From the IMG/VR virus record IMGVR_UViG_3300023184_000124, positions 1 through 62,475 of that record: a DNA stretch of 62,475 bases; one strand, 5' to 3'. Under the pieces are notes generated by a model. That model ran no database searches. It was not told the DNA's origin and was given only the letters and a program-made list of their open reading frames with translations. Positions 1 through 62,475 of the stretch are shown here, piece after piece (position 1 is the first letter of the stretch; each line of letters begins with the position of its first letter). The position numbers and the translations under genes were made by a program. Origin of the DNA: a virus.

Positions 1-3000
1 CTGTGCCCGCAGTAGTTGCTGCACCAGTTAATGCACCTGTAAATGTTGTTGCACTTACGTTACCTGCACTGATATTACCTGTTACTGCTAAACTTGTTAA
101 TGTACCGGTACTTGTTATATTTGGTTGTGCCGCAGTTATTACTGTACCTGCTGTAGTTGCATTACCAGTTAATGCACCTGTAAATGTTGTTGCACTTACG
201 TTACCTGCACTGATATTACCTGTTACTGCTAAACTTGTTAATGTACCAACACTTGTAATATTACTTTGTGCTGCTGCAGTTACTGTATTAGCAGTGTCTG
301 CTGCTAAATTAGCAACTACTGTGGTAGAAGAAACTACAAACGGGGAAAGTCCTCCGTTTGCAACATTTGATATAAATCTACTAGCAGTTACATTACCTGC
401 ACCAATATTACCTGATACGGTTAAACTTGTTAATGTACCAGTACTTGTTATATTTGATTGTGCTGCTGTTGTTAATGTTCCTGTTAATAAAGTACTAGAA
501 ACATTTCCTGCACCAATATTTCCAGTTACTGTTAAGGCACCGGGAATTGCTACTGCACCTGTTGTTTTATTAAAAGTAAATCCTGTGTTTCCTTGGAAAA
601 CAGTAGTATCATTAAACTGTATAGCCTGATTAGAACCTCCCGGAGGACTTCCTGCCAACGATGTAAAAGATAATCCTCCGGATCCGTCTGTAACCAAATA
701 AGTAGATGATGTGCCACCTGTAATATGTAAGTTAGATACTGACCCCAGTGATACATTTCCTGTTCCAGTAAAATTAACAAGCCCGGATGCATTACTTACT
801 GCTAATCCAGTTAATGTTCCGGTACCTGGCACAGCAAATGCACCAGTTGTTTTATTAAATGTGAATCCTGAATTACCGTTTAATGCTAAATCATCATTGA
901 ATTGTATTTGTGTGTTACTCCCGCCAGCAACCGCACTATCTACTCCCCATGATAAATTGCCCAATCCGTCAGTTTTTAAATTATATCCTGCTGTGCCGCC
1001 TGATATATGTAAATTTGCCACTGCACCTAAAGTGACATTTGCTGATGTAGTGAAATTAACTATACCGGTTGCATTACTGATAGTTAGTCCAGTTAATGAA
1101 CCGACTGAAGTTATATTTGGTTGTGCATTAGTAGTTACGGTGCCTGCTGTGGTTGCTGCCCCTGATAATGCACCAACGAATGTAGTTGCAGTAATAGCAT
1201 TATTTGCTAAATTCATTGATATACCAGAACTTGTCAACTCAGTAATATTTCCTGTAGTTGCGTTAGCACCTATCACGTAGGCTGTACCGGTGCCAGGCGC
1301 AGTTACATTGATAAAATCTGCTACATTAGCATAGTCAACATTCAAGTTGGCTACCCGTGTAGTAGATGTTACTGTTAGTGGAGCAGTACCAATTGCTATG
1401 TTTGAGATAAAACGAGTGGCTGTTTCTGTTCCAGATGTGTTTATATTACCAAATGTACCATTACCGATTACAGATAAAGTAGTACCTATATTAGCATTAA
1501 AGGCTATATTAGCAAATCCAGCAGTGATTAAATTCCCACCGGTTATATTTCCTGTTGCAACAATCAATCCAGCAGTACCAAGATTACCAACATTAGCATT
1601 ACCGATTACAGATAAAGTAGTGCCTATATTAGCATTAGAGGCTATATTAGCAAATCCAGCAGTGATTAAATTACCACCGGTTATATTTCCTGTTGCAACA
1701 ATCAATCCAGCAGTGCCTAAGTTACCTACATTGGCATTGCCAACTACAGATAAAGTAGTGCCTATATTCGCATTAGCACCTACATTAGCAAATCCAGCAG
1801 TAATTAAATTACCACCGGTTATATTGCCAGTTGCAATGATAACACCAGTAGTGCCTAAGTTACCAACATTAGCATTACCGAGTACTGATAAAGTAGTACC
1901 TATATTCGCATTAGAGGCTATATTAGCAAATCCAGCAGTAATTAAATTACCACCGGTTATGTTTCCAGTAGCAACAATCAATCCAGCAGTACCAAGATTG
2001 CCGACATTAGCATTACCAATTACATTAGCAGTTCCGGGAATGTTAGCCCCGGTTGAAGTAACTACAAATTGTGCGGTTGCATTGCCGGCGGTAAATGTAG
2101 CGACATTGCCATTCGCAGTAAGAGTTATATTGCTATTACCATTTTGTAGTAACCCACTATTGATCGTAGTGATATTACCTGTAGTGATTATTGCTGTTGA
2201 TGTGCCTAAGTTACCAACATTAGCATTACCAATTACCGATAAAGTAGTGCCTATATTAGCGTTAGCACCAACATTAGCAAATCCGGCAGTGATTAAATTT
2301 CCACCGGTTATGTTACCTGTGGCAATAATCAATCCAGCAGTACCAAGATTACCAACATTAGCATTACCTAGTACCGATAAAGTAGTACCTATATTAGCGT
2401 TAACACCAACATTAGCAAATCCGGCAGTGATTAAATTTCCACCGGTTATGTTACCTGTAGCAATCATAACACCAGCAGTGCCTAAGTTACCTACATTAGC
2501 ATTACCAACTACAGATAAAGTGGTGCCTATATTCGCATTAGCACCAACATTAGCAAATCCGGCAGTAATTAAATTCCCACCGGTTATGTTTCCTGTTGCA
2601 ACAATTACCCCAGCAGTGGTTAAATTTCCGCCGGTTATATTACCTGTTGCAACAATCAATCCAGCAGTACCTAAGTTACCAACATTAGCATTACCGATTA
2701 CAGATAAAGTAGTACCTATATTAGCATTAGCACCAACATTAGCAAATCCAGCAGTGATTAAATTACCGCCGGTTATATTACCTGTTGCAACAATCAATCC
2801 AGCAGTGCCTAAGTTACCAACATTAGCATTACCAATTACCGATAAAGTAGTACCTATATTAGCATTAGCACCAACATTAGCAAATCCGGCAGTGATTAAA
2901 TTCCCACCGGTTATGTTTCCAGTAGCAACAATCAATCCAGCAGTGCCTAGATTACCTACATTAGCATTACCAATTACAGATAAAGTGGTGCCTATATTAG

Positions 3001-4555
3001 CATTAGCACCAACATTAGCAAACCCAGCAGTGATTAAATTCCCACCAGTTATGTTTCCAGTAGCAACAATTAATCCAGCAGTACCAAGATTACCAACATT
3101 AGCATTACCAACTACAGATAAAGTAGTACCTATATTCGCATTAGCACCAACATTAGCAAATCCGGCAGTAATTAAATTCCCGCCGGTTATATTACCTATT
3201 GCAATAATTTCTCCAGTAGTGCCTAAGTTACCAACATTAGCATTACCAATTACATTGGCAGTTCCGGGAATGTTGGCGCCAGTAGCGGTTACAGTCAATT
3301 GACTGGTTGCATTACCTGCAACAAAGTGAGAAATATTAGCACCAGATGCAATTGTAATATTACTTGTACCAAGTTGGATCAATCCACTATTGATAGTAGT
3401 GATATTACCGGTAGTGATTATTGCTGTTGAAGTGCCTAAGTTACCAACATTAGCATTACCTACTACTGATAAAGTAGTACCTATATTCGCATTAGCACCA
3501 ACATTAGCAAATCCAGCAGTGATTAAATTACCACCGGTTATGTTACCTGTGGCAACAATCAATCCAGCAGTACCAAGATTACCAACATTAGCATTACCAA
3601 CTACTGATAAAGTAGTACCTATATTCGCATTAGCACCAACATTAGCAAATCCAGCAGTGATTAAATTTCCGCCGGTTACGTTTCCAGTAGCAACAATTAA
3701 CCCAGCAGTGCCTAGGTTACCAACATTAGCATTACCAATTACCAATAAAGTAGTACCTATGTTAGCATTAGCACCAACATTAGCAAACCCAGCAGTGATT
3801 AAATTCCCACCAGTTATATTACCTGTGGCATTTAATGTACCAGCAACATTAACTCCAGTCCCTGTTACAACTAAAACAGTATTTCCAACTACAGTAGTAG
3901 AGATATTACCATTAGCAGTAAGAGTTATATTGCTATTACCATTTTTTAGTAAACCGCTATTGATAGTGGTGATATTACCAGTAGTGATTATAGCAGTTGC
4001 AGTGCCTAAGTTACCAACATTAGCATTGCCGGTTACCGATAAAGTAGTGCCTGCGCTAAGAGCATTAGTAGCAGATACATTAAATGCAGATACATTTCCG
4101 GTAATTACGATGTTTCCACCAAGAGTTATATTACCAGAAATACCTACATTTGCTAAATTTGAGTTACCAACTACGGATAAATTACCTTGAACATTTGCAT
4201 ATCCCGATAAGTTAATATTTGCCACATTTGCTATATTTGCCGGTAAATCAACATATAGAGTTTGCGATGATGCAGTAATTGAGGTATCTAGTGACCCGTT
4301 TGCATCACGCCCAATACTTAATGTACTAGTATGCACCTGAACGCAAGCAATATTTGCAGTAATGACAACATTTCCGGTAGGAGTACTTACGGTAATACCT
4401 GCACCCTGAGTTCTATTAACAGATATAACAGAGCCTACATCAGCACCTTCAAATAGTTCACCAAAATTATCCTGTACTTTTTGAAAGGCTGTTCTAATTG
4501 CGTCTGCGTCCGGATCATCCGGAAATGTACCAAAATCTATATTTCTTTGTGCCAT
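1..4555 (-). CDS. Repetitive tail-fibre/virion protein, C-terminus beyond the window
   Basis: The minus-strand frame starts with ATG at 4555 and stays open to the left edge, giving at least 1,518 codons. The protein starts MAQRNIDFGTFPDD. After about 110 residues it becomes a series of Gly/Asn/Val/Thr-rich repeats of 46 residues with cores such as ANVGNLGTAG and GGNLITAGFANVG. Such repeats fit an elongated beta-structured fibre. Towards the left edge they become more diverse but keep the GN(V/I)T pattern. A GATAAATA late-promoter motif lies 17 bp before the ATG and TAAGG serves as a ribosome site. Role as a fibre or adhesin is inferred from repeat architecture and late expression. No receptor-binding or peptidase domain is visible, and the C-terminus is missing. 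Confidence 0.8.
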   Translation of the reverse strand, partial: MAQRNIDFGTFPDDPDADAIRTAFQKVQDNFGELFEGADVGSVISVNRTQGAGITVSTPTGNVVITANIACVQVHTSTLSIGRDANGSLDTSITASSQTLYVDLPANIANVANINLSGYANVQGNLSVVGNSNLANVGISGNITLGGNIVITGNVSAFNVSATNALSAGTTLSVTGNANVGNLGTATAIITTGNITTINSGLLKNGNSNITLTANGNISTTVVGNTVLVVTGTGVNVAGTLNATGNITGGNLITAGFANVGANANIGTTLLVIGNANVGNLGTAGLIVATGNVTGGNLITAGFANVGANANIGTTLSVVGNANVGNLGTAGLIVATGNITGGNLITAGFANVGANANIGTTLSVVGNANVGNLGTSTAIITTGNITTINSGLIQLGTSNITIASGANISHFVAGNATSQLTVTATGANIPGTANVIGNANVGNLGTTGEIIAIGNITGGNLITAGFANVGANANIGTTLSVVGNANVGNLGTAGLIVATGNITGGNLITAGFANVGANANIGTTLSVIGNANVGNLGTAGLIVATGNITGGNLITAGFANVGANANIGTTLSVIGNANVGNLGTAGLIVATGNITGGNLITAGFANVGANANIGTTLSVIGNANVGNLGTAGLIVATGNITGGNLTTAGVIVATGNITGGNLITAGFANVGANANIGTTLSVVGNANVGNLGTAGVMIATGNITGGNLITAGFANVGVNANIGTTLSVLGNANVGNLGTAGLIIATGNITGGNLITAGFANVGANANIGTTLSVIGNANVGNLGTSTAIITTGNITTINSGLLQNGNSNITLTANGNVATFTAGNATAQFVVTSTGANIPGTANVIGNANVGNLGTAGLIVATGNITGGNLITAGFANIASNANIGTTLSVLGNANVGNLGTTGVIIATGNITGGNLITAGFANVGANANIGTTLSVVGNANVGNLGTAGLIVATGNITGGNLITAGFANIASNANIGTTLSVIGNANVGNLGTAGLIVATGNITGGNLITAGFANIAFNANIGTTLSVIGNGTFGNINTSGTETATRFISNIAIGTAPLTVTSTTRVANLNVDYANVADFINVTAPGTGTAYVIGANATTGNITELTSSGISMNLANNAITATTFVGALSGAATTAGTVTTNAQPNITSVGSLTGLTISNATGIVNFTTSANVTLGAVANLHISGGTAGYNLKTDGLGNLSWGVDSAVAGGSNTQIQFNDDLALNGNSGFTFNKTTGAFAVPGTGTLTGLAVSNASGLVNFTGTGNVSLGSVSNLHITGGTSSTYLVTDGSGGLSFTSLAGSPPGGSNQAIQFNDTTVFQGNTGFTFNKTTGAVAIPGALTVTGNIGAGNVSSTLLTGTLTTAAQSNITSTGTLTSLTVSGNIGAGNVTASRFISNVANGGLSPFVVSSTTVVANLAADTANTVTAAAQSNITSVGTLTSLAVTGNISAGNVSATTFTGALTGNATTAGTVITAAQPNITSTGTLTSLAVTGNISAGNVSATTFTGALTGAATTAGT
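1430..4060 (-). repeat. Coding tandem repeats, 138-bp unit
   Basis: Fifteen copies of a conserved sub-motif (encoding IGTTLSV and close variants) occur inside the fibre gene. Neighbouring copies at 1569, 1707, 1845 and 1983 are spaced exactly 138 bp (46 codons). The series is broken about 2030-2200, 3250-3430 and 3830-4020 by a different spacer type. Many units are almost identical at DNA level, so recombination could change copy number. Confidence 0.85.
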
Positions 4556-4572
4556 AAATATACCTTATTAAG

Positions 4573-4580
4573 TATTTATC
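4573..4580 (-). promoter_or_regulatory. Late-promoter-like motif GATAAATA
   Basis: On the minus strand GATAAATA ends 17 bp before the ATG of the repetitive fibre gene. It matches the T4 late promoter TATAAATA at seven of eight positions. A cognate gp55 gene is encoded at 29693-30604. Confidence 0.6.
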
Positions 4581-4637
4581 ATTTTACCACAAAGAATAAA
4601 TCCAAAAAAATACTCAACTAAATTGAGTTAATATTAA

Positions 4638-4644
4638 CTAAATA
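4638..4644 (+). promoter_or_regulatory. Late-promoter-like motif CTAAATA at leaderless spacing
   Basis: CTAAATA ends five bases before the ATG at 4650. In T4 the late motif covers about -13 to -6, so the predicted transcript would begin at the A of the ATG. The same block, TAAATAGTTAAATGAAAC, occurs at the start of the gp67-like gene. Confidence 0.4.
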
Positions 4645-4649
4645 GTTAA

Positions 4650-5078
4650 ATGAAACACTGGCAACCATATATTAAAGCAGGGTGGGAAATTGTTATGGAA
4701 GCCCAAGGTAAAAGTCAGGTGTTTTTAGCATCTGATATGGAAGCTTTTCTAGTACATGTTATCGCTCGTACAATAGATAAACCAAATATTTGGGACCGCC
4801 CTATTGCAATTAAAATACTTGGCGCTCAATCACTTAGTGGAGCACTCAGGGCTACCGCGCTACAATCAATTGGTGAAGAATGTTTATTTATTGACGGATG
4901 GCAAGTAAAGCAAGCACGTTGGCCTACCCAAACTTATTTTATAGATATGGGTGAAATTGCTTTTGGAATGGCTAGCATTAGTACTAGGCCGGCTGATAAA
5001 TTGCTTGAACTGGCAAGTAACAATTTTAAATTAATGAGTGCAATCTTAAAAACTGCACGAACATTAAATGTTACTTAG
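4650..5078 (+). CDS. Conserved-looking hypothetical protein (142 aa)
   Basis: I do not recognise this protein. It is a plus-strand gene between two minus-strand operons, and its last 8 bp overlap the 3' end of the convergent gene at 5071-5337. The sequence is soluble-looking, with no signal peptide or membrane helix. It starts MKHWQPYIKAGW and has an aromatic central stretch (FIDGWQVKQARWPTQTYFID). The ATG lies directly behind a late-promoter motif with no room for a ribosome site. An internal ATG at 4695 (MEAQGKSQ) is a possible alternative start. Codon use resembles its neighbours. Confidence 0.65.
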   Translation: MKHWQPYIKAGWEIVMEAQGKSQVFLASDMEAFLVHVIARTIDKPNIWDRPIAIKILGAQSLSGALRATALQSIGEECLFIDGWQVKQARWPTQTYFIDMGEIAFGMASISTRPADKLLELASNNFKLMSAILKTARTLNVT

Positions 5079-5337
5079 AATTGGCTGTTATTTGCGCTTC
5101 TTTTTCTAACTGTTCTATTAACGCAGGATAAATGTTTTTATAATATTCATTCATTTTATCCCAATCTTGGTTTAGTGTTTTACCCTCAATAACACATTTA
5201 TCTATCTTTTTTTTAGCATAGTCTAGAATGACATTCATTGTTTGTAAGTCTGCGGGTTTAACTTTTTTAGAAACAGTAATTTGTTCATCAATTTGCCCTC
5301 CCGGTTTTCGTATAAATTGTATTAATAAATATCTCAT
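5071..5337 (-). CDS. Small conserved phage protein downstream of gp44 (88 aa)
   Basis: The start overlaps the end of the gp44 gene by 4 bp, which suggests translational coupling. The protein begins MRYLLIQFIRKPGGQIDEQI and is basic and helical, rich in Lys and Glu. From memory it resembles a small conserved protein of T4-like cyanophages, but no domain can be named. It occupies the place of the T4 small clamp-loader subunit gp62, yet it is far shorter than the 187-residue gp62 and I see no motif that supports that identity. Function unknown. Confidence 0.75.
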   Translation of the reverse strand: MRYLLIQFIRKPGGQIDEQITVSKKVKPADLQTMNVILDYAKKKIDKCVIEGKTLNQDWDKMNEYYKNIYPALIEQLEKEAQITANSK

Positions 5338-6260
5338 ATTGTAGTCAATTCACATAAAGTTGCTGCTATCGCTATTTCCGGTATACCTACTAGCGGCAAA
5401 GTAGACAATCCATTTCTAATAATAATAATAGCAGCATCTTTACCTTTATTAGTAGATGACCATAAATCCAAATTAGAATATGCCCAAACATAAATTTCTT
5501 CAATTCGGGTAGGATATAAACTTAAATATTGCATTAATTGTTGTCTACCTTCAATAATTTTACCCGATTTAAACAACTGGGTAGCAGTTATCATTAGTTC
5601 ATTTTCACTAGACCCTTCTGCCTGTGGTGATAATAGTTTACCCGAACTACTGTTTACTTGTAATTGATTTAGACACTTACGCAAATCAGGATAAGTGCCC
5701 CTAACATAATTATCTAATATATCTAACTCAAAATCAATATTTTCAGTTGCTAGTACGGTTGCTGCTCTAGCAGTAAATTCATTTCTATCTGTTTTAGCAA
5801 TATGAAATTCATGACACCTACTTTTTAATGCTGGAATAATTTTATGTTGATAATTACATGTTAGTATAAACCTAGCAGTAGCACTATATTCTTCCATGTC
5901 ATGCCTAAGCATTGCTTGACCAGCCGCAGTTAAATAATCTGCTTCATCAAGTAATACAACCTTAAAGGTTCCATATGGCATTGTTTGAACAAACCCTACA
6001 ATTTTGTTTCGTATTACATCCACCCCGTTTTCACGACTAGCATTAATTTCTAATACATCATAACTTTCCACACCCAATTCATTAATTAGAATTTTTGCTA
6101 GTGTAGTTTTTCCTGTGCCAGGATCTCCGCTTAGTAATAAATTAGGGATACTTTCTTGTTTAATCCAATCTAATACTTGACTGCGTTGCCTGTCATCAAC
6201 AAACACATAATCCGCAGTTGTGTTAGGTCTATATTTTTCTGTCCAAAGGTTATTTTTCAT
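5334..6260 (-). CDS. gp44: Sliding-clamp loader large subunit (gp44, AAA+ ATPase)
   Basis: This ATPase loads the sliding clamp onto primed DNA for the phage replisome. It has the expected layout of an AAA+ clamp loader: N-terminal WTEKYRP, Walker A GDPGTGKT at residues 45-52, Walker B VVLLDEAD ending at 108, and the SRC motif (arginine finger) at 147-149. A helical lid and collar follow. Its 308 residues are close to the 319 of T4 gp44. It overlaps both neighbours by 4 bp (5334-5337 and 6257-6260), so it belongs to one translation-coupled minus-strand operon. A recognisable gp62 partner is not seen next to it. Confidence 0.96.
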   Translation of the reverse strand: MKNNLWTEKYRPNTTADYVFVDDRQRSQVLDWIKQESIPNLLLSGDPGTGKTTLAKILINELGVESYDVLEINASRENGVDVIRNKIVGFVQTMPYGTFKVVLLDEADYLTAAGQAMLRHDMEEYSATARFILTCNYQHKIIPALKSRCHEFHIAKTDRNEFTARAATVLATENIDFELDILDNYVRGTYPDLRKCLNQLQVNSSSGKLLSPQAEGSSENELMITATQLFKSGKIIEGRQQLMQYLSLYPTRIEEIYVWAYSNLDLWSSTNKGKDAAIIIIRNGLSTLPLVGIPEIAIAATLCELTTI

Positions 6261-6544
6261 TTTTTCAAAAGTTCAAGGGTAATAATATGTCCAATACTTT
6301 CACCTAAGTTTTCATCTGGTCCCACAATATGTAGTTTAGATTGAGTATGATCAGTCTTACGATCAAACATACAACTTTCCACAATCGTTCCACCAGAGGC
6401 AAAATATATATTCAACCGTAATGGATCGGAGTTAAACTCAGTTATACCATGGTTTCCCCTTCTTGCCGATATTACATTTTTCCTATCCATCGGATAGGAA
6501 TTAGTTCCCAAATTATATAGTTGTCTTTTTATCCAATTAATCAT
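6257..6544 (-). CDS. Hypothetical protein in replication operon (95 aa)
   Basis: A small protein of unknown function, MINWIKRQLYNLG at its start. It has a central stretch with alternating hydrophobic residues (LRLNIYFASGGTIVESCMF) that suggests a small beta-rich fold. There is no signal peptide. It overlaps the gp44 start by 4 bp and shares one base with the stop of the GroES-like gene upstream, so it is probably co-translated with both. Confidence 0.75.
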   Translation of the reverse strand: MINWIKRQLYNLGTNSYPMDRKNVISARRGNHGITEFNSDPLRLNIYFASGGTIVESCMFDRKTDHTQSKLHIVGPDENLGESIGHIITLELLKK

Positions 6545-6909
6545 TAATATACCTTATCACTTAATGTTAAATCATCTACTGGCTCATCACTAATTAAAAG
6601 TACATCATCATTGTCTACTTTACGGATAGTGCGTTCACCGTTTTCATCTTCAATTTTAACACCACGAGTCCATCTACCGTGAGTAATTAGGACATATTGC
6701 CCAATTTGAACATCGGTTTGTTTTGGTCCAATAGCGTAAACTCTTGCCCATCTTGGGCGAATTCCTGCACTTTTCATATCATCATTTAACAATACAATAC
6801 CGCCTGACGTAATTCGCTCGTCAAACTTCATCTCATCTACTAATATTGTATCATTAAGTGGAGTTAATGATCGTATTTTATGAGGGGCAAATGCTAGTTT
6901 CTTTTCCAT
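6544..6909 (-). CDS. GroES-like co-chaperonin (gp31 functional type)
   Basis: The 121-residue protein has the cpn10 pattern: an N-terminal PLNDTILVDEM strand, a glycine-containing mobile loop (ITSGGIVLLNDD), then ARVYAIGPKQ and GQYVLI before C-terminal strands. It would cap the host GroEL chamber. In T4 the equivalent gp31 is needed to fold the major capsid protein gp23, which is also encoded here at 13619-14815. It is closer to true GroES in sequence than T4 gp31 is, so it may be a GroES-type gene gained independently. It sits in the gp44 operon. Confidence 0.85.
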   Translation of the reverse strand: MEKKLAFAPHKIRSLTPLNDTILVDEMKFDERITSGGIVLLNDDMKSAGIRPRWARVYAIGPKQTDVQIGQYVLITHGRWTRGVKIEDENGERTIRKVDNDDVLLISDEPVDDLTLSDKVY

Positions 6910-6910
6910 A

Positions 6911-7258
6911 TTATTTTTTCACATCCATAGCTTTAATTTTTTCAACTGCAATATCATCTTCTAATGCATCTTCTAATTCACGCTCCGAAACAGTTAATGT
7001 CTCATTTAATGCGTTTTGTGCAATCGGGGCATCCACATGTATCTGCTCTCGTAATTTGTTAGCCGATTTATTGCCTACCGTTTTTGAATATATAGAATTT
7101 ACCTTAGTGGTCACAGGGACAATAACTTTCCCAGTAGAATCAATGGTATCACCTCTGGCATTGACCTTCATATTCCCTACGGCTCTAGTACGTTCGTTTT
7201 TTGCTTGAAGCGCACTCATATCAACTAATTTACCTTGTGCTGTTCTGTACTTTGACAT
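6911..7258 (-). CDS. Conserved hypothetical protein of T4-like phages (115 aa)
   Basis: The protein begins MSKYRTAQGKLVDMSALQAK and continues with VRxxGDTIDSTGKV-like text. From memory it resembles a small protein conserved in T4-like cyanophages and pelagiphages, without a known function. It is hydrophilic, basic at the start and acidic at the end (a Glu/Asp cluster near residues 90-103), probably partly disordered. It lies 1 bp upstream of the GroES-like gene in the same operon. A capsid-linked role is possible but not supported by the sequence. Confidence 0.75.
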   Translation of the reverse strand: MSKYRTAQGKLVDMSALQAKNERTRAVGNMKVNARGDTIDSTGKVIVPVTTKVNSIYSKTVGNKSANKLREQIHVDAPIAQNALNETLTVSERELEDALEDDIAVEKIKAMDVKK

Positions 7259-7267
7259 ATATTTCCT

Positions 7268-7777
7268 TTATTTTAAAAACTCATCAATTGACAATTGATA
7301 ATGTAAACTATTTATTCTGTGGATTCCTATTAGGAATAATACAAAACTAGATACACTACTACCTCTACCCACTCCCCATATAATATTATTTTTACGCATA
7401 ACATCAACTAGATATTTTAAATATTGTAATAATGTAAACATATCTCGTTCTTGGAACATAATTAATTCTTCGCCGGCTCGTTGCAACTCAGGTTCAGAAG
7501 TACATTGTTCTAATACCCATTTAGCAATATCCATACTATAATATTCTTTTGGCATAAACCAAGTTGCTTGGCATATAGAATCAAACTGGGTTACTGATAA
7601 ATCTAATTCAGTGTATACCTTTAAATCGGGTATATTCTCTATTGTCAAACATTCGTTGAATGCTATCGGAGAATCTACTAGTACTACATTATTAAAAATT
7701 TTAGTGGGGTCGTTTAAAAATAAATGACACAAATCTGACTCATTTAAAATTGATTGCCCATATCTATCTATTTTCAT
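7268..7777 (-). CDS. DnaE-like (DNA polymerase III alpha) fragment protein, probably non-catalytic
   Basis: The C-terminal third contains IIWGVGRGSSVSSFVLFLIG followed by HRINSL and DEFLK. This matches the palm region of C-family polymerases, where a GRGS motif is followed by a short helix and FERFL. In full DnaE the catalytic aspartates come just after this point, but this 169-residue protein ends there. It therefore keeps a polymerase-like segment without the catalytic residues. Similar short proteins are, to my memory, found in T4-like cyanophages. It is the first gene of the operon leading to GroES-like and gp44, behind a sigma70-like promoter. A replication accessory role is only an inference. 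Confidence 0.65.
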   Translation of the reverse strand: MKIDRYGQSILNESDLCHLFLNDPTKIFNNVVLVDSPIAFNECLTIENIPDLKVYTELDLSVTQFDSICQATWFMPKEYYSMDIAKWVLEQCTSEPELQRAGEELIMFQERDMFTLLQYLKYLVDVMRKNNIIWGVGRGSSVSSFVLFLIGIHRINSLHYQLSIDEFLK

Positions 7778-7783
7778 AGATTA

Positions 7784-7812
7784 ATATTAACACAAGTCTG
7801 CATGAAAAGCAA
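7784..7812 (-). promoter_or_regulatory. Sigma70-like promoter for the gp44 operon
   Basis: Reading the minus strand, TTGCTT (7807-7812) and TAATAT (7784-7789) are separated by 17 bp. Only six bases lie between the -10 box and the ATG at 7777, so the transcript may have almost no leader. No late motif is present, which fits early expression of replication genes. In AT-rich DNA such matches can arise by chance. Confidence 0.4.
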
Positions 7813-7821
7813 TGTATTTGG

Positions 7822-8424
7822 TTATTTGTCAGTAAAAATAATTTGAGATGTGGGTAATGTTTTTTCTTGCCATTCTAAATTTAAATGAGCCCAATCGTTT
7901 GTTTTTTTGACCAATTTAACTATTTTTTCCTTTTTAGTTTCTCTTTTTGGAAAGTCAACAATTTTAGTATTCAGTTCGTTCCACCAATTGAAAATACCAG
8001 TTGTTAATGGAGTATGTTCTAGTGCAGGACTATATAAAAACTTAATACCATCACTTAATCCAGAACTTAAAGTTATATCAGTTATCAACAATCTTCCTTC
8101 AGTAATTATATTTAATTTAGTTAATAATAATATAGCCAGTAACTGATCATATGGCTCATCTGGAGTAGTAGAAACTTTTAAGTTTGCTGCAATATATTTT
8201 TCAATAACCGCAGTTTCAGTTTGGTGGACAAATACACAATTTTGAAAACAGTCTTCTATCATATAATTTATGCGAGACATTGCAATATTTTGTTCTTTAC
8301 TATCTCCGGTAACCACATGCATTTCTAAAGTTATTTCATAGATGTTCATTAAAAATGTCTCTTCAACATACACTGCTGCTTGAAAAGCAAAATGTTGTTT
8401 TATTCTATGACGCATTGTGTTCAA
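7822..8424 (-). CDS. Hypothetical protein (200 aa)
   Basis: Unknown protein with mixed helices and strands and no membrane segment. The C-terminal part is lysine-rich (KRETKKEKIVKLVKKTND). The TTG at 8424 has AAGGA eight bases upstream, so I prefer it over the ATG at 8415, which would give a product three residues shorter. It directly follows the small gene at 8426-8659, whose stop lies one base upstream of the TTG, so the two are probably coupled. I see no motif that assigns a function. Confidence 0.7.
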   Translation of the reverse strand: MNTMRHRIKQHFAFQAAVYVEETFLMNIYEITLEMHVVTGDSKEQNIAMSRINYMIEDCFQNCVFVHQTETAVIEKYIAANLKVSTTPDEPYDQLLAILLLTKLNIITEGRLLITDITLSSGLSDGIKFLYSPALEHTPLTTGIFNWWNELNTKIVDFPKRETKKEKIVKLVKKTNDWAHLNLEWQEKTLPTSQIIFTDK

Positions 8425-8425
8425 T

Positions 8426-8659
8426 TTACTTATCCTTGTTTATTTGAATTTTATTATGTATTTCTTGTTTTTTAATCAGTTCATCCATTTGACGATTATA
8501 TTCTACTTTATAACTTTCTATAGCCATGCGTAGTTGATGTATTAATGGTTGATTCAAGATTCTATAAGCAAATGACAATTTGCCCGTTAATTCTGATATA
8601 GTTTTTTGCAACTCGTCTACTGACTTGTCTTTAAGATTAGATATGAATGGGTGTTCCAC
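8426..8659 (-). CDS. Small helical conserved hypothetical protein (77 aa)
   Basis: A GTG-initiated protein starting MEHPFISNLKDKSVDELQ, nearly all helix with regular Leu/Ile spacing, so a short coiled coil is likely. It resembles small proteins of T4-like cyanophages that begin in the same way. It lies between the virion-protein block and the unknown gene at 7822-8424. Function unknown. There is no in-frame ATG between the upstream stop and the GTG, which fixes the start. Confidence 0.7.
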   Translation of the reverse strand: MEHPFISNLKDKSVDELQKTISELTGKLSFAYRILNQPLIHQLRMAIESYKVEYNRQMDELIKKQEIHNKIQINKDK

Positions 8660-8670
8660 TCATATATTTA

Positions 8671-9951
8671 TTACCAAGATGTGGTAACTATTTTTTTCCA
8701 TATATCATTACCAACATATGCTGTTGCAGTAGTAGCAGTTGAATTGGAACTTAAAGTAACTACAGTATCAGCAACTCCATTGGTTCTAGATTGACTAACT
8801 GTAATATTTGGACTAGATATTGCTTTAATATAATATACTGTATTAGCATATATTCCACCTATGTTGGCAGTGAAAATAATCGGAGCATTAACTGTTAAAT
8901 TAGTTATATTATTTAACGTAACAGCATTAGTGGTTACTGTAGTATTGCTAACATTTTTTAAATAACTAGTAGAATTATATGTGTCAGTACATATATAAAC
9001 ATAATTTACCGGATTCCCGTACATTGTACTAGTTAATGACGAATTACCTGCTAAATTAACATTAGCGCCGCCTAACGTAGAAGAAACTGAAAATGTAGTA
9101 GCAGAAACGACATTTCTAACATAATATGTTGTTCCAACTGCAATACTTGCTTCACAGCTGGTGCCGGAAAAAGTAATAGGCATATCAGTATATAATTGTG
9201 TCGTATTTCCTGTAGTAGTAAAATAATCTGCGGCGTTGGAAATAGTTATGGGTAGTTGATCTAAAGACTGACTTGCTACTACAGTACCGGGTACATCTCC
9301 TCGAAATCCAGTTGGGGGAACAAGACGATTATTTTGAATTTGAGTATCTATTCTTGGTCTGTTATAGGGTTCTACCAATAAACTATTTCCACAATCAACG
9401 GTACTTATTCTATAATCAATTTGACTAATATTATACGGAATAGAAACAGTAGCCACACCTGCAATATTTGAAAAATTTTCTAAAGTTGTTACGCCGGTGT
9501 TTTCATTTATTACCATTTCACTAGGGAAAGATATAAATGAATTAGCATTACTTATTGCCAATTGCAGTTGAACATTACTTTGCGTTCCAGTTGGGGCCCA
9601 ATTTCCAAATTGAAATGTTATATTACCTGCAACGGTACCATATTGAACATCTCCTAATGATACATCTACTAATACAGTTCCTGACAGACTATTCCCTAAA
9701 TTATAAGTAGTTGCTCTAAAACTTCTAGTTGCAGCATTACTAATAATTGTATTAGCCATATCGTTGTTTAATGAACTCCCACTCAACGCTGATTTAACCA
9801 CTACTTTATTTTGTAAATCTGTAATTTCAGTGGCAGCGGTGTTTAAATTAGTTTTTATAGATGCAAAATTATCTCTAAATCCCTGACTATTGTTATTAAC
9901 GCCAGGTATTGGATAATTGACATCTAATGCATTAGTATTAATTGTACTCAT
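8671..9951 (-). CDS. Virion (tail fibre/adhesin-like) protein with YYI-type modules (426 aa)
   Basis: The N-terminus (MSTINTNALDVNYPIPGVNNN) and a short coiled segment (ITDLQNKVVV) precede Thr/Ser/Asn-rich beta structure. Two copies of a module with the pattern F(T/S)G ... TYY(V/I)(K/R) ... (T/I)(F/I)(S/T)V occur in the C-terminal half, for example VGTTYYVRNVVSATTFSVSS. The same module is repeated many times in the giant protein at 43045-62475. A short tail motif (YVYICTDTY and WKKIV) resembles the end of the 90-residue protein at 13257-13529. A CTAAATA late motif lies 18 bp before the start. Role in the tail or fibres is inferred from these links. Confidence 0.75.
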   Translation of the reverse strand: MSTINTNALDVNYPIPGVNNNSQGFRDNFASIKTNLNTAATEITDLQNKVVVKSALSGSSLNNDMANTIISNAATRSFRATTYNLGNSLSGTVLVDVSLGDVQYGTVAGNITFQFGNWAPTGTQSNVQLQLAISNANSFISFPSEMVINENTGVTTLENFSNIAGVATVSIPYNISQIDYRISTVDCGNSLLVEPYNRPRIDTQIQNNRLVPPTGFRGDVPGTVVASQSLDQLPITISNAADYFTTTGNTTQLYTDMPITFSGTSCEASIAVGTTYYVRNVVSATTFSVSSTLGGANVNLAGNSSLTSTMYGNPVNYVYICTDTYNSTSYLKNVSNTTVTTNAVTLNNITNLTVNAPIIFTANIGGIYANTVYYIKAISSPNITVSQSRTNGVADTVVTLSSNSTATTATAYVGNDIWKKIVTTSW

Positions 9952-9969
9952 ATTCTATATTCCATGAAG

Positions 9970-9976
9970 TATTTAG
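9970..9976 (-). promoter_or_regulatory. Late-promoter-like motif CTAAATA
   Basis: CTAAATA on the minus strand lies 18 bp before the ATG at 9951 and overlaps the stop codon of the upstream 886-residue gene. It would allow the 426-residue virion protein to be expressed separately. Confidence 0.5.
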
Positions 9977-12633
9977 TATTGAGATTCATTTGGTAAAATA
10001 GTTTTATGTGGAAATAATACATGAAAATTTTTACTATTTAATGGATCTGGTACCGGGGTAGCACTTGGCAATCCTGTCCAAGTAGGAGGATTAGTAGTTT
10101 TATCATAGTTATATGTGGTGCTTTTATCCACAGTAAATCTATCAATATTAAAATTAATTTGATTTAATTTATATGCCCAATTGTCATTTATATTATTTTT
10201 AATAGTAATTGCTTTACCTGGTTTGGTATAACAAATAACCCACGCTTGTGTATATCCTAATGTATTACCATTCGCTTGCTGACTGGTCATCCATAGAGGT
10301 AATAAAGAAGAATCATATTGTTGACCCAAAACTGCTGACACTCTGTTACGCATATTAATTAAACTATTTGGATATAACACTCTAGCCGAACCCGGAGTTA
10401 AACTAGTATAATATTCTTGACCAAATATATTTACATAACTAGTATATATATCATCTACACTAGTATACCAAGAACCCTGAAATAGATTAATAGGAGTTGG
10501 CCAATATATTTCACTGCTAACACTTACCCCGCTAGGATTTATTAAATTATCAATGATTTCACTATATACAACCTCATATATAATAGTACCAGCACTATTT
10601 TTAGCAACAGCAGTTTTTAATTCACCCAATGTTACATTTCTCCAATAATGATTTTGTGTAACTGCGGCAATATATTCATCTAAATCGCTAGAAAATACAC
10701 CATATAAATGCTCATATACAACACTAGTTGCTTTACCAAAATATATATCAGTTGCTCTATATAAATCTATAGTAGGAATCAAGGTAGTATTAGTTAACAA
10801 TGAATTTATTATATTTCTATCTGTAATACTAGGTGTAGCGTTAATATATAATATATCTGTTGGTTGATTATATTGTTGTAAAACAGATATAGTAAATGTT
10901 TTATTTGAATTTAATAATGGATGATCAGGAGAGTATGCTCGTATAGTAACAGTAAAATCAGTAGTTTCGTTTAGTATTAAAAATTGATTAGTAGGTTGAT
11001 CCGCAACATATCCGGTTATTTCTCCATTATATAATAATTCTAAATTAGGAGGAAGTGAACCTGACACAATGTCATAATATAGTTCTACTTGAGCAGTTGC
11101 TAATACATTTAATGTACTAATTGTTCCGTTATAAATTGTTCCCATATTAGCTGGAGTAATCCAAGTAACAATACCATCAAGCCCATTACTTATTTTATAT
11201 GAAAACTCAACATATTCACTTATAAACGATCCTTTTAATACAGCAACTGAAAAATTATATTGGTTAATTCCAGTTGACCCTAAAATTGGAGTACCAGTTA
11301 TCCAACCAGTTGTTGTATTCCCTATCATTCCACTTGGTAATCCTGAATAAGAATATGAAATTACAGAATTATCAAAGTCTTTTCCTATTATCTTAAATGC
11401 AAAATAATTATCACTTTGAGTAGTGCCAATAAAAGTTGAAGTAGCAGACGGGGTAGTTAATGTTCCACTTTCTTTGGGCGGTGTAAAATAATATCCATAA
11501 TATTCATTAGTTGGTAAAATATTAAATGTAGTGGGTCTTGTATTTAAAATAACCGGACTTCTTGAATTTGGTATTTTGCCCGGACCCCCTTGGCTTACTG
11601 GAGTATTTTGATTAATAACGGTAAGTTGATATTCAGCCACAGCAGTGCCTAATGCACTTTCTAATTTTAATGTAAAAGATGATGTTCTTATTGTTGGCTG
11701 ACCTACACTAGTAGCCGGTAAAGTAACTGTCATATACCCAGCAGCGTCTGTAACTAAGTAAGTTGGACCGTTTTGGATAGTAGACACCGTAAATTCAGTA
11801 CTATTAATTATACTTTTAACATAATATGTAGTAGTATTTAGTGAAGTAGCAGTTCCGGTACCGGACCCAACTCCTGTTGCAGTAAATAGTACGCCTATTG
11901 AATTAGCAGGTGCACCGATTAAAGTAAAGTCAGTTGGGGTATTACCAATCGTTGTAATTTCATAACTATTTCCTATTATAAAATAACCTGCAGATACTAC
12001 AGCTGTGGATGATATTGTCCCGAACGTAGTGCCTGAAAAAAGTACAATTCTACCCAAAGCAAATCCAGTTGTACTTAAACAAGTTATAATATTTGTTGAT
12101 GCAGTTGTGAGAGAAGCACTTGTTACTATTAACGGAAATGTTATATTAAGTATTGGTGGGTTTGGATATCCTCTAATAATACCTGATTCATTTATTTCTA
12201 GCCCAGACGGCAATAAGCCTTCTTTTAGGGATATAATTACAGTATTGTTAACATCAGGATTAGAATATTGAATTGGAATTTCAACCCAAATACTATCTTG
12301 TACACTTAATAAAGATCCAGTGGGAGTAGTAAACTTTGGAATTGCAGCGCCTAATACAACCATAGAAAATGTTCTATCTCTTAAATTATTTAAATTATCA
12401 GTAACACGTACAGTAAAAGTGCTAGTTGTTGCTAATGTAACTAAAGTGGGAGTGCCGGTTATTAATCCATCTTGATCTAATGATAAGCCTGGCGGTAGTA
12501 CTCCGCATAATAATGCATATGATATTGATGATGCAGGTGACTGTGCAGATGCTGATAATTGAAAAGTAGCCGGTAACAATGATGGAAATGTTCCCAGAGA
12601 TCCGGCGGGGGTGTTCCAAATAGGCTGTGCCAT
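9973..12633 (-). CDS. Virion protein with putative Ig (He_PIG-like) domains and shared tail modules (886 aa)
   Basis: The N-terminus has Ig-like repeats of the He_PIG type: LPPGLSLDQDGLITGTPT, then LLPSGLEINESGIIRGYP, later GLPSGMIGNTTTGWITGTP and SLPPNLELLYNGEITGY. Such folds are common in phage surface adhesins. Around residues 170-310 a YYI-type module is interrupted by a second module ending [10 protein letters not shown]. Both modules are repeated in the giant protein at 43045-62475. The C-terminal 300 residues are aromatic-rich and lack repeats. The gene is followed in the same direction by the 426-residue virion protein and preceded by an endolysin. A decoration or fibre role is inferred; the Ig fold is known to occur in such proteins. 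Confidence 0.75.
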   Translation of the reverse strand: MAQPIWNTPAGSLGTFPSLLPATFQLSASAQSPASSISYALLCGVLPPGLSLDQDGLITGTPTLVTLATTSTFTVRVTDNLNNLRDRTFSMVVLGAAIPKFTTPTGSLLSVQDSIWVEIPIQYSNPDVNNTVIISLKEGLLPSGLEINESGIIRGYPNPPILNITFPLIVTSASLTTASTNIITCLSTTGFALGRIVLFSGTTFGTISSTAVVSAGYFIIGNSYEITTIGNTPTDFTLIGAPANSIGVLFTATGVGSGTGTATSLNTTTYYVKSIINSTEFTVSTIQNGPTYLVTDAAGYMTVTLPATSVGQPTIRTSSFTLKLESALGTAVAEYQLTVINQNTPVSQGGPGKIPNSRSPVILNTRPTTFNILPTNEYYGYYFTPPKESGTLTTPSATSTFIGTTQSDNYFAFKIIGKDFDNSVISYSYSGLPSGMIGNTTTGWITGTPILGSTGINQYNFSVAVLKGSFISEYVEFSYKISNGLDGIVTWITPANMGTIYNGTISTLNVLATAQVELYYDIVSGSLPPNLELLYNGEITGYVADQPTNQFLILNETTDFTVTIRAYSPDHPLLNSNKTFTISVLQQYNQPTDILYINATPSITDRNIINSLLTNTTLIPTIDLYRATDIYFGKATSVVYEHLYGVFSSDLDEYIAAVTQNHYWRNVTLGELKTAVAKNSAGTIIYEVVYSEIIDNLINPSGVSVSSEIYWPTPINLFQGSWYTSVDDIYTSYVNIFGQEYYTSLTPGSARVLYPNSLINMRNRVSAVLGQQYDSSLLPLWMTSQQANGNTLGYTQAWVICYTKPGKAITIKNNINDNWAYKLNQINFNIDRFTVDKSTTYNYDKTTNPPTWTGLPSATPVPDPLNSKNFHVLFPHKTILPNESQY
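11852..11900 (-). repeat. 49-bp element identical to 51194-51242
   Basis: The minus strand here is identical over 49 bp to plus-strand positions 51194-51242 in the giant gene. Both encode the same part of a GSGTGTA-type module. The flanking module sequence is also very similar. Confidence 0.85.
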
Positions 12634-12634
12634 A

Positions 12635-13255
12635 TTATCTTTGCAGCATATCCAATGCTATCTCATAATGATGTTTTCTATCTTCCAATCCAATGGTCCC
12701 ACCATTAATTCTTTTTGTCAGTGTTACAAAATCACCACTGTCACAATATTGATTTAATTTATTATTATCCCAAAACCAGCCAGCACTTGCCACGGCACCG
12801 TTTGGAGTTTCTAAATATGCAACAGTATCTTCAATTGATAAATCTAATGCTAGGGCAAATTTAGTATAATTATCTCTACCGGTTAATTGAATTAATCCCC
12901 TACCACAAAATCGATATCCGTCACCACTGGCTTCATCTCCGTTTTTCATCCTATTAGCATATACACGATTGGCAATCATTTCGGGTTTGCGTTCATATCT
13001 TTTTGCAGTTGCTTCATCATAAAAGTATTTCTTAAAGGTAGTCATTAATCCTTTGGCACTGTAATTTAAATTTTCTTTTACAAAATTAAATCCTCCGGAC
13101 TCATGTGCGATTTGTGCTAAAAACCCTGCTATTCTATTTGTATTAACAAACATGTCATAGTATTCACCTACAGTATTCAACGGTTCAATATATGTAGTTA
13201 GAATACTATCTTTTGTTTTAGGACAAAGGGTGTGTAATAATTCTATTGTAATCAT
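12635..13255 (-). CDS. Endolysin, glycoside hydrolase family 19 (chitinase-like lysozyme)
   Basis: The 206-residue protein is a single GH19-type catalytic domain that would cleave peptidoglycan glycan strands during lysis. The family signature is clear: AQIAHESGGF with a candidate catalytic Glu at residue 52, then YRFCGRGLIQLTGRDNY, and NGGTIGLEDR near the end. There is no signal peptide or membrane helix, so it needs a holin or another export route; no holin was recognised in this window. It lies within the late virion gene block, 1 bp upstream of the 886-residue structural gene, and is probably transcribed from the late motif at 13551. Confidence 0.9.
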   Translation of the reverse strand: MITIELLHTLCPKTKDSILTTYIEPLNTVGEYYDMFVNTNRIAGFLAQIAHESGGFNFVKENLNYSAKGLMTTFKKYFYDEATAKRYERKPEMIANRVYANRMKNGDEASGDGYRFCGRGLIQLTGRDNYTKFALALDLSIEDTVAYLETPNGAVASAGWFWDNNKLNQYCDSGDFVTLTKRINGGTIGLEDRKHHYEIALDMLQR

Positions 13256-13256
13256 A

Positions 13257-13529
13257 TTAATATCCGCCGGTTAATGTGGCTCTTTTCCATGTATTAGTTG
13301 CAGTACAAACATATATATAATTAGCATCCCAGCATATTTGTCCAATTGTGCCTGTAGCACTAGATGCTTTAGTAGTTAGTGGGGACTGTAATATATTAGC
13401 AAGTACAGTGTTTGCAGTTACATAATCGTTATCAACATTAGTTAATATTGTACCTGATGAATTTACAACCAACGTTGGTGGAATCCCTACAGAGTAACCG
13501 GTTATACTGTTGAATAATTCTGATGACAT
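13257..13529 (-). CDS. Small virion protein (90 aa)
   Basis: The protein begins MSSELFNSITGYSVGIPPT and ends with IGQICWDANYIYVCTATNTW and a short basic tail. This C-terminal pattern resembles text in the 426-residue virion protein at 8671-9951. It is late-expressed, with a CATAAATA motif 21 bp before the ATG, and lies directly after the gp23 terminator. It precedes the endolysin gene by 1 bp. I infer a minor virion or fibre-attachment protein; no named family is recognised. Confidence 0.65.
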   Translation of the reverse strand: MSSELFNSITGYSVGIPPTLVVNSSGTILTNVDNDYVTANTVLANILQSPLTTKASSATGTIGQICWDANYIYVCTATNTWKRATLTGGY

Positions 13530-13550
13530 AAATATTCCATTGTTATATTG

Positions 13551-13558
13551 TATTTATG
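13551..13558 (-). promoter_or_regulatory. Late-promoter-like motif CATAAATA
   Basis: CATAAATA on the minus strand lies between the gp23 terminator and the start at 13529, with 21 bp to the ATG. It would restart transcription for the small virion protein, endolysin and adhesin genes. Confidence 0.55.
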
Positions 13559-13570
13559 CAATAACAAAAA

Positions 13571-13588
13571 AGGGTGCCGAAGCACCCT
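13571..13588 (-). terminator. Intrinsic terminator after gp23
   Basis: On the minus strand AGGGTGC-TTCG-GCACCCT forms a 7-bp GC-rich stem with a UUCG tetraloop, followed by six U. It lies 31 bp past the gp23 stop codon and closes the head operon. Confidence 0.9.
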
Positions 13589-13618
13589 CTTTGTTTGACA
13601 AAACAAACAACCCAAATT

Positions 13619-14815
13619 TTATTGGAATGTTAAATTTGCAACAGCTATCTCACCAACGTAATCCGCAGCATTACCAAAACTGCTTGCAGTATTAGTAAGC
13701 TCGATATATCCGTAACGAGTCATAAATGATACGACTGGTTCGAATGTTGTTGGATCAAGAACAACACCAGAACTCATCAACGGAATGTAAGGGCAATAGA
13801 ATGCCGCTGCATCTGTTTCTGAAGAACCTTTATAACCAACCAATACAGGTTGTGTATCAGGTGCATAAGAGTCAACAAATACACGCATAGCGCCGTTTAA
13901 GGTACCAACGAACTTTGTATTTGTTGGTGCTTCAAAAGTACCTTCTGTAGTACGAGCGAATGCAGAAGTTGTAGCACTTTGTAGAACCGTTAACGCTGCA
14001 CTAGATACAACAGCCCAGTTACCTGCTCCACGACGGGTGCGTTGAGCGATCAAGTTAGCAACACGATTGATAAGAACTGCCAATGCAGCATGTTCATCAC
14101 CAACATATGTAGCAGTACCAGATACGGTTGCCTGATTGAATGTAAACTCAGTAGTTGCTAAGGTACGTAATGACAATAGAATTTCCTGGTCAATTTCAGC
14201 TGTAATTTCTTGTGCCAAAGCAGCCATAATTTCTGCTTCAACGTCAATGCCATGCTGGCTTTGTGCGTCTTGAGCAGCTTCAAATGTCCAACGTGCTTGC
14301 AATTTACGTGATTTCGCTTCAACAGCTTGACGTAGAATTTGCACACTGATTTGTTTACCGCCATTGCCTTCAAGGGCAGCGGTATTATTTGCAGTATAGC
14401 TGCTAGTTGAACCTGTTGCTTGTGGAGTACGTGAATACGCCTGAGCAATCATGAACGGACTTAATGCTTCTTGACCAGCGGTAACACTAGTTGCTGCTGC
14501 ACTGTTGTCTGTTAAAGACTGAGCATAGCGAACACGCAATGTATGAATCTGACCAACTGGACCTGTCATTGGCTGAACGCCTACCAATTCGTTAGCGATA
14601 ACGGTTGGCATGACACGACGGATAACCGGAAGAATCACACGATTTAATGTAGCGATGTTTCCAGCTGTTGTAGTACCGGCTGAAGATTCAGCAAGTAACT
14701 GTCTTTTTGTGTTTTCTAAAATAACACCCATTGTTGAACGACGGTTGCCTCTTAGACCTTCTAACAGGGCGTCCTTGGTTTCGTTCCAACGGCCTTCTAA
14801 TAATACTTTTGACAT
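13619..14815 (-). CDS. gp23: Major capsid protein (gp23)
   Basis: This is the shell subunit of the head. The pattern after the pro-peptide is typical of gp23: NRVILPVIRRVMPTVIANEL followed by VGVQPMTGPVGQIHTLRVRY, and C-terminal ATFEP-like and RYGY text. A prohead-protease-type site, LLAE before Ser44, is visible, so the mature N-terminus probably starts at residue 44. At 398 residues it is shorter than the 521 of T4 and probably lacks the T4 insertion domain. AGGAGA precedes the ATG. It is last in the operon 20-67-68-21-22-23, and the GroES-like gene at 6544-6909 probably supports its folding. Confidence 0.97.
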   Translation of the reverse strand: MSKVLLEGRWNETKDALLEGLRGNRRSTMGVILENTKRQLLAESSAGTTTAGNIATLNRVILPVIRRVMPTVIANELVGVQPMTGPVGQIHTLRVRYAQSLTDNSAAATSVTAGQEALSPFMIAQAYSRTPQATGSTSSYTANNTAALEGNGGKQISVQILRQAVEAKSRKLQARWTFEAAQDAQSQHGIDVEAEIMAALAQEITAEIDQEILLSLRTLATTEFTFNQATVSGTATYVGDEHAALAVLINRVANLIAQRTRRGAGNWAVVSSAALTVLQSATTSAFARTTEGTFEAPTNTKFVGTLNGAMRVFVDSYAPDTQPVLVGYKGSSETDAAAFYCPYIPLMSSGVVLDPTTFEPVVSFMTRYGYIELTNTASSFGNAADYVGEIAVANLTFQ

Positions 14816-14845
14816 TTTATATATCTCCTAATGTATGTCTTTATT

Positions 14846-15946
14846 TCACAGCCCTGCTAGACGTTTAATGTCTATTACGTTATCACGTTCATAGATATCA
14901 ACTTCTTGTTTAGCAGCTTTATTACCAGTAATTTCTGTAATAATAGATTCATTCAAAGCAGATTTTCCAATCTTTTTCTCATTACCATTATTAAGAACTG
15001 CTGGCAAATACTTATCGAAAGCGACTTTCAACTTGTTAGTTTGTACACTTTCTAGTAAGTCCATCATAACTACAGATTTCTCTTCATTGAGAGTAGACAA
15101 TAAATCGCTCATTGTTTTTTCTCTTAGATTTGATTCTTTAATCATGCGAACTTCACGTTCTTTTCCTTCAACCAGTTTTTTAACTGCGTTGACCGATTTA
15201 ATAGACTCTGCTAGTTGAGTTTCTTTTTCACCTAGTTTAGCCATTAATTTGCGAGTTTCAGCTTTATCATTTAAATGAGTTACTGAAAATTCTCCTGCAA
15301 ATGCTTCAAAAAGCCGACGACCAAAATTGTTTTCTCTAGCAATTTTAATGTCTTCTTTTAATTGATGTAGTTCACCCTTTAGATGAGCAGTTACGATTGC
15401 ATTCAATTTACTAGCAGATTCAGCGACAAAACGTGCTTTCAATGTAGTTAATTGTTTACGACCTTCAGCAACTAATTTAACCTTAGATTCAACAACAGCT
15501 TGTTTATCTTGTGCGAATTCTTTAATTTCGCGGGATAAAGCATGAACAATAAATTGTCCTACTTTTTGTTGATTTTCTTTTTGAATACTACGATCTTTAC
15601 GCAATTCTTTGATTTCTTCGGCTAATTTAACAACCATAAAATCATTGAATTTAGTAGCAGATTCATGTAGTTTCATTTTTGCTTTAATTCGGTCTTCATT
15701 CATTGCCTGACGTTCGCTCTGAAATTCTACAATTTCAGAACTAAGGCCTTCAGTAACCATTTTATCTAGTGCTTCTACCATCACGATTCTATCATGCTCA
15801 TAACGATTTGCAAACTCTTCTCTTAGTTCTGTGCGTACTTGCTCTCGTGCTTCAACCAATTTAGAGTCCCAGGCTTCATTAAGTTCCTGCCCGATTTCTT
15901 CATTAATTAATCCACTTTCAAGTAATGGTTTGATAGCATCAAACAT
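14846..15946 (-). CDS. gp22: Prohead scaffolding core protein (gp22)
   Basis: The gp22 scaffold fills the prohead and is degraded by gp21 during maturation. The 366-residue protein is almost entirely charged helix and coiled coil, rich in Glu, Lys, Leu and Arg, as expected. It begins MFDAIKPLLESGLINEEIG. Its place between gp21 and gp23 matches T4 exactly. It is about 100 residues longer than T4 gp22. GGGGAA upstream of the ATG is a good ribosome site. The gp21 stop codon lies 2 bp upstream. Confidence 0.93.
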   Translation of the reverse strand: MFDAIKPLLESGLINEEIGQELNEAWDSKLVEAREQVRTELREEFANRYEHDRIVMVEALDKMVTEGLSSEIVEFQSERQAMNEDRIKAKMKLHESATKFNDFMVVKLAEEIKELRKDRSIQKENQQKVGQFIVHALSREIKEFAQDKQAVVESKVKLVAEGRKQLTTLKARFVAESASKLNAIVTAHLKGELHQLKEDIKIARENNFGRRLFEAFAGEFSVTHLNDKAETRKLMAKLGEKETQLAESIKSVNAVKKLVEGKEREVRMIKESNLREKTMSDLLSTLNEEKSVVMMDLLESVQTNKLKVAFDKYLPAVLNNGNEKKIGKSALNESIITEITGNKAAKQEVDIYERDNVIDIKRLAGL

Positions 15947-15948
15947 AC

Positions 15949-16590
15949 TTATTCCCCTTTTTTAATTTTGAGATCATTAATTAGGCGTTTAACTTCCTCT
16001 TTAAGAAATCTCTGTACTTTTTTATCGCCTTTAGCATCTTTTGCAATAGTTAAGAGTTTATGACCATGTTTCATGTTGATCATGCCTTCATAAATAGCCT
16101 TAGGGTATGCATTAGGTGCGCTCGGTTGAGCAACGATATCCACTGTGACTATTTCAAAGTCACTGACACGGCCATCAGAGTCGTTAACGTTTCCGCTACC
16201 TCGACTAGATACGCCTAGTTTAACACCACTTTCCAACATGGTAGTTACTAACTGCCCCATTGGAGTTGGTAATATTTTTAATTTACCAAAACCGTTTGCT
16301 CCGTCCATCCACATAGATGTTATCATATGTGATACTCGGTCTAAGTTAATTTTTAAGTCATCTGGGTGATCTACTTCACCTAATACAGAATAACCTTCAG
16401 TAATTTGTTTATTCAAAGTCTCTACTGCACTATCAATTTCAGAAATAGGGTAAACACGCTCGTTTGCGTTTTTTACCCCACCCTGAATGAAAATACCCTT
16501 CATATAAAGGGACTTTGTATTTCCCTCACCTGAACTTTCGAGAACCATACCGGCTTGACCGAAAGTCAGTTGCTCTTTGAGATAAGCCAT
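15949..16590 (-). CDS. gp21: Prohead core protease (gp21)
   Basis: A serine protease of the phage prohead protease family (related in fold to herpesvirus assemblin) that cleaves scaffold and capsid proteins. The expected motifs are present: GEVDHP with catalytic His75, and LGVSSRGSG with the nucleophile at Ser128 or Ser129. The length, 213 residues, matches T4 gp21 (212). AAGGAA precedes the ATG. The position between the gp68-like and gp22 genes is conserved with T4. Confidence 0.96.
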   Translation of the reverse strand: MAYLKEQLTFGQAGMVLESSGEGNTKSLYMKGIFIQGGVKNANERVYPISEIDSAVETLNKQITEGYSVLGEVDHPDDLKINLDRVSHMITSMWMDGANGFGKLKILPTPMGQLVTTMLESGVKLGVSSRGSGNVNDSDGRVSDFEIVTVDIVAQPSAPNAYPKAIYEGMINMKHGHKLLTIAKDAKGDKKVQRFLKEEVKRLINDLKIKKGE

Positions 16591-16604
16591 TACTCTCAGA
16601 TTCC

Positions 16605-17504
16605 TTATCTAGTAGTTTTACGTACTGTTCTTCGTGACTCGGCTAATGGGCTTTTGGTATTAACTCCAGCTGCTTGCGTTGTCGTTGGCTTTGGTGCCGC
16701 TGTTAAATCTTGCTTGGCTTGTGCAGGAACATTTTTGAATGAGCCCGCGCCTTTAACTTGCGTTTCACCTTTACTGCCATAATTGCTTGGCCCTTTTGGA
16801 CTTGTTGGTACTGATTCTGATTTACCACCTAGTGCAAAAGGTTTGCTTGCCATACCATTTTGACCCGAATTAAATCTTACGGTGCTTTTTGTTTGCTGAC
16901 CATCGTCACCACCAATTTTAGAACCATATAGTCCTTTAACAGGTTTCAGCGTGATTGCTTCCATCATTTCATCACCTTCTGGATTATCCATGTCATCACC
17001 GCCCGCAAATGCACCGGCTTCATCATCCATGTCATCTAATGACTCTTCGTCACCTCCGCCACCATTCATAATTTCTTCAAACTCAGCCATTAATCTTTCA
17101 AGATTATCTACTTTATCTTCAATATCTACTACTCGGTCTTCAACGGATCCTTCATCATCCATGTCATCCATACCTTCTTCATCAGAATCAAGATCCATTA
17201 TTTCTGTGTCTTCGTCATCATCCATGTCATCTAGGTCCATTTCATCATCTTCTTCGTTCATGCCTTGTTCTTCCATCTCAATTTCGTCCAGCAATCCAGC
17301 GGCTTCGCCGCTTGCATTTACCGGAGGTGCTGATGAATCAGTTGGCGCAACCATTAGATTTTCTTCTAGTGTGTCTTCGTCCATTAAATGTTCATAAATT
17401 TCGCGGGATTTTTCTACCACGATATCGTGAAATAATGCACGGGCTTGTTCTTCATTCTCGTTAATAATTAAATCAATGAGTTGTTCAAATTTTTTGTTAT
17501 CCAT
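16605..17504 (-). CDS. Acidic prohead core protein (gp68 position)
   Basis: It lies between gp67 and gp21, the place of gp68 in T4. Helical text at the start (KFEQLIDLIINENEEQARAL) leads into a long Asp/Glu/Met-rich stretch at about residues 70-180, then a Gly/Ser/Pro/Lys-rich basic tail. The strong switch from acidic to basic suggests an intrinsically disordered internal core protein. At 299 residues it is about twice the length of T4 gp68. TAGGAG lies upstream of the ATG and a CTAAATA motif 33 bp upstream. Assignment rests mainly on gene order. Confidence 0.75.
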   Translation of the reverse strand: MDNKKFEQLIDLIINENEEQARALFHDIVVEKSREIYEHLMDEDTLEENLMVAPTDSSAPPVNASGEAAGLLDEIEMEEQGMNEEDDEMDLDDMDDDEDTEIMDLDSDEEGMDDMDDEGSVEDRVVDIEDKVDNLERLMAEFEEIMNGGGGDEESLDDMDDEAGAFAGGDDMDNPEGDEMMEAITLKPVKGLYGSKIGGDDGQQTKSTVRFNSGQNGMASKPFALGGKSESVPTSPKGPSNYGSKGETQVKGAGSFKNVPAQAKQDLTAAPKPTTTQAAGVNTKSPLAESRRTVRKTTR

Positions 17505-17537
17505 TGTTTTTTTCTCCTAAGTAATGGCTTGTAAAAT

Positions 17538-17544
17538 TATTTAG
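17538..17544 (-). promoter_or_regulatory. Late-promoter-like motif CTAAATA
   Basis: Minus-strand CTAAATA lies 33 bp before the start of the gp68-like gene, in the 129-bp gap behind gp67. It would boost core and capsid genes independently of gp20. Confidence 0.5.
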
Positions 17545-17593
17545 CACATATACAATAAAAGAGCGTAATATGTATGCTTTTTTTACATTTTTG

Positions 17594-17635
17594 GTAAAAT
17601 CTGATGATTTTACAAAACTTTAATTGCTAAAGTTT
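17594..17635. other. Two hairpins behind gp67
   Basis: GTAAAATC-TGAT-GATTTTAC (17594-17613) is a perfect 8-bp stem, and AAACTTTA-ATTGC-TAAAGTTT (17615-17635) a second one that overlaps the gp67 stop codon. Neither has a U-run in the direction of transcription, so RNA processing or stability elements are as likely as termination. Confidence 0.45.
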
Positions 17636-17864
17636 ATACTGTCGGCTGTCCTGCTTTTGCTGCTGCGGCACCATATTGTTCATGAACTTTTTTCATATAC
17701 TCTTGTTTTTCATAATTTCTAACATCTAACATTTTTCTTAATTTTCTAATTTGTTTTAATGTTAATTTAGTTTTACGAGATTCTTTCCACTTTGGTTTAC
17801 TATTGTCATCAGCAATATCTTGGTAACCCTGAATTGGGGCATCAAACATTTCAAAAAGTTTCAT
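17634..17864 (-). CDS. gp67: Prohead core protein (gp67)
   Basis: A 76-residue protein starting MKLFEMFDAPIQGYQD, followed by a basic helical segment (RKTKLTLKQIRKLRKMLDVR) and an Ala-rich tail. The start and the LTLKQIRKLRKMLDVR segment resemble gp67 of T4-like cyanophages, and the place behind gp20 is that of T4 gene 67. It is thought to act in the prohead core. Oddly, the GATAAATA motif lies only five bases before the ATG, so the main late transcript may be leaderless. Confidence 0.85.
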   Translation of the reverse strand: MKLFEMFDAPIQGYQDIADDNSKPKWKESRKTKLTLKQIRKLRKMLDVRNYEKQEYMKKVHEQYGAAAAKAGQPTV

Positions 17865-17869
17865 TTAAC

Positions 17870-17877
17870 TATTTATC
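17870..17877 (-). promoter_or_regulatory. Late-promoter-like motif GATAAATA at leaderless spacing
   Basis: Minus-strand GATAAATA ends five bases before the gp67 ATG at 17864. It shares the 18-base block TAAATAGTTAAATGAAAC with the start at 4650. Confidence 0.5.
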
Positions 17878-17879
17878 AA

Positions 17880-19661
17880 TTATATTTGACCTGGCGCACC
17901 GCCCGGTACAGCGGCTTGCGAGGTTGCAGATGTTACTGGTCCAGCAACTTCTGGCCCTTCCGCACCTTCTTCAGGTGGATTTTCTAACTCTTGACCAAGT
18001 TGTTCATCCGATTCAATATCCCCAACAGACACCCCTACACTTCGTAAATCACTACCTAGTGGGTCAACATCTTGTTCTTTATCTTGTTCTTCACGCCATA
18101 ATTTTTCATTTTTACTGATCTCTTCTTCAGTTAATCCTAAAAATCTTTCTAAGGCAAATCGTTTACTAATGTATGGATATTGTTCCATAGAAGTAAATGA
18201 TCCTATTCTTGCAGTATCTAATTCACTTTGACGATATGCTGCAAAGTTTTGAGGAGGATTAAAAACTAAAGAAAATATTCCGCTATCTATACTAAATCCT
18301 CTCCAACGTAAAAATAATTTAAATTCTTCATCTAATTTGTGACATAGATAACTTTGCAATCTTTCACAATATTGATTAAATCTAAATTCTTGAATCATTG
18401 CTGTACCAACACGGCCATCACTTAATGGGGTTGTATTATCATCTGGTCCTGTAGGTAGATATGAACTTGGAACTCTTAATCCACGTGCTAGTCTATTATT
18501 AAAATATCTTAAATCGTCTATTTCACCTAAATTTTGCCCACCGGGTAACATCTCAACACTACTGCCTCTACCGTCAGCAGTGACTGGAAAGAAGTAATCT
18601 TCATTCATTGATAATGGATTATATGAAGCATCAACTACACTACCTGCACCATTATATGACGGAATTCGCTTTTGATGAATCTCGTTTTTTATTCGTTCAA
18701 CAAATGCCATGGCCATATGGCTTGGCATATTACCCACATCAATTTTAAACATTCTACGTTCTGGTGCTCGTTGAACACGATATATAAGAACTGCATCTTC
18801 AAGTAATTCTTTTTGTTTATATACTTTGAAAATGTTTTCTAAAACTGATTGGCCAAACGGCCAAAATCTATCCAAACCTTCTGTTAAACTTAAATGTACA
18901 ATATGTTTAGCATCAATTGCTGATTCACTTTGCCCTAATGTAAATCTACTTCCAGTTGTGTTATACGGCATCGACGGTACTGTATATCCACCGCCGCCGC
19001 CGGCGCCACCTCCACCTGTACCACCCAATCCTGTTGCTGGATTAGCAGCAAAATCAGTATTAGTTTTTTGTGCTACAGTTAAATTTTGTAAATTAATGTT
19101 AATGTCTTTTATAACATATTGTTCAGGTTTTTTCCCTTCACTTTCATTAACAATAACTTTAATAATTTTAGTCATATCAACCCAATATAACTTAAAATTT
19201 TCTGGATCTCGCACAAATACTTGATCCCCATATTTTATAGAATTTCTAAATATTTTAAATATTCTACTATCAAATTCATTTAATTTACACCATTGTTGTA
19301 ATTGTTTTTTAAGTAACTCCACTTCATGTTGAGTTGGGTCTTCCTTAAACTCTAAACTAAATGGAGTTTTATTATGTTCATTTTTTTGTGTACTAAATTC
19401 TGATATAATGTCTAAACAGGCATTAACTTCAGCATCTACATCCATCATTTCATATTGATTATATCTTTCAATACGATTTGGATGCCCGGTATATACTTCT
19501 GGTAATCTGCTACCATAATTCTTGTATCCAAATTCTTGATTATTCCATCCACCCTGTGTTGTTCCATCTTGAGCTCCATTCCAAGAACCTTGATTACTGT
19601 TTGCACCGGATATGGGACTAGATACCCCACTTTTATTTAAAAATCGTTTTTTATATGTCAT
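17880..19661 (-). CDS. gp20: Portal vertex protein (gp20)
   Basis: The portal forms the dodecameric ring at the head vertex through which DNA is packaged. The 593-residue protein has gp20-type text: RLPEVYTGHPNRIERYNQYE at the start, VDAEVNACLDIISEF, EDAVLIYRVQRAPERRMFKI, and QEFRFNQYCERLQSYL. It is slightly longer than the 524 of T4, partly through a Gly-rich insert near residues 215-228 and a Glu/Pro/Ala-rich tail. It heads the head-gene operon with a CTAAATA motif 16 bp before the ATG. Confidence 0.96.
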   Translation of the reverse strand: MTYKKRFLNKSGVSSPISGANSNQGSWNGAQDGTTQGGWNNQEFGYKNYGSRLPEVYTGHPNRIERYNQYEMMDVDAEVNACLDIISEFSTQKNEHNKTPFSLEFKEDPTQHEVELLKKQLQQWCKLNEFDSRIFKIFRNSIKYGDQVFVRDPENFKLYWVDMTKIIKVIVNESEGKKPEQYVIKDININLQNLTVAQKTNTDFAANPATGLGGTGGGGAGGGGGYTVPSMPYNTTGSRFTLGQSESAIDAKHIVHLSLTEGLDRFWPFGQSVLENIFKVYKQKELLEDAVLIYRVQRAPERRMFKIDVGNMPSHMAMAFVERIKNEIHQKRIPSYNGAGSVVDASYNPLSMNEDYFFPVTADGRGSSVEMLPGGQNLGEIDDLRYFNNRLARGLRVPSSYLPTGPDDNTTPLSDGRVGTAMIQEFRFNQYCERLQSYLCHKLDEEFKLFLRWRGFSIDSGIFSLVFNPPQNFAAYRQSELDTARIGSFTSMEQYPYISKRFALERFLGLTEEEISKNEKLWREEQDKEQDVDPLGSDLRSVGVSVGDIESDEQLGQELENPPEEGAEGPEVAGPVTSATSQAAVPGGAPGQI

Positions 19662-19677
19662 ATAATACTTGTTTTAG

Positions 19678-19684
19678 TATTTAG
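19678..19684 (-). promoter_or_regulatory. Late-promoter-like motif CTAAATA for gp20
   Basis: Minus-strand CTAAATA lies 16 bp before the gp20 ATG in the 28-bp gap after the tape-measure-like gene. Confidence 0.55.
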
Positions 19685-19689
19685 CGTTA

Positions 19690-22600
19690 TTAACGGGATT
19701 CTCTTAATATTCTTGCTGCTATATCATTGGCTTCTTCAAGTTTATCAATCATCTCATCACATTTATCAGTAAATAAAGATAGAACCTCAAACATCATTTG
19801 TTCTGAATTGTTAGATGCCGTTGCTGCTGCTACTGGGGCTGAAGATGGAGTAATCTTTTTAAGTGCTTCAACAACTACTGGATTTACCGATTCTAAAGTA
19901 ACTTTTGATAGTGTTTCAGACGCTGAAATTGCAGGACGGACCGGTTCTACTTCTGCCGGTGCAAGTGGCATTCTATAATCTGGGCCCTGATTGCCAAGTT
20001 CGCCGGCATTAGGGTCAATAGTTCCAGTCGGCAGCGATGCTTGTATATAAGTAGTTTCAGCATCATTCATCCTTCGATCATTGGGTATATAATCTTCTAT
20101 GCTAAAATTTCCCACATTAGTTTTATTATTACTACTTTTTGCTTCTACTGCAGGGCCAGTATCTTGATCTGCATCTCCAGATTTACCCCTAAGCTTGCTG
20201 GCTGCTACTACTGGGTTTGCTGCTACCGAGGCTGCTGCTACGGGTGCTGTGGTTACTACAGCCGGTGCTGCTGCTACAGGTGCTGCTGCTGCTGTGGTTA
20301 CTACAGCCGGTGCTGTGGTTACTACAGCCGGTGCTGCTGCCACGGGTGCTGCTGCTACGGGTGCTGTTCCAACTTTTCTAAGTAACTCTTTGAAATCAGT
20401 AAACCCCATTGATGTAAATAATTCCTGAGCATTAAATTGAGTATTTTTCCCTAAATTTTTCAATAGGGATGAAAGTTGTTCACTCATTTCACTAGCGAGT
20501 TGTTTACCATCTACCCCATTTTTAAGATCAGATTTTAGTTTTCCTGCATCAATTCCTAAATTAGCGTACCCCTCAGTTGTTTGATCATAACTACCAGTTC
20601 TTGCAACTTTACCAAGAGAGTCTCCCGTTACTTTTCCGTACTTTGCAGACATGTCTGTAAGAAAAGCCACCCTGTTGTCTTGTTCTTTTTGCAATGAGTC
20701 TGCTTCTGCTTTATTTCCCGATGCTCTTAATTCGGATATTTTATCATCTTCTTGCCGTTTGGCAATCAGTTCTTCCAACTCCATAGCCTGTTGCTTTTGC
20801 TCTTCTTGTAATACATCTGCCCCTTTTCCGGTTAATGCTGATAACCGTAATAAATTTTCAGAATATTCTAACGATGCTTTTTTAAGAGTATCAGCATTAA
20901 TTCCTAAATTAGCGGACCCTGCAGTTGTTTGATCATAACTACCGGCTATATATATTTTAGCTTCTTCTTTAGGCAATACTTTTTCGCCGGCATGTAATTG
21001 TGCTACCACATCTTTTGGTTCAACTTCTTTTCCTGTTTCCCCTGTAGTACCATGTGATCTAGTTGCACTAGTATCAGGACCACCCGTAGTGGCAGCCGGG
21101 GCTGCGCCTGAAGCAGCGGGTGCTGATGGAGTGTCCCCTTTCAACCATGCTGCAATTGCATCTCCCCCTATCATATCTATAAGAGAAGCAATAACTTCAA
21201 GTTTACCAACTTTTTTTAGTATTTTAAAAGCAGTTCCAAAGACCGGAACACGTCCGAAAAGTGCTTCTCCAACTGCACCTACAGCAGCGGTCACGGTACC
21301 GGTACCAGCAACGGCGGCGTTGCTAACATTAGGTGCAATATTTGACGGTCTTTCTGCGGCTTTAATTACTGAATCAGGCGCTAAATTTTTTACAAACTTA
21401 AGGAGTTTGTCTTTTGCATCCGTAAAATTTTTTTCAACTAAGGCTGGCCCTTCTACAAATACATTAGCAAGCGCAATAAATCCTTGTTTAGTTAAGTTTA
21501 GACTATTTTCAGTTTCTTTAACATAATTTCTTGCCTCTTGAGCAAAGTCTTTAGCTGCTAACCCTATTCCTTCCTTATTATCATCAAATACTTTTTTTGC
21601 GGCGTCACTTTGTGCTTGATCATTGATACCTATTCTTGTTCCAACTTTTCCAAGTAACTCTTTGAAATCAGTAAACCCCATTGATGTAAATAATTCCTGA
21701 GCATTAAATTGAGCACCTTGACCTAAATTTTTCAACAGTGATTGCATTCCTGATTTAAGTTGTTCACCCATTTCATTAGCGATTTTTGTACCATCTACCC
21801 CATTTTTAAGATCAGATTGTAGTTTTCCTGCATCAATTCCTAGATTAGCAAACCCAGCAGTTGTTTGATCATAACTACCGGTTCTTGCAACTTTACCAAG
21901 AGCCACTGCTGCTGCTTTTCCGTACTTTGCGTCAATATCTTTAATAAATGCTTTCCTGCTTTCTTGTTCCTTTTGCAATGCGGCCGCTTCTTCATTCCTA
22001 TTGGAATTTTTTAATTCGTTTATTTTATCATCTTCTTGACGGGTTGCAATCAGTTCTTCCAACTCCATAGCCTGTTGCTTTTGCTCTTCTTGTAATACAT
22101 CCGCGCTTTTTCCAGTCAAAGCTGATAACCGTAATAAATTTTCAGAATATTCTAACGATGATTTTTTAAGTGTGGCAGCATCTTTTCCTTGACTTACCAT
22201 TGATTTACCTGATGCTGCTTGTATCTCAACATACTTAGCCTGTTGGTCAATTAATTCAGTTTGGCTTACACCCATTCGTTGAAACTCTTGCCGTACCTCT
22301 TTACCAACCTCAGTCATACCCGCAAATGCTTTAATACCGTCAGTAGCATTAGCGCCTAATCCGATTAATCCAGTACCAATTTTTCCTGTTGCATTAGTTA
22401 ATATACCTAAATCTTTAGTAGTTAGACCGGCTTGCTCGCCCATTTTCATTATATCTTTGGTAGTCAATGACCCTGCTGCACCTATTTTAGCAAATTGATC
22501 TGAGGCTTGAAGTAATTCATCAGTTTGTTTAAATATTGCCTGAGAAACCTCAGTAGCTACTTTTCCTAATAGGTTCAATGATTTACTTAAGACGGTCCCC

Positions 22601-22881
22601 GCGGTACCCGTCTTAGTAACTAAAGTACCTATAGCGGTAGTTAACCCTTCTACTGCATAATTATATTTGGAAAAAGTGTGAAGAGAAGTGTTAGATTGAT
22701 CTAAAGCTCTATCAAACTCTTTCACAGTGACTTTAAGATCTTTAAAAAGATCAGTATCCCACCACCGTACGGTTGGAGAGCCAGTGCCCGGAGGGGCCCC
22801 TCCGGGATTGTTTCCGCGTCCCCGCATTTGTTCTTCCGTAAGCTCAATAAGTCTGTCTAGTTTACGGTCCGTTTCACTCAT
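19690..22881 (-). CDS. Tape-measure-like structural protein with internal duplication (1,063 aa)
   Basis: A long, mostly helical protein with an N-terminal coiled region, a central Ala/Gly-rich hydrophobic part (AVGAVGEALFGRVPVFGTAF), the segment VAQLHAGEKVLPKEEAKIY typical of tape-measure proteins, and a helical C-terminus. About 175 residues (SLEYSENLLRLSALTGK onward) occur twice and a third fragment (GSYDQTTAG) precedes the second copy. Between the duplicated part and the C-terminus lies an Ala/Pro/Val/Thr linker. It stands where I would not expect it in T4 (next to gp20), and divergent from gp26 and its frameshift partner. Tape measure is the best guess; another long virion protein is possible. 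CTAAATA at 22924-22930 is its late motif. Confidence 0.7.
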   Translation of the reverse strand: MSETDRKLDRLIELTEEQMRGRGNNPGGAPPGTGSPTVRWWDTDLFKDLKVTVKEFDRALDQSNTSLHTFSKYNYAVEGLTTAIGTLVTKTGTAGTVLSKSLNLLGKVATEVSQAIFKQTDELLQASDQFAKIGAAGSLTTKDIMKMGEQAGLTTKDLGILTNATGKIGTGLIGLGANATDGIKAFAGMTEVGKEVRQEFQRMGVSQTELIDQQAKYVEIQAASGKSMVSQGKDAATLKKSSLEYSENLLRLSALTGKSADVLQEEQKQQAMELEELIATRQEDDKINELKNSNRNEEAAALQKEQESRKAFIKDIDAKYGKAAAVALGKVARTGSYDQTTAGFANLGIDAGKLQSDLKNGVDGTKIANEMGEQLKSGMQSLLKNLGQGAQFNAQELFTSMGFTDFKELLGKVGTRIGINDQAQSDAAKKVFDDNKEGIGLAAKDFAQEARNYVKETENSLNLTKQGFIALANVFVEGPALVEKNFTDAKDKLLKFVKNLAPDSVIKAAERPSNIAPNVSNAAVAGTGTVTAAVGAVGEALFGRVPVFGTAFKILKKVGKLEVIASLIDMIGGDAIAAWLKGDTPSAPAASGAAPAATTGGPDTSATRSHGTTGETGKEVEPKDVVAQLHAGEKVLPKEEAKIYIAGSYDQTTAGSANLGINADTLKKASLEYSENLLRLSALTGKGADVLQEEQKQQAMELEELIAKRQEDDKISELRASGNKAEADSLQKEQDNRVAFLTDMSAKYGKVTGDSLGKVARTGSYDQTTEGYANLGIDAGKLKSDLKNGVDGKQLASEMSEQLSSLLKNLGKNTQFNAQELFTSMGFTDFKELLRKVGTAPVAAAPVAAAPAVVTTAPAVVTTAAAAPVAAAPAVVTTAPVAAASVAANPVVAASKLRGKSGDADQDTGPAVEAKSSNNKTNVGNFSIEDYIPNDRRMNDAETTYIQASLPTGTIDPNAGELGNQGPDYRMPLAPAEVEPVRPAISASETLSKVTLESVNPVVVEALKKITPSSAPVAAATASNNSEQMMFEVLSLFTDKCDEMIDKLEEANDIAARILRESR
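20195..20364 (-). repeat. Low-complexity Ala/Pro/Val/Thr-coding repeat
   Basis: Short direct repeats encode alternating PVAAA and PAVVTTA units. On the plus strand they appear as GGTGCTGCTGC and GTGGTTACTACAGCC blocks repeated several times. This is a likely flexible linker and a slippage-prone sequence. Confidence 0.85.
20365..20886 (-). repeat. Second copy of internal duplication
   Basis: This 522-bp segment matches 21637-22170 closely. Long blocks, such as the one coding QFNAQELFTSMGFTDFKELL, are essentially unchanged in DNA. A further fragment of the unit lies next to it at about 20887-20945. Confidence 0.9.
21637..22170 (-). repeat. First copy of internal duplication
   Basis: This 534-bp segment is the partner of 20365-20886 and comes first in the protein. 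The two copies are about 1.28 kb apart, in direct orientation and in frame. Confidence 0.9.
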
Positions 22882-22910
22882 AATATTTTTCTTCCATCAT
22901 GTTTTTACCC

Positions 22911-22931
22911 ACTAAATATATAGTATTTAGT
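22911..22931. promoter_or_regulatory. Palindromic divergent late promoter pair
   Basis: ACTAAATA-TATAG-TATTTAGT is a perfect inverted repeat with 8-bp arms. It places CTAAATA on the plus strand (22912-22918) towards gp26 and on the minus strand (22924-22930) towards the tape-measure-like gene. Confidence 0.6.
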
Positions 22932-22968
22932 ATTGATTTATTAGTACCAAGATTACAAAAGGAACAGT

Positions 22969-23802
22969 ATGCCACTAAACAATAACCCATTAAAACAATA
23001 TTTTCGTCGGCCATCAATTTATTTAAAATTACCAAGTGGTGGCAAATATCCTCCAAATATACTTAATATGCCAGAATCCGGAGAATTACCGGTATATCCA
23101 ATGACGGCAATTGATGAAATAACATCAAAAACACCAGACGCATTGTATAACGGAACTGCAATGACTGACATTATTAAAAGTTGTATCCCGGATATTATTG
23201 ATCCATGGTTGATTTCTAGTGTTGATTTGGATGCTATACTAATAGCAATAAAGGCTGCATCCGGTGGCAATGACTTAGAAATAGAATCTACATGCCCGGC
23301 TTGTAGCGACTCTAGTAAATATGGAATAAATTTACTTTTATTATTAACTACATTAACCGCAGCAAATTATGAAAATACTATGGAAATTAATGAGTTACAC
23401 ATTAAATTTAAATCATTAACTTATAAAGAACTAAATCAAACTAAGATAAGTCAATTTGAAGTTCAAAGAATTCTTGCAGGGTTAGAGTCAAACACTAACA
23501 CAGACGATACTATCCGAATTGAAAAGACTCAATTGGCAATAAAATCTATAGTTGAACTAACTATACAGTTAATATCAAATTCTATTGAATATATTGAAAC
23601 CCCAAACAGTAAAGTTACTGACAAAGAATTTATTATGGACTATTTAACTAATTGTGATAAGCAATCATACATAGCCATTAGAGATTTTAATACTAAACTA
23701 AAAGCAGAAGCAGAAATTAAACCATTGGCAATTAAATGCATTAAGTGTAGTCATGACTATTCACAACCATTTACATTGAACATAACTGATTTTTTCGCAT
23801 AA
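22969..23802 (+). CDS. gp26: Baseplate hub/assembly protein, gp26-like (277 aa, zero-frame product)
   Basis: The sequence has the features of gp26-like proteins of T4-type phages: a YLKLPSGGKYP start region, GELPVYPMTAIDEITSKTPD, LYNGTAMTDIIKSCIPDI, and a split CX2C pair at Cys109/112 and Cys257/260 that suggests a zinc ribbon. AAGGAAC lies upstream of the ATG. The gene ends GAT TTT TTC GCA TAA, in which T TTT TTC is an in-phase slippery heptamer followed by a hairpin. A -1 shift there would extend the protein by 76 residues to 352. It is the only late gene pair in this part on the plus strand. Confidence 0.85.
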   Translation: MPLNNNPLKQYFRRPSIYLKLPSGGKYPPNILNMPESGELPVYPMTAIDEITSKTPDALYNGTAMTDIIKSCIPDIIDPWLISSVDLDAILIAIKAASGGNDLEIESTCPACSDSSKYGINLLLLLTTLTAANYENTMEINELHIKFKSLTYKELNQTKISQFEVQRILAGLESNTNTDDTIRIEKTQLAIKSIVELTIQLISNSIEYIETPNSKVTDKEFIMDYLTNCDKQSYIAIRDFNTKLKAEAEIKPLAIKCIKCSHDYSQPFTLNITDFFA

Positions 23803-23839
23803 GGCTTCTACACCTTAACACTGAAGGTGTTGAGAAGCT
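23790..23839 (+). promoter_or_regulatory. Programmed -1 frameshift signal (slippery TTTTTTC plus hairpin)
   Basis: The heptamer T TTT TTC (23790-23796) is in phase with the gp26 frame, three bases before its stop. After a 7-base spacer, GCTTCT+ACACCTT pairs with AAGGTGT+AGAAGC (13 bp, a 2-base bulge on the 3' side, 7-base loop; 23804-23838). The -1 frame is open from the heptamer to 24026. Confidence 0.75.
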
Positions 23840-23849
23840 GATAGATAAC

Positions 23850-24026
23850 ATGGAAAAAGAGTGTCTATCCATTAAGAAAAATGCGATTAGTTTGGCATGG
23901 CACATGCGAGGTGGTGTGTCATATGAAGATGTATTAAATATGTCTGCTGACGAACGAACACACATATACGAATTAATAGAGCATAATATGGAAGTAACAA
24001 AAAAGTCTCAACTTCCATATTTCTAA
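23850..24026 (+). CDS. Short downstream frame, probable -1 frameshift extension of gp26 (T-like chaperone domain)
   Basis: The first ATG at 23850 would give 58 residues, but the frame is open upstream to the slippery site at 23790-23796. As a frameshift extension it adds 76 residues. The protein text (LAWHMRGGVSYEDVLNMSAD, then a helix and ending KSQLPYF) resembles a short helical domain found next to gp26 in T4-like phages, and the T part of G/GT tail chaperones in layout. No ribosome site is evident before the ATG, which supports expression by frameshifting. It could still be a separate small protein. Confidence 0.7.
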   Translation: MEKECLSIKKNAISLAWHMRGGVSYEDVLNMSADERTHIYELIEHNMEVTKKSQLPYF

Positions 24027-24528
24027 TCCGTAATTATTCATTTATATAATTCTTTTTGTTATTAGAAGATGGGCTATAGCCCATCTAAGAACTTCGCTAT
24101 CGCTCGTTCTTATTTTTCACGGGTACTTACTTTTTTTAAGAGTACCATGTGTTATATATTGCTGCTTGGAGAGCCATGGTAGTGCTAATAAGCACCACCA
24201 TTGGATTTGGGATATTTGCTATGCCCATCGACCATTGTTATCTATTCCCCGTTTAATCAGCTATTTAGGCTATCAAACGCTACCGGTTGTTCTGTAAAGT
24301 TTACGGGACTGTAGTGAAGCTATCACGTTTATAATGATTCTTCCACAACGCACATTCTACTGAATCAAGATAAAATATCAGTAGACTTGTTTAGGGTTCG
24401 CTTTGACGAGAGCCCTATCGGTATTCCATAATTACATATGTAATTACGCTTACTCCAGAATCTGATGGCACAGCACAATCTGTACAACCTCAAGGAGGAT
24501 CGGGGAACCCCAATCACACAAATTTTTA
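24027..24528. other. Structured 500-bp region without genes
   Basis: No frame of 60 codons or more is present between two convergent genes. Many strong inverted repeats occur: a perfect 20-bp palindrome at 24067-24086, hairpins at 24087-24111, 24122-24146, 24176-24201 (two 5-bp helices around one mismatch), 24356-24385 (8-bp perfect stem) and about 24399-24422 (7 bp), and a perfect 18-bp palindrome at 24429-24446. Base composition is more balanced than the surroundings. This suggests a large structured RNA, on either strand, or the relic of an insertion. No tRNA, and no group I intron core that I could recognise. Confidence 0.5.
24087..24117 (+). terminator. Possible terminator behind gp26/frameshift gene
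   Basis: AAGAAC and GTTCTT (24087-24092, 24106-24111) form a 6-bp stem followed by ATTTTT, 60 bp past the stop at 24026. The stem is weak, but the 20-bp palindrome directly before it could add to termination. Confidence 0.4.
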
Positions 24529-25104
24529 TTATATAATTATATTAGAAGTTTTGATATTTTGTATTGACGTTGTGTCTGGTAATCCTGAATAGGATTTTAA
24601 TAATAGTTTGTTATTTTTGAAAAAATCAATAAATTCAATGATTAACCAATCACCAAATTTATCTGAAGAGTAATATATAAAGTTGTCTGTTACCCAAGTT
24701 GGGCCGCATTGCACGGCAACATAACGCCCTTTTCTATTAAATTTCATGAACAACATACTAATGTCACCTTCAACAGCAACATCCATTAATTGTTCAATCC
24801 ACATATTTATTACTTTACATTCTCCTGATAATAATAAATGAAAAGGAAAATCAGCATAGAACTTACATTCTATATTCATTTTACTAAAACTTTCTCCCGG
24901 AACAATATCGCCCTTAAAGGAACGAATTTGCCCTTCATGTAAGAATTCAGTTCTTGCTTGATTTTTACCACCAACATACGCTCCGGAGCCAGGCGCTCGG
25001 ATAAAACTTTCACCGTATGTATCACTAAGAAATTTTGCAACTTCTCGTTCAAATCCGGATCCTTTAGTTTTCTGTGGTGATGGCATGTTAATACTTATCG
25101 TCAA
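24529..25104 (-). CDS. Holliday-junction-resolvase-like PD-(D/E)XK nuclease
   Basis: The N-terminal half has an archaeal-Hjc-like pattern: KGSGFEREVAKFLS (motif Glu), FIRAPGSGAYVGG, GDIV, and NIECKF, which together form a PD-(D/E)XK nuclease active site. It probably cuts branched DNA during recombination or before packaging, the job of the unrelated gp49 in T4. The start is uncertain: TTG at 25104 has a purine-rich AAGAG five bases upstream, while ATG at 25086 gives MPSPQKTKGS. It is the last gene of the gp55-gp47-gp46 operon. The C-terminal half has no recognised domain. Confidence 0.75.
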   Translation of the reverse strand: MTISINMPSPQKTKGSGFEREVAKFLSDTYGESFIRAPGSGAYVGGKNQARTEFLHEGQIRSFKGDIVPGESFSKMNIECKFYADFPFHLLLSGECKVINMWIEQLMDVAVEGDISMLFMKFNRKGRYVAVQCGPTWVTDNFIYYSSDKFGDWLIIEFIDFFKNNKLLLKSYSGLPDTTSIQNIKTSNIII

Positions 25105-25125
25105 TTTTTCTCTTTAAAAAATATA

Positions 25126-26229
25126 TTAATTTGTTAAAAACCCAACCGCATATTCTTCATTTACTGCCGAGCAATTACATTTTTGTTCACATTCTACCCA
25201 GGCTTTTGATTTATCATCAAAACTATTAAATAAGTGAGACCAAATGTCATCATTTAAAATATCCTCTAACCCTCTTAAATTTAAATTAAGTTTCTCTCTA
25301 AACACTTGGTGAAAACTATCTTTGAATTTTATAGTCTTTCGATCGGTATGTAAAGACACATAAGGATAACTAACCCAACTACACGGATGTATTACTCCGT
25401 CAGCACTGACATATAATCCGCGATTACCAATGGTACACATTGGAGTTACAAATTTAGAATATGTAGTGGCTATGCGTTTAAATAACATTAAATTATGCTC
25501 CATATAATCATCGTTAAGTTGTTTTCTACTTGAAATAGCTTGAAAGTGTCTTTCATATCTATGAGTTTTACTAACAAATTCCGGGTTAGGTTCAAGTAAA
25601 TCTTTTTTTCCACCGTATGCTTCACCATACTTACTTCCAAATTTAGTACTGTATGTTAATTGAACCCCGTCACATCCTATTTGTTTTGCTTGTGCGTATA
25701 TATTATCAAGATAGTCTTGATTAAATGAAAATACAATAGTAGCCCAATATACAAATGCTTTACTTTTCTTACACATGATATCCATACCCTGCATAATAGA
25801 ATCCCAATTACTCCCTACACGATACTTATTATTAGATTCATGATTATAGCCGTCGACACTAAAGTTTATGGTGTCATATTCATTACTAATAGCAGCAAAT
25901 CGTTCCCACCATTCTACTTTTCTAAAACTACCATTTGTAATAGTAAACACATGTATTTTTGAATTACATGTTTTAATGTACTCAATTATCTCTAAATATT
26001 GGCTAGCATATATAGGATCACCTATATCACCGCACATTGTAATACGTTTAACTTGTGTCTTTAATAATTCAGGCGTCAATACTTTTTTAAAGAAGTCTAA
26101 CGTTAATTCTTTGTTCATCCATGGAACAGGAGCCATTTCATTTCTAGGACATCGAGGGCATTTGAGTGTACATTTTCCGCTCACTTCAAAATGCCAATGA
26201 TATAATTGCCATGGATAGTTTAATTTCAT
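25126..26229 (-). CDS. Radical SAM protein with SPASM-like C-terminus
   Basis: The protein has the radical SAM cluster motif CX3CX2C at Cys20, Cys24 and Cys27 (GKCTLKCPRCPR), followed by a TIM-barrel-like region with ITMCGDIGDP, FTITNGSF and NFSVDGYN. The C-terminal part has further cysteines (PMCTIGNRG, HPCSW, CEQKCNC) that may bind a second iron-sulfur cluster as in SPASM proteins. The substrate is unknown; peptide, sugar or nucleoside modification are all possible. It overlaps the SDR gene by 4 bp, so the two are translationally coupled. Length is normal (367 residues) and all cluster residues are present, so it is likely active. It is cargo in a recombination operon. Confidence 0.88.
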   Translation of the reverse strand: MKLNYPWQLYHWHFEVSGKCTLKCPRCPRNEMAPVPWMNKELTLDFFKKVLTPELLKTQVKRITMCGDIGDPIYASQYLEIIEYIKTCNSKIHVFTITNGSFRKVEWWERFAAISNEYDTINFSVDGYNHESNNKYRVGSNWDSIMQGMDIMCKKSKAFVYWATIVFSFNQDYLDNIYAQAKQIGCDGVQLTYSTKFGSKYGEAYGGKKDLLEPNPEFVSKTHRYERHFQAISSRKQLNDDYMEHNLMLFKRIATTYSKFVTPMCTIGNRGLYVSADGVIHPCSWVSYPYVSLHTDRKTIKFKDSFHQVFREKLNLNLRGLEDILNDDIWSHLFNSFDDKSKAWVECEQKCNCSAVNEEYAVGFLTN

Positions 26230-26831
26230 GGTGCAATCTCTATAAATTTAATCATGTCATTAAATAACACTTCTTTAATCTTACTAACAACCTCATCAAC
26301 AGTTAAGTGAGAATTTGAATATATATCATTAAATCGTTCTTCATGCCCTTTATATCTATTAGTATTAAAGTTAGTTTTAGTTAGCCCTAATCTTATTTCT
26401 AATATATTTAGAAAAGGATATTCTACTCTAAGCATATTTGTAAATGATTCTAAAGATTTCTTTGTTAAACTGTATGTAAGATTATTTGGATAGTACTGTA
26501 TGTTATTAGTACTTGTTATATTAACAATTTTACAATTAGCATTAAGTTTTAATGCCTTTTGTGATAACAACACAGGAGCAATTAAGTTAGTATTAATAAT
26601 AGTCATAATCTCATTTGTATTATGTTTTGTAAATTCTATTTTACCCCCAATGTCAGTGCCGGCACAATTGATTAACATATCAATTTTTGGCATATTAAAT
26701 TCAAAAATTGCTGAAGTGTTTGATAAATCTAAATTTTCCCGAGTCAGAGCAATAATATCATTTGATTGAGATAATGATAACTTTAATCTTTCTCCTACTC
26801 CACTGCGTGTGCCCGTTATTAATATTTTCAT
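26226..26831 (-). CDS. Short-chain dehydrogenase/reductase (SDR)
   Basis: The 201-residue protein has the classical SDR layout: the nucleotide-binding TGTRSGVG at residues 6-13, NCAG at 55-58, Ser108, and the catalytic pair Tyr121 and Lys125 (YSLTKK). It should use NAD(P)(H) to oxidise or reduce a small substrate, which cannot be told from sequence. It is a little shorter than most SDRs (about 250). It overlaps both neighbours by 4 bp, gp46 upstream and the radical SAM gene downstream. The two enzymes probably work in one pathway. Confidence 0.88.
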   Translation of the reverse strand: MKILITGTRSGVGERLKLSLSQSNDIIALTRENLDLSNTSAIFEFNMPKIDMLINCAGTDIGGKIEFTKHNTNEIMTIINTNLIAPVLLSQKALKLNANCKIVNITSTNNIQYYPNNLTYSLTKKSLESFTNMLRVEYPFLNILEIRLGLTKTNFNTNRYKGHEERFNDIYSNSHLTVDEVVSKIKEVLFNDMIKFIEIAP

Positions 26832-28594
26832 TCTATGTCTACAGTGTTATGGTAACTTGTGAAGCCGCCTTCTTTTACAACTTTAAGTACACTTGGTACT
26901 CTGCCAGCAAGTTCTTCTCTATGACTAACTAACCATATAGACTTATGCCGGCGGCGACTCATATCTTTAAAAATAGCAATGGCATTTTCTACGCCCATTG
27001 TATCTAATCCGCTATCAATTAATTCATCAACAAACAACGTATTAATGGGTTTGTATAAATTTTCCCACACATCTCTAAAAGCAAAACTTAATCCTAAAAT
27101 TAATCTATTTCGCTCTCCTCTTGATAAATTATCAAAATCAAGTTCTCTTCCCAACTCAGTAATCTCAACTTGTAAATCATTTTTAAAAATAACTTGGTGC
27201 GGTAATCCAATTTTGTCTAAATAATCGGTCAATCTAGCGTTTAAATAACTTAAGTTTTGGTCAATTATCTTTTTACGAACAAAACTATCTTTACTAGTTA
27301 GTAAATCTAATAAAAATTTTTGATGTTCCATAGTTCGTGTCAATTTATTAATAACTTCAAAATCAATGGATTGTAATGCATGACGTTCCATTTCTATAAT
27401 TTGTTCACTGTACGGATCTACCTCATTGGCTTTGTTTTCTAATTGGGTTACAATATTAGCAATCTCACTAGAATGTTTTACTGCTTCTGCTTCTGTATTA
27501 TAATGCGTAATTGGTAACATCCCTAATGTACCTAACTGTTGTAACAACCCTGTATTTTCAATATATTGAGAATTAGTTGCTAATGCTTGTAATGAAGCTT
27601 CTTGTAATGCTTTTTCTTTATCTGCTAATACTTCTTCATGTTTGGTATCATGCAATTCTTGTCCGCATGCATAACAGGTATGATTTTTTAAATCTGCAAT
27701 TTCTTTTTTTAATTTAGTTATTAACTTTAAATCTTTGGCTTCATCGGTTACACACCTAGTAATTAGCTTAGTTAGTTCATCAATGTCTTTTCTTTTTTGA
27801 ATATATTCAATTAAATCTTTATGTGCTTGTAACTCAGCGATAATGTCAATGTTGGTTAACTCTGTATAGGTAAGAGTTAGTTTTGTTAAATCTAAGTTGT
27901 GTTTATCTTGCCAAAGTTTACTTCTACGTTTAGTAGAATCAATTTGTTCTTTAACACGCTTATTGGCTTCTTCTACTGCCTTAACACGGAATTCTTCAGA
28001 TTGAATACTATCTTTACTATCTCTAACCATATTTTTAACAATATCCGCTTTTTCAGAAAGTAAAGTGATGCCAAGTAATTGTTCAATGATATCACGTTGG
28101 TCATTTGTTTTTAATGCTAAAAACGGTTCACTATAGGTATTCAATGCAACAATATGTCTAAACATATCAGCAGACATTTGTATAACTCGTTCTATTGCTA
28201 TTTGAGTTTCTTTGTTTTCTCCTTGAGCATCATCTGTGTTTTTTTGCAAATCATTGTTTATATAAAATCGCAATAGATTGGGTTTTCTTCCACGCTCAAT
28301 TTTATATTCCAAACCATCAACACTAAATTCTAGTGTAACAAGCATGTTTTTACCATTGGTTCGATTAACTAAATTATCTTTGCGAATTGAGTTAATAGGA
28401 ACGCCAAACAATGCGTAAGATAAGCCTTGAATCAATGAAGTTTTACCCGTACCATTACGAGCGCCATCACCACCTAAATCTAGATTTTCACCTAAAATAA
28501 GTGTTAGTTCTTGTCTGTCAAAGTTGACTGCTTGGGTTACTTGTCCGATTGATAAAAAATTACGAAGGGTGATGTTTTTAAGTGTTATTGCCAT
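26828..28594 (-). CDS. gp46: Recombination endonuclease subunit gp46 (SbcC/Rad50-like)
   Basis: This is the ATPase of the gp46/gp47 complex, which resects DNA ends for recombination-dependent replication and helps degrade host DNA. Motifs: an extended Walker A ending NGTGKT at about residue 52, long coiled coils, a zinc hook CYAC at Cys307/310, signature LSRGERNRLILGLSFAF, and Walker B LFVDELIDSGLD. At 588 residues it is close to T4 gp46 (560). It is followed by SDR, radical SAM and resolvase-like genes in the same operon. Confidence 0.97.
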   Translation of the reverse strand: MAITLKNITLRNFLSIGQVTQAVNFDRQELTLILGENLDLGGDGARNGTGKTSLIQGLSYALFGVPINSIRKDNLVNRTNGKNMLVTLEFSVDGLEYKIERGRKPNLLRFYINNDLQKNTDDAQGENKETQIAIERVIQMSADMFRHIVALNTYSEPFLALKTNDQRDIIEQLLGITLLSEKADIVKNMVRDSKDSIQSEEFRVKAVEEANKRVKEQIDSTKRRSKLWQDKHNLDLTKLTLTYTELTNIDIIAELQAHKDLIEYIQKRKDIDELTKLITRCVTDEAKDLKLITKLKKEIADLKNHTCYACGQELHDTKHEEVLADKEKALQEASLQALATNSQYIENTGLLQQLGTLGMLPITHYNTEAEAVKHSSEIANIVTQLENKANEVDPYSEQIIEMERHALQSIDFEVINKLTRTMEHQKFLLDLLTSKDSFVRKKIIDQNLSYLNARLTDYLDKIGLPHQVIFKNDLQVEITELGRELDFDNLSRGERNRLILGLSFAFRDVWENLYKPINTLFVDELIDSGLDTMGVENAIAIFKDMSRRRHKSIWLVSHREELAGRVPSVLKVVKEGGFTSYHNTVDIE

Positions 28595-28625
28595 GGGTTT
28601 TCATTAAATTATTTAAGATAGTATT

Positions 28626-29642
28626 TTAAAGATTGTTGTAAATGTCTAACAAAATCTTTTTATCAAAGCTATTGCTTTCAATACTATTGATTTGAGCAAT
28701 TACAATTTGATCTACTGATTCAAACTTTAATCCGTCTAAGTTTTGTCCTTGTTCTACTTGATCTGCTTTCATGGGTATTAATGTCATTTCTCTTAACTTG
28801 TGTTCTGGAATAAGGGTTTCTCTAATAAAATTGGCTTCTTCATATGATATATCTATATCTAAATGAACACGCACATGGCTATCAATCAATAGTAAGTTTT
28901 CAGGATTTTCTAATACAGCACTTAGTTTATGAACTCTGTATATTGGTTGTCTGGGCCAACTATGAAATTCTGGTTCAGTTCCCCATTCTAAAATCATCAT
29001 GCCTCTAGCATCATCACCTGCGTCAGCATAATTATGCGGAAAGGTATTGCCGATATACCAAATATTATTTCGTGATTGTCGTTTGTGAAAGTGCCCACTA
29101 AATACTTTTTCAAATCCTGCTAAATGCTGTTCATTTATTTCACCATGATCGGGCATAGAAATCATTGCATTCATATAAAAATGAGGTAATTCTAAATGTC
29201 CAAACATATATTTACCACTCATTTTTTTAAGTTTTTTATAATCATCTTGTACTAACCATGGTGCAATAACAACATCATCAATTTTTAAAAAGTCATTAAC
29301 AATTGTAATATTGGGTAAATGTTTTGCCCATTCTACACTATGAATGTCACGGCGGTCACGATAATATAAATCATGATTACCGGGTATAAAAAATATTTGT
29401 TCAAAATTTTTACTTAGTTTTTCTAATGATTGTAACCCAAATTGTAATGTATGGATATTAATAGTGGCTCTATGATGATTCCAATCACCTAAGAAAAAAC
29501 AAGTTTCACAGTTTTCTTTTTTTGCTTTAGCAATAAACCAATCAACAAAATTTACACAGTCTTGATTGTGTTGTAGACTATTGCTTTTAAGTCCATAGTG
29601 AATATCGGTAAAAAACGCTGCTTTTTTAAATAAATTACTCAT
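28626..29642 (-). CDS. gp47: Recombination endonuclease subunit gp47 (SbcD/Mre11-like)
   Basis: The metallophosphoesterase partner of gp46. The five nuclease motifs are clear: FFTDIHYG, FLGDWNHH, IPGNHD, FGHLE and SGHFHKR. I choose the ATG at 29642 (MSNLFKKAAFF), giving 338 residues, the size of T4 gp47 (339). A longer frame back to 29741 would overlap the gp55 gene and add an unrelated hydrophobic stretch. It lies 31 bp upstream of gp46. Confidence 0.96.
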   Translation of the reverse strand: MSNLFKKAAFFTDIHYGLKSNSLQHNQDCVNFVDWFIAKAKKENCETCFFLGDWNHHRATINIHTLQFGLQSLEKLSKNFEQIFFIPGNHDLYYRDRRDIHSVEWAKHLPNITIVNDFLKIDDVVIAPWLVQDDYKKLKKMSGKYMFGHLELPHFYMNAMISMPDHGEINEQHLAGFEKVFSGHFHKRQSRNNIWYIGNTFPHNYADAGDDARGMMILEWGTEPEFHSWPRQPIYRVHKLSAVLENPENLLLIDSHVRVHLDIDISYEEANFIRETLIPEHKLREMTLIPMKADQVEQGQNLDGLKFESVDQIVIAQINSIESNSFDKKILLDIYNNL

Positions 29643-29648
29643 CAGAAT

Positions 29649-29677
29649 ATTGTAGCATAATACTATGCATATTGTAA
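29649..29677 (-). promoter_or_regulatory. Possible sigma70-like promoter before gp47
   Basis: Minus-strand TTACAA (29672-29677), a 17-bp spacer, and TACAAT (29649-29654) lie six bases before the gp47 ATG. The same spacing is seen before the gene at 7268-7777. The match is modest. Confidence 0.3.
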
Positions 29678-29692
29678 TATAATACGGATACC

Positions 29693-30604
29693 TTACTCCT
29701 CGTAGACCATAGACCCAGAGCCCGACCCCTGCCGAGACCAACTTGGATTCAATCCATTTAGTTCTAAGATATCATCACGAATATTTTGGCTTCTTTTTTC
29801 AGTATTCAATACTCTACAAAATGAATTTGTAATAGCAGCCGTATAATAAGCAAACGGGTTTGCTGACTTAGCCTCATTAAATCTTAATCCAACATATGTT
29901 AATTGAAGAATAGCAGAATTTCTCATTTCATCGTTGTAAGTATATCCACGCCAATTGTATTTCATAGCATATTTTTCACACATCATAATATACATTCGGG
30001 CAAGTTTGTTTGTAATAGTGCCGTGTTCTTTGCTAAAATTACCAGTAATTAAATCTGTTTGCCAATGACTTTTACCAACACATTTAAAGGTATTAGTGTT
30101 ATCTATCATAAAATGTTGGAACGGTGGAAAATTAACCTTAACATGAACCATATCATCTATTTCGGCTTTGGTTGTATTATCTTCCAAATCAGCAAAAATC
30201 TCATCAGTGTCGGGTTCTATAAATTCAAAGATATCTTTTGCTGTTTTCTTTTTTAAGCTTTTACGCGGTGTTTTAGGAGCAACCGGTATATGTTCCCATG
30301 TCATGATTCTGAATACCAAATCAGTAATAGGAATGGAAAGTGGGTCAACTGAATCTTTAATGCCGGCTTCTAAACTTAATCTAGTTGCTCTTGTTTCCCT
30401 TGCTAGTTGTATTGATTCTGGCTTAATAGCATAGTCAAAACTTTCTGTAAGAGATGACTGGGGCATATCTACTATAAAATCATATCTGTGATATTCTGCT
30501 TTTTCAAAGTAACAATATGCTGATTTGCTTTCGTGAATTTCTTTTAAAATATCTTTGTTGTTGAGGTAGTTAACTGGCTTGCGCGGTGCGGGTAATAATG
30601 ACAT
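29693..30604 (-). CDS. gp55: Late-transcription sigma factor (gp55)
   Basis: This factor directs host RNA polymerase to late promoters. The N-terminus (NYLNNKDILKEIHESKSAY) matches the YVNNKELL start of T4 gp55, and the C-terminal half keeps the sigma-like helices (YNWRGYTYNDEMRNSAILQL and NPFAYYTAAITNSFCRVL). It has 303 residues against 185 in T4. Most of the extra length is an insertion near residues 40-185 between these two blocks. AAGGAA lies before the ATG. The many (A/C)TAAATA motifs in the window are its likely targets. Confidence 0.92.
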   Translation of the reverse strand: MSLLPAPRKPVNYLNNKDILKEIHESKSAYCYFEKAEYHRYDFIVDMPQSSLTESFDYAIKPESIQLARETRATRLSLEAGIKDSVDPLSIPITDLVFRIMTWEHIPVAPKTPRKSLKKKTAKDIFEFIEPDTDEIFADLEDNTTKAEIDDMVHVKVNFPPFQHFMIDNTNTFKCVGKSHWQTDLITGNFSKEHGTITNKLARMYIMMCEKYAMKYNWRGYTYNDEMRNSAILQLTYVGLRFNEAKSANPFAYYTAAITNSFCRVLNTEKRSQNIRDDILELNGLNPSWSRQGSGSGSMVYEE

Positions 30605-30632
30605 AGGTTCCTTGTTTTAATTATGCTTGAGT

Positions 30633-30664
30633 ATTATAGCATATTTGTTGCTACAAAGCAACAA
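30633..30664 (-). promoter_or_regulatory. Sigma70-like promoter with inverted repeat before gp55
   Basis: Minus-strand TTGCTT (30656-30661), 17 bp, TATAAT (30633-30638), 28 bp before the ATG. A perfect 8-bp inverted repeat TTGTTGCT-ACAA-AGCAACAA (30645-30664) covers the -35 box and the spacer, so a repressor or anti-terminator site is possible. Confidence 0.5.
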
Positions 30665-30695
30665 TTATTTTCGTATACGGTAAAATAAGTATTAC

Positions 30696-30750
30696 TATTT
30701 ATCTACAATCAAAACTTATTCAAAAATCAATATTTTTAAAGCGATAAATA
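30696..30750. promoter_or_regulatory. Divergent GATAAATA late motifs
   Basis: GATAAATA occurs on the minus strand at 30696-30703 (towards gp55, 91 bp leader) and on the plus strand at 30743-30750 (20 bp before the ATG at 30771). The plus copy is the likely late promoter for the baseplate block. Confidence 0.6.
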
Positions 30751-30770
30751 GACTATAAGGATAATATTAT

Positions 30771-32930
30771 ATGGCAACAACGGGAGCAAATACCTCAGCG
30801 CAATGGAGTACAGCAGCAGCCAATGCAACAGAAGCTGCGTTTGATGCTGATACCAAGGCCTTTGCTCAAGACATGGCTGTCGTTGAGGCAAAAAATCAAG
30901 TTAAACTACTTCAAGATAGAATGGCGGCGAGTGAGGCACTAGGTATAGACAGTACGCCATTTAAAAAATCATTACAAGCTAAACAAGATAATTTAATAAA
31001 ACAAACAGAGCTTGCCGGAGCGTATAGAACCCAAGCAACTACTGCTGGCGCGGCCGCCGCATCAGCAACCGAGTTAGCAGATAAGAATAGCGGACCTACT
31101 CCAGCAACTACTCCACCTGCCACTACTGCCCCGTCGGAACTTGCTACAACATATACTCCTGCCCCTCCCATACAACAAGTAACAAGTCCTTCGTCAGCAT
31201 TAACTACTAATTATCAAGCAAACGCAACCGTGGTTACTACTACTAATACAAACATTACTACAGTAACTCAGACTTCGGGCGGCAGTAGTACGACTTATTA
31301 TAATTCTGCCCCTATTGATACACCTGCTAGTAAAAATCTTCAAGAACAATCTGACATGGCTTCAAAAGAAGCACAATTATATAGTCTTAATCCAAGAACG
31401 GCGTTTGGGTCAAAAGCATTATATAATAAATATTTGAATGGAGAGATTACAGACTATCAATATACTAAACTTAAAAATTCAAAAGATGACGAAAGATTAG
31501 ATTTAGCCGCTGCAGCCTACGCTAAAGCTAATAAGTTATCTGATCAAGCTAATAAAGAAAGAATTACTGTTCCACCCGAGGTAGTAGTTACTGCCGAACC
31601 TACTACTACTGAAACAAAAGTAGAAGGGGCGCAAACTTTAACAGTAGCAAATACAAAAATTAGTGGAGAAATTGCTGGTACTGGTGTAACGACAGAAACA
31701 ATCGACGGAACAACTTATCAAGTAACACAAAATCCTGCTCAAAACACTACCACTTACACACCTTCAGATAACTCAACTTTTGGAGTAACAGTACCAACAA
31801 CTGGTATTCAAAATGCTACAGCAGCGCAAATTACTGCACCAGAAGTTCAAATTGGTCAAGCGGGTCTTGCACCCCCACTAGCAGCACCTGCAGCAACAAC
31901 AGTACCAGTAGCAGCACCGGCAGCAGCACCCCCAGTTGAAAAATCAACGGGTACACCTTATGTATTTCCCGATGAACGCGGCGGAGCAGGTGGCGTATCA
32001 AATGATGTTCCAATTGCACAAAGACTAGTTCAAGATAATGATCCCGAAGGCACGGCAAATATACAAGAACAAAATGCTGCTGCCGCAAATCAAGCAGCAA
32101 TACAAAATGGACAAGAAAGTGTAAATTTAAACCCACAAGGTATTTCAACAGGAAAAACCGAGGCATTGAATTCAGGGCAAGATTTCAAACCAGTACCTGA
32201 TTGGCGAGTACGATTAAGTTTAGCCCCGGGGGCAAACTATTTGTATAAAGTTGGACCAGGTGCTGCAGGAATACTTAATCCACTACAAAAAACTGAAGGG
32301 GTTATATTTCCATATACCCCGGCAATCTCAGTTGCGTATGCTGCAAATTATACCCCATTTGATCCTACGCATAGTAATTATAAAATATATCAATATACAA
32401 ATAGTAGTGTTGACGCTTTTTCAATTACCTGTGATTTTACAGCACAAGATACTACAGAAGCAAATTATTTATTAGCGGTAATACATTTTTTTAAATCAAT
32501 TACTAAAATGTTTTACGGGAAAGATCAAAATCCAAAACCCGGAACCCCTCCGCCTCTATGTTATTTAAGCGGTCTGGGTGAATTTCAATTTGACAATCAT
32601 CCATTGGCTATTACTGGATTTACATATCAATTACCAATTGATGTAGATTATATAAGAGCGTTGCCTCAACCGGCTATTAGTGGTGCAGGACAAGCCTCCA
32701 CCGTATCTACACAAAGAGGTGTAACTAATGACATATATCCTATAGGTCCTCAGTTTTCTTCTGGAGCTTCTACCGGTAAACCAACATATGTGCCTACTAA
32801 AATGCAAATATCAATTACAGCACATCCAATAGTATCTAGAAATAATATAAGTAACAAATTTAGTTTAAAAGAGTATGCTACAGGACAGTTGTTGCTTGGT
32901 AAAAGTCGTAATAGTGGAGGAATTTGGTAA
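30771..32930 (+). CDS. gp48: Baseplate tail-tube protein, gp48/gp54-like, with long N-terminal extension (719 aa)
   Basis: The last 250 residues (DWRVRLSLAPGANYLYK to the end) match the gp48/gp54 tube-initiator family: GVIFPYTPAISVAYAANYTP, YTNSSVDAFSITCDFT, and LAVIHFFKSITKMFYG. These proteins sit on the hub and start tube growth. The first 450 residues are Ala/Thr/Pro-rich with helical parts (QVKLLQDRMAASEALG) and low complexity, and have no counterpart in T4 (364 residues). gp48 is more likely than gp54 from position before gp53. AAGGA lies upstream of the ATG. Confidence 0.85.
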   Translation: MATTGANTSAQWSTAAANATEAAFDADTKAFAQDMAVVEAKNQVKLLQDRMAASEALGIDSTPFKKSLQAKQDNLIKQTELAGAYRTQATTAGAAAASATELADKNSGPTPATTPPATTAPSELATTYTPAPPIQQVTSPSSALTTNYQANATVVTTTNTNITTVTQTSGGSSTTYYNSAPIDTPASKNLQEQSDMASKEAQLYSLNPRTAFGSKALYNKYLNGEITDYQYTKLKNSKDDERLDLAAAAYAKANKLSDQANKERITVPPEVVVTAEPTTTETKVEGAQTLTVANTKISGEIAGTGVTTETIDGTTYQVTQNPAQNTTTYTPSDNSTFGVTVPTTGIQNATAAQITAPEVQIGQAGLAPPLAAPAATTVPVAAPAAAPPVEKSTGTPYVFPDERGGAGGVSNDVPIAQRLVQDNDPEGTANIQEQNAAAANQAAIQNGQESVNLNPQGISTGKTEALNSGQDFKPVPDWRVRLSLAPGANYLYKVGPGAAGILNPLQKTEGVIFPYTPAISVAYAANYTPFDPTHSNYKIYQYTNSSVDAFSITCDFTAQDTTEANYLLAVIHFFKSITKMFYGKDQNPKPGTPPPLCYLSGLGEFQFDNHPLAITGFTYQLPIDVDYIRALPQPAISGAGQASTVSTQRGVTNDIYPIGPQFSSGASTGKPTYVPTKMQISITAHPIVSRNNISNKFSLKEYATGQLLLGKSRNSGGIW

Positions 32931-33238
32931 TGGCAAATAGTAGGTATCCTTCGACCAGTCCATATTATAATACTGGAATAGTAAATAATGGGTTTTTAGA
33001 TGTTATGATTAATAGATATATACCAATGGTAGCATCTGATAAATATTGGCAAATAACACCTGTATACGAATTTAGGCCAGATATGTTAGCATATGATTTA
33101 TACACTGATCCTAAATTGTGGTGGGTATTTGCACAACGAAATCCCAATAGACTTAAAGATCCTTATTTTGATTTTGTAGTCGGTGTGGGAATATATTTAC
33201 CAAAACCTGAATTATTATCACAATTATTAGGACAATAG
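32930..33238 (+). CDS. gp53: Baseplate wedge protein gp53
   Basis: A 102-residue wedge protein starting MANSRYPSTSPYYNTGIV. The typical block is YEFRPDMLAYDLYTDPKLWW followed by VFAQRNPNRLKDPYFDF and GIYLP. The ATG at 32930 overlaps the stop of the previous gene by one base (TAATG), so translation is coupled; a TTG six bases earlier is not needed. It is shorter than T4 gp53 (196). The place before the hub and gp5 genes is conserved. Confidence 0.93.
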   Translation: MANSRYPSTSPYYNTGIVNNGFLDVMINRYIPMVASDKYWQITPVYEFRPDMLAYDLYTDPKLWWVFAQRNPNRLKDPYFDFVVGVGIYLPKPELLSQLLGQ

Positions 33239-33241
33239 TAT

Positions 33242-35692
33242 ATGGCTGATACATGGGCAATAGCAGATGATGATAGAAAAAATACTGCAGGTGAGGACAG
33301 AGATAACACTGACCAGCCAAGTAGCGGTACTACTCCTGCAGCAAAATCCGGCACCGCTGCAGCTTCCCCGGCGTCAACAAGTAATCCCCCACCGGGCGCT
33401 AGATTATCTAATCCACTATCATTATTTGCAAGTTATACATATCAATTATCATTATATATGATAACACCAGATGCATATGACCTGTTTATTGCTTCGGGAA
33501 GAAAAGATATTAATGCGTTAACTAGAGCAGGCGGTCTCGGCGGTGCATATTTACTAGTTCAAAGTGGTGGTATAAATACTACCGGTACTGAGACGGCTCG
33601 TGCGCCAGGCTTTGAATTGGATTACTTTATTGATGATTTGAAAATAACTACTTCCACATCTGCTGCTTCTTCAGGTACTGCCACTAACACCACTGAGATG
33701 TCATTTAGTATATATGAACCATATGGGTTTTCTTTTATGACTAAATTAAAAAACGCAACTGAAGCACTACAGCAATATAGTAAACTACCAAATTTTAAAG
33801 ACATAAAAAATCCAGGCAGACAGTTTTTTATATTAGGTATTAGATTTTTAGGATATGATATTAATGGTAAAATATTAACTGGACAAGAAAATATTGATGG
33901 TACTATTTTAGATAAATTTGGAACTGATAACGGAGTGCTAGAAACATTTTATGATATTTTAATTTCTAGTATGCAGTTTAAAGTTGATGGAAAAGGGTCA
34001 AATTATTCAGTAAAAGCAAATTCTCTTCAACCTCAGATGGCATTTGGTTTAAAACGCGGGTTGCTTACGACAGGCGCCTCAGTTATTGCTGAAACAGTTG
34101 AGCAAGCATTAACCGGCGGAAGTGCATATAAAACCACTACCACCGGAAGTGAATCTACAACCACAGAAATTCCGGGAACATTGGGAATACTTACTAAATT
34201 AAATAGAGAACAGGAAAAGTTGCTGAAAGACGGAAAAATAACAGTTGCAAATGTATATAAACTAGCCTGGTTAGGTAATGCTGATACTATTAAAAATGCC
34301 TCATTACTAACCAAAGCCGATGTGGATAAACGTAAATTACCAATGACAACGGTATCTAATACATCACAAGTTGCTGCCGCAGCAGTAAAAAATATACCGC
34401 CGGACATTACTAAAAAGTTAATTAAATTTAATACTGCTACCCCGGTCATTCAAGCAATTAGTCAAATAATAGCACAAAGTAGTTATCTAGAAAACGCTTT
34501 AACTAAAGTATATACTGATGAAGAAGAGTCGGGTCCTAACGATGAATTGCCAAAAGGCTCCCCAGGAAAAATTGCCTGGTATAATTTATCAGCGAGAGTA
34601 AAAACTTTAGCGTGGGATAAAAAAGTTAATGATTTTGCTGTAGAGATAACATATGTTATACAACCTTATTTGACCCCAGTCGTAACTAGTTCATATGTAA
34701 ATAACGTTTCTAAATATTATGGACCACATAAAAGATATGAATATTGGTATACTGGTAAAAATTCTGAAATTTTATCATATGAACAAACGTTGAATCATGC
34801 ATATGTACAGGCGGCTCTTGACGGCACCAGTAACAAAGACGCTGTTGCCGACATTGCAACAATTCTTCAACAAAGAACAGGCGGTAATAGATTAGGTACA
34901 ATTAACAATGGTTTGGAAGCACAAAATGCATATATAACAAGTTTATCTGACCCCTCTGCTTGGTCTCAGGCAAAAATTAATATTATAGGTGATCCTGATT
35001 ATTTAATTCAAGATAGTCCGGGCTCAATAAATGATACATATAAACAGTTTTACGGACCGGAATTCACTATAAACCCAAATGGAGGGCAAGTGTTTATTGA
35101 AATAAATTTTAGAGAAGCAGTAGATTATAATGACACTACTGGATTAATGGACATCAATGAAAATATCATATTTTGGAAATATCCAAAAGAACTAAACATA
35201 AAGGGAGTTTCTTATCGACTTATTAGTGTTAAAAGTTCTTTCAGTAAAGGTAAATTTACTCAAGATCTAGAATGCCGAATAAATACTTTCCCTGATACTG
35301 CTGAAAGCGCAACTGGAAGAGGAAACCCGGCAGTCACAACCGGAGACTTTGCACGAGCTGACCGCCGAGCTGACCTAGCAGCAACTGCCGGTAGCAGCCA
35401 GACACCCATCACAACAACAACCGGTGGTCCGGGCGCATCAAATTTAATGAAAGACCCAGCGCAGATGGCACAGTCTCTAATAGAAAGTACTCAAAATGCA
35501 TTAACTGAAAATGGATTAGGTGACGTTAAAGGATTGTTATCAGTGATAACAGGAAATGCAAAAAATCTTATAGTAGCCAATGATGATAGCACCGGCGGTG
35601 GTCGATCCGGTACCGCAGCCCGTAACGGACAAGGATTTGGCGCTGAAAATGGTAGAGAGACAGCCGCATCATCAATTGTGGGAGTAAGATAA
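33242..35692 (+). CDS. Large baseplate hub protein (gp27-like role, 816 aa)
   Basis: Located between gp53 and gp5, it fits the hub protein that binds the gp5 spike. After a low-complexity N-terminus the region from residue 55 (LSNPLSLFASYTYQLSLYM) is beta-rich. The C-terminal part (YPKELNIKGVSYRLISVKSS, then GKFTQDLEC) has the end pattern of gp27/late-control-D hub proteins. It is twice the size of T4 gp27 (391), and the tail is Gly/Thr/Ala-rich and probably disordered. Identification rests on position and the C-terminal pattern. Confidence 0.65.
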   Translation: MADTWAIADDDRKNTAGEDRDNTDQPSSGTTPAAKSGTAAASPASTSNPPPGARLSNPLSLFASYTYQLSLYMITPDAYDLFIASGRKDINALTRAGGLGGAYLLVQSGGINTTGTETARAPGFELDYFIDDLKITTSTSAASSGTATNTTEMSFSIYEPYGFSFMTKLKNATEALQQYSKLPNFKDIKNPGRQFFILGIRFLGYDINGKILTGQENIDGTILDKFGTDNGVLETFYDILISSMQFKVDGKGSNYSVKANSLQPQMAFGLKRGLLTTGASVIAETVEQALTGGSAYKTTTTGSESTTTEIPGTLGILTKLNREQEKLLKDGKITVANVYKLAWLGNADTIKNASLLTKADVDKRKLPMTTVSNTSQVAAAAVKNIPPDITKKLIKFNTATPVIQAISQIIAQSSYLENALTKVYTDEEESGPNDELPKGSPGKIAWYNLSARVKTLAWDKKVNDFAVEITYVIQPYLTPVVTSSYVNNVSKYYGPHKRYEYWYTGKNSEILSYEQTLNHAYVQAALDGTSNKDAVADIATILQQRTGGNRLGTINNGLEAQNAYITSLSDPSAWSQAKINIIGDPDYLIQDSPGSINDTYKQFYGPEFTINPNGGQVFIEINFREAVDYNDTTGLMDINENIIFWKYPKELNIKGVSYRLISVKSSFSKGKFTQDLECRINTFPDTAESATGRGNPAVTTGDFARADRRADLAATAGSSQTPITTTTGGPGASNLMKDPAQMAQSLIESTQNALTENGLGDVKGLLSVITGNAKNLIVANDDSTGGGRSGTAARNGQGFGAENGRETAASSIVGVR

Positions 35693-35693
35693 T

Positions 35694-38600
35694 ATGGAAG
35701 ACGCAGGCATACCACTAGGTGTCCCCAACTCAAGTAAAGTTACTGCCGGTAAAGCCAATGTAAGATTGGTGCCGGCTTACGGCGTTGTTAAAGACAATGT
35801 AGACCTTACTAGAGCAGGTAGAATTAGAGTTTACATTTCAGATATCAGTGGGTCAAATGCCGATGATGCAGATTCATGGACCACTTTAAATTTCATGTCT
35901 CCTTTTTATGGTAGAACAGAACCTACTGCACCAAGTCTTCCTTCAACAACTCTAGATAATTATGGTAGTTTTAAAGGTAATCCAAGTTCATATGGAATGT
36001 GGTTTAGTCCCCCTGACATAGGCACTACGGTTATGTGTATATTTCCTGATGGAGATATGACATATGGATATTGGATAGGGTGTTTGCCAGAACCAGAGGC
36101 ATTACACATGGTTCCCGCTATAGGAGCAGTTGAAGATATTGTTGCCTTAGCGGGTGAAGCCGCTAGTTATGGTGGGGCACTTAAACTTCCGGTTACTAAT
36201 TTAAATTTTAATAATAAAGCATTAAAAGACAGCAGTGGATTTTTACAAACACCAAAACCTGTGCATAGTTATGTGGCAAGTGTATTGTTTCAACAGGGAT
36301 TAATACGAGATAGTATAAGAGGAGTAATAGGTTCGTCATCACAACGAGAATCGCCTTCAAGATTGGGATGGGGAGTAAGCACTCCGGGTAGACCCATATA
36401 CGAAGGGGGATTTACTGATGAAACTATAGCCGATGCTGCTACTAATCCCAACCAACAAAGCGGATTAAAAGTAGTTGCCCGCAAGGGAGGTCATTCATTA
36501 GTAATGGACGACGGTAATTTAATAGGACAAGATCAATTAGTAAGATTACGCACTGCATTAGGTCATCAAATTTTAATGAGTGATGACGGTCAATGTTTAT
36601 TCATTATTCATTCTAACGGGCAATCTTGGATAGAATTAGGCAAAGAAGGCACTATTGATATGTATTCTACTAATTCTGTTAATATTAGAACACAGGGAGA
36701 TTTGAATTTACATGCTGATAATAATATTAATATTAACGCAAAAAAATCGTTGAATATTCAAGCAGATGAAATTAATATTAATTCAGAAAAAGATATTAAC
36801 TTGTTAACAGGCAATGATTTTAAAGCCTACACAATGGGTAAACACACTCATAAAATAGATGGTGAAATGAGTATGTCTTCAATCGGTGAGGCATCGTTTG
36901 CAAGTTTAGCAATGACATATATAAACGGGTCTAATATAAACTTAAACACTGGTCAAACTAAAACAGTTCCTCTTAAAGTTACTTCTATTACTCAAATCCC
37001 ACATACTGATACATTATTTGATAAGATAAAAGGATATATTGCAGCGCCAGGTAAACTTTTAAGTATAGTTAGTAGAGCTCCTGCACATCAACCATGGGTT
37101 AATGCAGGATTGGGAGTTGATGTAAAAGTTACCAACAATGCCGCGGCTGTGTTGCCCGTTGTGCCCGCAGAAGCCGTTGCTGCAATAAACCAAGAAGCAA
37201 ATACAGCCACTCCACCGGTACCCACTGTTGCTGTTGCATCAACTGTTCCTCCTGTAACAAAAGTAAGTGCAGCCGTAGATAAAAATACCACAGCAGCGAT
37301 GATTTCATCGGCAGCAACAACAGCAGCAACTGGATTAAAAGCGGCTGCTGTAAAACTTGGTACAAACTTGGTCGATGGTGTTGCTTCTATTGGTGCATTG
37401 GGATTAACTCCTACAGCACTAACAGCAGCTGGAAATTTTAAGCCAGGTGCTGATGCATTGATTAATGGATTAACGCAAGGCGGAGCAAATGCCGCAATGG
37501 CAATGACAAATAATTTGATGACCGGCAAACCCGGTGCAGAAACGCTAACTCAACTTACAAATAATATTTCTGCTCAAGTCTCGGCGCAGATATCTAATTT
37601 TCAACAGGCTCAAACCTCATTAACTAGTGCGGGATTACTAACAGGTAAAGAGGCTCCCGGCGCCATCGCTGGCGTAATTATGTCCGGGGCTACTGTGGGC
37701 AATAAAGAAACAATTGATGCTATAAAAACTGCTGCTGCTAGTGCCGGTGGGGCCTTAGAAAGTGCTGCTGCTAAATTAGGAGGTCTGGGTAATGATGTAA
37801 CTAATGCGATTAAATCTGGTAATTTTTCTGCACAATTAGCCGGCACGGTCACAGGTGGTACCGGATCAATTGCTGCTGCTGTAGGAAGTATGGGCATTGG
37901 CTTATCTAGTTTAGCAATTGCATCTAAAGGTGTTGCTGCTGAAGCGTTTGAAGCAATATCAAAATCACTTAAAGGGTTTACCCCCGGGATACCGCAAAAT
38001 CTATTAGATATAGCAAAAAAATCGGCTGAACTAGCACAAAAAATTGGCAAACCAAGTGGCAAGCCGGGCGAAACTGCAATGGCACAAGCAGCAGCCGGCC
38101 CAACACCAGTGTCAGCAACAGCAATATTAGCCGACGCATCAAAATTAATTGGTCCATTAGCAACCAGTACTGGTATTAATGCTACGATATCCAGCGGAAT
38201 AGCAGCATTACCCGGCGGCCTAAATTCAATTTCAACGGTTCTTGATAATGCTAAAGGTGCACTTAATACAATACCAGGTACACAGGGATTAACTAATTTA
38301 ATAAACACTGCAACAACTGCTTCTACAAACGGAATATCATTGTCTGCTTCTACCTTAGCAGAGCAAGCCAAATCATTAACTGGAGTTGCTAGTTCAATGG
38401 GGGTTGATTCTATTACCGGACGAATTCCAGCAATTGATGCTGCATTTGCATCTGGTGGAGTGTCGGGCGGGCTTACTGCGCTTACTGGACAAATATCACA
38501 AGCGGGATTTCCTACTAATCCAGCAGCAATTCCCGGATTACCTGCAATACCCGGAATGCCAGCGACACCCACCTTGCCCACGTATTTAGGATTTGACACA

Positions 38601-39125
38601 TCAAAAATAGGATTGGATAAATTAGCATCATTAACCTTAACAGGATTGCCGGCTGATGCCTCACAAAAATTAAACTCAGCAATAAGTGGATTAAGTGCTG
38701 GAGGAACAATCCCAATAAAATTACCAACTATCGCAATTAATACATTTGATAGAACAGATATTACATCAAGATTCTCATCGTTATTAGGTGATAAAACTAT
38801 TCCTATACCAAATTTTTCAATGAATATGACTGCTACTAATCTATCGTCAGAACAAATTAAAGAATATGATAAAGTTAAAGCTGAAATAGCCGAGTTAGAT
38901 GATAGTAGATTTGATGTTAATAAAGCAGCATTGAATGCTGAATATGAGTTATCTAATGCTAAAAATAATTTACCACAAGGTGATCCTAAAATAGCGTCAT
39001 TACAGTCAGTGGCAACTGAAGCAAGAGCAAAATTAATAGCACTAGATCAAAAAATAACTGCATTAAGAAATCAACAATATAAATCAACTACAGAAGCATT
39101 GTCCGCAACCCCTAACCCAGCATAA
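35694..39125 (+). CDS. gp5: Baseplate central spike gp5-like, VgrG-type, without visible lysozyme domain (1,143 aa)
   Basis: The N-terminus holds an OB-fold-like region (RAGRIRVYISDISG ... WFSPPDIGTTVMCIFPDGD) as in gp5 and VgrG. Around residues 290-400 a spike-type beta-helix follows, with repeats such as NSVNIRTQGDLNLHADNNIN and LNIQADEININSEKDINLL. Between them I see no lysozyme motif like that of T4 gp5 (575 residues). The last 650 residues are Ala/Gly/Ser-rich, low in complexity, ending in a coiled coil. Length is twice that of T4. The start overlaps nothing and is 1 bp after the hub gene. Confidence 0.85.
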   Translation: MEDAGIPLGVPNSSKVTAGKANVRLVPAYGVVKDNVDLTRAGRIRVYISDISGSNADDADSWTTLNFMSPFYGRTEPTAPSLPSTTLDNYGSFKGNPSSYGMWFSPPDIGTTVMCIFPDGDMTYGYWIGCLPEPEALHMVPAIGAVEDIVALAGEAASYGGALKLPVTNLNFNNKALKDSSGFLQTPKPVHSYVASVLFQQGLIRDSIRGVIGSSSQRESPSRLGWGVSTPGRPIYEGGFTDETIADAATNPNQQSGLKVVARKGGHSLVMDDGNLIGQDQLVRLRTALGHQILMSDDGQCLFIIHSNGQSWIELGKEGTIDMYSTNSVNIRTQGDLNLHADNNININAKKSLNIQADEININSEKDINLLTGNDFKAYTMGKHTHKIDGEMSMSSIGEASFASLAMTYINGSNINLNTGQTKTVPLKVTSITQIPHTDTLFDKIKGYIAAPGKLLSIVSRAPAHQPWVNAGLGVDVKVTNNAAAVLPVVPAEAVAAINQEANTATPPVPTVAVASTVPPVTKVSAAVDKNTTAAMISSAATTAATGLKAAAVKLGTNLVDGVASIGALGLTPTALTAAGNFKPGADALINGLTQGGANAAMAMTNNLMTGKPGAETLTQLTNNISAQVSAQISNFQQAQTSLTSAGLLTGKEAPGAIAGVIMSGATVGNKETIDAIKTAAASAGGALESAAAKLGGLGNDVTNAIKSGNFSAQLAGTVTGGTGSIAAAVGSMGIGLSSLAIASKGVAAEAFEAISKSLKGFTPGIPQNLLDIAKKSAELAQKIGKPSGKPGETAMAQAAAGPTPVSATAILADASKLIGPLATSTGINATISSGIAALPGGLNSISTVLDNAKGALNTIPGTQGLTNLINTATTASTNGISLSASTLAEQAKSLTGVASSMGVDSITGRIPAIDAAFASGGVSGGLTALTGQISQAGFPTNPAAIPGLPAIPGMPATPTLPTYLGFDTSKIGLDKLASLTLTGLPADASQKLNSAISGLSAGGTIPIKLPTIAINTFDRTDITSRFSSLLGDKTIPIPNFSMNMTATNLSSEQIKEYDKVKAEIAELDDSRFDVNKAALNAEYELSNAKNNLPQGDPKIASLQSVATEARAKLIALDQKITALRNQQYKSTTEALSATPNPA

Positions 39126-39128
39126 ATA
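39121..39128 (+). promoter_or_regulatory. Late-promoter-like motif CATAAATA before gp25
   Basis: CATAAATA overlaps the stop codon of the gp5-like gene and lies 16 bp before the gp25 ATG, with AAAGGGA as ribosome site in between. Confidence 0.55.
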
Positions 39129-39144
39129 TAATTAAAGGGATATC

Positions 39145-39594
39145 ATGCCATCATACATTGGATTCAGTACAATTAATATAGGAAAACCGCAAACTACTAA
39201 TTTACCTTCTGGTCCGCAGGGAGGGACCGGCAGTGTATTAAATTCAATCGTGTATGGTAAAAAATATCGTACAGTAGATGAACAATTAGTAATTCAAGAT
39301 TTTATTAATGCGATGAATATTCAGCAAGGACAAAAAGTAGGTAATCCAGGATACGGAACCACACTGTGGTCTTTTGTATTTGAGCCTAATACAGCAGATG
39401 TTCAAATTCAACTAGAACTTGAAATTAGAAGAGTTGCGTCATTAGATCCTAGGATGTTATTAAATAATGTAACAGCATTTCCACATGAACAAGGAATATT
39501 AATAGAAGTTGAATTAGCAATTGTCCCGTTCAATAATGCTCAAACATTAGGAATTTTTCTAAATAATAACAATAATACTGCTGCATTGCAATGA
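39145..39594 (+). CDS. gp25: Baseplate wedge protein gp25
   Basis: A 149-residue wedge protein of the gp25/lysozyme-like family that connects wedge and sheath. The conserved region is LWSFVFEPN ... EIRRVASLDPRMLLNNV, and the EIRR core is the family signature. It starts MPSYIGFSTINIGKP. Size is near T4 gp25 (132). The order gp25-gp6 fits T4-like cyanophages. Confidence 0.95.
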   Translation: MPSYIGFSTINIGKPQTTNLPSGPQGGTGSVLNSIVYGKKYRTVDEQLVIQDFINAMNIQQGQKVGNPGYGTTLWSFVFEPNTADVQIQLELEIRRVASLDPRMLLNNVTAFPHEQGILIEVELAIVPFNNAQTLGIFLNNNNNTAALQ

Positions 39595-39621
39595 TGCTTT
39601 AATACCGGTATTTTAGAGTAT

Positions 39622-39629
39622 GATAAATA
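39622..39629 (+). promoter_or_regulatory. Late-promoter-like motif GATAAATA before gp6
   Basis: GATAAATA lies 17 bp before the gp6 ATG at 39647, with AAAAGAGA in between. This is one of the best placed copies of the motif. Confidence 0.6.
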
Positions 39630-39646
39630 CTTAAAAGAGAATATAT

Positions 39647-42600
39647 ATGGCAACCTCATCACGACAATCAGCTTTATTTGGAGTAAATGACTGGAAAGCC
39701 ATTTATCAAACCTTCAAGCAAGCTGACTTCAAAAGTTATGATTATGAAACGTTACGCAAAAGTTTTATTGATTACTTGCGGGCTTATTATCCGGAAACAT
39801 TTAATGACTATGTTGAAAGTTCAGAATTCATTGCCTTGCTTGACGTTATGGCTTTTATGGGTCAAGGACTTGCATTTCGTAATGATTTAAATACTCGTGA
39901 AAATTTTATAGATACTGCTGAACGTAGAGATTCAGTAATTAAATTAGCAAATTTAGTAAGTTATACTCCTAAACGAAATTTAGCAGGACAGGGATATTTA
40001 AAAATAACTAGCATCCAAACAACACAAAATATAGTAGACTTAAACGGATTAAATTTGGCTAATCTTGCTGTATTATGGAATGATCCTTCTAATTCTAATT
40101 GGTTAAATCAATATAATAGTATTATTAATGCAGCACTAATTAACGCCCAGCGGATTGGACGTCCTGGAAATACTGCATCAATATTAGGCATAAAAACAGA
40201 TGAATATGCCTTAAATATTCCGTCGGATAGTTTACCTATTGTGCCGTTTACTTCAACAGTTGATGGTATAAATATGAATTTTGAATTAGTAAGCGTTACT
40301 AGTGTTAATGAAGATTACATGTATGAATATCCTCCTGCGCCATCCGGAAAATTCAACATGCTATATCGCAATGATAAATTAGGATATGGTAGCCCTAACA
40401 CCGGATATTTCTTTTATTTCAAACAAGGCACTTTACAAAATTTTGATTTTAATTTAGAACAACAAATTTCTAATCAGGTCATAGATATAGGAACCATTGA
40501 AGGTGTTAATAATACTGACACCTGGTTATATCAACTTAGTACCGATAATATTACTAGTAGATTTTTATGGACAGAAGTTGAAAATGTATATGCCGATGCA
40601 TATTTGCAAACGGAATCTAGTCAACGACAGTTATTTTCTGTTGGATCTAGATTTAATGACCAAGTAAATTATGTGTTTGGTGATGGAGTATTTTCTAAAA
40701 TTCCTGTTGGACCGTTTAGAGCATATGTACGTGCAGGCAATGCATTAACATATACAATTGATTCTAGTGAAATGGCAGGGATAAACATTTCTTTTCCGTA
40801 TGTTAATCGTTCAGGTAAAATAGAAACGTTAACGTTTGGTTTACAATTAACTACTCCTGTATCTAATGCACAAGCAAGAGAGTCATTGGCAAATATTAAA
40901 CAACGTGCCCCGGCCCGCTACTATACACAAAATCGTATGGTTAATGGAGAAGATTATAATAATTTTCCGTATACATTATATAGCTCCATTATAAAAAGTA
41001 AAGCTATTAATAGAAGTTCAGTTGGAGTATCAAAAAATTTAGATTTATTAGATCCAACCGGAAAATATTCTAGTACTAATAGTTTTGCAAATGACGGCGC
41101 TTTATATTTAGACAGTTCTGATGGTAATTTAGTATTAACGGTAACATCATCTGGTACTATTATAAGATTTTTATCAGATACTTTATCAGCCGCATTGATT
41201 TCTAATCAAGCCCTGCAATATTATATTCAAAATTATCCAATGTATACAGTTGACACTGGACTCAGTTCCGGAGCAACATATTGGAAAACTAAAACAGTAG
41301 ATGCTAATAGTTTAACCGGGTATTTTTATAATACAACCGGAACAACAGAGATACCAATCCCAGTAGGAATTTATTCAACAACCCCAGTTAAATATATAAG
41401 TAAAGGGGCATTGATACTGTTTACTGCGCCGTCAGGATATTTTTATGATATTAATAATCGTTTGGTGTCAGGCGTGTCCGGTAGACCAACTACACTTTGG
41501 ACTACGGTTTTAACAGTAATAGGTGATGGATATAATTTTGGTACCGGTGGATTTTCTAATGGAACTGGTCCAATTATTTTAAATGGATATGTCCCTGCCG
41601 GATCTATTTTAACAACTATATTACCGGCCTTTGATAATTCATTATCTAATGTAATTATTCAAGAGGCTATCGTTCGAATGGAATTACAACAAAGTTTTTC
41701 TTTGGTGTTTGATAATTCATTAACAATTGATCAAGATAGATGGTCAATTAAACCGTATAATAGTTCTAATTACTTTGTAAACTTTTTAAGTTCAATTACT
41801 AATAATCGGTATACAATTTCTTATAAATCATTAAAATATTATTTTGGCAGTGTTGCTGATACTAGATTTACATTTGAAATTGATGAATTAGTATATGATC
41901 CTTTTTCTGGAAAAATATTACAAGATTTTGTAAACATACTGACTACTAATACTCAACCAAATTCAAGTTATCCTCTTCAAAATAATGTTGAAATTAGTAT
42001 TCTTGGACAAACAGTTCAATCAGATGGCTATATTGATGACTTTGAAGTTGAGGTTGCAAGTATAGATACCAATGATAGAACAATTATTACTAACCCTACA
42101 TTTTTTAATAGTGTGACAGGCTACACTGTGGGTAATGCTAATATTGGTGTATATGTATTTTTTGAATTAGTTGAAGATGCTATAAATTTATCAAGACAAC
42201 AAATTATTCCTACTACAACGGTAGTATATCAATATGCAATTAAATCACAAATTGAAGTGGTAAAATATGAATATGTTGAAGGACAAATATTTTATGCATA
42301 TACTGATAATTTATTTTATACTTCTGTGCAAGATGATACCATTTCAACACCTTATTATAATTTAATAGAACAGCCGCAATATTCTGTAAAACCCGGTAGA
42401 CAAGGACTAGCATTTCAATATAGACACAATAGTAACAACACAACTAGAATTGATCCAGCAACTACTAATATTATTGACCTGTATGTAGTTACACAATCAT
42501 ATTATACTGCATATCAAAACTGGATACAGGATTCTACTAATACAATAGTAAAACCGGCAGTACCTACAATTAATGAATTAGAATCAGATTACAGTAAAAT

Positions 42601-43021
42601 ACAAGATTATAAAATGCTAAGTGACAGTGTTATATTAAACAGTGTAGTATTTAAACCGTTGTTTGGGGCTAAAGCAGAACCCGCGTTAAGAGCAACTATT
42701 AAGGTTATTAAGACTAGCGGAATAAGTGCTAGTGACAGTGAAATTCGTAGTGCAGTGTTAACTACAATGAATAGTTATTTTAATATCAATAATTGGAATT
42801 TTGGAGATACCTTTTATTTCTCAGAATTGAGTGCATATATACATGCTGAAGTTGGATCATTGGTTAATTCAGTAGTATTAGTGCCAAATGACCCAACAAT
42901 GTCTTTTGGAGATTTATATGAGATAAAATGTAGACCATATGAAATTTTTGTTAACGCGGCGTCTTCATTAGATGTGATTGTTATTGCAGCGTTAACTCCA
43001 GCCGAATTACAAATAGCATAA
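39647..43021 (+). CDS. gp6: Baseplate wedge protein gp6 (1,124 aa)
   Basis: gp6 forms the continuous ring of the inner baseplate. The N-terminus is typical: DFKSYDYETLRKSFIDYLRA, ESSEFIALLDVMAFMGQGLA and NTRENFIDTAERRDSVIKLA, as well as APARYYTQNRMVNGEDYNNF near residue 425. The C-terminal part (KVIKTSGISASDSEIRSAVL) is the baseplate J-like ending. At 1,124 residues it is about 1.7 times T4 gp6 (660); the extra text is in the centre (about residues 470-900). Confidence 0.94.
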   Translation: MATSSRQSALFGVNDWKAIYQTFKQADFKSYDYETLRKSFIDYLRAYYPETFNDYVESSEFIALLDVMAFMGQGLAFRNDLNTRENFIDTAERRDSVIKLANLVSYTPKRNLAGQGYLKITSIQTTQNIVDLNGLNLANLAVLWNDPSNSNWLNQYNSIINAALINAQRIGRPGNTASILGIKTDEYALNIPSDSLPIVPFTSTVDGINMNFELVSVTSVNEDYMYEYPPAPSGKFNMLYRNDKLGYGSPNTGYFFYFKQGTLQNFDFNLEQQISNQVIDIGTIEGVNNTDTWLYQLSTDNITSRFLWTEVENVYADAYLQTESSQRQLFSVGSRFNDQVNYVFGDGVFSKIPVGPFRAYVRAGNALTYTIDSSEMAGINISFPYVNRSGKIETLTFGLQLTTPVSNAQARESLANIKQRAPARYYTQNRMVNGEDYNNFPYTLYSSIIKSKAINRSSVGVSKNLDLLDPTGKYSSTNSFANDGALYLDSSDGNLVLTVTSSGTIIRFLSDTLSAALISNQALQYYIQNYPMYTVDTGLSSGATYWKTKTVDANSLTGYFYNTTGTTEIPIPVGIYSTTPVKYISKGALILFTAPSGYFYDINNRLVSGVSGRPTTLWTTVLTVIGDGYNFGTGGFSNGTGPIILNGYVPAGSILTTILPAFDNSLSNVIIQEAIVRMELQQSFSLVFDNSLTIDQDRWSIKPYNSSNYFVNFLSSITNNRYTISYKSLKYYFGSVADTRFTFEIDELVYDPFSGKILQDFVNILTTNTQPNSSYPLQNNVEISILGQTVQSDGYIDDFEVEVASIDTNDRTIITNPTFFNSVTGYTVGNANIGVYVFFELVEDAINLSRQQIIPTTTVVYQYAIKSQIEVVKYEYVEGQIFYAYTDNLFYTSVQDDTISTPYYNLIEQPQYSVKPGRQGLAFQYRHNSNNTTRIDPATTNIIDLYVVTQSYYTAYQNWIQDSTNTIVKPAVPTINELESDYSKIQDYKMLSDSVILNSVVFKPLFGAKAEPALRATIKVIKTSGISASDSEIRSAVLTTMNSYFNINNWNFGDTFYFSELSAYIHAEVGSLVNSVVLVPNDPTMSFGDLYEIKCRPYEIFVNAASSLDVIVIAALTPAELQIA

Positions 43022-43044
43022 GTACTATATAAAGATTTAAAAAA

Positions 43045-46000
43045 ATGGCCACAAGAATTAGAACACTAAATTTTCTTCCGGAAATATTTAAAACTCCTAC
43101 CAATTCTCAATTTTTAAAAGCCACGCTTGATCAAATAGTAGCGCAACCAAATACTAAAAAAATACAAGGGTATGTTGGTGGTGATTTTGGTCCTGGAATT
43201 AATCCAAATGATTATTATGTTGTTGAACCTACAAAAACTCGCACCGACTATCAATTAGACCCGGGTGTGGTTTTTACTAAAGCAAATGATGCCACTGCAA
43301 AAGATTTTATTAGTTACCCAGGCATTATTGATGCTCTTAAGGTAGAGGGCGGATTAACTAATAATAATAATAGATTATTTAATAGTGAGTTCTATTCATG
43401 GGATTCCTTTACTAATTTAGATAAAATAATTAATTTTAATCAATACTATTGGTTACCAAATGGACCTAATCCAGTATTAATATCAAATGCAACAGTTTAT
43501 GCTGCTGCCGAGTATACTGTAACTACTAGTAGTACAACTGCTGGGTATAGTATTTCTACAATTCAAGGACAACTTGGTACAACTAATCCATCACTAACTT
43601 TATTACGAGGAGGTACATATACTTTTGCAGTCAATCAAACTAGTAACTTTTGGATACAAGGTGCGCCCGGCGTTACTGGATATAGTCTTACTCAACCCAA
43701 TGTACAAACTAGAGATGTTTTGGGGGTAACTAATAATGGGGCTGAAACAGGATTAATTACATTTACTGTCCCTAATAAAAATGCACAAAATGAATATAAT
43801 TTTTTAGGTAATAATTTAGTTGATGTTGTTAGTACAATCCCGTTTGAACAAGTTAACGGAGCATTACTATCAGATTTGGTAGCAATAGACGGAATAACTT
43901 CGCTTGAAGGGTTAACGGTAATGTTTTATAATACCGGTATACCTGACGAAATTGGATATGTGTCTAACTTTTTTGATTATACAAATTTTGACCAAAATAC
44001 TAATTTAGTGGCTGCATTAACTATATCAGTAACCAATACAACCACCGGTACCAATTTAATAACATGTAATTCTACTGCAGGACTAACACTAAATGATACT
44101 ATAACATTTACTGGAAATATACCATTTGGTGGATTAATACAATATTCTGCAACGATCCCCAATACAATTTACTATATAAAAACAATTAATAGCTCAACAA
44201 CATTTACTATTTCGCAAACATTAGGCGGTGTGGTTTTTCCTTTAACAACGGCCACCGGAACGTTAATTGGTAATATTAATGAGGGGTTGCTAGAAGAAGG
44301 ATATTATACAACAGTCAATGATAATTTTTATACTATCACATATATTGGGTCATCAAGTGATCCAATTATTAGACTTATCCCTGCAGGACAAATACCCACT
44401 AATGAAAAAATAACTGCGGTATACGGAACTGAATGGATAACTAGAAATTTTTATAAAAATATATACGGATATATAAGTGTATATCCTTATCTAAGCGCAA
44501 TATTAGATAAATTATATTATCAAGACGGCACTTCACAAAATAAAGTGGGAGTAATTAACCTTATTGATAGTAATAACACTTACTCGTTAAATGTTGACGT
44601 TGACATATTAGGTAAACAAAATTTTACTTCTACCGGAGGTGTTGTATTTACCAATGGACTTAAAGTAATATTTCGCGGAGATGTATTTCCAAGTTCGTAT
44701 AGAACAGGACAATATTATGTAGAAGGCGTGGGCACTGCAATTGAATTATTAAAGGTGCAAGATTTAATATCTCCTGAAGCATTTACTTCAGGATCATATA
44801 TTCCATATGATAGTACTGCATATGATATTGGAAATTTTGATTCAGAATTGTATATTCCACTAACACCAGATTATATAACAATTGCTAGAAATTCTATTAA
44901 TAAAAATGCCTGGTCAAGAAGTAATAGATGGTTTCATATTGATGTAATCAATGCAACTGCTACTTATAATAATGACCCTGCGTCAATAACAATATCTGCC
45001 ACACAAGAATATAAGGCTAAACGTCCTATTATAGAATTTTATCCAAATATTAATTTATTTAATTCTGGCACTATAGGTAAGAGTCCTATAGATTTTATAG
45101 ATGATAGAACTACTGACGCTTTCTCATTGGTTGCGGGAAAAGAAAACTATTACCCAGATGTAACTAGTTATTCTACTTATAATACTACACTTAATGGAGT
45201 ATCTAGTGATTTGTCCGGTACCAGAACAGCAAGCAATACAACGGTTAACACTAACTTAATCACATTAAGTTTAGGCAATACTGTTGGATTTCAAATAAAT
45301 GATAAAGTTGTTTTTACTGGTTATCCAAATTTTGGTAATATTTTATCCGGTATAACTTATTATATTTCAACGTTAGTATCTACTCCGTCAGCCTTCATCG
45401 GTTTTATCTCAACGAATACACTTACTGTTAATTCTATTAGTGCAGGAAGTTTAAAACTAGGAACTTATATTTCTGGAGTTGGCATAACCGCAGGAACTTA
45501 TATTACGGCATTTGGATCAGGCTCCGGCGGTACAGGAACCTATACAATTAATAGTACGTTAGTAATTACAACGTCTGAGATGGTTGGAAATACGTATGAA
45601 TCATTTACTATATCTGAAGATCAAAACGGAGATACATTAATATTGTCTACCGCTAGCGGAACATTTGATGTTGTTGTAACTCCGTTGTCTACTACTGCAA
45701 CAGTGCTGACAACTGACATAACCGGCTCAATTGCAGTTGGGCAATATATTACAGATTCTACACAGTTATTGCCTAAAAATAGTATTATTACTGCTATTAG
45801 CGGGACAACTACGCTAACAATAACAATGACATGGAATCAACCAACAATATTTGCATCAACTACGGTTGCTTCAATTATAACAACAGATTTACAAGTAGAT
45901 AACTATGCGTTATTTCCCGGAGCAAGAGTTGTTTTTACAGCAGACACAAATGATAATATAAAAAATAAAATTTATGTATCACAATTTTCACTTGTAGCAG

Positions 46001-49000
46001 GATCAACTACTCCTGTTATAACGTTAACCGAAGCAGAAGATGGATTGGTACTGCCCGGTGAGCAAACCGTTGCCTTCAGAGGATATAACTATCAAGGTAT
46101 GGATTTTTACTTTGACGGAACTAGTTGGATAGAATGTCAACAAAAAATAACAGTAAATCAACCTCCATTATTTGATGTTTATGATAATAATGGAATAAGT
46201 TTTGGAAACACAGAGATATACTCAAGTAGTTCATTTGCAGGATCTAAATTATTTGCATACGGAATAGGTTACGGGATTGATGATATTATATTAAGTTTTC
46301 CACTTAGATATAGTTCAGTAGCCAATGTTGGTGATATAAGTTTTGATGTTTCATTAAATAAAGATACCTTTAATTATGTATCGGGAACTACTCCTATAAC
46401 TCAAAAAATTAATACAGGATATGTTGAAAATACCATTTCGTTTGGCTTAACTAAACGTAATTTAGGGTGGCAAACCGCAATTGCCCCTAGTATTCAATAT
46501 CAACAGTTTCAATTTAATTGGGCGCCGGTAGTAGGGACATTGCCAGTTTTTACGTGTGATATAGCAGTAGTTGATTCTGTTGAAGGTAACTGGCCTGTTA
46601 TTAAAGTGTATGTAGATAATATTTTTCAGGCTGCAGATTCTTACACATATACCACTACTACAACTTCTACTATTATAACTTTAAATTCAACTATTATACA
46701 AAGTATAGTAGAGATATTAATATTAAGTGACCAAGTAAGCACTACAGCATATTATAGTATTCCACTAAATTTAAATAATAATCCATTAAACCAAGATTTA
46801 ACAACGGTAAATGTAGGAGATATTCGTACTCAATATCGTAGCATATATCAAAACAATCCTAATATTATCGGGGAAGTTTTTGGGCCTAATAATTATAGAG
46901 ATTTAGGAAATCTAGTTCCGTACGGTAATGCAATCGTACAAAATAGTGCTGCATTAGTATTGCCTGGCGTGTTTTTAAGAAAACAAAATTATAATTTATT
47001 TAATTCGTTAATGTTTAACAGCAGAAGTTACATTACATTTAAAACTCAATTAATAGATACTGTTAATAATACTGCATTTAATGCCTTACCAGAGCCAGCA
47101 GCATTATTAGATAATGCGTTAGATATATTAACTGCTTCTAAAATAGATAGCGAGCCATTCTTTTGGAGCGACATGATTCCTTCCAAATCAGCATACATTA
47201 GTAATACATATTTATTTGCAAATTCATTAGATATTAGTGTATATCAATTAAGTAGGGTATATAATTTTAGTACAGCAAATTATAATGGTGTATTAGTATA
47301 TTTGACTAGAACTACCAATAACACAACAAAAATTACTCAATTAATTAAAGGAGTAGATTATTCTATAAGTGCAGATTCACCATATGTAACCGTTACCTTA
47401 GATTTAATAGCCAATGACATAATAACAATTAATGAATATAATCAAACTTACGGAAGTTATATACCAAACACCCCTACTAAGTTAGGATTATATCCAGCAA
47501 CTATTCCAGGCGTAATACTAGATAGTGCGTACCAAAATCCAACATATTTTATTGTTGGTCACGACGGGTCTTACAATAAATTATATGGTGCATATAATTC
47601 TACAACCAGTACATTAGTTGATTTTAGAGATCAGGTATTATTAGAATATGAAACTCGTGTATATAATAATTTAAAAGTAAGTGCAATTATTCCAATTAAA
47701 GAATATGAAGTATTACCGGGATTTTTTAGAGAAACTGATTATACCAATGATGATATATTACAAATATACTCTGAAACATTTTTAAATTGGGTAGGGCAAA
47801 ATAGAATTAATTATAAAAGACAAATTTATAATACCTATAATCAATCTACTTATAACTATTTTCAAAGTGGAAATAAGATAAACAAAGCTGTAATACAGCA
47901 AGGATATTGGAGAGGAATATTTCAATATTTTTATGACACAACCACGCCGGATAAAACGCCATGGGAAATGTTAGGATATACTAATCAACCTACGTGGTGG
48001 GCTACTAAATATGGTGCAGCACCATATACTAGTGATAACTTCGTATTGTGGAATGATTTAGCAGAAGGAATTGACTGGAATGACGGTAACCCTATTGTAA
48101 TTGCCGCAGCAGTAAGACCTGAATTATTACAAATATTACCGGTCAATAGTGCAGGTGAATTATTATCTGCATTTGATGCTATCGTGGGTAATTACAACAA
48201 TAATTTATTTCAACGTGATTGGAAAGTAGGTGATGATAGTCCAGCCGAACTTAGTTATCGTAGAAGTAGTTCATGGCCATTTGATTTGATGCGTATATTA
48301 GCATTAACTAAACCTGCAGAATTCTTTAATTTGGGAGTTGATTTAGACAATTACAAATTCAATACTGAATTTGGACAATATTTAGTAAATGATAGAAGTC
48401 ATTTGGTTGTAAGTAATATAGAAATATATGGATCAGGTACTGCTAAAACCAGTTATATTAATTGGATTGTAGATTATGCTAAACAAACAGGAGTAGATGC
48501 CACCCAAGATCTATTAGATGTATTAAGAGATTTGGATGTTAGGTTAGTATACCGATTAGCCGGGTTCAGTGATAAAGATTTATTAAAATTTTATGTAGAA
48601 AAGGGCACACCTAATAACACTAATGCTTCTTTATTAATACCTGATGAGAGTTATTCAGTATTGTTGTATGATAATCAACCGTTTGCTAAAGTAATATATA
48701 CCGGCGTTATTATTCAAATAACAACGAACGGATATGCAGTTTATGGTAATTCACAAACACAAGCGTTCTTTAAAACATTTAAACCAATTAATAATGGCAT
48801 TTATGATAATATAGAAGTAGAAACTCTTACTGTTAGGGTTGCTAGTAAATATTCTCCTGTTGAAATTATTATACCGTATGGTACTGAATTTTATACAGTT
48901 CAAGACGTAGCACAATTTTTAATAAGTTATAGCAAATATTTGGAAAGTGAAGGATTAGTTTTTGCTGAAATTGAAAATGGAATAGAAATAAACTGGAGAC

Positions 49001-52000
49001 AAATGACCGAAGAGTTTATGTATTGGGTTCAGTTGGGTTGGGAAGTAGGAAGTATAGTTAATGTAAATCCGGCGGCTACCTATTTAGTTATTTCTCGTGA
49101 CAGTTCAATTGTACAACCTTTAACTTTCCATCAACAAAATTTTGTATTAAATCAAAATTTATATCCAATTCAATCTAGAGATTTGAGCATAGTTCGTGAA
49201 GATACGACCTTTAGCATAAAGACATTAAATGCAGGCGACACTATATCCTACGGACAATTTAATATATATAATTTTGAACATGGCATTGTGTTTGATAATA
49301 TTACGTTATTTAATGATACTATCTATAATTTAATAACTGGGCTACGTCAAGTAAGAATAATATTAAATGGTACTAAAACTGCTGAGTGGAACGGCACGAT
49401 TGATGCTCAAGGATTTATTCTTAATCAAGATAATATACTTGAGTGGAATAAAGAAGTAAAATACACAACCGGTTCTATTATAAAATATAAAAATAGATAT
49501 TGGATAGCAATAAAAATCAGTCAAGCAAAAGAAATATTTGATGAACAAGACTGGAAACTAACAGATTATAACGAAATACAAAAGGGATTATTGCCTAACT
49601 CAAGCACACGTTCATATGAAAGTACCTTATATTACAACTCTAATTATGCTAACTTAGAACAAGATTCTGATTTATTAAGTTTTTCTTTAATAGGGTATCG
49701 TCCTAGAGATTACTTATCCGTTGCGGATTTATCTGATATAACTCAGATTAATGTTTATCAAAATTTAATTAAAGAAAAGGGAACACTAAATGCAGTAAGT
49801 GCCTTTAAGGGTGCAACATTATTGCAAGGCGGAATTAAATATGATGTTTATGAAAATTGGGCTATAAAATCAGGTGAATTTGGCGGAGTACTAAATGATA
49901 ATTTTGTTCAATTTAAATTAAATCAAACTTACTTAACAGGTAATCCCTCTATAGTAGGTCTTACTAATGGTATAGCAAATGAAGGAGTTCAGCAAGAAAT
50001 TCCTATATATTCATTATTTAATTATGGCAGAGTTATTAATGATGTTAATATATTACCTACTATAAATGCAGGCACACAATCAACTGTATTCCCTGACGCC
50101 GGATATGTAAATTATAATGATATTAAAATGTCATCATATTTCTATTTTAATTTACCTCAGGCTGCTAATCAATATGGTAAAGTAATTCCGTTATCTAATT
50201 TTTATGTAAGAGATTATACTTGGCTGGCTAATTATTTAGGCACATGGCAGGTATTTACCCCTGCTTCATTGGGTCAGGTTATATATGCTAAAAATAATTT
50301 AAATGGAACTGTTACAATAACATTTAACCAAACTCATAATTTAGAACAATATCAACCGCTAGCAATAGTTAATTTCAATGATGGTATCAATGGATATTAT
50401 ATCGTAAGTTTAGTAGTAGATCCCAATCGTGTTATTATTAATTTAACATTAAATCCAAGTATTCTTACAGTTACTGGATTTGGAATTGGATTTAAATTTC
50501 AATCACAACGAGTGGCCACCCCGTCTGAAATAATTAATTTACCTTTATTAGACGCTGAATTTATTAAAAATAAAGTGTGGGTAGATACTAATGAAGACGG
50601 TAACTGGGCTGTATTACGAAAAAATATTAATTATCAATATGAATCTGAAATTCTAAAAGCAACAAGTAATACGTTTGGTAGTGCTGTGGCATATACTGCT
50701 GATATTGGTTATTTAATAGGCGATGCCACAGCCGGCAAAGTATATAGATATGTATATAATGAAGTAGATTTTATATATGAAATAGTACAAACTATTACTA
50801 ATGCTTCTTCATTTGGTACAACTATAGTGCATGTTGGAGATCTTATAGTAATATCAGAGCCAACTACTCCTAAGGTCTATATATATCAATTACAACATAC
50901 TGCTGTAATTAATTCTATTACCCCGTATCAAAATACAATAGCATTACCCGGAGATGCTATTGCAATATCAGGCGATCAAAATTGGATATATATTTCTGAT
51001 ACCTTAAATAATAGTGTATCTGCTTATCGTAAATCTCAAAATACAGGAAAATATGAAATTTCATATGTTATAGATGGTAATTCACTTGGATTAACTTCAG
51101 TAACAACTGCCGGTAGTTTTACAATAGGAAATAGTTATGAAATTAAAACGGTTGGTTCAACTGACTTTACTTTAATTGGTGCAGCATCTAATACAATAGG
51201 CGTACTATTTACTGCAACAGGAGTTGGGTCCGGTACCGGAACCGCGTATGCCGGAGATAATTTTGGATATTCTGTTGCAACTGATTACTATGGAGATACT
51301 ATTGTTATAGGTACCCCAAACAAAGATTATAGTGCAACAGTTGATAATTGGGGATATACATACATATTTGATAGAGTAATGCAAAATATAGAAGTGCAAT
51401 ATACTTCTGCATCCCCATCGATACAAACTTATCAATTAGCATGGACTCCTGTCATCCTTACGACAAATATTATTTCTACTACGGCTACTGACACGATTAC
51501 TTGCGCTAGTACAACTGGATTTACTGTACTTACTCCAGCAATGTTTTCTAATACAATGATAGTTGATAGCGGAATATCTGCTGACATAGTGTATTATATT
51601 CGGTCAGTGCCTACCGGTAGCACATTTACTATTGCTGAAAACAAATATATTACTAGCGTTGCGTCTACTATTGCTACCGATAATTTAATTGTAGTTGATA
51701 GTACAACTAATTTTGTTGTAAACAGTCCAATTATTTTTGAAGGTAATGCTGATGTAACTAATATAGTATCCGGTACAACATACTTTATTAAAACAATAAC
51801 TACTGCAGGATTAGCACCGGCTATAACTATATCTGCAACATCAGGTGGCGGAACATTTACTATTGCATCATCAACTAATTCACTATCGTTAACAGCAGTT
51901 ACACTAAGTAGCCCGGTAACAATAAGTACAAAAACTAGAGCAACCATTACTGCCGGGAATTTTTTAATAGGTAGAACCTATCAAATTATAACAGTTGGGT

Positions 52001-55000
52001 CAACTAACTTTATGTTAATTGGTGCAGCATCTAACACAGTCGGCGTAATATTCACAGCAACTAAAGTTGGTTCTGGCAACGGCACTGCATATGCAGTTAT
52101 GACAATTAATGTTCAAACTGAACCTTTATTTATTAAAGTAAACGGCACTTTAATTACTGACAAAAATTATGCAGTTGTGGGAAATAATTTAATAGTTAAT
52201 CAAACTATTAGAGCTGGCGATTTGGTTAATATAAGTGGGCCGTTATTTACGCTAGTACAAACACTTACTACTGAAACTACTCCTAATGTGGGAGTACATT
52301 TTGGACAAAGCGTTGCTGTTAACACATATGCATCAGAACTATTAATTGGTGCTCCATTTGAGTTGAGTACACAGCGAGATGAAGAGGGAGCAGTATTTAG
52401 ATTTACAAACGGTGGTAGTAACTATGGCGTAATTATAGGAACATCAACTTGTACAGTTACTACCGCACGTAATATTTTATTAAATGGATATTTAATTCCG
52501 ATTGTGGCAGGTAATGCGATAGCAGTTGCTAACACAATTAACAATGCTAACGTAACTAATATTCAAGCATCTGCGGTTAATGGCATGCTTATTATTCAGT
52601 TAATAAATGTTGATTTAGCAACAGCAAACGATAAATTAATATTATCTGTTGTTGATTCCGCTACGTTAAGTGAATTAGGAATTAATTTATACACACAAAC
52701 TCAATTTATTAAATGTCCGCATTTATACGGTCCAACTCAATTTGGAAATGTAGTAAAAGTTAACGCTGCTGGGTCTTTTGTTGCAAGTGCGCCGACTGGC
52801 ACCCGATATTTAGCAACTACTTTTGATTTTACTGATGATGAATTCTTAGATAATGACACATTGTTTGATAATAATACTACGCAGTGGGTAGACCCGTTTT
52901 ATAATGCCGGTGCAGTATACATGTTTGATTATTTACCGGTGTACAATGCAAGTTTGCTTAATCCGGGCAAATATATCTATGCTCAAAGTACTAATGCATT
53001 AAATCAAAGTTACGGTGACCAACCCATGTACGGTCACGCTATTGATTTTACAAACGAATCTTTAATTATAGGCACACCAAACTTTAGAGTGGGATATGAT
53101 AACGGTCAAGTTATTACATATTTAAATACTAGTGGGGTACCTGATTGGAGCACATATAGACAATCAGCACCGGTTGTTGACATAAGCAAAATAGCAAATA
53201 TACAATTGTTTAGTGCTGAAACAAATGAAACATTAGACAATTTAGATTATATTGATCCACTTCAAGGAAAAATATTAGGTGCGGCAAGACAAAATATTGA
53301 TATAATTTCTAATAATGATCCTGCAGGATATAACTCTACAACAGCCCCTCGTGCATTAGTATGGGGGACAGGTAAGGTTGGCCAAATTTGGCTTAACACT
53401 AGTAATATGCGATATGTAAATTATCATCAAGATGATATTTCTTATAATAGTCAATATTGGGGTACATTATTTCCAGGCAGTCAAGTGGCAGTATATACTT
53501 GGGTGTTAAGTAATGTCATCCCTGATTTATATTTAGGCCCAGGCACGCCTTTTGATAACACTAAATATGCTACAAACTATACATTAAATGCTACGGGACT
53601 TGTAGTCCCTGTGTATTATTTCTGGGCAAGCAACACTAATATAGTATCTACCGCAATAGGAAAAACGTTAGCAGACTCTACTATTGCCGGATATATTAAT
53701 TTTCCAAAGAATTCTGGGATAAGTTATTTTGCCCCACTATTACCAAATGTGTTTGGATTGTATAATGCTACGCAATCTATAAATGCAAATGATACTGTAT
53801 TAAATATAGGATATTCAACTGGAACAAATGATGATCCTGGACACAACCAATACGCATTAGTACGTGCTAATTATGCCGATGATTTTTTACCAGGCTTCCC
53901 TAAATTAAACACCACAGATTTACCTACTAATTTATATGATAAGTTACTAGATAGTATGTGCGGAGTGGATGAATCGGGGCAAATTGTTCCTAATCCGTTT
54001 TTACCAAAAGCAGTACAAACTGGTATATTAGTACGACCATCGCAAAGTTTCTTTTTTAATAGATTTGGTGCATTAAAAAATTATTTAATGTATGCTAATA
54101 CTGTGTTAGCACAATTTCCAATTACAGAAATTAGAAGAAGTTTATTTTTAACTGCAACCGGACCATTTTATAATACCTCTGATTATTGGATTTATATTAA
54201 TTGGTGGGCTCCAGGCTATAGTGATGCTACAAAATCTGCAACAACCGTTAATATATATGCTGATTTGGCAGCGTTAGAGGTGGTAGCCGGCACTATTGCT
54301 ACAGTAAAACTAAACGGGAACGGTAATTCAGAAACATATATATTAACTTCTTTGGGTAGTTGGACACGCATAGGACTTAATAATGGAACGATTGAATTTA
54401 GTAGCACATTGTGGGATTATTCAATAGATCGATTTGGATTTGGTGATAATTTTTATGACACCACTGACTTTGATTTATACCCATCTGAAGAAACTAGATT
54501 TATTGTTAGAGCATTAAATGAACAACTTTATACAAATGAATTATTAATATTTCGTAATAAAAGTTTGATATTGTTATTTGAATATATTCAAAGTGAGACC
54601 ATTGAATCTCAAAATTATATTCCATGGTTAAATAAAACTTCATTAATTGATGTATCACACACGATACGAGAGTTGGTGCCTATTGATGAATATAAGGCAG
54701 ATAATCAAGAATTTTTAGCAGGTTATATAAATGAAGTAAAACCATACCATGTTGTAATTAAAGAATTTATATTTAAATACACCGGGGTTGATGTATATGA
54801 AGGTGATATAACAGATTTTGATTTACCAGCTGAATATGACATTGAACAAGAACATTATATTAGCCCGCAATTAGTATATGGTTACCCCGGCACTATATAT
54901 CAGTATTCTTATACAGACCCTATATGGACTACTTCTTCATATAATCAATGGTTTACTAACATGGGTGTAAGCATTACCGGAGTATTAGATTATCAAATTA

Positions 55001-58000
55001 CAACCTTAACAAGTTATATATCATTAAATTCTGTTGCATTTTCAGTTGCAAATGCATTTGGATTGCCTACTACCGGTGTATTATTACTGGGTGATGAAAA
55101 AATAGAATATTCAACCGTTGATAGAAATTTAAGTGTGGTCGCAGGACTAACTAGAGGCATAGGTGGCACTACAGTATCTACACATATACCTGGCGAATTA
55201 ATTTATATAGATTTGCCAGCAGTATTATTACTTGACAGCGGAAGATCCTATACTGAACCCCCTAAAGTTATTGCATATATTGACACTACAATTTATCCAG
55301 AGCCAATGGTTTTAGCAGAGTTGGTTGCAGTTATGAATTTAGATAAAGTACTGTCAATTACGGTTGTTAATCCAGGCAAAGGGTATGCAGTATTGCCAAC
55401 TATTATTATAGATTCAGCAGTAATTATCCCGTTTGAAAGTAGTGCAGTTAGTCTTGTTGGCAATACAATTGATGTGTATGCTCCTTTATTAGAAACAGGA
55501 GATCTTATTCAATATAAGGTGTCGGTAGGAAATACTGCAATTGGAGGATTAGTAAACAATCAATGGTACTATGTGAATGTGCTAGAAACTGTGCCAACTG
55601 TTATTGTCGCATTGTATTCTAATTATGGAGATGCTATTAATGGTAATATATATAACAGAATACCCTTTTACAGTGTAGGTTCTGCTACTGGCGGCTCATT
55701 AAATCTAGGGGCAAGAGCATCTTGTGTTTCAACTGCATCTCCAATTCGTCAAAATAATATTACACTTAAGTTTGACCGCACTACCTATAATTCACAAGTT
55801 ACTGATTGGGAAAGTAATGCATTTTATGCATCTCCGTTTGCTGGACTATATTATAATAGTCAAACAGTATCAAGCTCATCTATTACATTAGAAAATACAC
55901 AGCCCAATATTCAATCAATTTTAGCAAGCGGACAGGGAATATCTTTTGAAATAGTTAATGTAACTAATGATCAAATTATTACGTGGTCATCATTTGCTAG
56001 AATTGTTGAAAGAACAATAGCGGCAACTGATATAATAAGATTAACTTTATTAGACAATGGCGCAGGCAATAGTAATGCATCAGGCTCTACTCTTGGCTTC
56101 TATGTAAGTATGCCGATTAAATTTGTAGGGGCAATGATAGGAGGATTGGTAGACGGTACAACATATTATGTACATTCTATTATAAATGATACTGATTTTA
56201 AAATTTCTACCATAGCCGGCGGTGAATTTACTGGTTCAATTTCAACCACTACACTTACTGTAACTACTGTTATTTCCGGTACAATAACCGTGGGAACTGT
56301 TATAACTGGGTTAGGAATAACAATAGGAACAACAATTACTGCATTAGGTACGGGCACTGGCGGTATAGGAACATATACAATTAATAATAGTCAAACTGTT
56401 AGTTCAATTCAAATTAATGGGACCCCTCCGGTATTTGATTTATCCGGATATATAATTCCTGTGGGTGCAGCACCATTAAATTGCTATACTGCTGACGCAA
56501 GTAATACCGCAATATTAACGGTAACGTATCCTGGCATTTCTACAGTTACAGCAACTACTGCAACAACTAATACATTGACTATTCCGTTAAATTTAACAGG
56601 TAGTGGCGGAACTCAGGGTTTCTATATAAATTTACCAATATATTTTACAGGAACAATGATTGGTGGTATAGATGATAATCAAACTTACTATGTAACCACT
56701 GTAGTTGACAGTCAAAGATTTACAATGTCGTTAAATCAAAACCCATTAACTTTGCCTATAACCGGAGCAAATGCAAGTACAGATAAAATTACGTGCGTAA
56801 CCACAGAGTTGTTATCAGATATATTAACAGTTAATCAACCTATCATATTTAATTCAATGATTATATCTGCTGGGTCTTTTGTAATAGGACAAGAATATAC
56901 TATTGTAACAGTTGGAACAACTAATTGGGACACCGTGGCAGGTATTACTAAAACATATATAGTAGGTGATATCTTTATATGTGCTAATTCTGGAGCAATA
57001 TCTGCCGGTAATTATATATTAGGAGAAACTTATATAATTGTTACATTGGGAACAACAGACTTTACTCTAATTGGAGCAGCATCTTCTGCTGTGGTCACTG
57101 GATCAATATCAGGCACAACGCTTAATATTGCCGGTGTTACTTCAGGCATATTAACAATAGGCACATATATTACAGGGACCGGCGTAACGGCAGGAACATA
57201 TATTACTGCATTTGGAACTGGAGTTGGATATTCAGGAACATATACAATTAATAATAGTCAAACAGTGTCCCCGGCAATTACAATTACCGGGCAACCTCTA
57301 GAGGGAACTTCATTTATTGCATCTGGATTAGGTTCGGGTACTGGAACTGCAGGTGCAACCGGTACAGTCGCCGGCACATCTTTTGGCGGTATCATATCGG
57401 GTACAACATATTATATAAGCACGATACAAAATATATCATCTACAATTACTATATCATCTCAGCCTAATAGTGGTGATTTTAATATTACATCTAATGTAAC
57501 CGGTTCTGCATTATTAACTAGTCAAACTGATACTGTTGCACTTACTACTGATGTTGGTAATATGACAATTAATATTTCGTTACCTGTGAGTCCGGGTCAA
57601 GTTAATGGACAACTATTTACTTTGTATGATACATCACAGCAATTTCCAAATATTAGTTCCGGATTAACCGGAGAATTAATACAACGAACTGTTTCTGATA
57701 CTATACCTGCTTCAGTAACTGCAGGCGATTTTATTATAGGGCAAAGTTATACCATTGTTACTGTTGGCACTACTAACTTTGTGTCTATTGGTGCTTCAGC
57801 AAGTACAATTGGAGTGATCTTTACTGCAACTGGTGCCGGATCTGGTACAGGAACTGCTAATTTACCAAATACCGCAGTTGCAGCCGGGTCGTTTGTAATA
57901 GGGCAAACATATGAAATTGCGTACATAGGAAATACAAACTTTATAGTAATAGGTGCTACAGCGCAAACAATTGGATTAGTATTTACTGCTACTGGCATTG

Positions 58001-62475: not shown

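Follow-up and report, generated by a model that had tools for sequence, protein, structure and literature searches.

A 171-bp in-frame insert nests one protein module within another in a probable virion gene: empty sites in related phage contigs

Ig-like domains are small beta domains spread among phage structural proteins, and Fraser, Davidson and colleagues have reportedly described such domains, He_PIG and others, as additions to phage virion proteins. Rickettsia palindromic elements are short stretches of DNA that have entered protein genes of unrelated kinds in frame. Phage proteins also display domain mosaicism, in which fragments are common to otherwise unrelated proteins, tail proteins prominent among them, and domains have been gained or lost recently between closely related phage genomes (Smug et al. 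2023, PMC10684548). The BACON tandem repeats of crAss-like phages are tail-associated modules described as evolving by horizontal domain transfer and duplication (PMC6949934), and the ShiLan domain is an in-frame homing insert of a phage methylase that lacks stops and intein/intron signals, is predicted to loop out and hides an out-of-frame HNH endonuclease (PMC11855218).

Here we describe an insert in the 62,475-nucleotide stretch of IMG/VR virus record IMGVR_UViG_3300023184_000124 (positions 1 to 62,475; hereafter the window), where one module of an 886-residue protein (B) interrupts another (A). As in Ig-like domain spread, the protein that carries the nest is of the He_PIG Ig-like kind, but B matches no Ig family and is inserted within a domain loop rather than appended. 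Unlike the Rickettsia palindromic elements, B has no significant palindrome or fold. The locus resembles domain mosaicism (PMC10684548) in that B occurs in 80 non-redundant contexts and was apparently gained between close relatives; it differs from the mosaicism described there in that a 48-residue module outside Pfam, NCBIfam and PHROGs lies inside another such module and has a base-resolved empty site. B is a different domain from BACON, for which nesting goes unmentioned in the abstract (PMC6949934), and the insert is in frame and stop-free like ShiLan but contains no ORF of the HNH kind hidden there (PMC11855218). A literature search on nested phage modules found only general mosaicism papers. 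Phage domain shuffling is already known; the present locus adds an uncatalogued module, shows it nested and supplies a dated insertion along with the empty allele.

The nested insert and its empty site

The host gene (positions 9973 to 12633, minus strand) is an open reading frame of 886 codons with He_PIG Ig-like matches over three stretches (Pfam PF05345), and its neighbours encode a gp23-type major capsid protein, a head protease, a portal protein and baseplate wedge proteins of a T4-like phage. Based on the Ig-like domains and the position near the capsid, protease and portal genes, the product is probably a structural protein of the virion. No close homologue of the gene was found in cultured phages, and a scan of bacterial genome assemblies with the whole protein returned 0 matches. 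The ORF adjoining it on the same strand (12635 to 13255) has a chitinase class I (GH19) match too weak to reach the Pfam cut-off and possibly encodes a lysozyme.

In the order of translation, the protein reads TNIITCLSTTGFALG (from 12096), LFSGTTFGTISS, TAVV-SAGYFIIG... and then TTTYYVKSIINSTEFTVS (from 11835). The left half of module A, the YYI module, ends in TNIITCLSTTGFALGRIVLFSGTTFGTISS and occupies 12007 to 12108 (residues 176-209), and the right half, beginning with TTTYYVKSIINSTEFTVS, occupies 11701 to 11835 (residues 267-311); both lie on the minus strand, as does the 171-bp insert (57 codons, 11836 to 12006) that separates them after FGTISS, that is, after A residue 34. Within the insert lies the 48-residue core of module B (SAGYFIIGNSYEITT...GSGTGTA; 11848 to 11994, minus strand), whose signature is AGxFxxGxxYxIxTxGxTxFTxIGA...FTATGxGSGTGTA. 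The insert is a multiple of three without a stop, and two bases at the junction (AC) can be assigned to either side. Eight places in the window match its B core, one of them being the insert; the best of the others is a giant-gene copy at 51109-51246 (83% at the amino acid level, E 3e-18), so the nested match is not a chance one. A first-pass annotation made from the letters alone had noted B between two parts of A in this gene; that arrangement is confirmed and the peptides quoted for the protein are all correct, while the interval given (11850-12000) is nearly exactly the inserted module, both halves of A lying outside it.

With the gene region downstream of the nest as query, 72 related contigs were gathered, of which 48, comprising 34 distinct proteins, have the gene complete at its 5' end and cover the site. 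The insert is missing and A is uninterrupted in 48/48 of these contigs (34/34 distinct proteins, down to ~51% identity), two of which are ~97% identical to the window at the DNA level, so that the uninterrupted form which the first-pass annotation proposed to look for in other phages does exist, and its reading of an independent event in a second gene is supported by these empty-site relatives. The two closest contigs, L009 and L010, share ~98% protein identity downstream and 97-98% DNA identity with the window, and both carry the exact empty site, CGGGACAATATCATCC being followed directly by ACTACCACATATTATG, where the window has CGGGACAATATCATCC, the 171 bp and then ACTACTACATATTATG. Both are collinear with the window, for 5-6 kb on one flank and for 3.9 kb on the opposite one, and the insert is the one large indel in that region. 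Across the first ~730 residues, it is likewise the only insertion of at least 12 residues outside the N-terminal ends. A base-by-base comparison of filled and empty junctions revealed no target duplication. Module gain or loss between close relatives is thus found between the window and L009 and L010, and this is the only insertion that we resolved to the base. The parsimonious reading of the alignment is that the insert was gained recently in the window lineage, after its split from L009 and L010.

Nesting in the giant gene and in other phages

A giant open gene on the plus strand (43045 to 62475; 6477 codons) runs off the window and contains other A, B and C modules. Four of its B copies, all on the plus strand, lie at 51103-51246 (copy 1, which at 87% over 145 nt is nearer to the insert at the DNA level than any other relative found), 51946-52089 (copy 2), 57715-57858 (copy 3) and 57877-58020 (copy 4, in tandem with copy 3 at a 162-bp period). 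Two nests occur on the same strand. In nest 1 (56770 to 57486), A halves at 56770-56859 and 57373-57486 surround 513 bp with a variant of B and, after it, a B copy that is in turn interrupted by module C, and A resumes after about residue 25, between FNSM and GTSFGGI. The B copy that C splits lies at 57000-57340, and C also occurs near 45535 and 56368. In nest 2 (58201 to 58536), A halves at 58201-58323 and 58495-58536 surround a 171-bp B variant of the NWNTIAG type that interrupts A near residue 44. At the three window junctions, those of the 886-residue gene and of nests 1 and 2, the bases are unlike one another. The suggestion that the nesting matches that of the giant protein stands insofar as B sits inside A twice there, but the insertion points differ, at A residue 34 as against ~25 and ~44. 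A sister of the giant gene (L179/L180), 97.6% identical and collinear over 20.5 kb, carries the same nests, which makes them older than the insertion in the 886-residue gene.

Across the window and other phages, B was found inside A in at least seven separately placed cases. Nests were checked by excising B in silico and scoring the A profile across the junction, and the profile scored across it in the window genes, in L142, in L115 (twice) and in L088/L091. One orthologous giant-gene A, located before NVDRLWVTVNGYRVP, is uninterrupted in most readable relatives; in L142 it holds B at residue 34, whereas in L115, L221/L224, L227 and L228 B lies at residues 44-46, and these latter insertions may share one event. 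L226 and L229 seem to lack the entire A at the orthologous giant-gene site before DNVDRLWVTINGYRVP, where the other readable relatives have it, so that A itself may be gained or lost. B was also observed interrupted by B in L165, L166 and L167, compared with L164, at the turn between the YTIT and TDFT segments.

A structural model of the empty form (mean pLDDT 82) places the insertion site, at residues 120/121 of the modelled segment, between strands 107-112 and 123-129. Residues 27-36 and 44-47 of A are inter-strand loops in this model, and all mapped insertion points are located in them or at the end of the neighbouring strand. If insertions were placed uniformly, the probability of finding all seven points in loops would be about 0.2 to the seventh power, a rough estimate with the loops chosen partly post hoc. 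Since all seven mapped points lie at loops, which is unlikely under uniform placement, the model points to loop tolerance as accounting for the clustering of insertions in A. When the filled form was modelled, the underlying alignment had set B rows against the second half of A in rows without B (pLDDT ~31-40 downstream), and because of this misplacement the B part of that model was not used. All hits of a PDB fold search with the empty form were of a generic Ig/cadherin type and had low TM-scores, and distant kinship between the A and B hairpins was not supported (hhalign probability 2.8%).

Distribution of module B and selection on it

Module B was detected in at least 491 stretches of viral contigs, in 16 loci of bacterial genome assemblies and in three cultured-phage records; none was found in plasmids. 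Its consensus has no family match in Pfam, NCBIfam or PHROGs, no match to a known Ig family and no convincing relative among PDB chains. Among the proteins that host it are a tailspike of the pectate-lyase type, a fibre with an S74 chaperone, a sheath stabiliser of the T4 gp15 type and, in a Polaromonas assembly, PilY1. In the latter case (L182), B-type modules occur at about residue 210 of a 1358-residue PilY1-like ORF, which means that B extends beyond the virion genes of phages unless this contig has a mixed origin. A phage protein family of ~540 residues with a KWCEADTDV... flank carries B at one conserved place (L087, L095, L098, L104, L105, L106, L122 and others), and a related-looking cultured record, MW202481, is annotated as a phage stabilization protein.

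All of 205 B copies in 124 loci lie in open frames, the shortest being a contig-edge ORF of 92 codons. Among 80 non-redundant contexts, differences at codon positions 1, 2 and 3 amount to 0.28, 0.23 and 0.67, respectively; with third positions near saturation and positions 1 and 2 conserved, B is under purifying selection at the protein level. The flanks of the 80 non-redundant copies have little consensus, and on the left flank the strongest positions sit in the two codons immediately preceding the profile core, where they are probably part of the module itself. Taken as a protein, B is a promiscuous and probably beta-rich virion building block of ~48 residues, and we infer that it would be exposed on the virion surface with a role in host contact or virion stability.

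Origin of the insert

Of the 32 window-specific substitutions in the 886-residue gene, nine fall in the 121 bp that follow the insert (11715 to 11835, minus strand), a concentration reached in 0 of 5000 permutations (P = 0.0024 for clustering anywhere). We read this tract as having been imported as DNA together with the insert, although the cluster could also be a strain mosaic in the assembly or the product of error-prone repair. Against the 97.6% identical sister, the most divergent 144 bp in 19.4 kb of the giant gene coincide exactly with B copy 3, their limits being those of the B core, and four giant-gene B cores together carry 46 substitutions where 14 were expected (P = 0.0004). The B copies thus appear to be the most exchanged stretches of that gene. 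In the comparison with L179, copy 3 (window 57726-57840) looks to have been swapped for a different B allele, with 24 substitutions in 144 bp. Similarity between the insert and copy 3 extends over nearly the full length, including the 3' linker, at 69%, as if the insert were one unit taken from a tandem B array. Direct copying from giant-gene copy 1 was rejected, as the two are too diverged (87% nucleotide identity) and resemble each other no further than the core. The 13% divergence of the insert from copy 1, compared with 2-3% between the host genes, points to a donor in another genome, and we accordingly place the putative donor outside the window genome. Exact 20-26-mers from the insert, the junction and the adjacent tract, searched against viral contigs, recovered neither a donor nor a second filled allele.

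Several other accounts of the locus can be weighed against these data. Deletion is mechanistically simple, and B might have been ancestral at the site and lost by the relatives, but this needs the same exact-length loss in all 34 distinct proteins, down to ~51% identity, with a normal A loop left each time, and is extremely unlikely. We also consider it very unlikely that the insert is an assembly chimera, for which one might cite its presence in a single metagenomic contig and the short stretch beside it that is more diverged than the remainder; it copies no other B in the window (best 87%), the frame is kept exactly and two probes had no exact match among viral contigs. The occurrence of B inside A in both genes might finally suggest that a single copying event carried the entire A-B nest over from the giant gene, or in the reverse direction, an outcome that the first-pass annotation had named as contradicting its own reading. 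B was not copied together with A, since A stands without B at the orthologous place in 48 contigs; moreover, A is split at different residues in the three nests and the DNA similarity of the smaller gene to B copy 1 ends at the B core. Such a single copying almost certainly did not happen, being effectively ruled out by the 34 distinct uninterrupted orthologues.

The manner of movement and the choice of target invite further alternatives. B as a dedicated mobile DNA element (MITE-like, homing or self-splicing), inserted in frame via an enzyme acting in trans, would suit a clean and precise insertion, hundreds of copies in unrelated genes and repeated nesting, including B within B (L165-L167 versus L164). 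Yet the insert ends carry no terminal inverted or direct repeats and no palindrome, target duplication and flank consensus are lacking (little consensus in 80 copies), the fold of the insert is not unusual (z -1.65) and Rfam gave no match. A hidden ORF, endonuclease or splicing function was sought in the 171 bp, where the other frames are closed or, at 57 codons, hold nothing recognisable. The copies, all in open frames, bear the codon-position pattern of a selected protein, and a dedicated element is quite improbable. A sequence-specific hotspot in A-module DNA draws on the at least seven separately placed nests, on the two A loops that were hit repeatedly and on the one orthologous giant-gene A hit both at residue 34 (L142) and at 44-46 (L115, L221, L227, L228), but only 4 of 71 non-redundant B copies lie in A against 1.8 expected from its 2.6% coverage (P = 0.11), in a test that comprises only loci fetched because of their B content. 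The bases differ at each junction and loop tolerance covers the clustering, so that a hotspot of this kind seems unlikely. Where the first-pass annotation had offered a preferred target or a shared mechanism, recurrence and a shared mechanism are supported, while a preferred DNA target is not, given the three differing insertion points, the little flank consensus of the 80 copies and the insignificant excess of B in A.

The explanation we favour, and regard as likely, is that a B unit was added to the 886-residue gene by recombination and kept through loop tolerance. One B unit with short linkers (171 bp) would have recombined into the gene in the lineage of this phage, the incoming DNA probably stemming from another phage and bringing a short diverged flank. 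The insert would have been kept because it is in frame, contains no stop and lies in a loop between two A strands, so that the Ig-like host domain could still fold. On this sequence evidence, recombination rather than transposition would move B. A broader proposal, in which A, B and C are recursive modules of environmental tailed phages that invade each other's surface loops (B in A, B in B, C in B) and grow virion genes through a dedicated recombination route favouring them, is speculative and we hold it to be improbable.

The locus pairs a recent insertion, resolved to the base, with the empty allele, and the module concerned, though missing from every family library searched, is abundant among uncultivated phages. 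Proteins with nested modules of this kind will defeat alignments and domain callers. The case shows how virion genes can reach great length as modules nest inside other modules, and because close strains differ by a single in-frame insert this route of growth is testable.

Follow-up and report, generated by a model that had tools for sequence, protein, structure and literature searches.

What happens to the ribosomes that reach the end of the gp26-like gene of this virus? The gene, an open reading frame (ORF) at 22969-23802, ends with the residues D-F-F-A and a stop, encoded as GAT TTT TTC GCA TAA, and an initial annotation, made from the letters alone, read this terminus as a programmed -1 frameshift signal that would join the gene product to a small downstream domain, in a layout resembling the G/GT tail chaperones of phage lambda. 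The window, that is, the whole stretch of 62,475 nucleotides that was analysed, also encodes a T4-type portal protein (gp20) and the gp23 capsid protein, so this 62 kb contig is part of a T4-type phage; searches against Rfam and for tRNAs gave no matches in the window. The features on which the argument turns are the following.

22969-23802, plus strand: short form (TAC-N), a gp26-like protein of 277 amino acids with two Cys-x2-Cys motifs; PF12322 (T4_baseplate), E 2.3e-17, and phrog_150
23790-23796, plus strand: slippery heptamer T_TTT_TTC, in phase with the ORF 22969-23802
23800-23802, plus strand: zero-frame stop codon TAA, three bases past the heptamer
23803-23839, plus strand: candidate stimulatory hairpin of 14 pairs with a 2-nt bulge and a 7-nt loop; minimum free energy -16.5 kcal/mol, z -3.4
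23796-24026, plus strand: -1 frame domain (TAC-C), 76 amino acids, with the stop TAA at 24024-24026; predicted fusion (TAC-NC) of 352 amino acids

On profile evidence, the short form is a member of the gp26/gp51 family (PF12322/phrog_150), the match to the phrog_150 baseplate hub profile having an E-value of 8.9e-17. The model of its fold (pLDDT 85.6) matched BFVD models of T4-like baseplate hub assembly proteins, with the best E-value of 4e-25, and neither the search by fold nor that by profile found a related solved structure. We consider it very probable, judging from sequence comparison, that the locus encodes a T4-type tail assembly chaperone that would be made as the TAC-N protein and a rarer, frameshifted TAC-NC protein, as in the case of lambda G/GT.

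The heptamer is located where the initial annotation had placed it, in phase and three bases upstream of the gp26 stop. By itself, this means little because such heptamers are not rare in the window: in-phase X_XXY_YYZ sequences occur at 0.0089 per codon, and 3 of the 44 ORFs of at least 100 amino acids contain one within the last 15 codons. Only the ORF 22969-23802, however, has a long -1 extension, which runs 75 codons past the stop, compared to 22 and 13 codons in the other two. The extension of 22 codons belongs to the gp23 capsid ORF (13619-14815, minus strand), with an in-phase A_AAT_TTA nine bases before the stop, which is probably due to chance. For the signal at the end of the gp26-like gene, a chance origin is excluded by conservation, although the heptamer alone is not unusual.

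In the first scan of viral contigs, an in-phase heptamer was present at the same spot in all 22 loci recovered, namely, T_TTT_TTC in 20 loci and A_AAT_TTT in two distant ones, in both of which the spacing and the -1 domain are retained and a new stem is present. From two larger scans of viral contigs, 116 distinct loci were read among the best 80 matches of each; the relatives in these scans are not independent samples, and T_TTT_TTC is in phase in 115 of 115 intact ones, with the 3-nt spacing between the heptamer and the stop in 114 of the 115 (again among the best 80 matches per scan). The sole exception among the 116 loci is L203, in which the reading frame is broken. None of the 115 intact relatives, within the same best 80 matches per scan, presents either outcome that the initial annotation had named as speaking against its reading, that is, loss of the heptamer without other change or a free downstream gene with its own ribosome site. 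Furthermore, the codons at the junction are invariably GAT TTT TTC in the group to which the window belongs, yet, across these genes, GAC accounts for 29% of the aspartate codons and TTC for 34% of the phenylalanine codons; members of the cyanophage group have AGT, GCT or TCT ahead of TTT TTC, whereas other serine codons are freely used elsewhere in the genes. Because the junction codons are fixed while the alternatives are used freely elsewhere in these genes, the junction is subject to synonymous constraint beyond the conservation of the protein.

Is the -1 frame past the heptamer translated? The open frame of 76 residues, added after the second phenylalanine of the junction, and the resulting 352-residue fusion are present as originally described. 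Among 12 distinct close relatives, this frame contains no stops in all 12, the third codon positions are the most variable, and the median pN/pS is 0.375 vs 1.04 and 1.37 in the other two frames. The -1 frame evolves as a protein, continuous with the upstream frame. The model of the -1 domain is helical, with a pLDDT of 84.6.

The hairpin of the initial annotation, a bulged stem of 13 base pairs beginning 7 bases after the heptamer, was recovered as 13 Watson-Crick pairs and one outer G-U pair, the G-U pair lying 6 nt and the first G-C pair 7 nt from the heptamer; none of 200 shuffled sequences folded as well. As controls for structure, we used codon-resampled sequences that preserve the protein, and we compared these with the first 51 nt past the heptamer in 74 distinct relatives. 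The mean fold energy of this segment is -14.4 kcal/mol vs -6.8 kcal/mol in the controls, and z is negative against the respective control mean in 74 of the 74 relatives (mean z -2.8); further along the -1 domain of the same relatives, the mean z is just -0.1 to -0.7. RNAalifold gave no structure for the 74-row alignment, and we therefore tallied the pairs themselves, in register and after sliding: the basal stem is paired in 94% of the cases in register, a figure that does not exceed 59% at offsets of one to three bases. Two-sided compensatory changes were detected as well, from C-G to U-A in L055 and L084 and from G-C to A-U in L063, and in L121 and L127 the stem is retained with a shifted register. 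The conserved stem is disrupted in L022, where an alternative pairing is available further downstream. Two distant relatives possess a different stem at the same distance, namely, GGTCACT/AGTGACC in L029 and GGCTCTTTGT/ACAAAGAGCC in Atu_ph07. The structure located at about 5-9 nt past the heptamer is under selection beyond coding. The conservation of both heptamer and hairpin in related phages, which the initial annotation had proposed to examine, is apparent, and -1 frameshifting draws support from conservation, selection on the coding frame and selection on the RNA structure.

Could the downstream domain nevertheless be a free small gene that is reached by re-initiation or translational coupling, with the heptamer being incidental? 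An ATG at 23850 of the window would give a protein of 58 amino acids, and an ATG at or near the stop, with small genes annotated there, is found in several distant relatives (KVP40-type phages, PhiW-14, VAP7 and PBECO4). However, no start codon is conserved in position, the ATG of the window has no Shine-Dalgarno match, and the initial 45 codons of the domain in PA5oct include no ATG, GTG or TTG. Moreover, the conserved coding begins at the heptamer, ahead of any ATG, and the heptamer does not vary even where a change would be synonymous. We regard this possibility as very unlikely and, because there is no conserved start codon, reject the free downstream gene in the lineage of the window. Less likely still is that slippage of the RNA polymerase on the six-T run, rather than of the ribosome, yields a fusion mRNA. 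Nearly every relative does have six consecutive T, which might in principle promote such slippage, but the run ends in C, the X_XXY_YYZ phase is held in every intact case, the hairpin at the distance typical of ribosomal -1 shifts is selected beyond coding, and two relatives carry A_AAT_TTT in the same layout. Finally, an error of sequencing or assembly, or decay of a single ORF, for which L203 demonstrates that such errors occur within the collection, can be dismissed, given that the identical break recurs in 115 distinct metagenome loci (among the best 80 matches per scan) and is also present in the finished genomes of several cultured phages.

Programmed ribosomal frameshifting thus stands as the preferred reading, and we infer the occurrence of the shift, as well as its rate, from the signal. 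Under this scenario, most ribosomes would terminate at 23800 and release the 277-residue TAC-N, the counterpart of lambda gpG, whereas a minority would pause at the hairpin, the two phenylalanine tRNAs re-pairing one base back on T_TTT_TTC, and would then read the -1 frame to produce the 352-residue TAC-NC, the counterpart of gpGT.

How far does this junction extend among cultured phages? T_TTT_TTC followed by a -1 domain is present in the jumbo phages Atu_ph07, Phosso, PA5oct and PBECO4, in none of which (0 of 4) is it annotated as a fusion, and the junction is shared by the cyanophage S-RIM8, the KVP40-type phage VH1_2019, the Aeromonas phage ZPAH1 and the Delftia phage PhiW-14; in Melnitz, T_TTT_TTT directly abuts the stop. 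The Ackermannviridae phages 3M (L037) and VAP7 (L042) have a -1 frame domain without T_TTT_TTC, the sequences near the stop being GGTTTTC and GTTTTTC. In S-RIM8 (L036:3232-3369) and Melnitz (L040:3223-3366), genes of 46-48 amino acids annotated as 'gp51, baseplate hub assembly' lie wholly inside the -1 frame of gp26; these 'gp51' proteins probably represent no more than the C-terminal portion of a fusion made by frameshifting, and such misannotation is likely to be widespread. An ATG in the -1 frame that overlaps or adjoins the gp26 stop was observed in the KVP40-type phage (L039), PhiW-14 (L038), VAP7 (L042) and PBECO4 (L034), which makes re-initiation conceivable in these four: it could add a free C-terminal domain besides frameshifting in the KVP40-type phage, PhiW-14 and PBECO4, and possibly instead of it in VAP7.

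T4 and Octan lack such a junction and encode gp26 and a longer gp51 instead, and the gp26/gp51 gene arrangement of Aes508 and Phi1 is the same as in T4. So what is the relationship between the fusions and these two proteins? Both T4 gp26 and T4 gp51 belong to PF12322 (E 9e-64 and 4e-52, respectively), and the PHROG family spans a C-terminal stretch that is found in gp51 and is absent from gp26. The profiles of the cyanophage-type fusion and of T4 gp51 align from end to end, the -1 domain included (E 6e-21); that of the window-type fusion aligns in turn with the cyanophage-type one (E 8e-19). Directly compared, the window-type -1 domain shows a modest match to the C-terminus of gp51 (83% probability, 35 columns, E 8e-6) and no profile match to gp26; taken as a whole, the window-type fusion matches gp51 less well (48%), and only in the N-terminal part. 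Together, these comparisons argue that the extra C-terminal domain is homologous to the C-terminus of gp51, and they lend support to the frameshift reading and to the likeness to the lambda chaperones that had been proposed for the locus. Since the extra C-terminal domain matched by the fusions is present in gp51, T4 appears to rely on two separate genes of the same family, one for the short and one for the long form, with no slip site ending gene 26, whereas in its relatives a single gene with a frameshift serves for both. Vladimirov and colleagues reportedly found, in 2022, that frameshifting is conserved in several groups of T4-like phages and that T4 uses genes 26 and 51.

The heptamer of lambda is GGGAAAG, whereas the window has T_TTT_TTC, separated by three bases from the stop and followed by a hairpin. 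The likeness to gpG and gpGT is one of layout: an abundant short protein and a product of -1 frameshifting that gains a small C-terminal domain, encoded near tail genes (PMC5009743). By analogy with lambda, the role of the short form would be to coat the tape measure protein, and that of the extra domain of the rarer long form to recruit subunits of the tail tube protein (PMC5009743). In a review of T4, gp26 and gp51 are described as chaperones of hub assembly, and such a chaperone mechanism fits the fact that gp51 is required and yet is missing from the final particle (PMC3004832). This connection between a hub assembly factor that is missing from the particle and the role of gpGT is one of the implications of the present findings; another is that short ORFs just past gp26, such as the 46-residue cyanophage 'gp51', could be the -1 part of a fused chaperone.

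The initial annotation was aware of no such signal in T4-type gp26, and a review from 2016 held that G-T frameshifting is widespread among long-tailed phages 'except T4' (PMC5009743). This no longer holds: short and long TACs, encoded in some of the phages by separate genes, have been reported for T4-like phages (Vladimirov, Gautam & Davidson 2022, Virology 566:9-15, as cited in PMC10885494), and poly-T slip sequences in their TAC-N genes are attributed to the same study (by PMC12846349). To the extent that these citing papers convey its content, the principle of a frameshifted T4-type chaperone was already known, and the present locus resembles the systems described there in the membership in the gp26/gp51 family, the poly-T slip site ending TAC-N and the short and extended products; it differs in coming from an uncultured, jumbo-related lineage and in the strong, conserved stimulatory hairpin. 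In the TACs of Vandenendeviridae and Andersonviridae, too, a -1 shift is conserved at the 3' end of TAC-N, with a GTTTTT motif and in different families (PMC12846349). The conserved hairpin and the jumbo and uncultured lineages may be additions to prior knowledge, and we tentatively suggest, without going so far as to call it probable, a broader picture: one T_TTT_TTC junction kept across most T4-type phages (uncultured freshwater, jumbo, rhizobial, cyanophage and vibriophage), with a co-evolving hairpin in the lineage of the window and a switch to two genes in the T4 group, of which the hairpin and the jumbo and uncultured lineages would be new since 2022. Be that as it may, the locus is a very clean and well-conserved case of programmed frameshifting within the group that the 2016 review considered an exception.

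The neighbouring ORF of 1063 amino acids, which the initial annotation saw as a tape-measure candidate, stays no more and no less than a candidate: it is without a recognisable family, Pfam and PHROG searches having returned no convincing match, and, in a difference from lambda, it is on the opposite strand to the short form. This ORF (19690-22881, minus strand), located between the portal gene and gp26, contains internally repeated segments and Ala/Val/Pro repeats. The equivalent place in PA5oct and PBECO4 is occupied by structural proteins; BLASTP gave one weak match of the 1063-residue protein to the syntenic protein of PA5oct (E 0.003) and no match to that of Phosso. On the other side, between the gp26 region and an ORF at 26828-28594, a radical SAM gene adjoins a short-chain dehydrogenase gene (25126-26831, minus strand).

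Follow-up and report, generated by a model that had tools for sequence, protein, structure and literature searches.

The window analysed here, the whole 62,475 nucleotides of IMG/VR record IMGVR_UViG_3300023184_000124, is a fragment of a T4-like phage of freshwater type. Its minus-strand block carries the clamp loader, endolysin, major head protein and portal genes, together with g2, the first of the two genes that concern us. Its plus-strand block encodes baseplate wedge proteins and then the second, a giant virion-protein gene that is still open where the window ends (Table 1). In G001, a relative 98% identical to the window, the frame at the giant gene is open over 7347 codons (G001 5567-27610).

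The giant gene, some 22 kb long, consists mostly of three repeated modules, here called A, B (13 hits) and C, some of which are nested in one another. At 56992-57297, for example, module C interrupts a module A that itself lies inside a split B, giving three levels of nesting. Module A is present in four clear copies, A1 to A4, and several diverged ones. Elsewhere in the window, an open-ended protein of 1518 residues encoded on the minus strand at 2-4555 carries near-identical 46-residue tandem repeats (GNITGGNLITAGFANVGANANIGTTLSVVGNANVGNLGTAGLIVAT), and perfect short palindromes that adjoin genes at 22787-22806 (CCCGGAGGGGCCCCTCCG) and 24067-24086 (AGATGGGCTATAGCCCAT) are probably terminators.

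Table 1. Positions in the window of the exact repeat, the two genes that carry it and their modules.
Feature	Position	Strand	Remarks
g2	9973..12633	-	886-aa He_PIG (Ig-like) protein; adjoins endolysin and major head protein genes
Module B, right part in g2	11701..11835	-
Insertion in g2	11836..12006	-	171 bp, 57 codons, in frame; module A plus short linkers
Module A core in g2	11848..11997	-
49-bp exact repeat, copy in g2	11852..11900	-	Exact-repeat search
Module B, left part in g2	12007..12102	-	Split by A
Giant virion-protein ORF	43045..62475	+	6477 aa; open at window end
A1, module A copy 1	51106..51246	+	Giant gene; adjoins FG-GAP-like stretch
49-bp exact repeat, copy in giant gene	51194..51242	+	Exact-repeat search
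A2, module A copy 2	51946..52089	+	Giant gene
Diverged or partial A copies	56860..57093	+	Giant gene; second copy broken by repeated module C
A3, module A copy 3	57715..57858	+	Giant gene
A4, module A copy 4	57877..58020	+	Contains third 17-bp core (58000-58016); 22 bp in common with g2
Three diverged A-like copies	58324..59025	+	Giant gene; one variant type

The exact repeat and module A

A preliminary description of this DNA, made from the sequence alone, had drawn attention to 49 bp in the giant gene that are identical to the reverse complement of a stretch of g2, and to a 17-base core that recurs further along the giant gene. Both were confirmed. The exact match cannot be extended beyond 49 bp, and the 17-mer GGGTCCGGTACCGGAAC is found at 51226(+), 58000(+) and 11852(-), although between g2 and the third copy the exact match extends to 22 bp and not just 17 (11849-11870 and 57998-58019). 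The strong similarity that had been reported outside the 49 bp is also real, amounting to 119 nt at 83% plus 57 nt at 84% identity in one comparison and to 145 nt at 87% in another. The next-longest exact inverted repeats in the window, of 23, 22 and 19 bp, all belong to the same pair of modules or to the third copy, and outside the module A family no exact inverted repeat in the window is longer than 18 bp. The 49-bp repeat is the 3' end of module A, a protein module of about 48 residues (about 144 bp), and its two copies have opposite orientations because their host genes sit in divergent gene blocks.

Among 34 varied copies of module A, 14 positions are invariant, and the stretch GVxFTATGxGSGTGTA is among the best-conserved parts of the module across all phages. 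Searches of Pfam, PHROGs, NCBIfam and the PDB gave no relevant match, the Pfam matches of the 34 copies include no Ig families, and comparison of the structure by Foldseek or VIA gave no match in the PDB. An AlphaFold2 model of the module (47 residues) is compact, with a pLDDT of 90, and has short strands only and one short helix, falling short of an Ig beta-sandwich. The same fold is present in predicted proteins of uncultured phages, and module A is predicted from its model to fold on its own, independent of the host protein. We found no published description of the module or of its peptide motif in the open literature, a scope that leaves out most subscription papers.

In-frame insertion of module A in g2

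The g2 genes of two relatives, L006 and L007, are 97.6% and 97.0% identical to that of the window and do not have the 171-bp insertion; both relatives are 97-98% identical to the window, and collinear with it, over 10-12 kb around the site. Module A is absent from the site in all 64 other relatives that cover it (0/64), and the window is the only one of 65 g2 proteins to carry it there. This is the one near-identical pair of filled and empty sites, the other comparisons being with more distant relatives, in which the absence of A may represent loss.

The insertion interrupts a module B, a unit of 77 residues. When the flanks are joined without A, module B is restored, with a score of 84.6 bits compared with 31 and 48 bits for the separate pieces, and the same nesting of A in B, with B again restored on removal, is found in L108, L127 and L148 (twice in the last). 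L006 and L007 also differ from one another just left of the insertion site, where a cluster of changes and a gap of 3 bp lie no more than 30 bp from it, implying that this loop of g2 is variable even when it lacks A.

The junctions in g2 have no direct flank repeats of 3 bp or more, showing a 2-bp ambiguity only, and neither a terminal inverted repeat nor a target-site duplication is present at them. This argues against module A being a DNA mobile element, like a MITE or a Rickettsia palindromic element, that lies in frame by chance, for all that its size of about 150 bp, its in-frame entry into many unrelated genes and its several copies per genome would suit such an element. RNA structure is ordinary in 10 copies (z -1.4 to +1.75), the copies of different phages are linked by protein-level conservation only, and the identified hosts are no random set of genes but all encode virion or surface proteins. 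The palindrome TCCGGTACCGGA, considered as a DNA site, was rejected as a by-product of Gly-Ser/Thr codons that is private to this genome, the codons at this place varying freely among phages. We thus regard a mobile element as quite unlikely.

The closest copy to the one in g2 is A1; the two differ at 22 of 153 positions, and the g2 copy has two extra codons. These differences bear on the possibility that one copy was misjoined from the other during assembly, which the preliminary description had named as the finding that would overturn its reading. The record is derived from a metagenome, and short repeats can mislead assembly, but a chimera should not carry so many differences, nor the two-codon insertion, and the g2 copy stands in frame in a gene that is otherwise 97-98% identical to two independent contigs. 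An artefact of this kind is very improbable. A diversity-generating retroelement, with an adenine-biased TR/VR pair, was likewise rejected, 8 of the 22 differences falling on A1 adenines (47 of the 153 positions).

A copy as recent as the empty site suggests should not, however, have accumulated 22 differences, unless it passed through another lineage or changed fast. The first 100 bp or so to the right of A are 91% identical to L006 and L007, compared with 97-98% overall (Fisher P 0.0025), so that the piece containing A may have entered as a patch from another lineage. It is possible, at somewhat less than even odds, that homologous recombination with a related phage, one that had acquired A earlier, brought in the entire B-A-B stretch of g2, A itself being static in the present lineage. 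The lowered identity of the flank and the similarly high divergence between A1 and the g2 copy both favour such a swap, against which stands the absence of any g2 orthologue carrying A among 80 relatives; an exact search of IMG/VR with the 5' half of the g2 copy, made to trace its donor, also gave no match. A swap of this sort is compatible, as a last step, with the explanation that we prefer below.

DNA exchange between copies on opposite strands

Synonymous positions had been described as identical in the two copies, and recent DNA exchange, not protein-level selection, had been proposed as the cause. The identity holds for the 49 bp but not for the whole module, in which five same-residue codons differ. 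Over the module, 35 of the 40 same-residue codons of A1 and g2 are identical, compared with 17.6 expected, and in 20,000 simulations that kept both protein sequences and drew codons from the phage's own usage none reached a 49-nt identical run or 35 identical codons. The value of pS between A1 and g2 is 0.185, whereas in other phages pairs of copies from unrelated genes have a median of 0.695, and with 22 differences an identical run of 49 bp is too long to be expected by chance (P about 0.002, whether or not sites are weighted by their variability). The two copies thus share their ancestry as DNA. Convergence or selection at the protein level could draw on the high conservation of the GVxFTATGxGSGTGTA stretch in all phages, but silent positions are identical far above the expectation from codon usage, and in other phages the same residues are encoded by different codons; the codon simulation rules out protein-level selection as the cause of the 49-bp tract, and as a sufficient explanation for the likeness of the two copies we give it almost no credence. 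For this single pair dN/dS is 0.66, high beside the cross-phage ratio and hinting at relaxed or changing selection.

The claim of recent exchange therefore stands for A1 and g2, and it gains from comparison with G001. The core GGGTCCGGTACCGGAAC is common to A1, A4 and g2 in the window, whereas G001 has GGATCTGGTACCGGAAC in its A1 and GGGTCTGGCACAGGAAC in its A4; these orthologues lack the shared core and are unlike each other, so that conversion after the split from G001 is the most likely source of the identity between the three copies in the window. As far as sequence comparison can, G001 shows this conversion to have taken place between copies on opposite strands. Over the giant gene, the A copies have diverged from those of G001 by 5.4%, compared with 2.2% elsewhere (circular-shift P 0.009), and the divergence of the module B copies is not raised. 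The most diverged 162-bp stretch of the giant gene relative to G001 is at A3 (57706-57867, 24 of 162 positions, many of the changes silent), which looks as if it had been replaced. The part of the exchange claim that needs revision concerns what moved: the unit is a discrete module of 48 residues, and the larger event is the 171-bp insertion, which had escaped the preliminary description.

That description had also envisaged that the inverted repeats might flip or exchange tail genes. The two copies are indeed inverted, and their 49 bp come close to a length that phage recombination can use, but neither an inversion of the intervening 39 kb nor a swap of tail genes finds support in the relatives. 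Through the g2 site (about 17.6 to 5.0 kb) L006 and L007 are collinear with the window, as is G001 through the site in the giant gene (42.5 to 62.5 kb); the comparison comprises three relatives, each through one copy, and the window, L006, L007 and G001 are all fragments. The genes at both sites keep their expected neighbours, and we consider rearrangement through the repeats to be very unlikely.

We conclude that the repeat is best explained by a promiscuous mini-domain that was inserted in frame, with later gene conversion between its copies, and put the probability of this at roughly 0.78. On this view g2 gained a copy related to A1, in frame and within a loop of its module B, once its lineage had separated from the relatives of 97-98% identity that have the empty site. 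Codon identity shows, at sequence level, that the source was related to A1, and the transfer was probably in the direction of g2. Insertion was probably through recombination between short similar stretches, or else a patch of about 300 bp may have come from a related phage that already had A in g2, as the 91% flank suggests. Copies in the same genome would then swap short tracts by gene conversion, producing the silent identities of 49 bp and 17-22 bp, and A would persist by folding independently and by being tolerated or useful on exposed loops. By analogy with Ig-like domains, its function is most likely that of a surface or adhesion add-on. A stronger proposal, that A, B and C are protein-level mobile units, coding cassettes moved in frame between phage and bacterial surface-protein genes by dedicated or strongly biased recombination and not by ordinary illegitimate recombination, seems to us unlikely.

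Spread of module A among virion and surface proteins

A scan of IMG/VR for module A gave at least 522 confirmed relatives, and in the loci that were read the module occurs in at least 24 non-homologous contexts. Its phage hosts include P22-type coat proteins, SU10-type major capsid proteins, the gp15 tail-sheath stabiliser, pectate-lyase tailspikes and other head and tail virion proteins, with a tail-tube-like protein as a weak match. Of 81 gp15 relatives, 12 carry A, at a loop where the rest are without it, the copy in L209 being distinct; the structure prediction for gp15 has a pLDDT of 43. In the P22-type coat protein group A is present in 1 of 55, and one relative of the SU10-type major capsid protein lacks it. 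Three INPHARED phage records contain the module when the low-complexity filter is on, and plasmids gave no match. In cellular genomes A is rare; besides PilY1 from Burkholderiales MAGs, its hosts there are a multicopper-oxidase protein and an fn3/GEVED protein. Three such MAGs (L167, L168 and L171) have two to four copies of A in PilY1, an adhesin of the type IV pilus tip. Three orthologues from the same family are without A at the one site checked, and 3 of 200 genomes of the family of these carriers have any copy of A. PilY1 is located on pili, and pili are receptors for many phages. All identified hosts of module A are virion or surface proteins.

Several known systems resemble module A in part. 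Phage Ig-like domains are described as small and autonomous, and are found on capsids, tail tubes and fibres (Fraser et al. 2006, cited in PMC13370021; PMC8718954). As summarised in these sources, they are scattered over unrelated virion proteins, sporadic among relatives and thought to stick to surfaces; module A too is found in unrelated virion proteins and is sporadic among their relatives. It is, however, about half their size, without an Ig match in Pfam or the PDB, and is inserted both within loops and between domains, and in its case an empty site and silent-site exchange have been caught. Rickettsia palindromic elements, according to the accounts available, are about 150 bp long and lie in frame in many unrelated protein genes (Ogata et al. 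2000; PMC10969869). Module A matches them in length and in style of insertion, entering unrelated genes in frame with empty sites in relatives, but those elements are palindromic and are described from metabolic genes, whereas in A neither a palindrome nor an RNA fold is conserved, and A is a conserved protein domain found in virion and surface proteins. A 25-residue tandem repeat module is likewise protein-coding and sporadic, and thought to be spread by horizontal transfer and within-genome shuffling, but it has dyad symmetry and occurs in membrane-associated proteins, whereas A is an insertable mini-domain of 48 residues without such symmetry. Finally, domain mosaicism in phage proteins is seen as an ongoing shuffling of fragments between them (Smug et al. 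2023, PMC10684548); the stress of that survey, in the part of it available to us, is on receptor-binding proteins, endolysins and polymerases, whereas module A is a single tiny module, present even in major capsid proteins and resolved at the DNA level. Module A thus behaves most like the phage Ig-like domains and inserts like the Rickettsia palindromic elements, yet lacks defining features of both; its best reading is as a promiscuous surface mini-domain that is spread by insertion and gene conversion.

Mosaicism of phage virions is well known, but one rarely observes the step at which a domain comes to lie within an unrelated protein. In the present case an insertion of 57 codons can be set beside near-identical empty sites, and silent positions bear traces of exchange between copies of opposite orientation. 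The module concerned is in none of the profile and solved-structure libraries that were searched, yet its hosts include major capsid, sheath-stabiliser and tail proteins as well as PilY1 adhesins. It offers a tractable system in which to ask how domains spread, and whether such add-ons alter virion surfaces.
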